A stretch of DNA of 47,131 bases from Prolixibacteraceae bacterium (GTDB lineage Bacteria; Bacteroidota; Bacteroidia; Bacteroidales; Prolixibacteraceae). The stretch covers positions 1 through 47,131 of the forward strand of contig JANXYV010000183.1 in NCBI GenBank assembly GCA_025355875.1, read 5' to 3'. Positions within the stretch are counted from its first letter, which is position 1; every line of letters begins with the position of its first letter. Positions 1 through 47,131 of the stretch are shown here, piece after piece. The notes below the pieces were generated by a model. It was not told the DNA's origin, did no database searches, and saw only the letters and a program-made list of their open reading frames with translations. A program made the translations under genes and the position numbers.

Positions 1-5
1 TAAAT

Positions 6-109
6 ATGCTATTTTTGATCCCATAAGTAGTGGTTTTGTGAATAAACTGCTTTTTGATTTGTAACTAACTCAAATATAGCATTTTAAATTCAATTTTACC
101 ACTACTTAT
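6..109. repeat. Paired inverted repeats at the window edge
   Basis: Two inverted repeats lie in the gene-free first 266 bases. ATAAGTAGTGG (23-33) is matched by its exact reverse complement at 99-109, and ATGCTAT (6-12) by ATAGCAT at 76-82. The arms alternate (A, B, A', B') rather than nest, so they do not form one simple hairpin. They may be the end of a repeat unit or small element cut by the window edge. The rest of 110-200 shows nothing I can name. Confidence 0.4.
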
Positions 110-207
110 TAAATTCTAATTCCCGCTTATATCAACTCTCAGATACGTGGGAAACTTTAGTCAATTAACAACACTTTAACAAGGACCGTGAATTTGTTGG
201 CATATTT

Positions 208-238
208 CTTGACTCAATCCTTCACATAAATATCTTTC
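208..238 (+). promoter_or_regulatory. Possible Bacteroidota-type promoter of the 267 gene
   Basis: TTG at 209-211 is followed after 19 nt by TATCTTTC (231-238), close to the Bacteroidota housekeeping pattern of a TTTG box, about 19 nt, then TAnnTTTG. The gene starts 28 nt downstream. Judged by eye only. Confidence 0.35.
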
Positions 239-266
239 AATGTTCAACCACTAAAAACCGGAAAAC

Positions 267-1103
267 ATGAAAACATGGAATATTAGTCAGGACAATCTTT
301 CAAGAAAATTAAGAATCGCCGGGTTCTGCCTGATTACAGCAATCTTACCGGCACTGATTCAGAGCTGTGCCACTACAACTTATGTAAGCAATGCTCCTGA
401 AGGGATTCAACCACCGGTTTGGGCCCCAGAATATGGCGATATCAATGCGGTTCATTACTATTATTTCCCGGATATCCAGGTTTATTACGACGTTTACCGG
501 CAGGAATACGTCTATATGGAAGATGGCTACTGGCGTTTTTCAGCTTTTCTCCCACCCTTTTATTCCGGGTTCAACGTCAACAACGCGTATGTGGTGATCC
601 TGAATACTCAGGTGCACGAACCCTGGATGCACCACGAACTATACGTTTCGCATTACCCGCGGTATTACTATCAAACAGCCGGATATAATCCAGATTACAG
701 GGGGTATAACGAAAACAGCAAAACGGTCATATCCAACCCGAACAGGAATATGAACAACCGTGTACCAAACAACGACAATGCCAATAAAGTCAGAACAACG
801 AATACAAACAGCAATAACTCAAAGACCAACGTCAACTCGAGAGGCAACGATAATTCCAGCCACCCGAGAACGAATCAGGTCAACTCCGGAAATGCCGCTC
901 CAAATGTAGAAAAACCGCTGCCAATCAGACAAGAGGGACCGGTCAGACGTGAACCGGTAACTGAAAGGAGACCAGCACCGGTCGAAAGAGAGTCGCGCAC
1001 TGCACCGGTGATCTACAAAAACAAAAATGTGGGTCAACCGGTAAAAGTTACCAAAGAAATGAAACCTCCAAAAAAGGCTGAGGGCAGCAAGCGGAGAGAG
1101 TAA
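267..1103 (+). CDS. Tyrosine-rich lipoprotein with disordered Asn/Arg-rich tail, function unknown
   Basis: Predicted envelope lipoprotein of 278 residues. An N-terminal hydrophobic stretch ends in a lipobox-like IQSC at about residue 34. Residues 55-145 form a compact region very rich in Tyr, Phe and Trp (YYYFPDIQVYYDVY, YWRF, YYYQTAGY), a composition shared by uncharacterised Bacteroidota surface proteins. From about residue 150 the chain becomes low-complexity, first Asn-rich and then Pro/Arg/Glu-rich, so probably disordered. ATG at 267 is the natural start because it gives the signal peptide; a plausible promoter precedes it. It is transcribed alone, towards the restriction gene, with a hairpin between the two. 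I do not recognise a specific function. Confidence 0.75.
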   Translation: MKTWNISQDNLSRKLRIAGFCLITAILPALIQSCATTTYVSNAPEGIQPPVWAPEYGDINAVHYYYFPDIQVYYDVYRQEYVYMEDGYWRFSAFLPPFYSGFNVNNAYVVILNTQVHEPWMHHELYVSHYPRYYYQTAGYNPDYRGYNENSKTVISNPNRNMNNRVPNNDNANKVRTTNTNSNNSKTNVNSRGNDNSSHPRTNQVNSGNAAPNVEKPLPIRQEGPVRREPVTERRPAPVERESRTAPVIYKNKNVGQPVKVTKEMKPPKKAEGSKRRE

Positions 1104-1123
1104 AACCAAGAAATAATTGGCGG

Positions 1124-1155
1124 GCACTGCCTCTTTTGAAACGAAAAGGCAGTGC
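1124..1155. terminator. Hairpin between convergent genes
   Basis: GCACTGCC (1124-1131) pairs with GGCAGTGC (1148-1155), with extra T/A pairing inside, in the 66-nt gap between two converging genes. It probably ends transcription from both sides, although neither side has a long T run. Confidence 0.5.
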
Positions 1156-1169
1156 TGGCAGCAGTTCAT

Positions 1170-4124
1170 TTACTTTTTCCTCTTGGTCTTTTTCTCACTG
1201 GCAAACAGCCCAGCTGTGTATTTATCGTACAACTCAAAAAGGAATTCGATGCGTTTGGTTTCGCTGATAAACGGCTGAGGGCGATAGGCCAGATCAACGG
1301 CTTTGTCGAGTTCGTTGTGGGCTTTTACCAGCGCGGGCGGCATGGTGAGCGGGTTGTATAAATCGGCCAAAGAGGCCCCTCCCAACCTGCCTGATTCGAC
1401 AGGCTCATCAACCGCCGAAGGGGAGGGGTTTTGGAACCCGGCACGCACATCCAGTAATTTTTGGGCAGCGGCTTCGATGGTTTCCTTTTGCTTTTCGCCG
1501 GGGTTTTCGGGCCATGGAAAGTTGTTGTAGACGATGGAATTTGAATAGTTATATCGACTTTCCAATCTTCCACAAGTATATTTCATCCAGGTCATATGCA
1601 TGATTGAAGTTATCACACCGAATGTAAACAAAGTCGCATTTGGCAGCGATGTTGCCCGGTCGCTGATAATTACATCTTTTGAGAGGTAACCAATTGGAAC
1701 GTAAATCCGATTTTCGGATGAAACGCGGGGTATTAATAGATAATTAGTTATGGGTTGTCTCTCTGCCATAAATAGAGTCGGGAAAGATGCCCATTTTTGT
1801 GTGTTTTTATCAACACTTTGTTCTCTCATTTCTTTTACTTTCCGAATCCGCTCAAGAACCAAAGGCATTTTCTTCAAATCCTCGGGAGAAGAATTTTTTA
1901 ACCATAAACACCAACGCGGAGTGTTATTGATGTATTCGTCGCTTCCAATAAAAAGTCGGATATATTTTTCAGCAAGTGGCTCTTTCTGAATTAGTTCCTC
2001 CTTTTCCTCAAAACTCAAAATCAGATTACCTCCATCAACAACTTTATTTCCATTGATCATTTCCGGAACATTACAAATCGGATGGCTTCTTGAAATGAGC
2101 ACATTATTGGACCCTTCAGTCAGGTATGGATTTATATTCTTAGCTTTTATTGCCTGAGGTTCAGCTTTTAAATTTTCATAAACAAAAATGAGTTTTTCCG
2201 GGATATCGAAATTTGAAAATCCAATAATCACCACATGCACCGCAGCATTGGCCTTTGCTTCGTTGCCCCATTTAAACGTGCGGTGTGCAAAATGAATTTT
2301 TATCTGGTACCGATTAAACAGTTCATTCCATAGAATGCCGACCTGTTCGCCTTGCGTTATCGAATTAGTCGATACAAAGGCTACCCAGGTTTTTCGGTCA
2401 GAATTGGTTTCTTCGGTGCCATATTCTTGCAGGTATTTGGCCGCTTTGATATACCATGCTGTCACATAATCAATATTTCCAGCGCCATTAACACCTTTAA
2501 ATATTTCAGCCAAATCTTCTTTTTGATCTTTGCTTTGAAAGTTTTTGCCTACAAACGGAGGATTTCCCAAAATGTAATCAAACTTCAAATCCGATGGTTC
2601 ATCGCTGGGCGCTTTGTCTGTGATATTAATTTTTTCAGCAAAAATATTCACTTTCCCATATTTCACATCTTGCTCTTGAACCTGAATAATGTTGGCTTCT
2701 TTTGCATGAATCGAGATTGTTTTTTCAGAAACCAGCAAACTGTCCCAATCAATTCGCAGAGCATTCCCGTGCACAATTTTGGCCGATTTCTTCAAGGGCA
2801 GGCGCACAAAGTATTCGCCAAATTCAGCCGAAACCTTCATATTCATCTGATGGTCGGTCAACCAAAGCGCCACCTGTGCAATCTGTGCCGGGAATTCTTC
2901 GTATTCGATGCCGTAAAACCGGTCGACATTGCATTGCAATAGTGATTCGAGGTCGAGTACCCGCTGCCCTTTTTGCAGCACCTTCAATATTTCAAGTTCG
3001 AGCAAACGAAGCTCGCGGTAGGTAATCACCAGAAAGTTTCCGCAGCCGCAAGCCGGGTCGAGAAAACGCAGCGAAGCCACCTTTTTATGAAATGCCCTGA
3101 GTTTTCCGGAGCTAATTTTGGCAGTTTCAAACTCGTGCCACAGCGCATCCAGAAAAAGCGGTTTAATCAGTTTCAGGATGTTTTTCTCTGAAGTATAATG
3201 TGCGCCGAGGTTGCGGCGTTCGGTTTCGTTCATCACGCTCTGAAACATGCTGCCGAAAATGGCCGGCGAAATTTTATTCCAGTCGAGGGCAGAACACAGC
3301 ATCAGTGTTGCGCGCATCCGGCTGTTGAACGAAGCAAACGGCAATTGCTGCTCGAACAAATGGCCGTTGATGTACGGGAATTGAGCCAGGCTTTCGTCGA
3401 GGGTTTTCTGCCGGTTGTCGTTGGGCGTATTCAGTACCTGGAACAATTGCGCGAGGTGCATCCCCAGGTCGGAGCCATCGGTATTGGTTTTCTGCTCAAG
3501 GTAATCCAGGAAAATGTTCCGTTCGAAAATTCCGGTATCGTCGGCAAACAGGCAGAAAAGCAAACGCACCAGATAAATTTCGAGGTCGCGTCCGGTGTAT
3601 CCCGCATCTTTTAGCGCATCGTGCAGAATGCCCATGTGGTAAGCGGCTTCGATGTTTACCGGGTCTTCTTCTTTATAGGTACGTTTCTGGTATCCGGCAA
3701 TAAACCCGAACAGTTGCACATGGCCAACCAGATCAGCCAACACAAAGTCGTAGCGCTGGTTTTCGTCGAGGTTGTACAGCCTGAAATTGGCAAAGTCGGA
3801 AACGAGAATGTATTTCGGAAGTTCGGCTTCTTTTAGTCCGTGGGTATAATCGATAGCTTGCTGGTAAGCTTTGTCGAGGTTTTTGCCACGGCTTTTCATT
3901 TCAATCAGCATGGTTCCTTTCCAAAGTAAATCGATGTACCCGTCAGTATCGCCCAGCTTTTTTACACGATGTTCGAATGTGGCCACCCGGCGGTTGCTGA
4001 TTCCGAACACATTAAAAAATTCAATCAGGAATTGTTTGGAGTCTGCCTCTTCGTTAAAAGCATCCTGCCATTCTTTCGAGAATCGCACCGCGCGTTCTTT
4101 CACTTCGTTCCAGCCCAGAGCCAT
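1170..4124 (-). CDS. MmeI-like type IIG/IIL restriction-modification enzyme (nuclease and N6-adenine methyltransferase in one chain)
   Basis: Single-polypeptide restriction-modification enzyme that should cut and methylate DNA at the same asymmetric site. Counting from an upstream ATG at 4181, a PD-(D/E)XK nuclease signature is visible as D84 and E94-M-K96, followed by the helical linker. The SAM-binding motif DPACGCGNF is at 375-383 and the catalytic NPPF of N6-adenine methyltransferases at 540-543. Target recognition and a C-terminal domain (SLADLYNPLTMPP) follow. I prefer the ATG at 4124 (MALGWNEV), where MmeI-family homology begins; this gives 984 residues against about 920 for MmeI. About 18 residues (917-934 in the 4181 numbering) just before the C-terminal domain are encoded by a palindromic repeat and look like an insertion. 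No separate methylase or specificity gene is needed. Confidence 0.9.
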   Translation of the reverse strand: MALGWNEVKERAVRFSKEWQDAFNEEADSKQFLIEFFNVFGISNRRVATFEHRVKKLGDTDGYIDLLWKGTMLIEMKSRGKNLDKAYQQAIDYTHGLKEAELPKYILVSDFANFRLYNLDENQRYDFVLADLVGHVQLFGFIAGYQKRTYKEEDPVNIEAAYHMGILHDALKDAGYTGRDLEIYLVRLLFCLFADDTGIFERNIFLDYLEQKTNTDGSDLGMHLAQLFQVLNTPNDNRQKTLDESLAQFPYINGHLFEQQLPFASFNSRMRATLMLCSALDWNKISPAIFGSMFQSVMNETERRNLGAHYTSEKNILKLIKPLFLDALWHEFETAKISSGKLRAFHKKVASLRFLDPACGCGNFLVITYRELRLLELEILKVLQKGQRVLDLESLLQCNVDRFYGIEYEEFPAQIAQVALWLTDHQMNMKVSAEFGEYFVRLPLKKSAKIVHGNALRIDWDSLLVSEKTISIHAKEANIIQVQEQDVKYGKVNIFAEKINITDKAPSDEPSDLKFDYILGNPPFVGKNFQSKDQKEDLAEIFKGVNGAGNIDYVTAWYIKAAKYLQEYGTEETNSDRKTWVAFVSTNSITQGEQVGILWNELFNRYQIKIHFAHRTFKWGNEAKANAAVHVVIIGFSNFDIPEKLIFVYENLKAEPQAIKAKNINPYLTEGSNNVLISRSHPICNVPEMINGNKVVDGGNLILSFEEKEELIQKEPLAEKYIRLFIGSDEYINNTPRWCLWLKNSSPEDLKKMPLVLERIRKVKEMREQSVDKNTQKWASFPTLFMAERQPITNYLLIPRVSSENRIYVPIGYLSKDVIISDRATSLPNATLFTFGVITSIMHMTWMKYTCGRLESRYNYSNSIVYNNFPWPENPGEKQKETIEAAAQKLLDVRAGFQNPSPSAVDEPVESGRLGGASLADLYNPLTMPPALVKAHNELDKAVDLAYRPQPFISETKRIEFLFELYDKYTAGLFASEKKTKRKK
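1376..1433. repeat. Palindromic repeat inserted in frame in the restriction-modification gene
   Basis: CCCCTCCC (1376-1383) is mirrored by GGGAGGGG (1421-1428). Between them GCCTG (1389-1393) is mirrored by CAGGC (1400-1404). The segment encodes the peptide PSAVDEPVESGRLGG, which is foreign to the family at a point where relatives pass directly from the helical linker to SLADLY. The reading frame is kept. It resembles short dispersed repeats that tolerate translation. Confidence 0.6.
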
Positions 4125-4220
4125 AGAGTATGGTTTTGTATAGTGATGCAATTTAGCAAAAGAATTGACGATAAATGGCAATCAATTCATCATGTTAAAG
4201 ATAAGTTTGGAGAGTGGTAA

Positions 4221-4797
4221 AAAACCTTATCTTCTCTTATAAAACCTTAGTAGCTGAACAATACGCCCCAAATTTCAAACCTTATTGACCTTCTTTTTTA
4301 TTGTATCCTGATAATGTTTCAAGAATTGATCGTACTCTTCGGCAAAACTCACTTTTTTATGATGTTCGGGTTGATTCAAAATGTACTTGCATACCCGGTC
4401 AATATCTGACTTCGAAACGGAAAAAGCTGACGCTGATGATTGCCACTTAAATTGACCCAAACTCAGCTTATTCTCATTGATAAAGCTTTCAGAACTTTCT
4501 GAAATAATTGTGGCAAGTTCTTCTTCTGACAATGATGATGAACGTGATACCAAAAAATGCACATGTTCAGGGTTGGCGAAAATGGCATATAGCTTTGATG
4601 AGTTATTATTGACAATGCCAGTCATATACTTCTCAATCCTGATGCGACTTTTCTCTGGGATTAGATGCTTTCTACCCAAAGTGGTGAAGACAAAATGAGT
4701 GTACAAATTATTGTATTCTATTTTCATAGAAATAAGGTTGTACGAAATAAGGTTACGATCAAAGCTACTAAGGTTTTTTGAAACAGGATAAGGTTTT
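4221..4797. mobile_element. RAYT transposase unit bounded by mirrored REP-like repeats
   Basis: The transposase gene lies between two mirror-image sets of short repeats sharing the core AACCTTA/TAAGGTT. On the left are A (4221-4231, AAAACCTTATC), B (4241-4255, AAAACCTTAGTAGCT) and C (4277-4286, AAACCTTATT). On the right are C-like copies (4731-4739 and 4746-4754), exact reverse complement B' (4763-4777) and exact reverse complement A' (4787-4797). A and B are separated by 9 nt on both sides, though the 9 nt differ in sequence. This suits a Y1-transposase unit whose ends are REP-type recognition sequences. I saw no target-site duplication; this superfamily usually makes none. Confidence 0.65.
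4275..4727 (-). CDS. REP-associated Y1 (HUH) transposase, IS200-like
   Basis: Single-strand DNA transposase or nickase of the TnpA/RAYT superfamily, 150 residues, a full-length compact size. The metal-binding HUH motif is EHVHF (H55 and H57). The nucleophile is probably Y115, in the family C-terminal pattern KYILNQPEHH followed by EEYDQFL. The ATG at 4727 lies directly inside the right-hand repeat set, so the repeats may also carry its promoter. Such enzymes often spread or maintain REP sequences rather than move as full insertion sequences. The reading frame is intact, with no sign of decay. RAYT versus a classical IS200 copy cannot be settled without counting genomic copies. Confidence 0.85.
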   Translation of the reverse strand: MKIEYNNLYTHFVFTTLGRKHLIPEKSRIRIEKYMTGIVNNNSSKLYAIFANPEHVHFLVSRSSSLSEEELATIISESSESFINENKLSLGQFKWQSSASAFSVSKSDIDRVCKYILNQPEHHKKVSFAEEYDQFLKHYQDTIKKKVNKV

Positions 4798-4891
4798 CAT
4801 AAAAAAACACTTGCATTTATGGTTATGGCAAAGCTCTTCAACAAATGATTCTGAATTGATTGGAAAGGAATCATGGTAGATAAGGCTGGGG

Positions 4892-4924
4892 CAAAAAACA
4901 AAGGCCATCCGCACGAATGATCTT
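4892..4924 (-). terminator. Terminator-like hairpin after the sulfatase remnant
   Basis: Read on the minus strand, AAGATCAT (4917-4924) can pair at six of eight positions with ATGGCCTT (4901-4908), followed by TGTTTTTTG. It lies about 20 nt after the stop of the arylsulfatase remnant, consistent with that gene's old terminator. Confidence 0.4.
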
Positions 4925-4946
4925 TGTTAATTTTAAATTCGAAATC

Positions 4947-5078
4947 TTATTTGTCTCCTGCACCTTTGTTCATCAGTTGCAGCACCCGGTCGAGGCTGAA
5001 ACTTCCTACTTTCTGGCTTGGCGGGAAATCCTTGAAAGAGTATACGAATTGTCCGACATATTGCTGTGCCGGCACAAG
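4947..5078 (-). pseudogene. 3' remnant of an arylsulfatase gene
   Basis: The minus strand encodes LVPAQQYVGQFVYSFKDF followed by PPSQKVGSFSLDRVLQLM and a TAA stop (4947-4949). This matches the characteristic C-terminus of formylglycine-dependent arylsulfatases (VPAQ-Y-VGQF, then S/TFKE-F/Y-PPRQ, then SF-LD-V). Only about 43 codons survive. A stop (TGA at 5091-5093) lies just upstream in frame, and I see no catalytic CxPxR region anywhere near. It is therefore a truncated relic, not a small gene. It sits between the transposase unit and the cytochrome operon, so deletion associated with the mobile element is plausible. The identification rests on remembered family motifs, not a search. Confidence 0.7.
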
Positions 5079-5214
5079 GCCAGATTGTGTTCATTCAGAT
5101 GCTCTTCAACAGTAAGTGTTTTGTGTAGAAGCCCGGTTTTTTGCGAAAAACATCTGTAAATCCAATCCAATCGGGTTACTCCTTACTGTGATTTTATTTG
5201 TATTATTGCAATGG

Positions 5215-5248
5215 TTTGACTGACCGATCGACCGAAATCGTATTTTTA
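5215..5248 (+). promoter_or_regulatory. Possible promoter of the cytochrome b operon
   Basis: TTTG (5215-5218) is followed after 22 nt by TATTTTTA (5241-5248), an imperfect match to the Bacteroidota promoter pattern, about 30 nt before the cytochrome b start codon. No other candidate is obvious between the sulfatase remnant and the gene. Confidence 0.3.
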
Positions 5249-5279
5249 CCTGAATGAACCCAATCTAATGAAGTCCTGA

Positions 5280-6545
5280 ATGAGAAGCATATTTTTGCAC
5301 CTTCATCCGGCGAAAGTCGATCGCTCGTCCATTGAATTCAACCGTACTTTCGGATTGGGCGGAATGGCTGCACTGCTTATTGTCGTTCAGCTGATTACGG
5401 GAATTCTGCTTCGGTTTTATTATACTCCGGTTCCGGGTTCAGCCTACGCTTCCGTGGTGTTTACCAAAAATCAGGTGCTCTTCGGTCAGTTTATCCGCAA
5501 CATCCATTACTGGAGCGGAGTTTTTTTGCTGTTGATCGCCTTTCTTCATTTTCTGCGGGTCTTTCTGACCGGAGCCTATCGTGAAATCCGGACCAAAAAC
5601 TGGCTGTTTGGCTTGCTGCTGCTGGTTCTGATTGTCTTTCTGAATTTCACCGGATATCTGCTTCCCTGGGATCAGCTGGCCTACTGGGCAATTACAGTCA
5701 GCACCAACATGATCGGCTATTTGCCCCTGATTGGCGAAAGCCTGCGAACCACCATCATTGGCGGAACTGAGCTGAATGCCGATACTTTGCGGACTTTTTT
5801 CACTTTCCATACGGCGGTTCTTCCGCTGCTATTGCTGCTTCTCGTGTTCTATCACTTTTGGCGGGTGCGCAAAGCCGCTGGTATTTTAATGCCTGAAGCT
5901 CAGGAAAAACCTGAAATGATTCCGGTGGTGCCCAACCTCGTTTTTAAGGAATTCATTGTGGCGCTGGTACTGCTCGCGGTGGTATTCCTGTTTTCGGCCT
6001 TATTCAATGCGCCTTTGCTCGAGAAAGCAAATCCGGCCTATAGCCTGAATCCCACCAAAGCGCCCTGGTATTTTGCCGGAGTTCAGGAATTGCTGATGCA
6101 CTTTCATCCGATTTTTGCGGCGTTTATCATACCGGTAAGCGTGGCGGCTTTCCTGGCCTGGATCCCGTTTCTGAATTACGGTCAGGCTCCGAACGGCCGC
6201 TGGTTTATTTCAGAAAAAGGCCTGAAATCATCTGTTACAACGGCAAAATTTGCTGTGATCATCACCTTGTCAGGCATACTTTTCAATGAATATATCCTGA
6301 ATTTCGAAACATCTTTCTCATTTCTGCCAGCCTTTGTCAGCAATGGAATTATTCCGCTTCTGATCCTGACTGGTCTGATGGCCGGATACTATCAGTTTTA
6401 CCTCAAGGGGCAAAGTTTATCGAAAGCAGAGCTGGTTCAGGCGGTTTTTGTTTTTATTATTGTTGCATTTATCATCCTGACTCTGACCGGAATATTTTTC
6501 AGAGGAAAAGATATGGCACTCACTTTCCCGTGGAGGGCTTTTTAA
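5280..6545 (+). CDS. Cytochrome b subunit of a quinol:cytochrome c oxidoreductase (b6-like)
   Basis: Integral membrane di-heme cytochrome b that oxidises (mena)quinol and passes electrons to the Rieske protein encoded next. Heme ligands are H76/H90 and H177/H192; the 15-residue step of the second pair is the b6-type spacing, whereas bc1 has 14. At 421 residues it is a single chain covering the b6 and subunit IV regions, with about eight hydrophobic segments. The quinol-site motif that is PEWY in many complexes reads APWY (261-264), so the usual Glu is Pro; similar KAPWYF forms are known from other bacterial lineages. The ATG at 5280 gives the expected short amphipathic N-terminus. It forms an operon with the Rieske and octaheme genes. 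Confidence 0.9.
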   Translation: MRSIFLHLHPAKVDRSSIEFNRTFGLGGMAALLIVVQLITGILLRFYYTPVPGSAYASVVFTKNQVLFGQFIRNIHYWSGVFLLLIAFLHFLRVFLTGAYREIRTKNWLFGLLLLVLIVFLNFTGYLLPWDQLAYWAITVSTNMIGYLPLIGESLRTTIIGGTELNADTLRTFFTFHTAVLPLLLLLLVFYHFWRVRKAAGILMPEAQEKPEMIPVVPNLVFKEFIVALVLLAVVFLFSALFNAPLLEKANPAYSLNPTKAPWYFAGVQELLMHFHPIFAAFIIPVSVAAFLAWIPFLNYGQAPNGRWFISEKGLKSSVTTAKFAVIITLSGILFNEYILNFETSFSFLPAFVSNGIIPLLILTGLMAGYYQFYLKGQSLSKAELVQAVFVFIIVAFIILTLTGIFFRGKDMALTFPWRAF

Positions 6546-6551
6546 AAAGAT

Positions 6552-6682
6552 GAGGCTGTATCAAAAGTCAAAACATAAGCGAAATGCGTCACCTCGAATT
6601 TATTTCGAGGTCTGACATACAATGCGTTGGGATCCTGAAACAAGTTCAGGATGACTGAATCAATGACTTTTGACACAGCCTC
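6552..6682. repeat. Three-hairpin palindromic repeat (MITE-like) inside the cytochrome operon
   Basis: A 131-bp unit with 19-nt terminal inverted repeats (6552-6570 and 6664-6682, 18 of 19 matching, beginning GAGGCTGT and ending ACAGCCTC). It contains two internal hairpins: ACCTCGAA/TTCGAGGT (6591-6598 and 6604-6611) and ATCCTGAA/TTCAGGAT (6632-6639 and 6645-6652). It has no coding capacity and nearly fills the space between cytochrome b and the Rieske gene. It resembles non-autonomous palindromic elements dispersed in Bacteroidota genomes and may also stabilise the upstream mRNA or attenuate downstream expression. Confidence 0.8.
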
Positions 6683-6708
6683 GCACAAACATTTTGTATT
6701 GAATAAAT

Positions 6709-7239
6709 ATGAAGAAATTACAACATAAAAAGACAGTTTCACTTGTTGGAAAAGCTCCGGCAGAACCTCTCAGCCGGCGCGATTTCTTCAACCGGGCCTG
6801 GAAATGGCTCGGCATTCTGGCCGCTCTCGAAGTGACGGGCATGTTCACTGCCTTTCTTTTTTCAGGAAAATCAAAAAAACAATCCGCGCCGAAACAATTG
6901 CTCGAAGCTGGTCCGGTCGACTCTTTTGAGAAGAATTCGGTGAGCGCATTCATGGGAGGCCGGTTTTACCTTGCCCGTCAAAAAGATGGCGGATTCATTG
7001 CCCTTTCGTTGCGCTGCACGCATTTGGGCTGCTCCATTGCCTGGGAAGCTTCCAAAAACCGCTTCATTTGTCCCTGCCACTCATCGGCTTTCGACATTGC
7101 CGGCGAAGTTCTGAATCCGCCTGCTGTCAGGGCGCTTGATTATTATCCGGTGCTGATTGAAAATGGCATTGTCAAAGTTGACATCGGAACCATCGTCGAA
7201 CGCAGTTCCTTCCGGAAAGACCAACTTCAATACGCATGA
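6709..7239 (+). CDS. Rieske [2Fe-2S] iron-sulfur protein with Tat-type signal anchor
   Basis: High-potential iron-sulfur subunit that takes an electron from quinol at cytochrome b and passes it to a c-type cytochrome. Cluster motifs are CTHLGC (C103, H105, C108) and CPCHSS (C121, C123, H124), with the two outer Cys forming the expected disulfide. The N-terminus has a twin-arginine SRRDFF (22-27) before one membrane segment (about 34-52), as expected for a Tat-exported, membrane-anchored Rieske protein. At 176 residues it is full length. The stop codon overlaps the start of the octaheme cytochrome (ATGA), suggesting translational coupling. A palindromic repeat separates it from cytochrome b. 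Confidence 0.93.
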   Translation: MKKLQHKKTVSLVGKAPAEPLSRRDFFNRAWKWLGILAALEVTGMFTAFLFSGKSKKQSAPKQLLEAGPVDSFEKNSVSAFMGGRFYLARQKDGGFIALSLRCTHLGCSIAWEASKNRFICPCHSSAFDIAGEVLNPPAVRALDYYPVLIENGIVKVDIGTIVERSSFRKDQLQYA

Positions 7240-9545
7240 CGACCATGAAACAGGATGTCTGGAAAACTGCCGGAATAATTGCCACTGCGGTAATCGTGCT
7301 TTCGATCCCGCTTTCGCTGCTCCTGAACCGGAATGCCGGAAAATCAGTGGAATACAAAGTCGAATTTACCGGAGGCAAAGCCTGCATCGAATGTCATCAG
7401 AAAGAATACCGCCTCTGGAAAGGATCGGATCACGAACGTGCCATGGCGGTGGCTTCCGATACATCGGTTGTGGGTGATTTCAACAATGCCGAATTCACTT
7501 TTCAGGGAAAGACTTCCAGATTTTATAAAAAGGCAGGTAAATTTTATGTTTATACTGAAGGTGTTGGAGGAAACATGCAGGAATACCAGGTTTCTCACAC
7601 ATTCGGAATCCGCCCCCTTCAGCAATACCTGATTCCATTCGAAAACGGGAAATACCAGTGCTTGCCCATCGCCTGGAATACGATTACCAAACGCTGGTTT
7701 CACATGGCCGGCATGGTTTATAAACCCGAAGACCTGAAACCCGACAACTGGCTCTTCTGGACCAACCAGGCGCAGAACTGGAACAGCATGTGCGCCGAAT
7801 GCCATTCGACCAACCTTCAGAAAAACTTCGATCTGCAGACAAAATCGTACCACACCACCTGGTCCGATATCAGTGTCAACTGCGAGGCTTGTCACGGACC
7901 AGGATCGGCGCACATCGACTGGGCGCGGCTGCCCGAAATGGGACGTCCGCAAGACAACAACGCAGGGTTATTGATGAAAACAAGCAAAATCACTTCCCGT
8001 CAGTATGTCGAATCGTGTGCGCCTTGTCACGCACGCCGCAGTTCTCTGGGTTCGTATGATCACAGACACAACCAGTTTTTAAGTTATGCCATTCCGCAGT
8101 TACCTACCCGGCCAACCTACCATATCGACGGCCAGTTTTTGGATGAAGACTACGAATACGGCTCTTTCACACAGAGTAAAATGTACATGAAAGACGTGCG
8201 CTGCGGCGATTGCCACGATCCACACAGCCTGAAACGGAAGTTTGAAGGAAATGCACTGTGTCTTCAATGCCACAAGGCGGATGAGTATGATACCCCGAAC
8301 CATCACATGCACAAATCGAAAGGTGAAGTAGGAAATTCGTTTGTAAACAAACGCGGCGAACGGATGGAAGTTGGTTCAGGTACACTTTGCCGCGACTGCC
8401 ACATGCCGGGCCGGTTTTACATGGGCGTCGATCGTCGCTACGATCACAGCCTGCGCATTCCACGTCCCGACCTTTCCATTTCACTCGGAACACCCAATGC
8501 CTGTATCAACTGCCACGACGACAAAACCAATCAATGGGCGTTGGAATGGGTGAACAAATGGTATGGGGTCAACCGGAAACCGCATTATGGAACGATTCTT
8601 TCGGAAGCTTCGGAAGGAAAAGAAGGCGCTGACGCTGGTTTGCTCAAAATCATCAACAGCAACCTCTATCCTGAAATCATCCGTGCGACAGCAATCAGCT
8701 TGCTCTCGGCCTATCCGGGCTCTGCTTCACAGGAAGCAGTTTGCAAGGCTTTGAACGATCCTGATGCCTTACTGCGCTATTCGGCCACCGAACATTATCT
8801 GCCAAATGATTCGGCCACCCTTTTCAGGAACCTGGTGCCATTGGTGAACGATCCGGTTAAATCGGTGCGTATGGAAGCGGCCAACCGGCTGATGACCTTT
8901 CCGAAAAAGACTTTCAATGAGATTCAATACCGCTCGTTTCAGCATGCGCTCGATGAATACCTCAAGTCGCAGGAATACGTGGCCGATTTTCCGACCGGAC
9001 GATACAACCTGGGAAACTTCTATTCAAAACTGAAAGACCCGGTCAAGGCTGAGGAAAATTATCGCGAAGCCCTGGTGATCGACAATCTTTTCCTTCCGGC
9101 GAAAATCAACCTGGCTTTGATTGAATACCAGCAGGGGAAACTCGACAAAGCTCAGCTACTTTTTAAAGATGTGGTAGACAATCATCCGGAAGTGATGGAA
9201 GGATATTACTACCTGGCACTTTTGTATGGCGAGCAGCAGAAATATCCGGAAGCCATCCGTCTGCTCGAAACCGCCACTGGTAAACCGGGCTGTACGGCCA
9301 GGATTTACTACAATCTGGGAATCCTTTACCAGATGACCAGCCAAACTGAAAAAGCCGAATCTACCTTCGTCAGGGGATTATCGATGGAACCCGGGAATTT
9401 CGACCTTCTTTACGCGTTGTTTGCATTTCATATCAAACAGAACAATCGTGCCAAAGCCGCGGTTTATCTGGAACAATTAAAATCGAGGTATCCAAACGAT
9501 GCACAGGTTCAAAACTGGTACGCCAATTTTCAGGCCGGAAGGTGA
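7236..9545 (+). CDS. Octaheme c-type cytochrome with C-terminal TPR repeats
   Basis: Periplasmic electron carrier or redox enzyme of 769 residues, anchored by an N-terminal membrane segment (about 13-30). Eight CxxCH heme sites are visible at 50-54, 186-190, 216-220, 261-265, 323-327, 342-346, 385-389 and 423-427, a spacing reminiscent of the cytochrome c554-like superfamily. Residues 455-570 look like HEAT-type helical repeats and 590-769 like TPRs, so the C-terminus is probably a docking platform. The start overlaps the Rieske stop; an alternative ATG lies three codons in. The context suggests that it replaces cytochrome c1/f as electron acceptor of the b/Rieske pair. A catalytic role, such as reduction of a nitrogen or sulfur compound, is possible but not shown. 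Confidence 0.88.
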   Translation: MTTMKQDVWKTAGIIATAVIVLSIPLSLLLNRNAGKSVEYKVEFTGGKACIECHQKEYRLWKGSDHERAMAVASDTSVVGDFNNAEFTFQGKTSRFYKKAGKFYVYTEGVGGNMQEYQVSHTFGIRPLQQYLIPFENGKYQCLPIAWNTITKRWFHMAGMVYKPEDLKPDNWLFWTNQAQNWNSMCAECHSTNLQKNFDLQTKSYHTTWSDISVNCEACHGPGSAHIDWARLPEMGRPQDNNAGLLMKTSKITSRQYVESCAPCHARRSSLGSYDHRHNQFLSYAIPQLPTRPTYHIDGQFLDEDYEYGSFTQSKMYMKDVRCGDCHDPHSLKRKFEGNALCLQCHKADEYDTPNHHMHKSKGEVGNSFVNKRGERMEVGSGTLCRDCHMPGRFYMGVDRRYDHSLRIPRPDLSISLGTPNACINCHDDKTNQWALEWVNKWYGVNRKPHYGTILSEASEGKEGADAGLLKIINSNLYPEIIRATAISLLSAYPGSASQEAVCKALNDPDALLRYSATEHYLPNDSATLFRNLVPLVNDPVKSVRMEAANRLMTFPKKTFNEIQYRSFQHALDEYLKSQEYVADFPTGRYNLGNFYSKLKDPVKAEENYREALVIDNLFLPAKINLALIEYQQGKLDKAQLLFKDVVDNHPEVMEGYYYLALLYGEQQKYPEAIRLLETATGKPGCTARIYYNLGILYQMTSQTEKAESTFVRGLSMEPGNFDLLYALFAFHIKQNNRAKAAVYLEQLKSRYPNDAQVQNWYANFQAGR

Positions 9546-9693
9546 ACGATGACAAGCAAAACAGAAGTAATCGTAGTTAGTGATCGGTAATTTCCATCCG
9601 AAAAGCTGAAAACCAGAAAATCATTCGGAAAATTCAGTCAATCTGCTTATCTTAGTAGTGAAAACAATTTTTTCAATCTATCACCTTTTCACT

Positions 9694-10758
9694 ATGAAAC
9701 GATTGATCTGCTTTCCCATCTTTTTACTGGTTTTATATACATCCACGGCATTCAGCCAGAAAGACACCATCCCTAAGACTTATGCAGTTGAGGATACCCT
9801 GAGCGGAAATTTCGGTCTATTTGAACACACCGAATTACTGCCGCTCGACCTTCGGTTCGACATCAAACAGTATAGCCGAAAGAAACCGAAGATAGAATAT
9901 CTGGATGGCATTTTAACCTATCATATCACCCCTAAAGATTCTGTCAACAGAACGATCAGGATCAAGTCGCGCGGCGAATTTCGGAACGGATACTGCAATT
10001 TTCCACCTATCCAGGTCAACTTGAAGAACGCTGGTTTTAAGAAAGAGGATGTCAAAAAGATCGGGAAAATGAAGTTAGTGACGCATTGCATGTCAGGCAA
10101 CGAAGATTATGTATTTAAAGAATACCTGGCCTATAAACTTTTTAATGTGCTAACCGATGTAAGTTTCAGGGTTCGTCTGTTAAAAATAAACTACATCGAC
10201 ACCGGAAGGAAAAACAAAGTTACCACCACTTTTGGTTTTTTTATTGAACCTGCTGAAATGCTCGCCGAGCGGACCAAAATGACTGAAATTGCGTCCACCA
10301 CCTTGTCGCAAAAAGACATGTTTCCTGAAGTTCTGGACCGGATGGCCATTTTCCAGTATATGATCGGAAACGCCGACTGGTCGATTGCCAATCAGCACAA
10401 TTGCAAGGTGTTTCTGAGTCCGGGACTTGAAACCAGGAGCATGGGAATTTCGATACCGTATGATTTTGATTACACCGGATTGGTCAATGCTGACTATGCC
10501 GTTCCGAATGAGAGCTCCAAAATTACCTCGGTTCGCGAGCGAATTTATACCGGGTTATGCCGGAGCAAGGAAACTTTCGAAAAAGAATTAGCCGAGTTTG
10601 CCGATCACAAAACTGAATTCTACAAGGTTATCAATGATTTTCCGTACATCAGCGCAAGGCAAAAAAAGGAAATGAACCGATACCTCGACGAATTCTTTTC
10701 GGAGTTCGACAGCCAGAACAGCATTGTCAATGATTTCCTGAGAACCTGTAAAGAATAA
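9694..10758 (+). CDS. Secreted CotH-kinase-like protein
   Basis: Exported protein of 354 residues. I start it at the ATG at 9694 because MKRLICFPIFLLVLYTSTAF followed by SQ is a clean signal peptide; the upstream GTG at 9658 would bury it. The central part (RIKSRGEFR, KLVTHC, FKEYLAYKLFNVLTDVSFRV, YMIGNADWS, PYDFDYTG) resembles the Bacteroidota branch of CotH-like atypical kinases: a long helix with conserved Glu and Tyr, then a GNxDWS and DFDY pair in catalytic-loop and metal-loop positions. Substrate unknown; activity unproven. It is followed 20 nt later by a DUF4956 membrane protein, an association known for CotH or polyphosphate-polymerase-like partners. No stop or frameshift is evident. 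Confidence 0.65.
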   Translation: MKRLICFPIFLLVLYTSTAFSQKDTIPKTYAVEDTLSGNFGLFEHTELLPLDLRFDIKQYSRKKPKIEYLDGILTYHITPKDSVNRTIRIKSRGEFRNGYCNFPPIQVNLKNAGFKKEDVKKIGKMKLVTHCMSGNEDYVFKEYLAYKLFNVLTDVSFRVRLLKINYIDTGRKNKVTTTFGFFIEPAEMLAERTKMTEIASTTLSQKDMFPEVLDRMAIFQYMIGNADWSIANQHNCKVFLSPGLETRSMGISIPYDFDYTGLVNADYAVPNESSKITSVRERIYTGLCRSKETFEKELAEFADHKTEFYKVINDFPYISARQKKEMNRYLDEFFSEFDSQNSIVNDFLRTCKE

Positions 10759-10778
10759 TAAATCATATAACTTATGCC

Positions 10779-11387
10779 ATGGACGAATTGACTCTAGTCT
10801 TAAACGAGGACCCTATCTGGAATTTTTTGATCCGGTTCATGACAAACCTTGCAGTGCTCGTGGTAATAATCTGGTTCATTTACTATAAATATTCAAAAAA
10901 CAGGAGTTATATCTTTTCCTTTTTTCAGGTGGGCATCATGATTTTCATGGTATGTTTCCTTTTGAAGACGGTGGATATTAAATTTGGGGTTGCACTAGGG
11001 CTATTTGCCATTTTTGGAATTCTTCGCTTTCGATCGGAGAACATTCCCGTAAAAAGTCTTTCCTATTTATTTACCATAATTGGAATTTCAGCACTGAATG
11101 CCATGGCTACTTTCCCTAATCCGGTGCGGGGATTCCTTATTTTTAATGTACTGATCGTCCTGATTACCTTTCTGCTTGAGCTGCTCATTAGCAAAGCCGA
11201 TGTGCAAAAGCACCGGCTCACCTACAACAAACTTGAATTGCTCAGTAAAGACCGCAAGCAAGAACTCCTTGATGACCTAACCAAAATCCTGGGCAAAAAA
11301 ATCATCAAAGTTGAAATCCGGGATATTGATATTCCAAAAGGAAATGCTGATCTCGAAGTGTTTTTCAACACGGATGATACAAACTGA
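10779..11387 (+). CDS. DUF4956 family membrane protein
   Basis: Inner-membrane protein of 202 residues with about four hydrophobic segments between residues 15 and 145, including the family-typical GLFAIFGILRFRSENIPVKS loop, and a cytoplasmic C-terminal domain of about 60 residues. The function of DUF4956 is unknown; members commonly sit beside CotH-like or VTC-like proteins, and here the gene follows the CotH-like gene by 20 nt, so the two probably work together, possibly at the envelope. Starts at the first ATG (10779). Confidence 0.8.
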   Translation: MDELTLVLNEDPIWNFLIRFMTNLAVLVVIIWFIYYKYSKNRSYIFSFFQVGIMIFMVCFLLKTVDIKFGVALGLFAIFGILRFRSENIPVKSLSYLFTIIGISALNAMATFPNPVRGFLIFNVLIVLITFLLELLISKADVQKHRLTYNKLELLSKDRKQELLDDLTKILGKKIIKVEIRDIDIPKGNADLEVFFNTDDTN

Positions 11388-11458
11388 AGCGGGCAAAAAT
11401 TATTTCTCATTTTTAAGTTGTATTTTGCGACAGAACTACCCGTGAAAATGATTTAACT

Positions 11459-12127
11459 ATGAAGATCCCCAAAATAATTTTAGCCGTCTTTTTTATTCTT
11501 TCTTCAAAGTTGATCTTTGGACAGACCATCGATCCGTTTTTAGATAGTTACAAATTCTACGAAAGAGTTCACTCAGGGAAAGCAAATGAATATGAGGGGA
11601 TTGAAGGAAGTCCATATTTGACCGACGACTTTGTCACGGGCACATTTCACATGAAAGATTCCGCGGTTGTTAAATTACCAATCCGGTATAACATCTACGC
11701 CGACGAAATGCAATATCAGTCGAAAGGGATCAACTATGCGGTTGGCAAACCTGAATTGTTGCAGAAGGTCATCCTTGGCGAATCTGTTTTTGTTTTCCTT
11801 CCATTTATTGCCAAAGGCGGTTATTTTGAATTAGTTGAATCCGGCAAATGTATTTTGGTACAAAAATGGTTGGTAAAGTTTTCTCCTGCAGAAGGTCCTA
11901 AACCGATAGAAGGAATTTCAAAACCGGCAAAATTCACCAAAGAATCCGATGTTTTTTACCTGGTAACCAATTCAACTGAAGTCTTCAAAGTTGGAAATTT
12001 GAAGTCGGTAATCAATGCTCTTCAGAATCAGAAGGAAAAGGTCGAACGCTTTATCGATCAGGAGAAGATCAAGAATACCAAAAAGGAAAATCTCGTTAAG
12101 ATTGTGAAATACTACAATAGTTTGTAG
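11459..12127 (+). CDS. Secreted protein of unknown function
   Basis: 222 residues with a signal peptide (MKIPKIILAVFFILSSKLIF, cleavage near GQT). The rest is a mixed alpha/beta domain with a charged, Lys-rich C-terminal helix (NQKEKVERFIDQEKI). The layout, with an extended YLTDDFVTGTFHM segment and a late FYLVTNSTEVFKVGNLKSVI segment, is seen in small uncharacterised Bacteroidota proteins. I cannot name a family. It stands between DUF4956 on the same strand and the dehydratase gene, which converges on it with a 16-nt gap. Confidence 0.7.
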   Translation: MKIPKIILAVFFILSSKLIFGQTIDPFLDSYKFYERVHSGKANEYEGIEGSPYLTDDFVTGTFHMKDSAVVKLPIRYNIYADEMQYQSKGINYAVGKPELLQKVILGESVFVFLPFIAKGGYFELVESGKCILVQKWLVKFSPAEGPKPIEGISKPAKFTKESDVFYLVTNSTEVFKVGNLKSVINALQNQKEKVERFIDQEKIKNTKKENLVKIVKYYNSL

Positions 12128-12143
12128 GAGAAAAACTTACTTC

Positions 12144-13091
12144 CTAAAACGGTAACTTCCCTAAATCTACATTCCCGCCGCTGAGGATTATTCCTACTTT
12201 TTTGCCTTTCATCTCGACTTTTTTCCCGAGAATCGCCGCCAAAGGCACCGCTGATGAAGGTTCAATAATGATCTTCATCCGTTCCCAAATCATACGCATG
12301 GCTGCGACAATACTTTCTTCCGAAACGGTCACAATCTGGTCCACATGGTTCATTACAATCGGAAAAGTAAGGCTGCCCAATGAGGTCAGCAGTCCGTCGG
12401 CAATGGTTTTGGGGGCAACTGAAGGCTGAAGTGTTCCGGAATAAAATGAGCGGAAAGCATCATCAGCTCCGGCAGGTTCGGCCGCAATCACCTTGGCCTC
12501 CGGAAGCAATGCCCTGGTTGAAATGGCTGTCCCACTTAATAAACCGCCTCCGCCAACAGGAGCGATTACGATCTCCAGACGTCCGGATTCTTCGATCAGT
12601 TCTTTGGCTGCAGTTCCCTGGCCGCAAATCACGTTGAAGTTATTGTACGGATGGATTTCGGTTGCTCCGGTTTCTTCTGCCACCTTTTTCAAGGTCGATT
12701 CGCGGGCTTCCAAAGTCGGGGTACAAAATGTGATTTGAGCCCCATAACCGGCAACGGCGATCTTTTTGATTTCCGGAGCATTTTCAGGCATCACAATATA
12801 GGCCGGAATGCCGCGCATCCGGGCAGCCAAAGCCAAAGCCGCAGCATGATTTCCGGAGGAATGCGTACAAACACCGTTTCGGGCTTCTTCCGGAGTTAAG
12901 GAAAAGACCGAATTACAGGCTCCCCGGAATTTAAATGCACCTACTTTCTGAAAGTTCTCGCATTTGAAAAACAAATCTGCACCCACAATCCGATTGATAC
13001 TTTGTGAACTTAAAACCGGGGTATAGTGAATGTAAGGGCGAATCCGTTCGTGTGCTTTTTCGATGTCGAAAAAGGTTGGTAGTGCAATCAT
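12144..13091 (-). CDS. Threonine/serine dehydratase (PLP fold type II)
   Basis: PLP enzyme likely to deaminate L-threonine to 2-oxobutanoate and L-serine to pyruvate; a serine racemase activity is also possible in this family. The Schiff-base lysine is K54 in FKFRGA, the SSGNH loop (about 78-82) binds the substrate carboxylate, and PVGGGGLLSG (about 177-186) cradles the phosphate. At 315 residues it has the catalytic domain only, without the C-terminal ACT-like regulatory domains of biosynthetic IlvA, so it is of the catabolic type. It lies downstream of groEL on the same strand, but a terminator separates them. Confidence 0.88.
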   Translation of the reverse strand: MIALPTFFDIEKAHERIRPYIHYTPVLSSQSINRIVGADLFFKCENFQKVGAFKFRGACNSVFSLTPEEARNGVCTHSSGNHAAALALAARMRGIPAYIVMPENAPEIKKIAVAGYGAQITFCTPTLEARESTLKKVAEETGATEIHPYNNFNVICGQGTAAKELIEESGRLEIVIAPVGGGGLLSGTAISTRALLPEAKVIAAEPAGADDAFRSFYSGTLQPSVAPKTIADGLLTSLGSLTFPIVMNHVDQIVTVSEESIVAAMRMIWERMKIIIEPSSAVPLAAILGKKVEMKGKKVGIILSGGNVDLGKLPF

Positions 13092-13158
13092 AACGAAAAA
13101 TTAATTTTGCTGTAAAGTAAAAAACAAAACGGCAAACAGCAAATTTTGAATCCAAAAG

Positions 13159-13190
13159 AAACCCCCTTCCGGAGAACCGAAAGAGGGTTT
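13159..13190 (-). terminator. Rho-independent terminator of groES-groEL
   Basis: AAACCCCCTTCCGG (13159-13172) pairs with CCGAAAGAGGGTTT (13177-13190) at 12 of 14 positions around an AGAA loop. On the minus strand it is followed by TTTCTTTT. It lies 36 nt after the groEL stop, and T-rich sequence on the other side would let it work in both directions. Confidence 0.8.
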
Positions 13191-13225
13191 TGTAATTATT
13201 TGTTTTGAAGGGTATGCACTGAAGA

Positions 13226-14878
<1,653 letters not shown>

Positions 14879-14897
14879 TTAAATAGTTAATAATCAA

Positions 14898-15179
14898 TTA
14901 TTCGGCTACAAACAAAACATCAGTTTGCGACATCAACAGGTAATCGGTTCCGTCGATACTTAATTCCGTTCCGGAATATTTTCCGTAGAATACGGTATCG
15001 CCAATACTGATTTCCATTGGCTCGTCTTTTTTAGGAGAACCAACCAAAACTACTTTACCAACCTGTGGTTTTTCTTTTGCTGAATCAGGAATAATGATTC
15101 CGCTAGCTGTCTTTTTTTCTGCTTCCTTTGGCTGAACAAGAACTTTGCCTGCCAGGATTTTACCTTTTAAATCTGCCAT
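14898..15179 (-). CDS. groES: Co-chaperonin GroES (10 kDa)
   Basis: Heptameric lid of the GroEL chamber, 93 residues. It carries the family segments GKVLVQPKEAE, the mobile loop with TASGIIIPDSAKEKPQ, then VGDTVFYGKYSGTELSIDG-type sequence and LLMSQTDVLFV. It is the first gene of the groES-groEL operon; the region upstream holds inverted repeats that may be heat-shock control sites. Confidence 0.97.
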   Translation of the reverse strand: MADLKGKILAGKVLVQPKEAEKKTASGIIIPDSAKEKPQVGKVVLVGSPKKDEPMEISIGDTVFYGKYSGTELSIDGTDYLLMSQTDVLFVAE

Positions 15180-15240
15180 TTCAACTAATTTTTATAGGTT
15201 AAACTTATTATTTTAAAATTTTGCCATCCTGTTTTAGCAG

Positions 15241-15278
15241 ATACTATGCCAAAAGAGTTCTTGTCAAAAATGGGACAA
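15241..15278 (-). promoter_or_regulatory. Possible groESL promoter with inverted-repeat operator
   Basis: TTGTC (15261-15265) and GACAA (15274-15278) form an inverted repeat 8 nt apart, 82-99 nt upstream of the groES start. On the minus strand the same bases supply a TTGACA-like -35 (15262-15267), with TAGTAT (15241-15246) downstream at a short 15-nt spacing. No CIRCE element is present. The overlap of repeat and -35 suggests a repressor site, but this is inference. Confidence 0.35.
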
Positions 15279-15368
15279 AGACCTGGACATTTTTACATTT
15301 GAAATTTGATCCATTTAGGCCATTCCAACGCAATTCGCTGATAATTAAATTCTTGAAAATATTGTTCA

Positions 15369-15402
15369 GTCTGTCATTTCGTGTGTCAGACTGTCAGACA
15401 GA
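15369..15402. promoter_or_regulatory. GTCAGAC repeat cluster upstream of groES
   Basis: Within about 30 bp lie a direct repeat of TGTCAGAC and the palindrome CTGTCAGACAG, with an outer GTCTG/CAGAC pairing. It sits about 190-220 nt before groES and 35-70 nt past the 3' end of the YqaA-like gene. It could be a distal regulatory site for groESL or a simple repeat; no known element matches. Confidence 0.25.
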
Positions 15403-15436
15403 TCCGCTTCCACCTCCTGAGAAGAAGTCCGGAAAG

Positions 15437-15877
15437 TTAAAAAAGCAGCCCGGTTAACCAGGCCCAAACCACATAGCGCAAGAATTTTCCGGCGAGCATG
15501 GCAATGGCTGTAATCCAAATGTTAGCCCGCAAAACCCCGAGCCCGACGGCAAAAATATCGCCAACACCCGGAACCCAGGTCAAAAAAGCGAAAATAGCTC
15601 CGCGTTTATACAATCGGTTGTGCCACTTTTCGATGGTTTCGCGTTTTACCCGAAGGTATTTTTCGATCCATTCCCATTTGCCCAGGTAACCGATGGCAAA
15701 ACTGCTCATACCGCCCAACCAGTTTCCAGCCGAAGCCACCAAAACGGCCGAAGTGACATCGGTTCCGTTGGCAATCAAAAAGGTAAGAATGGCTTCGGAA
15801 CTAAAAGGTACGACGGTGGCAGCCAGAAAGCTGGCCAGGAAAAGGCCCCAGAGGCTGTAATCAAAAAGTCCTGTCAT
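15437..15877 (-). CDS. YqaA-family (VTT/DedA-like) inner-membrane protein
   Basis: Small polytopic membrane protein of 146 residues with about four hydrophobic segments. The re-entrant-loop signature of the VTT/SNARE-associated superfamily is visible as FLAATVVPFSSEAIL (about 17-31) and FLTWVPGVGDIFAVGLGVLR (about 98-117). Relatives (YqaA, DedA, TMEM41B) act in lipid or small-molecule movement across membranes, but the substrate here is unknown. It ends near the groES upstream region and is probably its own transcription unit. Confidence 0.85.
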   Translation of the reverse strand: MTGLFDYSLWGLFLASFLAATVVPFSSEAILTFLIANGTDVTSAVLVASAGNWLGGMSSFAIGYLGKWEWIEKYLRVKRETIEKWHNRLYKRGAIFAFLTWVPGVGDIFAVGLGVLRANIWITAIAMLAGKFLRYVVWAWLTGLLF

Positions 15878-15975
15878 GATTTACTTAAAATGGGAAAGAA
15901 AAATCCAACGAAGACCACCTTTTCCCGAGGACCAATGATAGCTGATTAATTTTGAATTCAAAAACCGGGTAACTT

Positions 15976-18900
15976 TTACAAGTTTTGTTCAACTCCGGAA
16001 ACCATCACTCTTTTTACATCCAAACTTCCATACACCATCCTGAAAAAAGGTTTGCCGTCTTTCAGGCCAACGTCTCCAAATCCGGTTTCGGTAGAAAGAA
16101 AGCTGGTGAAATCGCCAACTTTGGAATCGATGTTTAAGGTTTTATCAACCGCATCGTAATGCACTCCTGTCAATCCTTCAATCAGCGCATAACTCGACAT
16201 GGCCCGCGCATACCAATGTCCGCATTCGTATTCGTTCAACGGATTGCGCACCACCCCATCATATCTTTTACGGCATTCACGCACGATTTCAAGTCCTTTT
16301 TGTATTTCGCCTTTCAGCATCAGATGACTGGCAACCTGGTATTCGATACCGGTCCAGACTTCGTTGCTGTATACAAACGGAAGCGAAAGTTGTCCGCCTT
16401 TGGGCCAGGTACAAAGCAACAAGCCACCTTCTTTTCCACAGGCGTAAGTTGGACGCTGCGGATTGACATGATCTCTCAAGTCCGTTTTCAGGTTGTATTT
16501 GTAAACTGAATTCAGATGACTTTTCACCTTGTCATTATCCACAATTTCGGGTAGTCCGCAAACCGAAGCCATCCACATTCCCAGGATTCCATCCGACAAA
16601 CAGCCTGTTCCATATTGATATTTTGGTCCTTCAGCCTGAAGAATTTTCAAGGCTTCCGGTGAATAACCGCCCATAAACGATATTTTGGATGCTTCAACAG
16701 GGTCGGCTGCCCGCAGTCCGGTCCATTTGATTTTCTGGATAAAATATTCGCCGTCATACAAATCGTTTTCCAAGAACGTTTTGCCCTTCATAAGCAGTGT
16801 TTGATAGTTTTCGAACGATTCTCCGGTTGCTTTGCTCATCTCAATGAATGCAGTCAACGCACCCAGATAAAAACTGGTGCACATGCCTTCAGGTCCCCAG
16901 AATTCAATGTCATAGGTATTGTGATGAGGTTCTTCCAGATATCCCTGGTGTTTTGGGTCCCAGGTTTCTATGCAGTAATCGATGCTCTTTTTCACCAACG
17001 GGAAAAGTCTTTTCATCCATTCGGTATTGCCACTGATGCGCCATTCGCGGTAGATTTTCATGATTCCACCCAACTGACCGTCGGATGCCGCATAAAAATC
17101 ATGAACAGCAGGCGAAATCGGGAGATTGGTCCGGAATATCTGGTGACCGGCATCATTTTGGCTCACCTCAAATTCCGACTCACGGAGGGTTCGCTCCAAT
17201 GCCGGGAACAGATGACAAACTGCCTGGGCATAGTTCCAGACATGGGTACAACTTCCGTGACAACATCCTCCGCTATCACCACAACCCTCCCAGGCCCAAA
17301 GTCGTCCATCAAATTGACGCAAAACTGTTGGCGATTTCAGGATGGTGAGGTTTGCCGCAACGGCCTCAGTTACTTCCGGAGGAAGCGTTGATGCAAAGAA
17401 AGCATCGCGGAAAAGTTCACTGTTTTTCTTCAAATCGGAATAATGAAGCGACCAGTATTTCGAAACTTCATCGAGATTCTGAAAACGTTTGGCATACCAG
17501 GGTTTGTAATATGGATCTTCCTCACATTTTCCGCCCGGACAACATTCCTTTGCACCTTCCGGTTTTACAACTTCCCAGTTGCCGTAATTGTCGTTTTCAA
17601 AGCCTTCGATCAACTGCGCAGATGAAGATAAGCTGTTCAGATTTTCGTTCGGATCATCGGTCAGCACAAACTGATCGGCCAGAACATGTCCCCAAGCGCC
17701 TGTACCCTGATCAACAATTTGAATGACCGCTTTTTTGCCCTTGAATTTTTTCAGGTCCCAGGTTTTCTCATGAAGGATTTCTGTCTGGGCGCCAACTGCA
17801 GTTTCAACGATTTTATCTCCAATAAGAAGCCTGACCGCAGTTTTTTCATGATCGCTTCCGCCGCCAATCAAAAATTTCAGGTATCGTTTGGAGATCGTCA
17901 ACTGTGGCGATTGCAATACTCCGGTTTGTCCATCTCCAGCCGGATCGAAAGTATTAATCAATTTCTTTCCGGAGAAACCAGTAACCAACTGCTGGTTTGG
18001 AGTATTTCCTGAAGAAGGTTTTCCGGAAAAAGCAGAACCCGCTTTTGCTGGAGTTCCGGCGGTAAGATTTGAACCCGGCATATACCAGCAGAAATTAACG
18101 GTTATGGTCTTTTCTTCTCCGGGTTTCAGAACAAGCGGCACAAAAATCGATGCTCCCGGCGATGAACCTTCAACCGGAGCATTATTCACAATCGTCCGGT
18201 TTTGGATATTTTTCCATAACATGGTCAACGGGTCGAACCAGCCACCCCTGAACCAGCAATAATCCACCACCGCATTGTTGTCGTCTACAAAAATTGAAAA
18301 GCCGGTTTCCGAAACCGGAGACTGATCTTTGTTTCCGGCAACCATTGTAAATCCGTTCCGGGCATTGATAATCCGGCCATCCTTGTCGATGAAATTCTTC
18401 GCATTGTAGGAGAAAACCGCTTCAATGGTATTTCCGGAAATATTTTTAAAATGATATTCGAAGGCACCCGATGGCAAGCTTGAATTGTCTTCGTCGGTGG
18501 GAATAAACGGGCTCCAGCCTGTGACTTCAATCTGAAGCGGAATATCCTGATCTTGCAGTTTCAGGGTGGCAAAAGGAAACCGGGGCAAAAAACTTCCGCT
18601 TTCGAAACGGGGCAAACCATAATCCCGCTCTCCGGAACCATTTCCATTTCCGCCTAAACCAAACAATTTCCAGCTTGGAACCTGAGATTCCAAAACCTTG
18701 GCACCATTCTCCACTCCTTTCACACTGATCGCCGCAAAGGCAAATGGTTCGTTATAAACATCGGGCTTGTTGTTGACCGAAAGGTGAGAGATGGCGCCAC
18801 TCCCTTCCATGCAAAACATTCCGGCGCCGATGCCACCAATTGGAAAAGCAACCCGGTTTAGATTTTGTCCGGAATAATTTCCGTTGAATTGGTGTTCTGA

Positions 18901-18978
18901 GGTTTCTCCGGAAAAGGAAAAGAACAATGAACTGAGCAGAAAAAAGGAAATCAATTGAATTGGCTTAGTTGGCTTCAT
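15976..18978 (-). CDS. GH116 glycoside hydrolase with inserted GH32-type beta domain
   Basis: Exported enzyme of 1000 residues of the beta-glucosidase/glucosylceramidase-like family GH116 (some members are beta-xylosidases), retaining, releasing terminal sugars. It has a signal peptide (MKPTKPIQLISFFLLSSLFF), the GH116 N-terminal beta domain (RVAFPIGGIGAGMF, 42-55) and an (alpha/alpha)6 catalytic domain from about 560. WEGCGDSGG, SCTHVWNYAQ and HHNTYDIEFWGP mark the active site; by position the WEG Glu is the likely nucleophile and the NTYD Asp the acid/base, which I infer rather than know. Between about 330 and 470 is an extra beta domain (FLIGGGSDHEKT, TWDLKKFKGKKA, WGHVLADQ) typical of GH32 fructanase proteins. 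It is downstream of the DUF6786 and lacI genes on the same strand. Confidence 0.9.
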   Translation of the reverse strand: MKPTKPIQLISFFLLSSLFFSFSGETSEHQFNGNYSGQNLNRVAFPIGGIGAGMFCMEGSGAISHLSVNNKPDVYNEPFAFAAISVKGVENGAKVLESQVPSWKLFGLGGNGNGSGERDYGLPRFESGSFLPRFPFATLKLQDQDIPLQIEVTGWSPFIPTDEDNSSLPSGAFEYHFKNISGNTIEAVFSYNAKNFIDKDGRIINARNGFTMVAGNKDQSPVSETGFSIFVDDNNAVVDYCWFRGGWFDPLTMLWKNIQNRTIVNNAPVEGSSPGASIFVPLVLKPGEEKTITVNFCWYMPGSNLTAGTPAKAGSAFSGKPSSGNTPNQQLVTGFSGKKLINTFDPAGDGQTGVLQSPQLTISKRYLKFLIGGGSDHEKTAVRLLIGDKIVETAVGAQTEILHEKTWDLKKFKGKKAVIQIVDQGTGAWGHVLADQFVLTDDPNENLNSLSSSAQLIEGFENDNYGNWEVVKPEGAKECCPGGKCEEDPYYKPWYAKRFQNLDEVSKYWSLHYSDLKKNSELFRDAFFASTLPPEVTEAVAANLTILKSPTVLRQFDGRLWAWEGCGDSGGCCHGSCTHVWNYAQAVCHLFPALERTLRESEFEVSQNDAGHQIFRTNLPISPAVHDFYAASDGQLGGIMKIYREWRISGNTEWMKRLFPLVKKSIDYCIETWDPKHQGYLEEPHHNTYDIEFWGPEGMCTSFYLGALTAFIEMSKATGESFENYQTLLMKGKTFLENDLYDGEYFIQKIKWTGLRAADPVEASKISFMGGYSPEALKILQAEGPKYQYGTGCLSDGILGMWMASVCGLPEIVDNDKVKSHLNSVYKYNLKTDLRDHVNPQRPTYACGKEGGLLLCTWPKGGQLSLPFVYSNEVWTGIEYQVASHLMLKGEIQKGLEIVRECRKRYDGVVRNPLNEYECGHWYARAMSSYALIEGLTGVHYDAVDKTLNIDSKVGDFTSFLSTETGFGDVGLKDGKPFFRMVYGSLDVKRVMVSGVEQNL

Positions 18979-19067
18979 GGGTCTCTTTTTAATTGGAACT
19001 GTATGATATTAGAGTTCTATAAATAGCAACGGCATTTTTGACGTTGGGTAGATTGATGTTTGAATTG

Positions 19068-19400
19068 GGCTTTAGCCAAAAATAATTCTCAATTGGGCTA
19101 AAGCCACAATTTGATTTTCCATACAATTCATCATAGAAATGTATATCCGTTTAATGACTAGACACCGAAGGTGTTTTATTTTCATAACCTTAGGTCAGCG
19201 ACCTAGGGACATTGAACCATACATAACAACTGCCTGAAAGGCAGGACAAAATCAATCTGTCAGGATATAAATGTCGAGTGTCATGAATCATTATGTTTGT
19301 GTACTGCCTTTCAGGCAGATGTTGGTTCTTTTGTGCTTTTCCGCAGGTCGTTGACCATGCGGTTTTGAAAATGTTGACTTTTCAAGTCAAAAGGTTTTTA
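19068..19400. repeat. Cluster of short palindromes between GH116 and DUF6786 genes
   Basis: This 448-nt gene-free stretch (18979-19426) contains at least seven palindromes. They are GGCTTTAGCC (19068-19077) and its reverse complement (19096-19105), ACACCGAAGGTGT (19162-19174), TAGGTC-AGC-GACCTA (19191-19205), CTGCCTGAAAGGCAG (19230-19244) and its exact reverse complement (19304-19318), CCGCA-GGTC-GTT-GACC-A-TGCGG (19343-19364) and TGACTTTTCAAGTCA (19376-19390). No ORF or promoter is convincing. It looks like accumulated REP-type sequences or a decayed palindromic element. Confidence 0.7.
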
Positions 19401-19426
19401 GACCTCATTCCGGATTATCATTTTTA

Positions 19427-20689
19427 TTAAAATGCCTGTTCAATTTCGGAAATGCTGATATGGAATAATTTCTGTGTGATTTGGCTTAACTGAGCCTCAT
19501 CTCCTGAAATATGAAAAATCCGTTGTTTGTGGGTGATTTTTTCGCCCGAAGCCAAGAGCGCTGCCGGCGATGAACTTTCGATTTCGTAAAATGGTCCCAT
19601 GATCGATCCGTCGGCAACCGGGCCATCGTTGTACGAATTCACCGCATCGCCACTCAGAGGATCGTCCTGTTTGCCCCATTTGGAATTGACATATTTGGCA
19701 GGCTGTTCGGGTTTTGAAAACCATAGCAAAGTCAGCACCTTGTTTTCAGGATCGTAACTTCCGCAGTATGGAAGTGAACGCTTGGGCGAAAGACCGATTT
19801 TACTTCGATGCTTTCCATCAGTCTTAAAAAACAAAACTCCATCATTTACAATTAACCGGTCAGCCGGCACTTTTCCGAAGTAATCGTCTGTAACAATTTT
19901 GCCCAGTTCTGCTTCTTCTCCGGTTTTAAACGGGATAAAAACCACCCCTTTTTCGGATGGATTGAACATCGACAAGAGCCAAATCGACAAAAATCCGGAT
20001 TTTTCAGTCCATGTTTCTTTACCCTTATTGGTTAAAATATTTTCCGATTGATAAGCCACAAAGTTCAGCAAGGGATCCAGCGAAAGTTGCAGGTCATTCT
20101 CAACATCAGCGCGTGACAGTATCTTTACATTTCGCTCAATTCCAATTTCAAGTTTTGTTCCTGCCGCATTGGCCAATGCAAATTCTTTCCTGAAACTGAC
20201 ACTATCGGGTGTCTGTGCAACCACATCAAAAGCTTTGGTATCAATTTCTTTCGGAACCAGCCAGTTGTTAAAAATCTGATCTTTCCCTTTGCCGAAATAG
20301 ATTGAAAACGGCCCGCCTTCAGGACCAAACCAAAGGCGTTCTTCGCCACCAAAGGCGTTAAACTGTGGACTAAGTTTTCCTGACTCAATCAGTTTGTAGT
20401 TGATCCAGCCAAAACTTTTTCCTTCGGGTCCTTTGGAAGAACTGGTCATCACCCTACCTTGCAGATCAGGAGATAAAATCAGACTGGCTTTTGAGACGCT
20501 GTCTTTGAGTTCAATAAAATTCATTTGGTGTGCTTTCAGGAAAGCGAGGTCATAACCAAAAGTTCCTTTGGGAAATACTTTTTCTGCCTGTGAATTCATA
20601 GCTGCAGGTTTTTTGTTGGTTGAAGAGGCGCAGGCTAACATAAAGATAGCAAGACTGATAACAAAAGCTGAATTTCTTCTTCTTCTCAT
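19427..20689 (-). CDS. DUF6786 family lipoprotein
   Basis: Predicted lipoprotein of 420 residues. The hydrophobic N-terminus ends in a lipobox-like LACA (about residue 20). The body matches the DUF6786 family as I remember it, with FNAFGGEERLWFGPEGG at about 116-132, AYQS, GFLSIWLLSMFNPS and LPYCGSYDPENK. The all-beta pattern with LQGRVMTSS and a Gly-rich GGEER turn recalls galactose-mutarotase-like folds, so sugar binding is likely but unproven. It follows lacI by 23 nt, so the two are probably co-transcribed. It ends with SEIEQAF. Confidence 0.8.
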   Translation of the reverse strand: MRRRRNSAFVISLAIFMLACASSTNKKPAAMNSQAEKVFPKGTFGYDLAFLKAHQMNFIELKDSVSKASLILSPDLQGRVMTSSSKGPEGKSFGWINYKLIESGKLSPQFNAFGGEERLWFGPEGGPFSIYFGKGKDQIFNNWLVPKEIDTKAFDVVAQTPDSVSFRKEFALANAAGTKLEIGIERNVKILSRADVENDLQLSLDPLLNFVAYQSENILTNKGKETWTEKSGFLSIWLLSMFNPSEKGVVFIPFKTGEEAELGKIVTDDYFGKVPADRLIVNDGVLFFKTDGKHRSKIGLSPKRSLPYCGSYDPENKVLTLLWFSKPEQPAKYVNSKWGKQDDPLSGDAVNSYNDGPVADGSIMGPFYEIESSSPAALLASGEKITHKQRIFHISGDEAQLSQITQKLFHISISEIEQAF

Positions 20690-20712
20690 ACTGCCTGTAT
20701 TTCTTCTGATTT

Positions 20713-21747
20713 TTATCTTACTGATGATTTTCGAATGACCAATTTGGTTTTCAATACTTTCTGGATGGGTTCAGCATCAGGGTTTTCGATTCGGCTAAAA
20801 AACAATCGTGCCGCTTCCTGCCCAATTTCAAAGGTTGGATGAGTGATTGAAGTTAAGGCCGGATCAACCACAGTGGAATGAAATTCATCGGTAAATCCAA
20901 CCAGCGCAACATCTTCAGGAATGCGCAGTCCACGACGTTTAATCTCTTTCATGGCTGCAAAAGCCACTGTATCGTTGATCCCGAAAATTGCATCCGGACG
21001 TATAGATAACTCAAGCAATGCGGCTGTGACTTTGGTCGCATCAAGGGTGCTCATATTGCATTTAACCAGCAATTCAGATCGAAATTCGAGTCCGCATTTT
21101 TTCAATCCGGAAAGATAACCCTGAGTTCTTTGCTGAGAAATATTCAGGTGGTCAGGGCCAGCAATGTAGGCGATCCGCTGAAATCCATTTTTGCAAAAAT
21201 GGCTGGTTATTTTTTGAGCTGCATCCACATTGTCAACCACCACCGATGGAACTTTATCAATCCGGCATACCCGGTCGAAAAAAACAAGTGGGATATGGTT
21301 GTTGATGAGCCGATCGAAATGTTCATAGGTTTTAGTTTCCTGACTCAGGCAAACTATCAGGCCTTCGACACGGGTTTTCATCAAATTTTCAACCGCCTTA
21401 ATTTCCTTTTTTAACGATTCGTTGGATGAAGCGATGAGTATGTAGTATCCTTTCTCTTCGGCAATATGCTCAATTCCTGAAATGATGGATGAATAAAAGT
21501 GAGTTACCAAATCAGGAACAATCACTCCAATCATCCGGGTCGCCTGTTTTAGCAAGCCCATGGCCAGCGGATTGGGAGAATAATTCATTTCAGCAGCCAG
21601 TTTCTGCACCTTTCGGGTCACATTTGGACTGATATCCGGATGATTATTCAGTGCCCTTGAAACCGTTGAAATTGAAACGCCAAGTTCCTGTGCCAAATCC
21701 TTTAACGAAATATGTCTTTTCCCCTTTTCCATCTTATAGCGAATCAA
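20713..21747 (-). CDS. LacI-family transcriptional regulator
   Basis: DNA-binding regulator of 344 residues that senses a sugar or sugar phosphate. The N-terminal helix-turn-helix (about 13-35: SLKDLAQELGVSISTVSRAL followed by NN) with hinge SPNPLAMGLL is followed by a periplasmic-binding-protein-like sensor domain (IGVIVPDLVTHFYSSIISGI through ALVGFTDEFHSTVVDPALTS). Translation may start at M6 (21732). It heads the lacI-DUF6786-GH116 group and diverges from the GDP-mannose epimerase gene. The intergenic region carries a palindromic operator pair repeated before the GH2 gene, so it probably controls both plus-strand blocks and perhaps itself. Confidence 0.93.
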   Translation of the reverse strand: MIRYKMEKGKRHISLKDLAQELGVSISTVSRALNNHPDISPNVTRKVQKLAAEMNYSPNPLAMGLLKQATRMIGVIVPDLVTHFYSSIISGIEHIAEEKGYYILIASSNESLKKEIKAVENLMKTRVEGLIVCLSQETKTYEHFDRLINNHIPLVFFDRVCRIDKVPSVVVDNVDAAQKITSHFCKNGFQRIAYIAGPDHLNISQQRTQGYLSGLKKCGLEFRSELLVKCNMSTLDATKVTAALLELSIRPDAIFGINDTVAFAAMKEIKRRGLRIPEDVALVGFTDEFHSTVVDPALTSITHPTFEIGQEAARLFFSRIENPDAEPIQKVLKTKLVIRKSSVR

Positions 21748-21902
21748 ACCATTTTATACACAAAGCTAACAGATTTTCATAAACAGAAGTAGTGTTCAGT
21801 GATCAGTCTCAGTATTCAGGCAGTCATCTGACGATACAAATCTATCCTTCAATCCATCAGTCCCTCAATTGCTGAATAATGTTCCTCAACATATTTCTTA
21901 TC

Positions 21903-21930
21903 ACGCAAACCTTTGCGCAAACCTTTGCAC
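21903..21930. promoter_or_regulatory. Tandem LacI-type operator, site 1
   Basis: Two overlapping near-palindromes, ACGCAAACCTTTGCGC (21903-21918) and GCGCAAACCTTTGCAC (21915-21930), are made by a 12-bp unit CGCAAACCTTTG repeated in tandem. The shape (CGCAAA, two-base centre, TTTGCG) is that of LacI/PurR-family operators. It lies 22 nt upstream of the promoter of the epimerase gene and 156 nt upstream of lacI. It is 26 of 28 identical to site 2. Confidence 0.8.
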
Positions 21931-21952
21931 TATTTTACTGAATCTGAACGTA

Positions 21953-21982
21953 TTGCATGGTAATATTTTATACTGATATTTG
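21953..21982 (+). promoter_or_regulatory. Promoter of the epimerase operon
   Basis: TTG (21953-21955), 19 nt, then GATATTTG (21975-21982), seven of eight to the TAnnTTTG box. The same arrangement recurs at 28716-28745 at the same distance from an identical operator. This predicts transcription starting near 21990 and a leader of about 100 nt. Confidence 0.6.
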
Positions 21983-22086
21983 CATCGGATATTTAAAAGT
22001 GCATTCAGCTGATCCATTTACCATCAGCAGTTTAGCAAAAATTGATCCGATATTTTGAAGATTGTTAAACATTTAAATCATAGAAG

Positions 22087-23061
22087 ATGAAAAGAATTGT
22101 AGTAGCCGGAGCCGGGGGTTTCATTGGTGGCCACCTGGCCAGAAAACTGAAAGACATGGGAAATGATGTTCGTGCGGTCGATAAAAAACCCATGAACCAA
22201 TGGTATCAGGTACATACCGACATCGATAACCTGGTGCTTGATCTGAACAGCAAAGAAAATTGCTACACGGCGTTGAACGGATACAATGAAGTGTTCAACC
22301 TGGCTGCAGATATGGGTGGAATGGGTTTCATCGAAACGCATAAGGCTGAATGTATGCTAAGCGTTTTAATCAACACGCATCTTCTGATGGCTGCCAAAGA
22401 TTTAGGAATCGACCGTTTTTTCTATGCTTCGTCCGCTTGTGTTTACAATGGCGAAAAACAACAGGAAACCGATAATCCCGGATTGAAGGAAGCTGATGCT
22501 TATCCGGCTCAGGCTGAAGATGGCTATGGATGGGAAAAACTGTTCTCAGAACGCATGTGTCGTCATTTCCGCGAAGATTATGGAATTAACACCCGTGTTG
22601 CACGTTTCCACAATGTATATGGACCGCACGGAACCTGGGATGGTGGTCGTGAAAAAGCGCCTGCAGCCATGTGTCGCAAAGTGCTGGAAGCTGAATTGTA
22701 TGGCAAAACTGAAATCAACATCTGGGGCGACGGAGAACAAACCCGCAGCTTCATGTACATTACGGAATGTGTTGAAGGTATCCTGAAAATCATGTACAGC
22801 GACATCATCGAACCGATCAACCTGGGAAGCAGCGAAATGGTATCGATCAACCAACTGGTTGACATTGTAGAGAAAATTGGCAACATTAAACTTAACCGGA
22901 CTTACGACCTGGATGCTCCCAAAGGGGTTCGCGGACGAAACAGCGACAATACCCTGATCCTGGAACTACTTGGATGGGAACCTTCTTTACCGTTGGCAAA
23001 AGGAATGAAAGAAACCTACGACTGGATCCGGACACAAATGGTAAGCGGAGGAATTAAATAG
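22087..23061 (+). CDS. GDP-mannose 3,5-epimerase
   Basis: Extended short-chain dehydrogenase of 324 residues predicted to epimerise GDP-mannose at C3 and C5 to GDP-L-galactose or GDP-L-gulose. The NAD-binding GAGGFIG is at 8-14. The functional residues of the plant enzyme are all present at a constant offset: C118, Y147/K151 and K190 correspond to Arabidopsis C145, Y174/K178 and K217. The family segments ADMGGMGFI, FFYASSACVY, RFHNVYGPHGTW, GGREKAPAA and GVRGRNSDN are intact. First gene of the plus-strand block under operator site 1. Its substrate is the product of ManC, encoded two genes on. Confidence 0.9.
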   Translation: MKRIVVAGAGGFIGGHLARKLKDMGNDVRAVDKKPMNQWYQVHTDIDNLVLDLNSKENCYTALNGYNEVFNLAADMGGMGFIETHKAECMLSVLINTHLLMAAKDLGIDRFFYASSACVYNGEKQQETDNPGLKEADAYPAQAEDGYGWEKLFSERMCRHFREDYGINTRVARFHNVYGPHGTWDGGREKAPAAMCRKVLEAELYGKTEINIWGDGEQTRSFMYITECVEGILKIMYSDIIEPINLGSSEMVSINQLVDIVEKIGNIKLNRTYDLDAPKGVRGRNSDNTLILELLGWEPSLPLAKGMKETYDWIRTQMVSGGIK

Positions 23062-23078
23062 ATTACGGCATCAGTGTC

Positions 23079-23140
23079 ATTTACCAGTAGCCAGTAACCA
23101 GTTGCTATTTGCTGGTTTTTGGTTTCTGGTTTCTGGCAGA
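23079..23140. repeat. Degenerate CCAGT/CTGGT-rich intergenic tract
   Basis: The gap between the epimerase and the fused transferase gene consists of near-repeats: AGTAGCCAGTAACCAGTTGC, then GCTGGTTTTTGGTTTCTGGT followed by TTCTGGC. The two halves are roughly inverted, so the RNA can fold. It looks like a slippage-prone or dispersed repeat. A similar CAGT-rich stretch occurs at about 21792-21826. Confidence 0.4.
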
Positions 23141-23155
23141 AAATCATCTAAACTT

Positions 23156-24292
23156 ATGAGTGATAAAAAAGTACTGGTCAGCGGATGTTATGATCTGCTT
23201 CATGCCGGGCACATTGCCTTTTTCAAAACGGCTTCTCAATACGGTAAACTCTATGTGAGTCTTGGTCAGGATGAAAACCTTTTCCGGTTGAAAGGCAAAA
23301 AGCCCTATTTCAGTCAGGAAGAACGGGTTTATATGGTCAGCGCTGTTAAATATGTGACGGATGCATTTGTATCCTCAGGAATGGGAATACTCGATTTTGA
23401 AGAAGACATGAAGCGCATCCAGCCCGACTATTTTGTGGTGAATTCCGATGGATACACCGAAGGTAAAAAGCGTCTTTGCGAGGAGAATGGGGTTGAACTG
23501 ATCGTTTTGGAACGCATTCCTGAAGAAGGATTGCCTGCCCGTTCGAGTTCTCAGTCGAAAAAAGACCTGAAATTTCCTTACCGCCTTTGTCTGGCTGGTG
23601 GATGGATGGATCAGCCATGGGTTTCGGCAGTTCACCCTGGATCGTGCGTGGTGGCGCAAATATGGCCCGATTACGATTTTAATGACCGCTCAGGAATGGC
23701 CACCAGCTCACGCAAAATTGCTGAAGAATTGTGGGGTGGAAAGTTTCCTGAAGGTGATCCGGTACGAAATGCACAATTGCTGTTCGGCGCCGAAAATCCT
23801 CCGGGATCGGAATATGTTTCCGGATCGCAGGATCAGCTTGGTATTCTGATGCCTGGAGCCAACCGACTGGATTATGACGGAAAATACTGGCCATGCCATA
23901 TCGAGTCGACCATCAATCCTGAAATCTGCGACTGGCTTTCGAATGTGTTGCATTTGATTCCTTTGGCTCCACGTCCGGAAGGATACAATCCGCTGATCGA
24001 TAAACACCTAACCCTCGAAAACGTGAAAGCACTTGGCCAGGCCGGAGATTTATGCTGGAAAGGAATCATTGAAATGAATGTTTCCAAACTCGGCGAAGGA
24101 ATGACCCAAACCTTTCAGTTCTGGAAAAAAATGTTACCTCATACTGTACCCGATTGGGTCGCCGAAGAAATGGGTACCAATTGGCTTTCCAAATATCCGG
24201 GTGCCATTCCCTCCGGTAGCGGCGGTGGATATGTAATTGTTGCCTCTGATATCCCGATTCCCGGAGCAATGAAGATCAAAATAAAACACTAA
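23156..24292 (+). CDS. Fused HxGH nucleotidyltransferase / GHMP-kinase-like protein
   Basis: Predicted bifunctional sugar-activating enzyme. I start at the ATG at 23156 (378 residues); upstream sequence is repeat-derived and would need a TTG start. Residues 5-135 are a cytidylyltransferase-fold domain with SGCYDLLHAGH (HxGH at 16-19) and a late ARSSSQ motif. Residues 140-378 carry the three GHMP-kinase motifs in the form used by fucokinase and heptose kinases: LCLAGGWMDQP (144-154), SGMATSSRK (179-187) and GSGGGY (354-359). Motifs 1 and 2 are only about 35 residues apart, far closer than in fucokinases, so the kinase half is shortened and may bind rather than phosphorylate. The design echoes FKP (kinase plus nucleotide transfer), but with an unrelated transferase fold. 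Substrate unknown. Confidence 0.75.
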   Translation: MSDKKVLVSGCYDLLHAGHIAFFKTASQYGKLYVSLGQDENLFRLKGKKPYFSQEERVYMVSAVKYVTDAFVSSGMGILDFEEDMKRIQPDYFVVNSDGYTEGKKRLCEENGVELIVLERIPEEGLPARSSSQSKKDLKFPYRLCLAGGWMDQPWVSAVHPGSCVVAQIWPDYDFNDRSGMATSSRKIAEELWGGKFPEGDPVRNAQLLFGAENPPGSEYVSGSQDQLGILMPGANRLDYDGKYWPCHIESTINPEICDWLSNVLHLIPLAPRPEGYNPLIDKHLTLENVKALGQAGDLCWKGIIEMNVSKLGEGMTQTFQFWKKMLPHTVPDWVAEEMGTNWLSKYPGAIPSGSGGGYVIVASDIPIPGAMKIKIKH

Positions 24293-24319
24293 TCGACTCA
24301 TAAACAAACTCTTAATTAA

Positions 24320-25819
24320 ATGTTTACTACATACTTAATTGATTTCATCAGAATCAAAAATCTGATGATACTGATGGTTATTTGCCTTTTTATTGCTTCC
24401 TGCAGTCAAGATCCGGTTCTTTGGAAAGTTGATTCAACCAATCAGGTCGCCAGCGAATACATCAAAAGCAAACCGGAATTTTCAGAATTTGCCAAACTGG
24501 TTGAAATGACCGGGTCAGGGCCATTACTAGGCATCAGAGGACCTTACACGATCATGGTCCCGAACAACGATGCAATGTTTGCCTACTATAAACTTAAGGG
24601 CGTTAATTATTTGACTGATTTTGACGAAAAATTTCTAAAAAACTTATTGCACAATCACATTATCACCAATGAAATTCCATCCGGGGACATGGGTTTGGGA
24701 GCACTGCGCGATACGAATGCAATTGGTGATTTCTTGGTTACTGAATTTCAGGGCTCGGATATTATCCTGAATAAATACGCAAAAATTATAGATCGTGATG
24801 TTCGTTTGGCGAATGGGTATATACATGTTATTGACCATGTTATTGATCCGGTTACAAAAGATATTTATCAGGTGGTATCGGAAGATCCTTCTTATAAAAT
24901 ATTTTCTGAAGGACTGAAAATTACCGGATTAAAAGACACTTTGCAACTCATTTCATTTCGTTATGGAAATAAGACAGCTCGTACCCGGTTTACTATTTTT
25001 GCTGTGCCTGATACGATCTATCAGCGAAAGGGAATTCAGAATGTGGACGATCTGATCAAATGGACCGGTGCAAATCCTGACAGCATTACCTATAGGAATA
25101 ATCCGTTTTACAGGTACATGGAATACCACTGCCTCAATGGAACCCACTATCTTTCCGATTTGAATACGCAGTTGTATCCGATTTTATCTCAGGACAACAA
25201 CATCTCGCTGACTGTTGATACCGACTATAAAATTAATTACATCCCAAAAACTAAAAAATACACTGCATTCATTGTTCCTGCCTCAAATGTCCCGACAAAA
25301 AACGGAGCAATTCATGCTATTAATGGGTTACTGCCAGTAATTGAACCCGATCCAAGTACAATTATTTTTGAGACCACGGATTTTTTCGATCTCAAGCAGA
25401 AAGACTGTTATGGAAAATATTACGAAAAATGGTCGGATGGCAAAAATACTTTCGCAAAGATTAAATGGGTCGGTGATTTCCTGCAATACTATATTAAGCC
25501 GAGTCCGAATAAGAATAATGATGCGCTGAATATGTTGGGTTGGTGGGAGCTTTCTGTAACTTTTCCAAAAGTGATGAAAGGAAATTATAAAATTTCTATC
25601 TATCAACCAGAGGGTTGGTTTTTATCTGATTGTGAGGTTTCCCTTGATGGAAAAAAGACAGGCTTTACTTACAAAGGACCCAATGGTGGAGGTCCTGGTG
25701 GTTTGCAGCAAGTAGCAGAAGGCCATTTTACCACCACTTCTGAACATACCCTAACACTAAGAAATTTGGATTATGGTGGTTGTTGGTGGGATTATATTAA
25801 ATTTGAACCATTAAAATAA
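24320..25819 (+). CDS. Fasciclin-domain lipoprotein, copy A
   Basis: Surface or outer-membrane lipoprotein of 499 residues, with signal sequence and lipobox-like IASC at about residue 28. It has two FAS1 (fasciclin) domains, about 40-180 (GPYTIMVPNNDAMFAYY, NGYIHVIDHVI) and about 185-335 (RTRFTIFAVPDTIYQ, NGAIHAINGLLPV), and a C-terminal beta-sandwich (about 345-499) ending WWDYIKFEPLK, as in carbohydrate-binding-like modules. FAS1 domains mediate adhesion or ligand binding. It is 27 nt after the fused transferase gene. A near-identical layout is encoded at 27098, so the two are paralogues. Such proteins commonly accompany SusC/SusD loci, though none is seen here. Confidence 0.85.
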   Translation: MFTTYLIDFIRIKNLMILMVICLFIASCSQDPVLWKVDSTNQVASEYIKSKPEFSEFAKLVEMTGSGPLLGIRGPYTIMVPNNDAMFAYYKLKGVNYLTDFDEKFLKNLLHNHIITNEIPSGDMGLGALRDTNAIGDFLVTEFQGSDIILNKYAKIIDRDVRLANGYIHVIDHVIDPVTKDIYQVVSEDPSYKIFSEGLKITGLKDTLQLISFRYGNKTARTRFTIFAVPDTIYQRKGIQNVDDLIKWTGANPDSITYRNNPFYRYMEYHCLNGTHYLSDLNTQLYPILSQDNNISLTVDTDYKINYIPKTKKYTAFIVPASNVPTKNGAIHAINGLLPVIEPDPSTIIFETTDFFDLKQKDCYGKYYEKWSDGKNTFAKIKWVGDFLQYYIKPSPNKNNDALNMLGWWELSVTFPKVMKGNYKISIYQPEGWFLSDCEVSLDGKKTGFTYKGPNGGGPGGLQQVAEGHFTTTSEHTLTLRNLDYGGCWWDYIKFEPLK

Positions 25820-25877
25820 GATTCCGGTTTTTTAGCACCTTATTTTCTTACTTTAGGGACTTCTTAAATTCAATCTT

Positions 25878-26960
25878 ATGAGCAACAACTATTGCCTGAT
25901 TATGGCTGGAGGAGCCGGAACGCGTTTCTGGCCAAAAAGCCGTATCGCAAAACCGAAACAATACCTCAGCCTGTTTGGCGATCAGTCGCTCATTCAGGAA
26001 TCGGTAAAACGGTTCGCCAATTTTATTCCTGAAGAATCAATTTATGTGGTTTCGGCAAAAAGTCAGCAGGCGGTTTTGGAATCGCAGACAGGAAACCTGC
26101 CGAAGGAAAATCTGATCTTCGAACCGGTTGGAAAAAATACACTTCCGGCAATTGGTCTGGCTGCCTTGTTTATTGCTGAAAAAGATCCGGAAGGAGTCAT
26201 GATTGTTTCTCCGTCGGATCACTTGATTCAGAATAATGAACTGTTTCAGCAGTGTATCGAATCAGCTGCCCTCATCGCTGAAAAGAAAAACGGAATTGTG
26301 ACCATCGGGATTTCCCCGAAATATCCAGCCACCGGTTACGGATACGTGCAAACTGGCGATGAAATTCAAGTTGGACAAAGCATCCGCTCTTTCTCAGTCA
26401 ATCGGTTCGTCGAAAAACCCAATGTTGAAGTGGCAATGGGGTATTTGAAACAAGGCGGATTCTTCTGGAACAGCGGCATTTTCGTTTTCAATGTTTCGGT
26501 ATTCCTGAAAGCTGTTCAGGAATTCTCTCCAGAATTGTATTCTGACCTGATGCGAATCAAGAAACACATCGGGACTGAAACCTATGAAGAAGCTGTTGAC
26601 CGGATTTACCGCGAAGTGACTTCAATCTCCATTGACTACGGAATTCTGGAAAAAGCCTCGAACGTATTTTTGGTACAGGGTGATTTCGTTTGGAACGATC
26701 TGGGAAGCTGGGAAGAAGTGTACAAGTACGATCCGAAAAAAGACGAAAATCAGAATGCGGCTTCCGGAGAAGTCATTTTGATCGACACTAAAAACTCCTA
26801 CATTTCTGCTCCAAACAGCTTAGTTGCGGTAGTAGGATTGGACGATGTCATTGTAGTTCAGGAAGGAAACACCATCCTGGTTTGCAAACGCGACCGGGCA
26901 GAAGATATTAAAGCTGTGGTTGGTGAAATCACCCGGCGAAAACTGGATCAGTATTTATAA
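25878..26960 (+). CDS. manC: Mannose-1-phosphate guanylyltransferase
   Basis: Makes GDP-mannose from mannose-1-phosphate and GTP. The nucleotidyltransferase signature MAGGAGTRFWPKSRIAKPKQ is at about residues 9-28. The conserved VSPSDHLI, FVEKPN, GYVQTGDE and FFWNSGIFVF segments follow. At 360 residues it has the pyrophosphorylase core but no C-terminal phosphomannose-isomerase domain, so it is monofunctional. It lies between the two fasciclin genes and supplies the substrate for the epimerase upstream, making a two-step route to GDP-L-galactose or GDP-L-gulose in one gene block. Confidence 0.93.
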   Translation: MSNNYCLIMAGGAGTRFWPKSRIAKPKQYLSLFGDQSLIQESVKRFANFIPEESIYVVSAKSQQAVLESQTGNLPKENLIFEPVGKNTLPAIGLAALFIAEKDPEGVMIVSPSDHLIQNNELFQQCIESAALIAEKKNGIVTIGISPKYPATGYGYVQTGDEIQVGQSIRSFSVNRFVEKPNVEVAMGYLKQGGFFWNSGIFVFNVSVFLKAVQEFSPELYSDLMRIKKHIGTETYEEAVDRIYREVTSISIDYGILEKASNVFLVQGDFVWNDLGSWEEVYKYDPKKDENQNAASGEVILIDTKNSYISAPNSLVAVVGLDDVIVVQEGNTILVCKRDRAEDIKAVVGEITRRKLDQYL

Positions 26961-27097
26961 AAACCAGTATTTATTCATTTACAATTCATGCATCTCCATT
27001 GTAAAAAGATAATTTTCAGATGCAATCTGACCAATAAATCAATCATAAAATTAATTGGAATAAACAAGTAACCAAAACTAAACCCAACCACTTCGCG

Positions 27098-28597
27098 ATG
27101 AAATATTTTGGATTTGCACGAGCACATTCCTGGCACCAATTTGTGCTATTATTCATTTTCCTTACCAGCTTTCTTTTCAATTCATGCCAGGAAGAACCTA
27201 AATTATGGGAAGTCAAATCAACCAGTCAAGTTGCCAGCGACTATATTAAAAGCAAGCCTGAATTTTCTGAGTTTGCAAAACTGATTGAAATGACGGGATT
27301 AGACCCATTATTAGGCATCCGTGGACCTTTTACCATCATTCTTCCCAACAATGATGCGATGTTTGCCTATTACAAAGAAAAAGGTGTGAATTCCTTAACT
27401 GATTTCGATGAAGCATTCCGCAGGAAATTAGCACTCAATCACCTAATAACAAACGAAATAGCAACCGGAGATATGAGCCTCGGTGCGCTTCGCGATACCA
27501 ATTCAATTGGCGATTTTCTGGTGACTGAATTTCAGGGTTCTGACATTATTCTAAACAGACATTCAAAAATCATTGAACGGGATATTCGCCTTGCCAATGG
27601 TTATGCACATGTCATCGACCGGGTTATTGAACCGATAACGAAAGATGTTTATTCCGTGGTCTCCGAGGATCCTTCGTTTAAAATATTTGCTGAAGGACTG
27701 AAGATTACAGGAATCAAAGACACCCTTCAGCAGATTTCATTTCTCTTTGGAAGTCATACTTCCCGAACCCGTTTCACCCTTCTCGCTGTCCCTGATACGA
27801 TTTATCAAAAAAACGGAATTACCAGTGTGGACGATCTGATCAAATGGACCGGGGCAAACCCGGATAGCATTACCTCCATGAATAATGCATTTTACCGGTA
27901 TATGGAATACCACTGTATGGCTGGAACCTATTTTCTTTCGGATCTGAACTCGCAATTGTACCCTATCCTATCGCATGACAATAACATCTTGATGACCATC
28001 GATACGGACTATAAAATCAATTACCTGCCGAAAACAAAAAAATACACAGCGTTTATAGTTCCGGCTTCAAATACTCCGGCTAAAAATGGTGCACTTCATG
28101 CCATCAACGGTTTATTGCCGGTTTTTGAGCCTGCCCCTCAATCAGTAATATTTGAAACTACTGATTTCCAGGATATCAAGCAGGGAGATTGGTTTGGAAA
28201 GTATTATATGAAATGGAATGATGGGAAAAATGATCTTGCAAAGATTAAGTTTGATGGTGACTTTCTAGGATATTATTATAAAACTCACGATTGTCCGGTC
28301 GCTATTGGTCGCGATGCATTATTTATGCTTGGGTTTTGGTGGATTGAAATAACATTTCCTAAGGTAATCAAAGGCAAATATAAAATCATATATGGATCTG
28401 AATGGGGTGGAACTGCAAGTTTTATTGTCTATGTCGACGGCAAAATTACAGGCTATGCGTATGACGGTCCTAAAGGAGGTAATCAGACCATTGCAGATGT
28501 TGACTTTGCCACAACATCCGAGCATAGAATTAAGATTGTGCCAACTATCTATGGCGCACTTTACTGGGACTATGTCGAATTTGTTCCAGTGGAATAG
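27098..28597 (+). CDS. Fasciclin-domain lipoprotein, copy B
   Basis: Paralogue of the 24320 gene with the same length (499 residues) and order: lipobox-like FNSC (about residue 31), two FAS1 domains and a C-terminal beta-sandwich. Long stretches are nearly identical (VASDYIKSKPEFSEFAKLIE, DDLIKWTGANPDSIT, TDYKINYLPKTKKYTAFIV) while the signal peptide and last 150 residues differ most, suggesting duplication followed by change in the ligand-facing module. manC lies between the copies, so this is not a simple tandem pair. The 137-nt gap before it shows no operator. The gene ends just before operator site 2. Confidence 0.85.
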   Translation: MKYFGFARAHSWHQFVLLFIFLTSFLFNSCQEEPKLWEVKSTSQVASDYIKSKPEFSEFAKLIEMTGLDPLLGIRGPFTIILPNNDAMFAYYKEKGVNSLTDFDEAFRRKLALNHLITNEIATGDMSLGALRDTNSIGDFLVTEFQGSDIILNRHSKIIERDIRLANGYAHVIDRVIEPITKDVYSVVSEDPSFKIFAEGLKITGIKDTLQQISFLFGSHTSRTRFTLLAVPDTIYQKNGITSVDDLIKWTGANPDSITSMNNAFYRYMEYHCMAGTYFLSDLNSQLYPILSHDNNILMTIDTDYKINYLPKTKKYTAFIVPASNTPAKNGALHAINGLLPVFEPAPQSVIFETTDFQDIKQGDWFGKYYMKWNDGKNDLAKIKFDGDFLGYYYKTHDCPVAIGRDALFMLGFWWIEITFPKVIKGKYKIIYGSEWGGTASFIVYVDGKITGYAYDGPKGGNQTIADVDFATTSEHRIKIVPTIYGALYWDYVEFVPVE

Positions 28598-28664
28598 ACG
28601 CTGAATTTCTTCTTTGAAGTTCCAATTTTGCGCCTGGAGAAGATGTTCCTAAACATTTTTTTCA

Positions 28665-28694
28665 GGCGCAAACCTTTGCGCAAACCTTTGCGCC
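28665..28694. promoter_or_regulatory. Tandem LacI-type operator, site 2
   Basis: Two overlapping palindromes, GGCGCAAACCTTTGCGC (28665-28681) and GCGCAAACCTTTGCGCC (28678-28694), share the 12-bp unit of site 1 with cleaner ends. It is 22 nt upstream of the GH2 promoter, the same distance as at site 1, while the sequence between is only partly conserved. Confidence 0.82.
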
Positions 28695-28715
28695 AATCTG
28701 CTGATTTGTAAAGCG

Positions 28716-28745
28716 TTGAATTCAGTCATTTTATTCTGATATTTA
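28716..28745 (+). promoter_or_regulatory. Promoter of the GH2 and glycoside hydrolase run
   Basis: TTG (28716-28718), 19 nt, then GATATTTA (28738-28745), embedded in a TTTTATTCTGATATTT block that differs by one base from the block before the epimerase gene. This predicts transcription from about 28752. Confidence 0.6.
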
Positions 28746-28766
28746 TCCGGAAATCATCTGAATTGA

Positions 28767-31997
<3,231 letters not shown>

Positions 31998-32020
31998 AAA
32001 CCAATTTAAATATAAACCCA

Positions 32021-34423
32021 ATGAAGAATCTATTTAAAATCGCAGTCATTTTAAGTTCATTTGCATTTCTGAATGCCTGCCAAAGTAAGCCTCAACCAAC
32101 AGCCAAGTTTGAACCAACTTTCAAGTCGCTTGAACAGGTCAACCCTGTTCCGGAATGGTTTAAAGATGCCAAGTTCGGAATCTATTTTCACTGGGGCGTT
32201 TATTCCGTTCCTGCCTGGGGCAACGAATGGTACCCGCGTAACATGTATTTCGCGGGTTCGCCTGAAAACAAGCACCAGATTGAAACTTTCGGCGAGTTAA
32301 AAGATTTTCCCTACGACAAGTTTATCAGCGGAACGACTGATAAAAAAGGAAATATCTATCAGTTTGCACCAAAACTGAAGACCGAAGGCGGACAATTCGA
32401 CCCGGCTGAATGGGCACAGCTTTTTGCCGATGCCGGAGCTAAATTTGCAGGTCCGGTAGCCGAGCACCACGACGGATTTTCGATGTGGGCGAGCAAGGTC
32501 AATCCCTGGAATGCCAAAGCCATGGGACCAAAACTTGACCTGGTCAAATTGCTGACCGATGAAATCAGGAAGAAGAACATGAAGGTGATTCTTTCGATGC
32601 ACCATGCCTTTAACATTACCGGCTTCTACGAAAAAGTGCCTGCCACCACCGATCCAAAATTCCAAATGCTATACGGACAGCAGGGAAAAGAAAAGAACGA
32701 GGCCTTTTGGCTGGCCAAACACAAAGAGATCATCGACGATTATCAACCGGATATCATCTGGCAGGATTTTAATTTGAATGCCATTTCGGAACCGGTCTTG
32801 CTGCAATTCCTGGCCTATTACTACAACCGGGCTGCTGAATGGAACAAGGAAGTGGTAGCTACCTACAAAGATGCACTGAATAAAAAATGTGCCGTTCTCG
32901 ATTTCGAACGTGGCGGTCCGACCAACCTGACCGAAAACTACTGGCTGACCGACGATGCGATCAGTTCGTCGAGTTGGTGCTATACCGAAGGAATTGGATA
33001 CTATTCCAAAAAGCAAATCCTACATGGCTTTTTCGACCGCGTGAGCAAAAACGGGAACCTGTTGCTGAATATTTCGCCAAAAGCTGACGGAACCATTCCG
33101 CAGGAGCAGCGCGATGTTTTGCTGGCCATGGGCGATTGGCTGAAGAAATATGGCGAAGCCATTTATTCTACCCGTGCCTGGGAAAAGTATGGTGAAGGTC
33201 CGACCAAAATGGGAGCTGCCCATGGCGTATTTGAGAATCCAAAAGAAGGTACTGCTCAAGATATCCGTTATACCCGTTCGAAAGACAATACCACGTTATA
33301 TGCAATTTTGCTGGGTTGGGAACAGGGTCAGAAAGAGGTCAAACTGACTGCACTGTCATCAGATCGGATTAACCTGAAAAACCTGAAAGAAGTGTCTTTA
33401 CTGAACGGAGCAGCTGGACAATATCTGCCTTTGACTTTCAAACAGGATGCCTCAGGTTTAACCATTAACTTGCCTGAAAAATCGTTCGACGAGCTGGCCT
33501 ATGCCCTGAAATTAAGTTTCGAGGGAACGATTCCAGCATTGAATAAGTATGTCGATTTGAATTGTTCGCCCTACTATTACCTGACTCCGGGTCAAAAATC
33601 GGGTGTTGTTTTTGGCGCAGATGGTACCTTGTCTGACGACCGGAAAAATCCGGCTCAGCAATGGAAATTTGAAAAAGCAGCTGCCGGAATCTACAAAATC
33701 ATCAGCCGGACCAATACGCAAACTATGCTCGAATCAGAAGGAAAAACGTTTAAAGTTGCGCCTTCAACCGGAAAAGAAAATCAGCAATGGAAAGTGGAAG
33801 AGACTTTTGAAGGCTTACTGAAAATTTCGTGCGTTCAGTTTCCCAATGTTTTCCTGACTGTTGAAGGTGAAATCGTCAAAGGCGCAAAAGCCACGGGCAC
33901 CGAAATCGGACTGAATACTTCGTTTGGGTGGTCACTCCATGAAGTATGCGAAATGAAACAAACAGCCTATAAAACTCTGGTAATTCCCGGCACCATTGAA
34001 GTGGAAGATTTTGATCTGGGTTGCCCCGATGATACTTATTTCGATAAAGATGAAGCCAACGCAGGTGGCAAATACCGCACCGATACCGGAGTTGACATCG
34101 AAGCATGTTCCGCCGGCGGGTTCAATACCGGCTGGGCAGGTTCCGGAGAATGGACAGCATACACCGTAGATGTGAAGAAAAGCGGTAAATACAAAGTTTC
34201 GGTCATGGTAGGTACGACCTCCGATTCAGGAAAATTGCATCTTGAATTCAATGGCGAAAACAAGACCGGAATTTTACCGGTATTGAATACTGGTGGCTAT
34301 CAGAACTGGAAACCGGTAACAACATCAGTTGAGCTAACTGCTGGCAAGCAAATCATGAAAATCTACCTCGATGAAGCCAATTCAGGCTTGAATATGGATA
34401 AAGTAATTTTTACTGCTGAGTAA
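32021..34423 (+). CDS. GH29 alpha-L-fucosidase lipoprotein with ricin-like and CBM6-like modules
   Basis: Removes terminal alpha-L-fucose (retaining), 800 residues. Lipobox LNAC places the lipidated Cys at residue 20. The GH29 barrel begins WFKDAKFGIYFHWGVYSVPA (46-65), includes AEHHDGFSMW (147-156), and has the nucleophile D249 in IIWQDF, where relatives often read WFDG. A C-terminal barrel-associated beta domain is followed by a ricin-type trefoil (about 515-640, repeated QQWKxE) and a CBM6-like domain (about 655-800, beginning IEVEDFDLG), both likely to hold the enzyme on polysaccharide. Second gene of the GH2-led run; 90 nt precede the GH10 gene. Confidence 0.9.
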   Translation: MKNLFKIAVILSSFAFLNACQSKPQPTAKFEPTFKSLEQVNPVPEWFKDAKFGIYFHWGVYSVPAWGNEWYPRNMYFAGSPENKHQIETFGELKDFPYDKFISGTTDKKGNIYQFAPKLKTEGGQFDPAEWAQLFADAGAKFAGPVAEHHDGFSMWASKVNPWNAKAMGPKLDLVKLLTDEIRKKNMKVILSMHHAFNITGFYEKVPATTDPKFQMLYGQQGKEKNEAFWLAKHKEIIDDYQPDIIWQDFNLNAISEPVLLQFLAYYYNRAAEWNKEVVATYKDALNKKCAVLDFERGGPTNLTENYWLTDDAISSSSWCYTEGIGYYSKKQILHGFFDRVSKNGNLLLNISPKADGTIPQEQRDVLLAMGDWLKKYGEAIYSTRAWEKYGEGPTKMGAAHGVFENPKEGTAQDIRYTRSKDNTTLYAILLGWEQGQKEVKLTALSSDRINLKNLKEVSLLNGAAGQYLPLTFKQDASGLTINLPEKSFDELAYALKLSFEGTIPALNKYVDLNCSPYYYLTPGQKSGVVFGADGTLSDDRKNPAQQWKFEKAAAGIYKIISRTNTQTMLESEGKTFKVAPSTGKENQQWKVEETFEGLLKISCVQFPNVFLTVEGEIVKGAKATGTEIGLNTSFGWSLHEVCEMKQTAYKTLVIPGTIEVEDFDLGCPDDTYFDKDEANAGGKYRTDTGVDIEACSAGGFNTGWAGSGEWTAYTVDVKKSGKYKVSVMVGTTSDSGKLHLEFNGENKTGILPVLNTGGYQNWKPVTTSVELTAGKQIMKIYLDEANSGLNMDKVIFTAE

Positions 34424-34513
34424 GATAAATTTGAAGATATAAGTTGAAGTTTTTATCTGAAAAAGGAAGAAATTATACTAATTTGCCCAGCATTAACGAA
34501 AAAAAGAAAAACG

Positions 34514-36118
34514 ATGAAAAGATTTATACAAAAATCGATGGTGCTGCTTTACATTGCTTTTTTCACGTTGAAGATAAACGCACAGAACACCCCACCGTCG
34601 TGCGTCATCACTTATCCGCATTGTAATGCTTATTTTATGCAGGGAACAGAGGTGACCATCCGGGTTTATGCAACCGATTTGGGAGGGACAAGTGCTAATG
34701 GAACTGTTTCAAAAGTCGAGTTTTTTAAGGATGATGTAAAAATCGGAGAAGCCAGTACGGCAACTTCAAATACCTATTCTTTCTTGTGGACCAGTGTTCC
34801 GGCAGGAACGTACCGGATCACTGCCAAGGCCACTGAAAATGCAAATTCATTTTCCAGCTCTGCCGGAGTCATTGTAACAGTTGGATCTGAAGCGGTAAAA
34901 TCTGCAGGCCTCAGTGCAGGAAAAGGAAAATATCTGGCCAATGTGAACGGCTATAACCGTACAGATTTTCTGAAATACTGGAATGGGGTCACTGCTGAGA
35001 ACAGCTGCAAATGGGGATCGGTGGAAGCAAACCGCGATGTGATGAATTGGACCGATGCTGACAAAACTTACAATTTTGCAAAAAACAACCATCTGAGTTT
35101 TCGGTATCATGCATTGGTCTGGGGAAGCCAGTATCCGGCATGGATAAAGAATTTGAGTCCTGCCGATTTTCAGGCAGAAATGGAAGAATACATGGCTGCT
35201 ATTGCAAAGCGTTTCCCTTTGATTGATCAGATCGATGTCCTGAATGAAAACATGTATCTGAACAGTTGGAATAAACAGGAACACGCTGAAGGAACTCCAT
35301 ACTTCAGAGCAGGTTTGGGTGGCCCGGGAGTCACCGGATATGATTGGGCGATCTGGCTTTTTGAGAAAGCCCGTTTTTATTTCCCCAATGCCAAGCTGGT
35401 AATGAATGATTTTGAACTGGAAACCAACAGCGCCGGGCTAAACGAAATGCTGGCCGTGATCAAAGTCCTTCGCGACCGGGGTCTGATTGATGGAATCGGG
35501 ACCCAGGCACACTATTTTAATCTGGATGGAACAGCCCCGAGTACAGTTCAGAATGCCTTGAACGCTATGGCGAAATCAGGCTTGCCCATTTATGTAACTG
35601 AATTGGATATGAAAGGCAGTCCGGCAACCGAAGCCGGTCAGCAAAGCAAATACAAAGCTTTGTTCCCGGTGTATTGGAACCATCCTGCCGTTGCCGGAAT
35701 TACCTTTTGGGGTTATGTCGAAGGTACAACCTGGGCGGCTGGTACAGGTCTTCTAAATGCTGACGCAACCGAACGATCGGCCATGAGCTGGATCAAATCG
35801 TATATGGAAAGCCTTCCTGATGTGGGATATCCTTTCAAAGATTCAGGCGGACCAAACGGAATTAGTCCGTTCATCGATAATCAGGTTTTCAGGGTCTATC
35901 CAAATCCTGCAACTTCAGGAAAAGTTACTATTGAGAATATTTCCGGCGAAAAGATAAATTCAATTGAGGTCATTGATATTCAGGGCAAATTGGTGAAGAC
36001 AGTTATACCTGATAACAAAAACATCGAAATTGAGGTTTCAGATTTGAAGAAAGGAATGTATTTCTTGAGAGTTCTGAGAAAAAATGCTGTTCTGGACAAA
36101 AAATTGATCATCCTCTAA
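34514..36118 (+). CDS. GH10 endo-beta-xylanase-like enzyme with T9SS sorting domain
   Basis: Secreted endo-acting glycanase of 534 residues. It has a signal peptide (MKRFIQKSMVLLYIAFFTLK, then INAQ), an Ig-like domain (28-124), a GH10 barrel (about 130-445) and a C-terminal T9SS sorting domain (about 457-534, VYPNPATSGKVTIENI through GMYFLRV). Catalytic residues are E245 in DVLNEN and E363 in YVTELDM. The strand that usually reads HTLVWHSQ is HALVWGSQ, replacing a conserved subsite His by Gly; this occurs in GH10 subgroups and could shift specificity. Xylan is the likeliest substrate, but other beta-1,4 or beta-1,3 linkages are not excluded. A small AGGGA-TTTT-TCCCT hairpin (36124-36137) follows. 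Confidence 0.88.
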   Translation: MKRFIQKSMVLLYIAFFTLKINAQNTPPSCVITYPHCNAYFMQGTEVTIRVYATDLGGTSANGTVSKVEFFKDDVKIGEASTATSNTYSFLWTSVPAGTYRITAKATENANSFSSSAGVIVTVGSEAVKSAGLSAGKGKYLANVNGYNRTDFLKYWNGVTAENSCKWGSVEANRDVMNWTDADKTYNFAKNNHLSFRYHALVWGSQYPAWIKNLSPADFQAEMEEYMAAIAKRFPLIDQIDVLNENMYLNSWNKQEHAEGTPYFRAGLGGPGVTGYDWAIWLFEKARFYFPNAKLVMNDFELETNSAGLNEMLAVIKVLRDRGLIDGIGTQAHYFNLDGTAPSTVQNALNAMAKSGLPIYVTELDMKGSPATEAGQQSKYKALFPVYWNHPAVAGITFWGYVEGTTWAAGTGLLNADATERSAMSWIKSYMESLPDVGYPFKDSGGPNGISPFIDNQVFRVYPNPATSGKVTIENISGEKINSIEVIDIQGKLVKTVIPDNKNIEIEVSDLKKGMYFLRVLRKNAVLDKKLIIL

Positions 36119-36158
36119 CCAAAAGGGATTTTTCCCTGAATTTAAGAAGTTAAAAACT

Positions 36159-37589
36159 ATGACGCTTAAGAAACTTACACTTTTCATATTAAATACATTC
36201 ATATTCCTGAATCTGTCAGCACAGGTTGCTACCATTGATGTTGCTAAAGTAAAACAAGTAGTCGATGGATTTGGCGCAAGCACAGCATGGCACGGGCAGC
36301 TCACCGTAGCAGAAGCCGATGCCGCCTTTAAAAATGACAATTCGGAGCAAATGGGTTTGAGCATTCTGCGTGTTCGGATTGATCCGAATTCTGCATGGAA
36401 CGACGAAAAACAGAATGCGATCAAAGCCAAAGCGCGTGGAGCCATGATTCTCGCCTCCCCCTGGTCGCCACCGGCATCCATGAAAACCAATAATAACCTG
36501 ATCGGCGGCGAATTAAAACCAGCTTCGTATGCCGATTATGCTTCTTTCCTGAAAAAGTTCTGCACCAGTATGGGGAATGTGGATGTGGTATCCTTTCAAA
36601 ACGAGCCAAACATACAGGTTGGATATGAATCATGTACCTGGAGTCCGGCACAGCTGCTTGAATTTTGTAAAACAAATGCACAGGCAATTGGGACTACGGT
36701 AATGATGCCCGAGGCCTTCAATTTTGATTGGAAATACTCCGATCCGGTGCTGAATGATTCCACTGCAAATTCGCATATTCAATACATTGGAGGTCATATT
36801 TACGGCACCCGGCCCTATTACTATGCCAATGCCTGGAACAAAGGGAAAAAGGTTTGGATGACGGAACATTACTACAATCCGGATGACATCGATACCTGCC
36901 TGATTATGGCCAAAGAAATTGCAGATTGTTTCTATTATAGCCAAAACGCTTACGTTTGGTGGTGGCTTCGACAACCAGGTTGTAACCTGATGGAAAAAGG
37001 GGGCAAGCTGAAACGAAAAGGGTATATCATGGGTCAGTTTTCGAAATTCGTGCGTCCCGGTTTTTATCGGGTTGATGCCACTTATCAGCCAAAAACAAAG
37101 GTGTACCTGGTAGCTTTTAAGGGGAACGGCCAAAATGTTGTGGTTGCAATTAACCAAAATAAAAACTCGGTCAGCCAATCGTTTAGCTTTAAAAACGATA
37201 CGGTATTCAGTGTAAAGAAGTATGTAACTTCGGCCAGCAAAAACATCAGGGATGAAGGAACATTAACCTGTGCCAACAATTCATTTACCGATAACCTGGA
37301 TGAACAAAGTATAACGACCTATGTATCCAGTAAAATACCGACAGGCAATCATTCCTTCAAAGAAAATGAAATCAGGATTTACCCGAATCCTGCTTCCAAA
37401 TTCCTTCATCTTTCTACTATTGAAGGAGTAAATGATCTCCGGATTTTCAATATGCTTGGACAGCCATTAATCTCTAAAACAAATCCTGTAACTCCGACAA
37501 TCAATATTTCCGGTCTGAATTCAGGAGTATACCTAATACGGATTAGGAAGGAAGGAAGCGATCAAACTTTCAGATTTATCAAGAAATAA
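36159..37589 (+). CDS. GH30 (subfamily 8-like) glucuronoxylanase-type enzyme with T9SS domain
   Basis: Secreted retaining endo-hydrolase of 476 residues with signal peptide, GH30 barrel plus side beta-domain (about 23-395) and a C-terminal T9SS sorting domain (about 398-476, IYPNPASKF). Acid/base is E149 in SFQNEPNI and nucleophile E236 in WMTEHYY. The start VVDGFGASTAW and the segment ILASPWSPPASMKTNNNLIGG resemble XynC-type enzymes that cut xylan next to glucuronic acid branches. Forty nt after the GH10 gene and carrying the same secretion tag, so the two enzymes probably attack one polymer outside the cell. Confidence 0.9.
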   Translation: MTLKKLTLFILNTFIFLNLSAQVATIDVAKVKQVVDGFGASTAWHGQLTVAEADAAFKNDNSEQMGLSILRVRIDPNSAWNDEKQNAIKAKARGAMILASPWSPPASMKTNNNLIGGELKPASYADYASFLKKFCTSMGNVDVVSFQNEPNIQVGYESCTWSPAQLLEFCKTNAQAIGTTVMMPEAFNFDWKYSDPVLNDSTANSHIQYIGGHIYGTRPYYYANAWNKGKKVWMTEHYYNPDDIDTCLIMAKEIADCFYYSQNAYVWWWLRQPGCNLMEKGGKLKRKGYIMGQFSKFVRPGFYRVDATYQPKTKVYLVAFKGNGQNVVVAINQNKNSVSQSFSFKNDTVFSVKKYVTSASKNIRDEGTLTCANNSFTDNLDEQSITTYVSSKIPTGNHSFKENEIRIYPNPASKFLHLSTIEGVNDLRIFNMLGQPLISKTNPVTPTINISGLNSGVYLIRIRKEGSDQTFRFIKK

Positions 37590-37619
37590 AGAAAAGAATG
37601 GATCATTAAAACTCTGATA

Positions 37620-39551
37620 ATGATGAAAAAAATAGTGTCTTTAATTGTACTTCTGAATTGTCTTTCAATGTTGCTTTTCGGTTTTGAAAAGCGCGATCTG
37701 CTTCAGAAAAAAGCCGATTTGGCCGCTGTTAAAACAAGTCTGATCCTGAATCAGAAATGGGTCAGCTATCCGAAATACAACGATCGTAAAGCTTGGGATA
37801 ATCTGACTTCCGGCGTAAAAGAAGAAATCATCCGCAAGGGTGAATCAGCCCTGAATTACGAATGGAAAGTGGTGAAAGCAAGTGACTATCTGGAGTTCGA
37901 ACGAAGTGGCAACCGCGACATCATGCAAAATCCACTCAATGCCAATCTTACCGCTTTGAGTAACCTGGTGCTGGCCGAACTGGCCGAGGGCAAAGGCCGC
38001 TTTATGGATCAGATTGCGAATGGGGTCTGGCAAAGTTGTGAAATGACCAGCTGGGCACTGTCGGCGCATATCCGTGGAACGCAGGCGGAGAACACCTCAC
38101 TGCCATCGTATAAGGAAAATATCATTGATTTAATGGCCGGCGACCTTGGATCTTTTCTGTCGTGGACCTATTTTTTCCTGAAAGATGAACTCAACAAGGT
38201 TCAGCCATTGATTGCCGAACGACTGCGTAAAAATCTTCAGGACCGTATTCTGGATCCATACATGAACCGCAGCAATTTCTGGTGGATGGCCTTTCAAGCC
38301 AAGCCGGGAATCATGGTCAACAACTGGAATCCCTGGTGCAATTTCAATGTGCTGACTTGTTTCCTCCTGCTCGAAAACGATCCGGAAAAACTGGCTGCAG
38401 CCGTCCGTCGGACAATGGAATCGGTCGATAGTTTCATCAATTACAATCACAACGACGGCGCCTGCGAAGAAGGTCCATCGTATTGGGGACATGCAGCAGG
38501 GAAAATGTACGATTACCTGCAATTGCTGAACCAGGCAACAGGAGGTAAAATTTCTATTTTCGATCAACCAGTTATCCGGAACATGGGCGAGTACATTGCA
38601 CGTTCGTATGTTGGCAAGGGTTGGGTGGTTAATTTTGCCGATGCTTCGGCTAAAGGCGGTGGTGAGCCCGGTCTGATTTTCAGGTATGGCCGGGCGGTTG
38701 GAAGCTCCGAAATGCAGCAGTTCGCGGCTTATCTTGAAAAGCAAAATAAAGAAGCCGACTACAACGCCGGTCGTGATCTGTATCGGACACTCGAAAATTT
38801 AGGCTCACGAACCGAACTGGCTGCTACAAAAGCCGCCACCTCTGAAGCAACATCAACCTGGTATCCCGAAACTGAATTTTGCTACATGCGAAATCTTACC
38901 GGACTTTTTCTGGCAGCCAAAGGCGGATACAATGCCGAAAGCCATAACCACAACGACATGGGTTCGTTCATGTTGTATGCCGATCAAACGCCAGTGATCA
39001 TTGATGCCGGCGTGGGAACTTATACGCGCCAGACTTTCAGCGACGAACGCTATTCGATCTGGACCATGCAAAGCAATTACCACAACCTGCCGATGATCAA
39101 CGGCCTACCGGAATCTCCGGGCCCGGAATTCCACTCAAAAAATGAGAAATACGATCTGGCAAAATCCACTTTTTCGCTCGATCTGGCAGGTGCATACCCA
39201 ATTGAAGCGGCAGTTGACAAATGGCAAAGGATCTACAGATTGGAACCCAAAGGCGGTTTAATCATTCAGGATGAATTTAAATTGAAACAAAGCCTGAAAC
39301 CCAATCAGCTCAATTTTCTAAGCTGGGGCAAACCCGATATTTCCGTTGCGGGAACTGTAAGTTTTGAAAAAAATGGTGTGAAAATGAAAATGAATTATGA
39401 CGCAGCGCAATTTCAGCCAATCGTAGAGACCGTTATTTTATCGGATAAAAGACTTTCAAATGTCTGGGGTGGAGAAGTCTATCGATTGTCGCTCAATGCC
39501 CGAAAAATGCAGCTTTCAGGAAAATATAAGTTCACTATTAGCAAGATGTAA
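37620..39551 (+). CDS. Heparinase II/III-like polysaccharide lyase family protein
   Basis: Exported protein of 643 residues with an alpha/alpha-toroid N-terminal half and beta-sheet C-terminal half. NDGACEEGPSYWGHAAG (278-294) matches the Asn/Glu/Tyr-rich active-site region of heparinase II/III proteins and ESHNHNDMGSFMLYAD (440-455) the metal/histidine segment. Such enzymes cleave uronate linkages by beta-elimination, so this could open glucuronate- or galacturonate-containing parts of the target. The exact PL family cannot be told by eye. Starts at ATG 37620 (MMKKIVSL; M2 possible). Only 3 nt separate it from the GH127 gene. Confidence 0.82.
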   Translation: MMKKIVSLIVLLNCLSMLLFGFEKRDLLQKKADLAAVKTSLILNQKWVSYPKYNDRKAWDNLTSGVKEEIIRKGESALNYEWKVVKASDYLEFERSGNRDIMQNPLNANLTALSNLVLAELAEGKGRFMDQIANGVWQSCEMTSWALSAHIRGTQAENTSLPSYKENIIDLMAGDLGSFLSWTYFFLKDELNKVQPLIAERLRKNLQDRILDPYMNRSNFWWMAFQAKPGIMVNNWNPWCNFNVLTCFLLLENDPEKLAAAVRRTMESVDSFINYNHNDGACEEGPSYWGHAAGKMYDYLQLLNQATGGKISIFDQPVIRNMGEYIARSYVGKGWVVNFADASAKGGGEPGLIFRYGRAVGSSEMQQFAAYLEKQNKEADYNAGRDLYRTLENLGSRTELAATKAATSEATSTWYPETEFCYMRNLTGLFLAAKGGYNAESHNHNDMGSFMLYADQTPVIIDAGVGTYTRQTFSDERYSIWTMQSNYHNLPMINGLPESPGPEFHSKNEKYDLAKSTFSLDLAGAYPIEAAVDKWQRIYRLEPKGGLIIQDEFKLKQSLKPNQLNFLSWGKPDISVAGTVSFEKNGVKMKMNYDAAQFQPIVETVILSDKRLSNVWGGEVYRLSLNARKMQLSGKYKFTISKM

Positions 39552-39554
39552 AAT

Positions 39555-41609
39555 ATGAAACAAATCATTGGGACACTTTGCATCCTAACTATTACAATAA
39601 ATACTTTGTTTGGACAATTGAAAGTTCCTTATAAAGAAACTGAAATACCCATCAGTTCGGTGAAAAAGATAAGCGGTTATGTGGGCGAACGCATCGACGC
39701 CAATCGCGAAGGCTCGATTAAGGGGTTCGATATTGATAAATACACCGCTATGGTGGAAATAAAAAACCACAAAGATTGGTGGTGGATAGGTGAGCAACCC
39801 AGCAAATGGCTGGAGTCAGCCGTTCTTTCATCTGCCCAGTCAAATGATACGGCTTTGCTGATTCAGGCAAAAAAGATCCTTGCACGTTTAGAAAAAGCTC
39901 AGGAGCCAGGCGGATATCTGGGCATCACTGATCCATCGATACGAACTCCCCAGCAGCCACTCAGAGGGATGGATGCCTACGAGCTTTATTTTATGTTACA
40001 TGGATTGATTACCGCATCGCAGCAATGGAACGATCCTAAGGCTCTGGAAACAGCAAAGAGATTGGCTAACTACCTAGTTAATAACATCAATGACGGTAAA
40101 GCCGAATTTTGGCCAACAAATCTAAGAAATCCCGAAAATTTCCATGTGATTCCTAAAGGACATTCCGAAATTGCCGGGCACAGCGTACACTGCGGACTGG
40201 AAGGGACCCTGCTCATCGACCCGGTTTTGCGATTGTACCAAATAACCGGTGAAAAACAATATCTCGACTGGGGAAAGTGGATTGTCAAAAACATCGACAA
40301 ATGGAGCGGATGGAATACCTACTCACGACTCGATTCGGTGGCTTCGCTCAAAATGACGATTGACCAGGTTCAACCTTTTGTGCATTCACACACTTTTCAA
40401 ATGAATTTCCTGGGATTTTTGCGCTTATACCAGATAACCGGCGATGAATCGATCTTGCGGAAAGTGAAAGGTGCCTGGGACGACGTTTACAAGCGACAAT
40501 CCTACATTACCGGCGGAGTCAGCGTTGGAGAGCACTATGAAAAAGGCTATATACGACCTCTAACCAATAATGTAGTTGAAACCTGCGCCACCATGTCGTG
40601 GATGCAACTTACCCAGCAACTGCTTCTGATTACAGGCAATCCTAAATATGCCGATGCCATTGAACGGTTACTTTTTAACCACGTATTTGCCTCTCAGGCA
40701 TTCGATGGCGATTGCTACCGCTACCATACTCCGCCCAATGGATTTAAGCCCATCGATTATTTTCACGGACCTGATTGCTGCACAAGCAGCGGAACCCGTA
40801 TTGTCTCGATGTTACCCCTGTTTATCTATGCGGTAGCTGATAATTCGATTTATATCAATCAATACCTTGCCTCTGAAACTGAAATTACCTTATCCAACGG
40901 GAAGGTGGTAAACCTGTCATTGAAAACTGAGTACCCGCAATCTGATACGATTACCATTCTGCCCAAACTCAATCAGGCTGCTTCGTTTTCACTAAACTTA
41001 CGTATGCCCGAATGGTGCTCAAATCCGGAGGTTTCGGTAAACGGGATCAAAATTGCAACTGTCAAACCCGGTAGCTATGCAAGCATTACCCGAAGCTGGA
41101 AACCGAACGATGTCGTAAGGCTTATACTTCCAATGCAGTTGAAATGGATAGAACACGATCACTTTTCCAACTTTGTAACTAACAGACTACCCAGTGGGGA
41201 AAATATTTTTGATATTGACATAAATACAAAACCATCAGCTCCATTTGCATTGATTCGCGGCCCGATCGTATATGCTATAGATGATTTGTGGTGGAAAGGC
41301 TCGTCCAAACCTAATGATGTCGGCACCGAAACCGCATATGTTCGTACTGACCTGCAGACGCTTAAACAAGTGAATTTGCCCAAACAAATGCTCGGACCGG
41401 CATACGAGATTCAATTAAAAACGGTAACAGGAGAACAAGTAAAAACATTGGCTGTACCCTTTACAAATGTCGGTTTGTGGTATCGGTTCGGTGAAGTAAA
41501 ACCGGAGAAAAACAGCAAAGCCTATTCGTATGCTATCTGGTTGCAGGATAGTGAAAGTGCAGATTTTAAACTTCTAGCTAAAAAATACGATGAAACATTG
41601 AAGAAATAA
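39555..41609 (+). CDS. GH127-type beta-L-arabinofuranosidase
   Basis: Exported enzyme of 684 residues that should release beta-L-arabinofuranose, as HypBA1 does. The unusual zinc-cysteine active site is present: E342 and C344 in VETCATMS and the pair C408-C409 in GPDCCTSSG, corresponding to E338, C340, C417 and C418 of HypBA1, with C409 the likely thiol nucleophile. The (alpha/alpha)6 barrel runs from about 90 to 430, with beta-sandwich domains after. GH146 is a close alternative family. Signal peptide MKQIIGTLCILTITINTLFG. Tightly linked to the lyase-like gene upstream. Confidence 0.85.
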   Translation: MKQIIGTLCILTITINTLFGQLKVPYKETEIPISSVKKISGYVGERIDANREGSIKGFDIDKYTAMVEIKNHKDWWWIGEQPSKWLESAVLSSAQSNDTALLIQAKKILARLEKAQEPGGYLGITDPSIRTPQQPLRGMDAYELYFMLHGLITASQQWNDPKALETAKRLANYLVNNINDGKAEFWPTNLRNPENFHVIPKGHSEIAGHSVHCGLEGTLLIDPVLRLYQITGEKQYLDWGKWIVKNIDKWSGWNTYSRLDSVASLKMTIDQVQPFVHSHTFQMNFLGFLRLYQITGDESILRKVKGAWDDVYKRQSYITGGVSVGEHYEKGYIRPLTNNVVETCATMSWMQLTQQLLLITGNPKYADAIERLLFNHVFASQAFDGDCYRYHTPPNGFKPIDYFHGPDCCTSSGTRIVSMLPLFIYAVADNSIYINQYLASETEITLSNGKVVNLSLKTEYPQSDTITILPKLNQAASFSLNLRMPEWCSNPEVSVNGIKIATVKPGSYASITRSWKPNDVVRLILPMQLKWIEHDHFSNFVTNRLPSGENIFDIDINTKPSAPFALIRGPIVYAIDDLWWKGSSKPNDVGTETAYVRTDLQTLKQVNLPKQMLGPAYEIQLKTVTGEQVKTLAVPFTNVGLWYRFGEVKPEKNSKAYSYAIWLQDSESADFKLLAKKYDETLKK

Positions 41610-41677
41610 ACTGAAGGTCTTCTTAATTGGTACCAGATAAATTAATATGGTTCAAGATTGAACTCTTTGAAATAAAA

Positions 41678-44600
41678 ATGATAATGAAAAGCTCCCTAAT
41701 TCTGATATTGCTGATTTCTATCCAGGCTTTCTCCCAAACTCCATTGCCGGCGGGCTATCCCGACCGAAGCGCATCTTTGGATGTTTTGCCCGGATTTATC
41801 CATCCGCCCAAAGGTTATGGCGAAGTACCTTTCTATTGGTGGCAAGGAGATACGCTGACCCGGGAGCGTCTCGAATGGCAGCTCAACCAATTGCAAAACA
41901 AAGGAATATCCAGTTTGCAGATCAATTACAGTCATTTGGATCAGGGCGGCATTTCGTATGGCTTGTCGAATCCCAGCAAACCGGCTTTGTTTACCGATGC
42001 CTGGTGGAATTTGTTCAAATGGTTCAGCGCCGAAGCCCAAAAGCGTGGAATGACGGTGAGTCTGAGCGATTACACACTGGGAATTGGTCAGGGCTTTTCG
42101 ATGGACGAAGCCATTCGCGAGAATCCCGATCTCAATGGTTCGGTACTCCGGAAATGGGACCAAACGCTCTCCGGAAAGGTCAATAAGAAATTGCATGAAA
42201 ACCTGCTCAGCTTAACCGCATTCAGGATGAATGCCGACAGTTCGCTAATTCCTGAAAGCCGGAAGAATTTGCTTCCTGAAATTGCAAATGGAAACCTGAA
42301 ATATGATTTTGGTACCGAAAAATGGAAACTGGTTGGTGTGTATCCGGAGCGATTGATTCCTTCGTACGATCCGATGAATCCCAATAGTGGCAAGGCATAC
42401 AACAAACATTTCTTCGGAAAATTTGAACAGTCATTGGGCAAAAACTCCGGAAAGCTCGACTTCTTTTTTTCGGATGAACTGAATTTCAGGGTAGGTGGAA
42501 ATCTCTGGAACAGCACTTTTGCCGCGGAATTTAAAAAGCGGAAAGGCTATGATGTAGTCCCATACCTCGACGCCTTGTTTTACCCAATTGGCAGCATGAC
42601 CCCCAAAATCAGGCTCGATTTCAACGATGTGCTGGTGAGCCTCAGCGAAGAAAATTTCTTTAAACCGGTATTCGACTGGCACGAGGAGCGCGGGATGATT
42701 TTTGGCTGTGATCATGGTGGCCGTGGTCGCGAGGTTGCCGAATTTGGCGATTACTTCCGCACCCAGCGCTGGAATCAGGGACCGGGTTCCGATCAGCCCA
42801 ATCTTGGAAAAGACATTATCAAAGCCAAGGTGGCTTCGTCCATTTCACACTTGTATAAGCGGCCGCGTGTCTGGCTCGAAGGCTTTTACGGAAGCGGTTG
42901 GGGAACGAGTTCTTCGGATGTGACCGATGCCATTTTTGCCAATTTCGTGGCCGGATACAACCTCCTGTCTTTTCATGGCTTGTACTATTCCACACAGGGT
43001 GGCTGGTGGGAATGGGCTCCGCCCGACAACCATTTCCGCATGCCGTACTGGCAGCAAATCGATCCGCTGATGAATTGCATTCAGCGCCTGTCGTACCTGA
43101 TGTCACAGGGTGTTCATCAATGCGACGTAGCCATTTTGTATCCGGTAGAACCCGTTGTCGCCGGAATGGACGGAAACCGTTCGGTGAATACCGCATTCGA
43201 AGCGGGCGAGAAATTGTATGATCAGGGCATCGACTTCGATTTCATCGATTTTGAATCGCTCAGTCGTTCCAAAGTTGCCGACAATGAAATTCAGGTTTCC
43301 GGAGAAAAATACAAGGTGCTGATCATTCCCTCGATGAAAGCCATCCGTTTTGCTTCGCTTCAGAAAATTCAGGAATTTCTGAACGGCGGAGGAATCGTCG
43401 TCAACATAGGCGATATTCCGGAAGCAACCGAAAAGAATGGCTCCAACGATCCGGAATTGCGGCAACTGACCAATGACATTTTTACGACCAACCCGAATTT
43501 GATTCAAGTGGCCGATGTAAAGTCAATAGTGGCAGGTCTTTCAGGAAAATACGATCCAGATTTCAAAATACTGAGCGAAATCAAACAGAGGCCCTATGTG
43601 ATGCACCGCAGCATCGGGAAACGCGAGGTTTTTGCCTTGTATAATCTGGCCACCGGAAGCAAATGCTTTTTCAGGGCCAAAGGTAATGTGGAGCTATGGA
43701 ATCCCTGGACCGGGCAAACCACTTCACTGGAGAAATTCGCCAAAACGACTCCGGAAGGAACCGAGTTGAGCCTTCCACTTACCGAAAAGGAAATCCAGTT
43801 GGTAGTTTTTAATTCTGAACCAGGCGCTTCAAAAGAAGTTCTGGAATCCACCAAAATCCTCCGGAAAATTCAGCTCGGAAATGAATGGGAATTTGAGCTG
43901 AAACCTTCGCTCGATAACCGCTGGGGCGATTTTCAGCTTCCGGCTTCCAACGAGATGATGGGCGCACAGGTCAGGCAATTGCATTTTGCCGAAAACAAGG
44001 AGTATCGCGGAGAAAAACTTAGTTTTGATGACAATTGGCAAAAGGTGACTTGCGCTTACGGCAAACAATTCCTGAAACTGGGCGCTTTGCCGGTATTGCC
44101 TTCCGAAGCAGAAATTCTGAAAATGATACCCGAAAAACCGGGAGCTGAAGTTTTGGTTTCAGGAAAACCGTATCGCTGGGAGGAATTTGGTTTTTCGTGG
44201 CAAAGCGGTGTAGAAGGTGATTACGGGCACCAGGGCTACCACGGACTGAAAGGCAACATGTACGACAATTTTATTCGTTTGGGTGCCTTGACCGAAGAGA
44301 AACATTCAAAATTCCGGAAACCGGAGGCTACCGGTAATTTTTACCTGCTGTATTCGAATGTAATTGCTCCAGAGGACGGAGATTTCGAGCTGCTGACCGG
44401 AACTGAAAAACCATCTCAACTTTTCATCAATGGCTTAAAAGCTGAGGTTTCAACTTCTTCCGTTCAATTGAAAAAAGGAGCAAATCCGATTCTGGCAGTT
44501 TACAGCAAAGCTTGCGAAACTTACCTGGTTTTCCGAAGGAAAGAATCACCGCGACCTCCAAAGCAACAGCTTTGCATGAGCTGGTACCACGATTATGGTG

Positions 44601-45253
44601 TGTTACAATTCGACTATTCCGGTCAACAAAATTCATCAGGAATCTTCGCCTTTGAATCCGCACCCGGACTTCAGTCACTCAGTTTTTCAGCTTATGGGAA
44701 AGTGGTTGTTTGGGCCGACGGAATTCAGCAGAAAATCCTTGCCGGATCGAAACAGTCCGATGGTTTGACCAGTTATATCGTCAATTTAAAAACACCGAAA
44801 CCGGGCACATCACAAATTGTAATGAAAATTGATTATCAGTCCGGTTACCGCGGAGCAGCGACCCTTCCGGAATACATCAGGCAAAATTGTGGAAAAGGAA
44901 CGATTTCATTGGGCGACTGGTCTGAAATTGACGGATTAAAAGCCTACTCGGGTGGCGCATGGTATCGAAAAAACATCGAACTGAAATCGGAAGATCTGAA
45001 AAACAAACTGGAACTGGATTTGGGAGATTTGGTTTCATCGGCTGAAGTTTTTATGAATGGCAAAAGTGTGGGGATCAAACTCGCTCCGCCCTGGAAATTC
45101 GATATTAGTCAACTGTCCAACCCGGGTGAAAATAGGATAGAAATATTAATTTACAATACCTTAGCAAACAATTACACCACCGTTCCAACCCGCTACCGGG
45201 GTTCAATCCGGTCGGGACTGATCGGGCCGGCGAATCTGAATGTAACCCATTAA
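41678..45253 (+). CDS. GH106-like alpha-L-rhamnosidase family glycoside hydrolase
   Basis: Large exported protein of about 1191 residues. I start at the ATG at 41678 because MIMKSSLILILLISIQAFSQ is a signal peptide; upstream sequence needs a TTG start. The N-terminal barrel has the family opening YWWQGDTLTRERLEWQLNQL followed by NKGISSLQINYSH and carries FFFSDELNF and RVWLEGFYGSGWG, whose Glu residues are candidate catalytic groups. A middle region (FLNGGGIVVNIGD) and several beta-sandwich domains follow, ending in the jelly roll typical of GH106 (LDLGDLVSSAEVFMNGKSVG, APPWKFDIS). Alpha-L-rhamnosidase is the likely activity; divergent members act on other sugars. It lies 20 nt before a second GH116 gene. 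Confidence 0.8.
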   Translation: MIMKSSLILILLISIQAFSQTPLPAGYPDRSASLDVLPGFIHPPKGYGEVPFYWWQGDTLTRERLEWQLNQLQNKGISSLQINYSHLDQGGISYGLSNPSKPALFTDAWWNLFKWFSAEAQKRGMTVSLSDYTLGIGQGFSMDEAIRENPDLNGSVLRKWDQTLSGKVNKKLHENLLSLTAFRMNADSSLIPESRKNLLPEIANGNLKYDFGTEKWKLVGVYPERLIPSYDPMNPNSGKAYNKHFFGKFEQSLGKNSGKLDFFFSDELNFRVGGNLWNSTFAAEFKKRKGYDVVPYLDALFYPIGSMTPKIRLDFNDVLVSLSEENFFKPVFDWHEERGMIFGCDHGGRGREVAEFGDYFRTQRWNQGPGSDQPNLGKDIIKAKVASSISHLYKRPRVWLEGFYGSGWGTSSSDVTDAIFANFVAGYNLLSFHGLYYSTQGGWWEWAPPDNHFRMPYWQQIDPLMNCIQRLSYLMSQGVHQCDVAILYPVEPVVAGMDGNRSVNTAFEAGEKLYDQGIDFDFIDFESLSRSKVADNEIQVSGEKYKVLIIPSMKAIRFASLQKIQEFLNGGGIVVNIGDIPEATEKNGSNDPELRQLTNDIFTTNPNLIQVADVKSIVAGLSGKYDPDFKILSEIKQRPYVMHRSIGKREVFALYNLATGSKCFFRAKGNVELWNPWTGQTTSLEKFAKTTPEGTELSLPLTEKEIQLVVFNSEPGASKEVLESTKILRKIQLGNEWEFELKPSLDNRWGDFQLPASNEMMGAQVRQLHFAENKEYRGEKLSFDDNWQKVTCAYGKQFLKLGALPVLPSEAEILKMIPEKPGAEVLVSGKPYRWEEFGFSWQSGVEGDYGHQGYHGLKGNMYDNFIRLGALTEEKHSKFRKPEATGNFYLLYSNVIAPEDGDFELLTGTEKPSQLFINGLKAEVSTSSVQLKKGANPILAVYSKACETYLVFRRKESPRPPKQQLCMSWYHDYGVLQFDYSGQQNSSGIFAFESAPGLQSLSFSAYGKVVVWADGIQQKILAGSKQSDGLTSYIVNLKTPKPGTSQIVMKIDYQSGYRGAATLPEYIRQNCGKGTISLGDWSEIDGLKAYSGGAWYRKNIELKSEDLKNKLELDLGDLVSSAEVFMNGKSVGIKLAPPWKFDISQLSNPGENRIEILIYNTLANNYTTVPTRYRGSIRSGLIGPANLNVTH

Positions 45254-45273
45254 GAAACTTAGGAAAGATAAGC

Positions 45274-47131
45274 ATGAAAACCAGCCTGTTACTCATTTGT
45301 TCTTTTCTCCTTTATCAAGGCACATTTGCCCAGACAAGCAGCGACTGGCCCATCCTGAAACACTACGATCAGGAACATCTCCTGAACATTGCTCTGCCAC
45401 TGGGAGGTATTGGTACCGGGACGGTTTCGCTGGGCGGACGTGGCGAACTTCGCGACTGGGAAATCATGAACAAACCTGCCATTGGCTACAGCACAGTGAC
45501 CAAAGGAAACGATGCGCCGTTTTTTGCCATCTATGTCAAACCCGAAGGCGAACCAGCCATCAGCCGCGCCCTGATTGGTCCTGTTCATCCCACTGAATAC
45601 AGCCATTACGAAGGTCGTCCGGTTAACCAGCACGGTTTTCCGCGATTTGCCGAAGCCAGTTTTGATGCTGCCTATCCGGTCGGAATGGTGAACCTTTCCG
45701 ATAAAACCATGCCGGTTACAGTTCGGATTATCGGTTTCAACCCGCTCATTCCGGGCGATGCCGATGCCAGCGGTTTGCCGGTTGCCGTTTTGACCTACGA
45801 AGTGACGAACCTTTCAAATAAACCCATGAAGGTTTCGGTGTGCGGCTCCATCCGGAATTTTGTTGGTCGCGACGGAAGTAAAAATCATAAAGACTGGAAA
45901 GGCGATTTTGTTCCTGACGGCGCAAAAAGCAACCAAAACGAATTCAAGGAGAAAGGCGGAATCAGCGGAATTTACATGTATTCGGATAAGATTGACTCCA
46001 ATGATTCAGCTTTTGGCAGCCTGACCTTGGTTACCAGTGAAACATCTGGAATTAGCTATCGACGTTCTTCCGAAGCAAATAATTGGGCAAGAAGTACGCT
46101 CGACTTCTGGGATGATTTCAGCGCCGACGGCGAATTGACTGATAAAACCAATTTGAACGACAATGACCCGATGGCGTCATTGGCTGTTAAAAAAGAAATA
46201 GCTTCAAACAGCAGTGAAACCTTCCGGTTTTACATCAGCTGGGATTTTCCTAACCGGTATGGCTGGTCGAGTGAAATTGTGGGCAATTATTACAGCACCA
46301 AATACACCGATGCCTGGGATGCAGTTCAAAAAATCATTCCGCAGATTCCGGCGCTTGAGCAAAAAACAAAACAATTTCTGAATGCTTTTCTATCCTCCAC
46401 CTTGCCTTCCGAAGTGAAAGAAGCAGCCTTATTTAACCTGAGCACCCTCCGGTCACAAACCGTTTTCAGGATAAAAGATGGCCACATGATGGGCTGGGAA
46501 GGCGTCATGGACGAATTTGGTTCATGCCAGGGTTCGTGTACGCATGTTTGGAATTACGAACAGGCCACTCCTTTCCTGTTTGGCGAACTCGCCCGTACCA
46601 TGCGCGATGTGGAATTCAATTACGCTATCGATTCAACCGGGCTGATGAGTTTCAGGGCATCGCTGCCGCTTTCAAAGGCCCAATCGTGGAGAATCGCCGC
46701 CGCCGATGGACAGATGGGCTGCATCATGAAAATTTACCGCGAATGGCAACTTTCGGGCGATCAGGAATTCCTGAAAAACAACTGGACCAACATCAAAAAG
46801 GCGCTCGCATTTGCCTGGATCAAAGGTGGCTGGGATGCCAATCAGGATGGGGTGATGGAAGGTTGCCAGCACAATACGATGGATGTGGAATATTACGGAC
46901 CCAATCCGCAAATGGAATTCTGGTACCTTGGCGCTTTGCGTGCTGCCGAAGAAATGTCAAAGGCCATGAAAGACAAGGATTTTGAGAAGAAGTGCCGAAA
47001 CTTGTTCCTTGTAGGAAGCAAATGGACCGATGAAAATATTTTTAATGGCGAATATTATTTCCAACAGATCATGCCTCCGGCTTCAAAGAAAGACATCGCT
47101 CCCGGATTGAGGGCCGGAATGGGATCAAACA
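45274..47131 (+). CDS. GH116 glycoside hydrolase, partial (3' end beyond window)
   Basis: Second GH116 enzyme, open from the ATG at 45274 to the window edge (619 codons seen). It has a signal peptide (MKTSLLLICSFLLYQGTFAQ), the N-terminal domain with IALPLGGIGTGTVSLGGRGE (residues 41-60) and the catalytic part with WEGVMDEFG, GSCTHVWNY and HNTMDVEYYGPNPQMEFWYL, a domain order shared with the 15976 gene. It lacks the GH32-type insertion of that gene. The Glu of WEG and Asp of NTMD are the candidate catalytic pair by position. Last visible gene of the hydrolase run; substrate may be a beta-glucoside or beta-xyloside. Confidence 0.88.
   Translation, partial: MKTSLLLICSFLLYQGTFAQTSSDWPILKHYDQEHLLNIALPLGGIGTGTVSLGGRGELRDWEIMNKPAIGYSTVTKGNDAPFFAIYVKPEGEPAISRALIGPVHPTEYSHYEGRPVNQHGFPRFAEASFDAAYPVGMVNLSDKTMPVTVRIIGFNPLIPGDADASGLPVAVLTYEVTNLSNKPMKVSVCGSIRNFVGRDGSKNHKDWKGDFVPDGAKSNQNEFKEKGGISGIYMYSDKIDSNDSAFGSLTLVTSETSGISYRRSSEANNWARSTLDFWDDFSADGELTDKTNLNDNDPMASLAVKKEIASNSSETFRFYISWDFPNRYGWSSEIVGNYYSTKYTDAWDAVQKIIPQIPALEQKTKQFLNAFLSSTLPSEVKEAALFNLSTLRSQTVFRIKDGHMMGWEGVMDEFGSCQGSCTHVWNYEQATPFLFGELARTMRDVEFNYAIDSTGLMSFRASLPLSKAQSWRIAAADGQMGCIMKIYREWQLSGDQEFLKNNWTNIKKALAFAWIKGGWDANQDGVMEGCQHNTMDVEYYGPNPQMEFWYLGALRAAEEMSKAMKDKDFEKKCRNLFLVGSKWTDENIFNGEYYFQQIMPPASKKDIAPGLRAGMGSN

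Follow-up and report, generated by a model that had tools for sequence, protein, structure and literature searches.

A candidate composite CRP-LacI promoter module for a fucose-type regulon in Prolixibacteraceae

Genes and features of the locus

The window considered here, i.e. the whole stretch of 47,131 nucleotides of contig JANXYV010000183.1 that was analysed (Prolixibacteraceae bacterium, assembly GCA_025355875.1), holds a LacI/GalR-family regulator gene and two operons, the first opening with an NAD-dependent sugar epimerase and the second with a GH2 beta-galactosidase (Table 1). The regulator scores above cut-off for PF00356, PF00532 and PF13377, that is a LacI helix-turn-helix associated with a periplasmic-binding-like core, and belongs to the family; its top NCBIfam model is CytR at 231.7 bits, below the cut-off of 436, and the protein does not qualify as a CytR equivalog. 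From the position of the first methionine, the ATG at 21732 is more likely to be its start than the TTG at 21747; counted from the latter, the originally predicted distance of 156 nt to the first operator pair (21747 to 21903) is recovered. For the epimerase, the best NCBIfam model is GDP-L-fucose synthase (123.5 bits, far below the cut-off of 500).

Table 1. Genes and putative regulatory elements in the window
Feature	Position	Strand	Basis
LacI/GalR-family regulator gene	20713..21747	-	PF00356 HTH 53.5 bits, PF00532 135.2 bits
Putative lacI -7 element TAGATTTG	21837..21844	-	TTG 21 nt upstream (21866-21868); by eye
Putative CRP-like (BT4338/Cur-type) site ATGTTCCTCAACAT, site 1	21879..21892 (TGTTNNNNAACA 21880-21891)	.	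Consensus match
Putative LacI operator unit 1, site 1	21905..21916	.	Motif search and alignment of relatives
Putative LacI operator unit 2, site 1	21917..21928	.	Motif search and alignment of relatives
Putative promoter TTG-N19-GATATTTG, site 1	21953..21982 (TTG 21953-21955; GATATTTG 21975-21982)	+	Reading and -7 search
NAD-dependent sugar epimerase, operon 1 first gene	22087..23061	+	PF01370 141 bits
Cytidylyltransferase-like protein	23102..24292	+	PF01467 52.8 bits
ManC-like sugar-1-phosphate guanylyltransferase	25878..26960	+	PF00483, PF22640 over cut-off; TIGR01479 315 bits (cut-off 373)
Putative CRP-like (BT4338/Cur-type) site ATGTTCCTAAACAT, site 2	28643..28656 (TGTTNNNNAACA 28644-28655)	.	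Consensus match
Putative LacI operator unit 1, site 2	28668..28679	.	Motif search
Putative LacI operator unit 2, site 2	28680..28691	.	Motif search
Putative promoter TTG-N19-GATATTTA, site 2	28716..28745 (TTG 28716-28718; GATATTTA 28738-28745)	+	Reading
GH2 beta-galactosidase, operon 2 first gene	28770..31997	+	PF02836, PF02929; NCBIfam NF052611 1009 bits (cut-off 999)
GH29 alpha-L-fucosidase with CBM6	32021..34423	+	PF01120 319.4 bits, PF03422

Operator pairs, promoters and a third element

Read directly from the window, site 1 (21903-21930) is made of AC, two copies of GCAAACCTTTGC and AC, and site 2 (28666-28693) of GC, two copies of the same unit and GC, which bears out the original prediction that the two agree at 26 of 28 bases. 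The unit can be written GCAAA-CC-TTTGC and is therefore centred on CC instead of the usual CG. As an exact 24-mer, the doubled unit has two copies in the 5.18 Mb genome (21905-21928 and 28668-28691), and allowing up to three mismatches adds a single further place (three mismatches, contig C23) against none for the reversed control. The single 12-mer is unremarkable in the window (11 places at up to two mismatches for 6.8 expected); it is the tandem that is remarkable. The 12-bp period with overlapping palindromes proved strict, as exact unit pairs searched with a spacer of 0-30 nt had a spacer of 0 at 20 of 20 places. The motif TTG-N19-GATATTT, described as following each pair after 22 nt, was read at this distance behind both exact copies of the tandem. 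At site 2, the automatic promoter search chose a different, weaker start than TTG-N19-GATATTTA. In Bacteroidota, the -7 consensus is TAnnTTTG, which was used for the by-eye call of the putative lacI -7 element.

A third element, overlooked earlier, lies 12-13 nt ahead of the first unit at both sites, namely TGTTNNNNAACA, which matches the core of the consensus wwwTATGTTnTAnAACATAwww of the Bacteroides CRP-like regulator BT4338 or Cur (available parts of PMC3878776 and PMC6989115), and the reading of the promoter changes with it.

Conservation in the family and beyond

Across 140 genomes of the family, 79 orthologues of the LacI protein (at least 56% identity, two of them partial) were found. 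Upstream of them, 53 have the tandem, 16 a single unit and 10 neither, five of these ten having less than 600 bp of upstream sequence; the unit, an even palindrome, is linked to lacI in 69 of the 79 regions. Orthologues in Bacteroides, Parabacteroides and Phocaeicola are preceded by a single unit flanked by AC...GT. The recognition helix SxSTVSRAL is shared. In the lacI-adjacent regions, selected independently of the TGTTNNNNAACA-unit pattern, TGTTNNNNAACA is in place in 67 of the 68 measurable (52/53 with the tandem and 15/15 with a single unit) and, compared with TATGTTnTAnAACATA, the core TGTT-N4-AACA is matched at 7 or 8 of 8 positions in 67/68. Of the 105 sites counted, 38 have TA at the centre as in the BT4338 consensus; all 17 lacI-adjacent sites of the genus itself lack it, the window's among them. 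Searched as TGTTNNNNAACA-N{0,30}-unit, the composite occurs in 71/140 family genomes against one reversed-control match; both composite and LacI orthologue are present in 67 genomes, the composite alone in 4, the orthologue alone in 12 and neither in 57, relatedness being ignored in this count. This co-occurrence supports the earlier proposal that the neighbouring LacI protein would be the regulator, for which it is the best candidate.

At 0-1 mismatch, this genome has four composites, namely the two sites of the window, a third ahead of a fucP-like transporter gene (contig C53) and a fourth ahead of a small protein without family match (contig C23), so that the regulon announced by the original prediction stands but not its local character. 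In relatives, epimerase orthologues lie downstream of the composite, and the genes beside the element comprise FucP, fuconolactonase-like, aldo/keto reductase, GH29 and epimerase-ManC; these neighbours point to L-fucose or a close relative as the probable regulon sugar and ligand. Away from lacI, 40 loci of relatives were retained and 39 analysed (L212 overlaps L211), G116:C347, G084:C355, G115:C204 and G125:C24 being left out; none of the 39 is recorded as adjacent to a lacI orthologue but, as they were chosen by the pattern, the CRP-like site is there by selection, and several lie near contig ends, where lacI was possibly cut off.

The best -7 start falls 44-47 nt past the operator in 65 of 93 regions against 6 of 93 shuffles (one per region, with base counts alone preserved and relatedness ignored), the 93 including four single-unit regions of far, Bacteroides-type relatives, none of them among the 65. 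In 28 of 107 family promoters, the -7 element is absent from the expected places. From the centre of the CRP-like site to the -7 start, there are 87-91 bp with two units and 76-79 or 68 bp with one, i.e. distances of about 68, 78 and 89 bp that differ by one helical turn. Conservation and phasing with the promoter make the operator placement upstream of -33, earlier judged odd for simple repression, meaningful. The -7 element begins with T in 7/78 promoters that have a CRP-like site vs. 13/15 that lack one, a difference that tracks lineages and may thus reflect one or a few events.

On the genome scale, TATGTTNNNNAACATA is unenriched over 60 family genomes (73 places vs. 69 for the reversed control), as is ATGTTNNNNAACAT in this genome (13 vs. 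11), so that a global Cur regulon with this motif was not seen. Among the compared proteins, the CRP-like protein L192 of contig C53 has reciprocal best matches to a single protein in each of three species, Bacteroides luti and B. ihuae (53-54%) and Parabacteroides gordonii (59%), none of which is placed as the BT4338 orthologue, and it matches one of the seven compared cNMP-domain proteins of Hymenobacter norwichensis at 31% (13 domain matches there). Autoregulation of CRP-like genes was considered and set aside, the best candidate being a weak 9/10 match 28 nt upstream of L192.

Proposed mechanism and alternatives

The sequence-level evidence covers the elements, their spacing, phasing and conservation and the neighbouring genes, from which we infer the binding of both proteins, the sign of regulation and the ligand. 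The module would associate the CRP-like activator site TGTTNNNNAACA, one or two LacI operator units GCAAAnnTTTGC beginning 12-13 nt after it, and a promoter of the Bacteroidota type, with its -7 element starting some 46-47 nt past the promoter-proximal unit. Positioned at whole helical turns from the promoter, the CRP-like protein would serve as class-I activator of a weak promoter; as long as inducer is absent, LacI bound between this activator and RNA polymerase would block their contact (anti-activation), until a sugar ligand releases it from the operator. In two-unit promoters, the overlapping inner half-sites could admit either one dimer in one register at a time or two dimers sharing inner contacts. 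We assign a probability of about 0.55 to this explanation, in which LacI blocks a CRP-like class-I activator of a fucose-type regulon. Regarding the activation or looping initially suggested, activation appears better credited to the CRP-like site than to LacI, and looping is unsupported since single-unit promoters retain the same layout.

Anti-activation alone does not explain that, in Hymenobacter and Bacteroides-type relatives, the LacI unit stands at equal promoter distance without the CRP-like site. Possibly, though this is the less expected case, LacI activates by itself or regulates in a dual, contact-dependent way, from a class-I-like place upstream of -33 and helped by the CRP-like protein. 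The distance from the proximal unit to the -7 element is indeed constant with or without the CRP-like site (44-46 nt in 6/7 Hymenobacter loci; 45-46 nt in 6/8 loci of Bacteroides, Parabacteroides and Phocaeicola), and five single-unit promoters of one genus-level group have 37 nt, one helical turn shorter; yet promoters without the CRP-like site mostly carry a consensus TAnnTTTG, as if activator-independent, and a weak -7 element accompanies the CRP-like site, not LacI. A precedent is CcpA, a LacI-family protein activating from cre boxes upstream of -35 in a helix-face-dependent way (available part of PMC3463425). Plain steric repression by LacI, TGTTNNNNAACA having another role such as in a divergent lacI promoter, is improbable: TGTTNNNNAACA does lie between operator and lacI start in divergent regions and LacI-family autoregulation is common (72%, available part of PMC4052901), but the operator is clear of both -33 and -7, and TGTTNNNNAACA recurs with equal spacing at site 2 and on contigs C23 and C53, none beside this lacI, as well as at the 39 pattern-chosen places not recorded as lacI-adjacent, several near contig ends.

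That the 24-mer is a non-regulatory intergenic repeat lying before genes by chance deserves practically no credence, as nothing favours it apart from the repeat as such, while the mere two exact genomic copies, the fixed promoter spacing and the linkage to LacI genes across genera speak against it. The central CG also prompted the reading of the 24-mer as a single canonical LacI operator with the junction as its centre (TTTGCGCAAA), in agreement with the usual operator centre (available part of PMC4052901), the good conservation of C12 and G13 and the mirror symmetry around the junction of the Hymenobacter site L264 and others. Dropped as the main reading, it now looks very improbable: single-unit promoters carry just the unit, and the outer half-sites, least needed by a junction dimer, show the strongest conservation (9 inferred changes in columns of the outer arms vs. 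34 in those of the inner arms), the conserved CG being accounted for by its sharing between the half-sites TTTGCG/CGCAAA.

In the half-site recount of 90 tandem sites (the first count of 94 included four single sites of Bacteroides-type relatives), 56 have a broken inner half-site and 17 a broken outer one; both inner half-sites are broken in 2 for 8.4 expected if independent, relatedness being ignored, and one perfect unit is retained in 84. That the outer half-sites are never both broken carries little weight, since chance alone predicts fewer than one such site. This pattern fits a true two-dimer operator on a 12-bp period, with outer half-sites anchored, inner ones shared and the unit count linked to where on the helix the CRP-like site lies, a reading that we nonetheless consider doubtful; if true, it would imply a binding mode disallowed by known LacI structures and a LacI always occupying the DNA from activator to polymerase. 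At their centre, the units have CC, GC, GG or AC, with CG in none of the 180 units of these tandems; a central CG is present in two Parabacteroides single sites.

Comparison with known systems

The module is akin to kinds already known, namely overlapping LacI operators and the CytR-CRP system; a literature search by titles and abstract openings, with subscription journals mostly outside its coverage, found no description of the present module. In the PurR-type operator, ACGCAAACGTTTGCGT, the half-sites GCAAA/TTTGC are likewise separated by two bases, an arrangement also seen at two Parabacteroides loci with GCAAACGTTTGC, but in Prolixibacteraceae the centre is altered and the unit doubled.

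In the available part of the LacI survey (PMC4052901), the central CG pair is reported for 1173 of 1303 regulators, and overlapping operators at a distance of about 13 bp, such as those of GntR at gntKU, are conserved in orthologous groups, with a binding that the authors find difficult to square with structures. The present pairs resemble these by two palindromic operators with overlapping contact zones kept in orthologous groups, but their period is a constant 12 bp, one base less, and they are linked to a CRP-like site that is helically phased with the promoter. CytR of Enterobacteriales and Vibrionales is also a LacI-family protein beside CRP sites (available part of PMC3454398); it has two flanking CRP sites and a variable half-site spacing, whereas here the operator consensus is strong, the half-site spacing fixed, and the 53-region alignment has one conserved TGTTNNNNAACA, upstream of the units, and no second flanking site. 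With the Bacteroides BT4338/Cur sites (available part of PMC3878776) are shared the ATGTT-N4-AACAT palindrome and its location ahead of operons that have a local sugar regulator; here, however, the partner is LacI-type at a fixed gap of 12-13 nt, the motif lacks genome-wide enrichment and the TA centre is restricted to the minority of sites counted above.

In 2014, that LacI regulon survey left overlapping operators as a puzzle, since dimers that close are hard to reconcile with structures (available part of PMC4052901). With a natural series of one, two and perhaps three units whose distances to an activator-type site and to the promoter are fixed, a single orthologous group makes this puzzle testable. 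Besides, a composite CRP-LacI promoter grammar is proposed for Bacteroidota sugar regulons, and a fucose-type function is suggested for a LacI regulator with relatives in Bacteroides, Parabacteroides and Hymenobacter. For such a third unit, there are six loose candidates.

A composite element of strict architecture

Direct reading bears out the original prediction that two 28-base sites, one before the sugar epimerase gene (site 1) and one before the GH2 gene (site 2), agree at 26 of 28 bases and are both followed after 22 nt by TTG-N19-GATATTT; the finding stands, its extent being larger than was then thought. The 24-mer formed by two abutting 12-bp LacI units (GCAAA-CC-TTTGC), i.e. the tandem, occurs exactly at 2 places in the whole genome (5,180,306 bases) and, at up to 3 mismatches, at one further place on another contig, C23. 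The frequency of the single 12-mer in the window is not unusual at 2 mismatches. Among 140 genomes of the family, the tandem with one mismatch and free centres is present in 55 (reversed pattern, 1). When a spacer of 0-30 nt is permitted between two exact units, it is 0 in 20 of 20 places.

The product of 20713-21747 is a LacI/GalR protein with orthologues of at least 56% identity in 79 of the 140 genomes, a cut-off of our own choosing from the matches listed, 2 of the 79 being partial. Its nearer named relatives include those of Prolixibacteraceae genomes, Sunxiuqinia, Maribellus and Tangfeifania, the farther ones to Hymenobacter, Cesiribacter, Bacteroides, Parabacteroides and Phocaeicola, the recognition helix being similar across all groups compared. 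A second paralogue of 39% identity lies at G000:C167:20552-21553, and paralogues near 40% identity from many family genomes are among the matches listed. In the 79 lacI loci compared (78 with upstream DNA, plus the window), the 650 bp upstream of lacI hold a tandem (at least 21 of 24 bases) in 53 cases, a single unit in 16 and neither in 10, 5 of these last having an upstream stretch shorter than 600 bp.

Alignment of the lacI upstream regions uncovered a new element, TGTTNNNNAACA, then a T run, preceding the first unit. Of the measurable lacI regions, 52 of 53 with a tandem and all 15 with a single unit have this CRP-like element in place; so do 105 of 107 measured family regions, 39 of the 107 having been selected by the composite pattern itself (CRP-like element plus LacI unit or units). 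The gap to the first unit is 12 nt (33 of the 105), 13 nt (71) or 14 nt (1). When any gap from 0 to 30 nt is allowed, the composite is found in 71 of 140 genomes against one match for the reversed pattern, gaps of 18, 23 and 30 nt also being among the matches listed. Composite and LacI orthologue occur together in 67 genomes; 4 carry the composite without the orthologue, 12 the orthologue without the composite, and 57 neither. The two ingredients of this proposed CRP-LacI module are each already known, and it does not amount to a new class of system; the novelty is the strict composite and the natural series of unit numbers. A possible third unit, of weaker match, is seen at loci L234, L090 and L139.

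Promoter geometry and proposed mechanism

Past the operator, the -7 element starts at 44-47 nt in 65 of 93 regions vs. 6 of 93 shuffles. It is the promoter-proximal unit that keeps this distance: the -7 element lies 46-47 nt from it in 35/53 lacI-adjacent tandems and 18/27 other tandems, 47-48 nt in 18/27 single-unit promoters (37 nt in another 5, which belong to a single genus-level group), 44-46 nt in 6/7 Hymenobacter loci and 45-46 nt in 6/8 Bacteroides-type loci; 79 of 107 family promoters have it at these expected places. The distance from the CRP-like centre to the -7 element is 87-91 bp with two units (54 promoters) and 76-79 bp (19) or 68 bp (5) with one, in steps of one helical turn. 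With a -7 element taken to lie at about -12 to -5, the proximal LacI unit would fall at about -64 and the CRP-like centre at about -80, -90 or -101. The first T of TAnnTTTG is present in 7 of 78 promoters with a CRP-like site vs. 13 of 15 without, the two sets being mostly separate lineages.

Class-I activation involves docking of the polymerase alpha domain. The CRP-like spacing in helical turns and the weak -7 beside the CRP-like site suggest that a CRP-like protein would activate a weak promoter in this manner, LacI occupying the place where the alpha domain would dock. Blocking of the class-I contact by LacI is proposed here as the candidate sign of its effect.

Overlapping half-sites

Within the tandem, the half-sites TTTGCG and CGCAAA have two bases in common. 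Of 90 tandem sites, 56 have a broken inner half-site and 17 a broken outer one; the two inner half-sites are broken together in 2 (8.4 expected), and one perfect unit is kept in 84. On the tree of 96 LacI proteins, 34 changes fall in inner-arm columns and 9 in outer-arm columns, with 7 changes in unit number and 4 in the CRP-like site. While a CG centre is usual for LacI regulators generally (1173 of 1303 in PMC4052901, section 9), none of the 180 units of the tandem sites has one; it is present in two Parabacteroides single sites. The same section reports 110 operons preceded by overlapping LacI sites with a spacing of about 13 bp, an arrangement judged difficult to square with structures (PMC4052901). 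In Hymenobacter (L264, L260 and L276), the tandem and its flanks are mirror-symmetric around the junction; in the window, it is a direct repeat.

Identity of the CRP-like element

The core of TGTTNNNNAACA is identical to that of wwwTATGTTnTAnAACATAwww, given in PMC3878776 as the predicted consensus of the Crp-like BT4338 of Bacteroides, and initially detected in front of operons for arabinose, xylose and fucose that have a local regulator too. Deletion of such a 22-bp site at fusA2 prevented BT4338 binding (PMC6989115). The assignment is weakened because the motif is enriched neither in the family genomes (73 vs. 69 for the reversed control) nor in the genome itself (13 vs. 11), and because 38 of 105 sites have the central TA of the consensus, none of these being among the 17 lacI-adjacent sites of the bacterium's own genus. 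The genome has 8 matches to the cNMP-binding domain; one of them, the CRP-like protein of another contig, C53, forms reciprocal best pairs with proteins of Bacteroides and Parabacteroides among those compared. This gene, the closest to Bacteroides homologues (L192), lies about 4.4 kb from a composite-bearing fucP-like gene (L345) of the same contig.

Candidate regulon members and possible ligand

Mismatch-tolerant searches of the genome yielded 4 composites at 0-1 mismatch; the remaining ones listed have 2-3, at which the reversed control is about equally frequent for a 12-nt gap and rarer for 13.

Composites of the genome at 0-1 mismatch
Composite	Location	Strand	Mismatches
Window site 1	operator pair 21903-21930		0-1
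Window site 2	operator pair 28666-28693		0-1
Contig C23	24452-24488	-	0-1
Contig C53	34543-34579	+	0-1

All four have a TTG-N19/20-nAnnTTT promoter 46-47 nt past the promoter-proximal unit, the position at site 2 being by eye from the sequence. Downstream of the C53 composite is a fucP-like transporter cut by the stretch end (TIGR00885, 202 bits for a cut-off of 280). The C23 composite precedes a 132-aa protein with no NCBIfam match, and also a gene resembling, by eye, an SGNH hydrolase.

By our count, 19 of 79 lacI-adjacent regions have the epimerase as first divergent gene. Among the relatives' 39 places not directly beside lacI (some only 2-5 kb away), 9 begin with an orthologue of the window's epimerase, and 1 has a GH2-GH29 pair like that of site 2 (83% and 88% identity). 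In other genomes, lacI diverges from mutarotase, aldo/keto reductase, and fuconolactonase-like amidohydrolase plus dehydrogenase genes, or alternatively from FucP, with GH29 genes near. The genes divergent from lacI at the one Parabacteroides locus scanned encode an aldo/keto reductase, a protein weakly resembling fuconolactonase, and FucP; those at the one Hymenobacter locus scanned encode an aldo/keto reductase along with FucP. In a few lacI-adjacent regions, the first genes are different, e.g. SusC/SusD-like or GH97. The best guess for the LacI ligand is L-fucose or a near relative, e.g. L-galactose.

A ManC-like guanylyltransferase (window 25878-26960) is 83-84% identical in the relatives' clusters L081, L209 and L210, which open with a 394-aa gene, the one such gene scanned (L075) being FucP; the ManC-like gene in these clusters may mean that the use of fucose or L-galactose involves a GDP-sugar step. 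In the window, it is flanked by two fasciclin-domain proteins of 499 aa each (24320-25819 and 27098-28597), and a relative of the first (68%) is present in locus L138.
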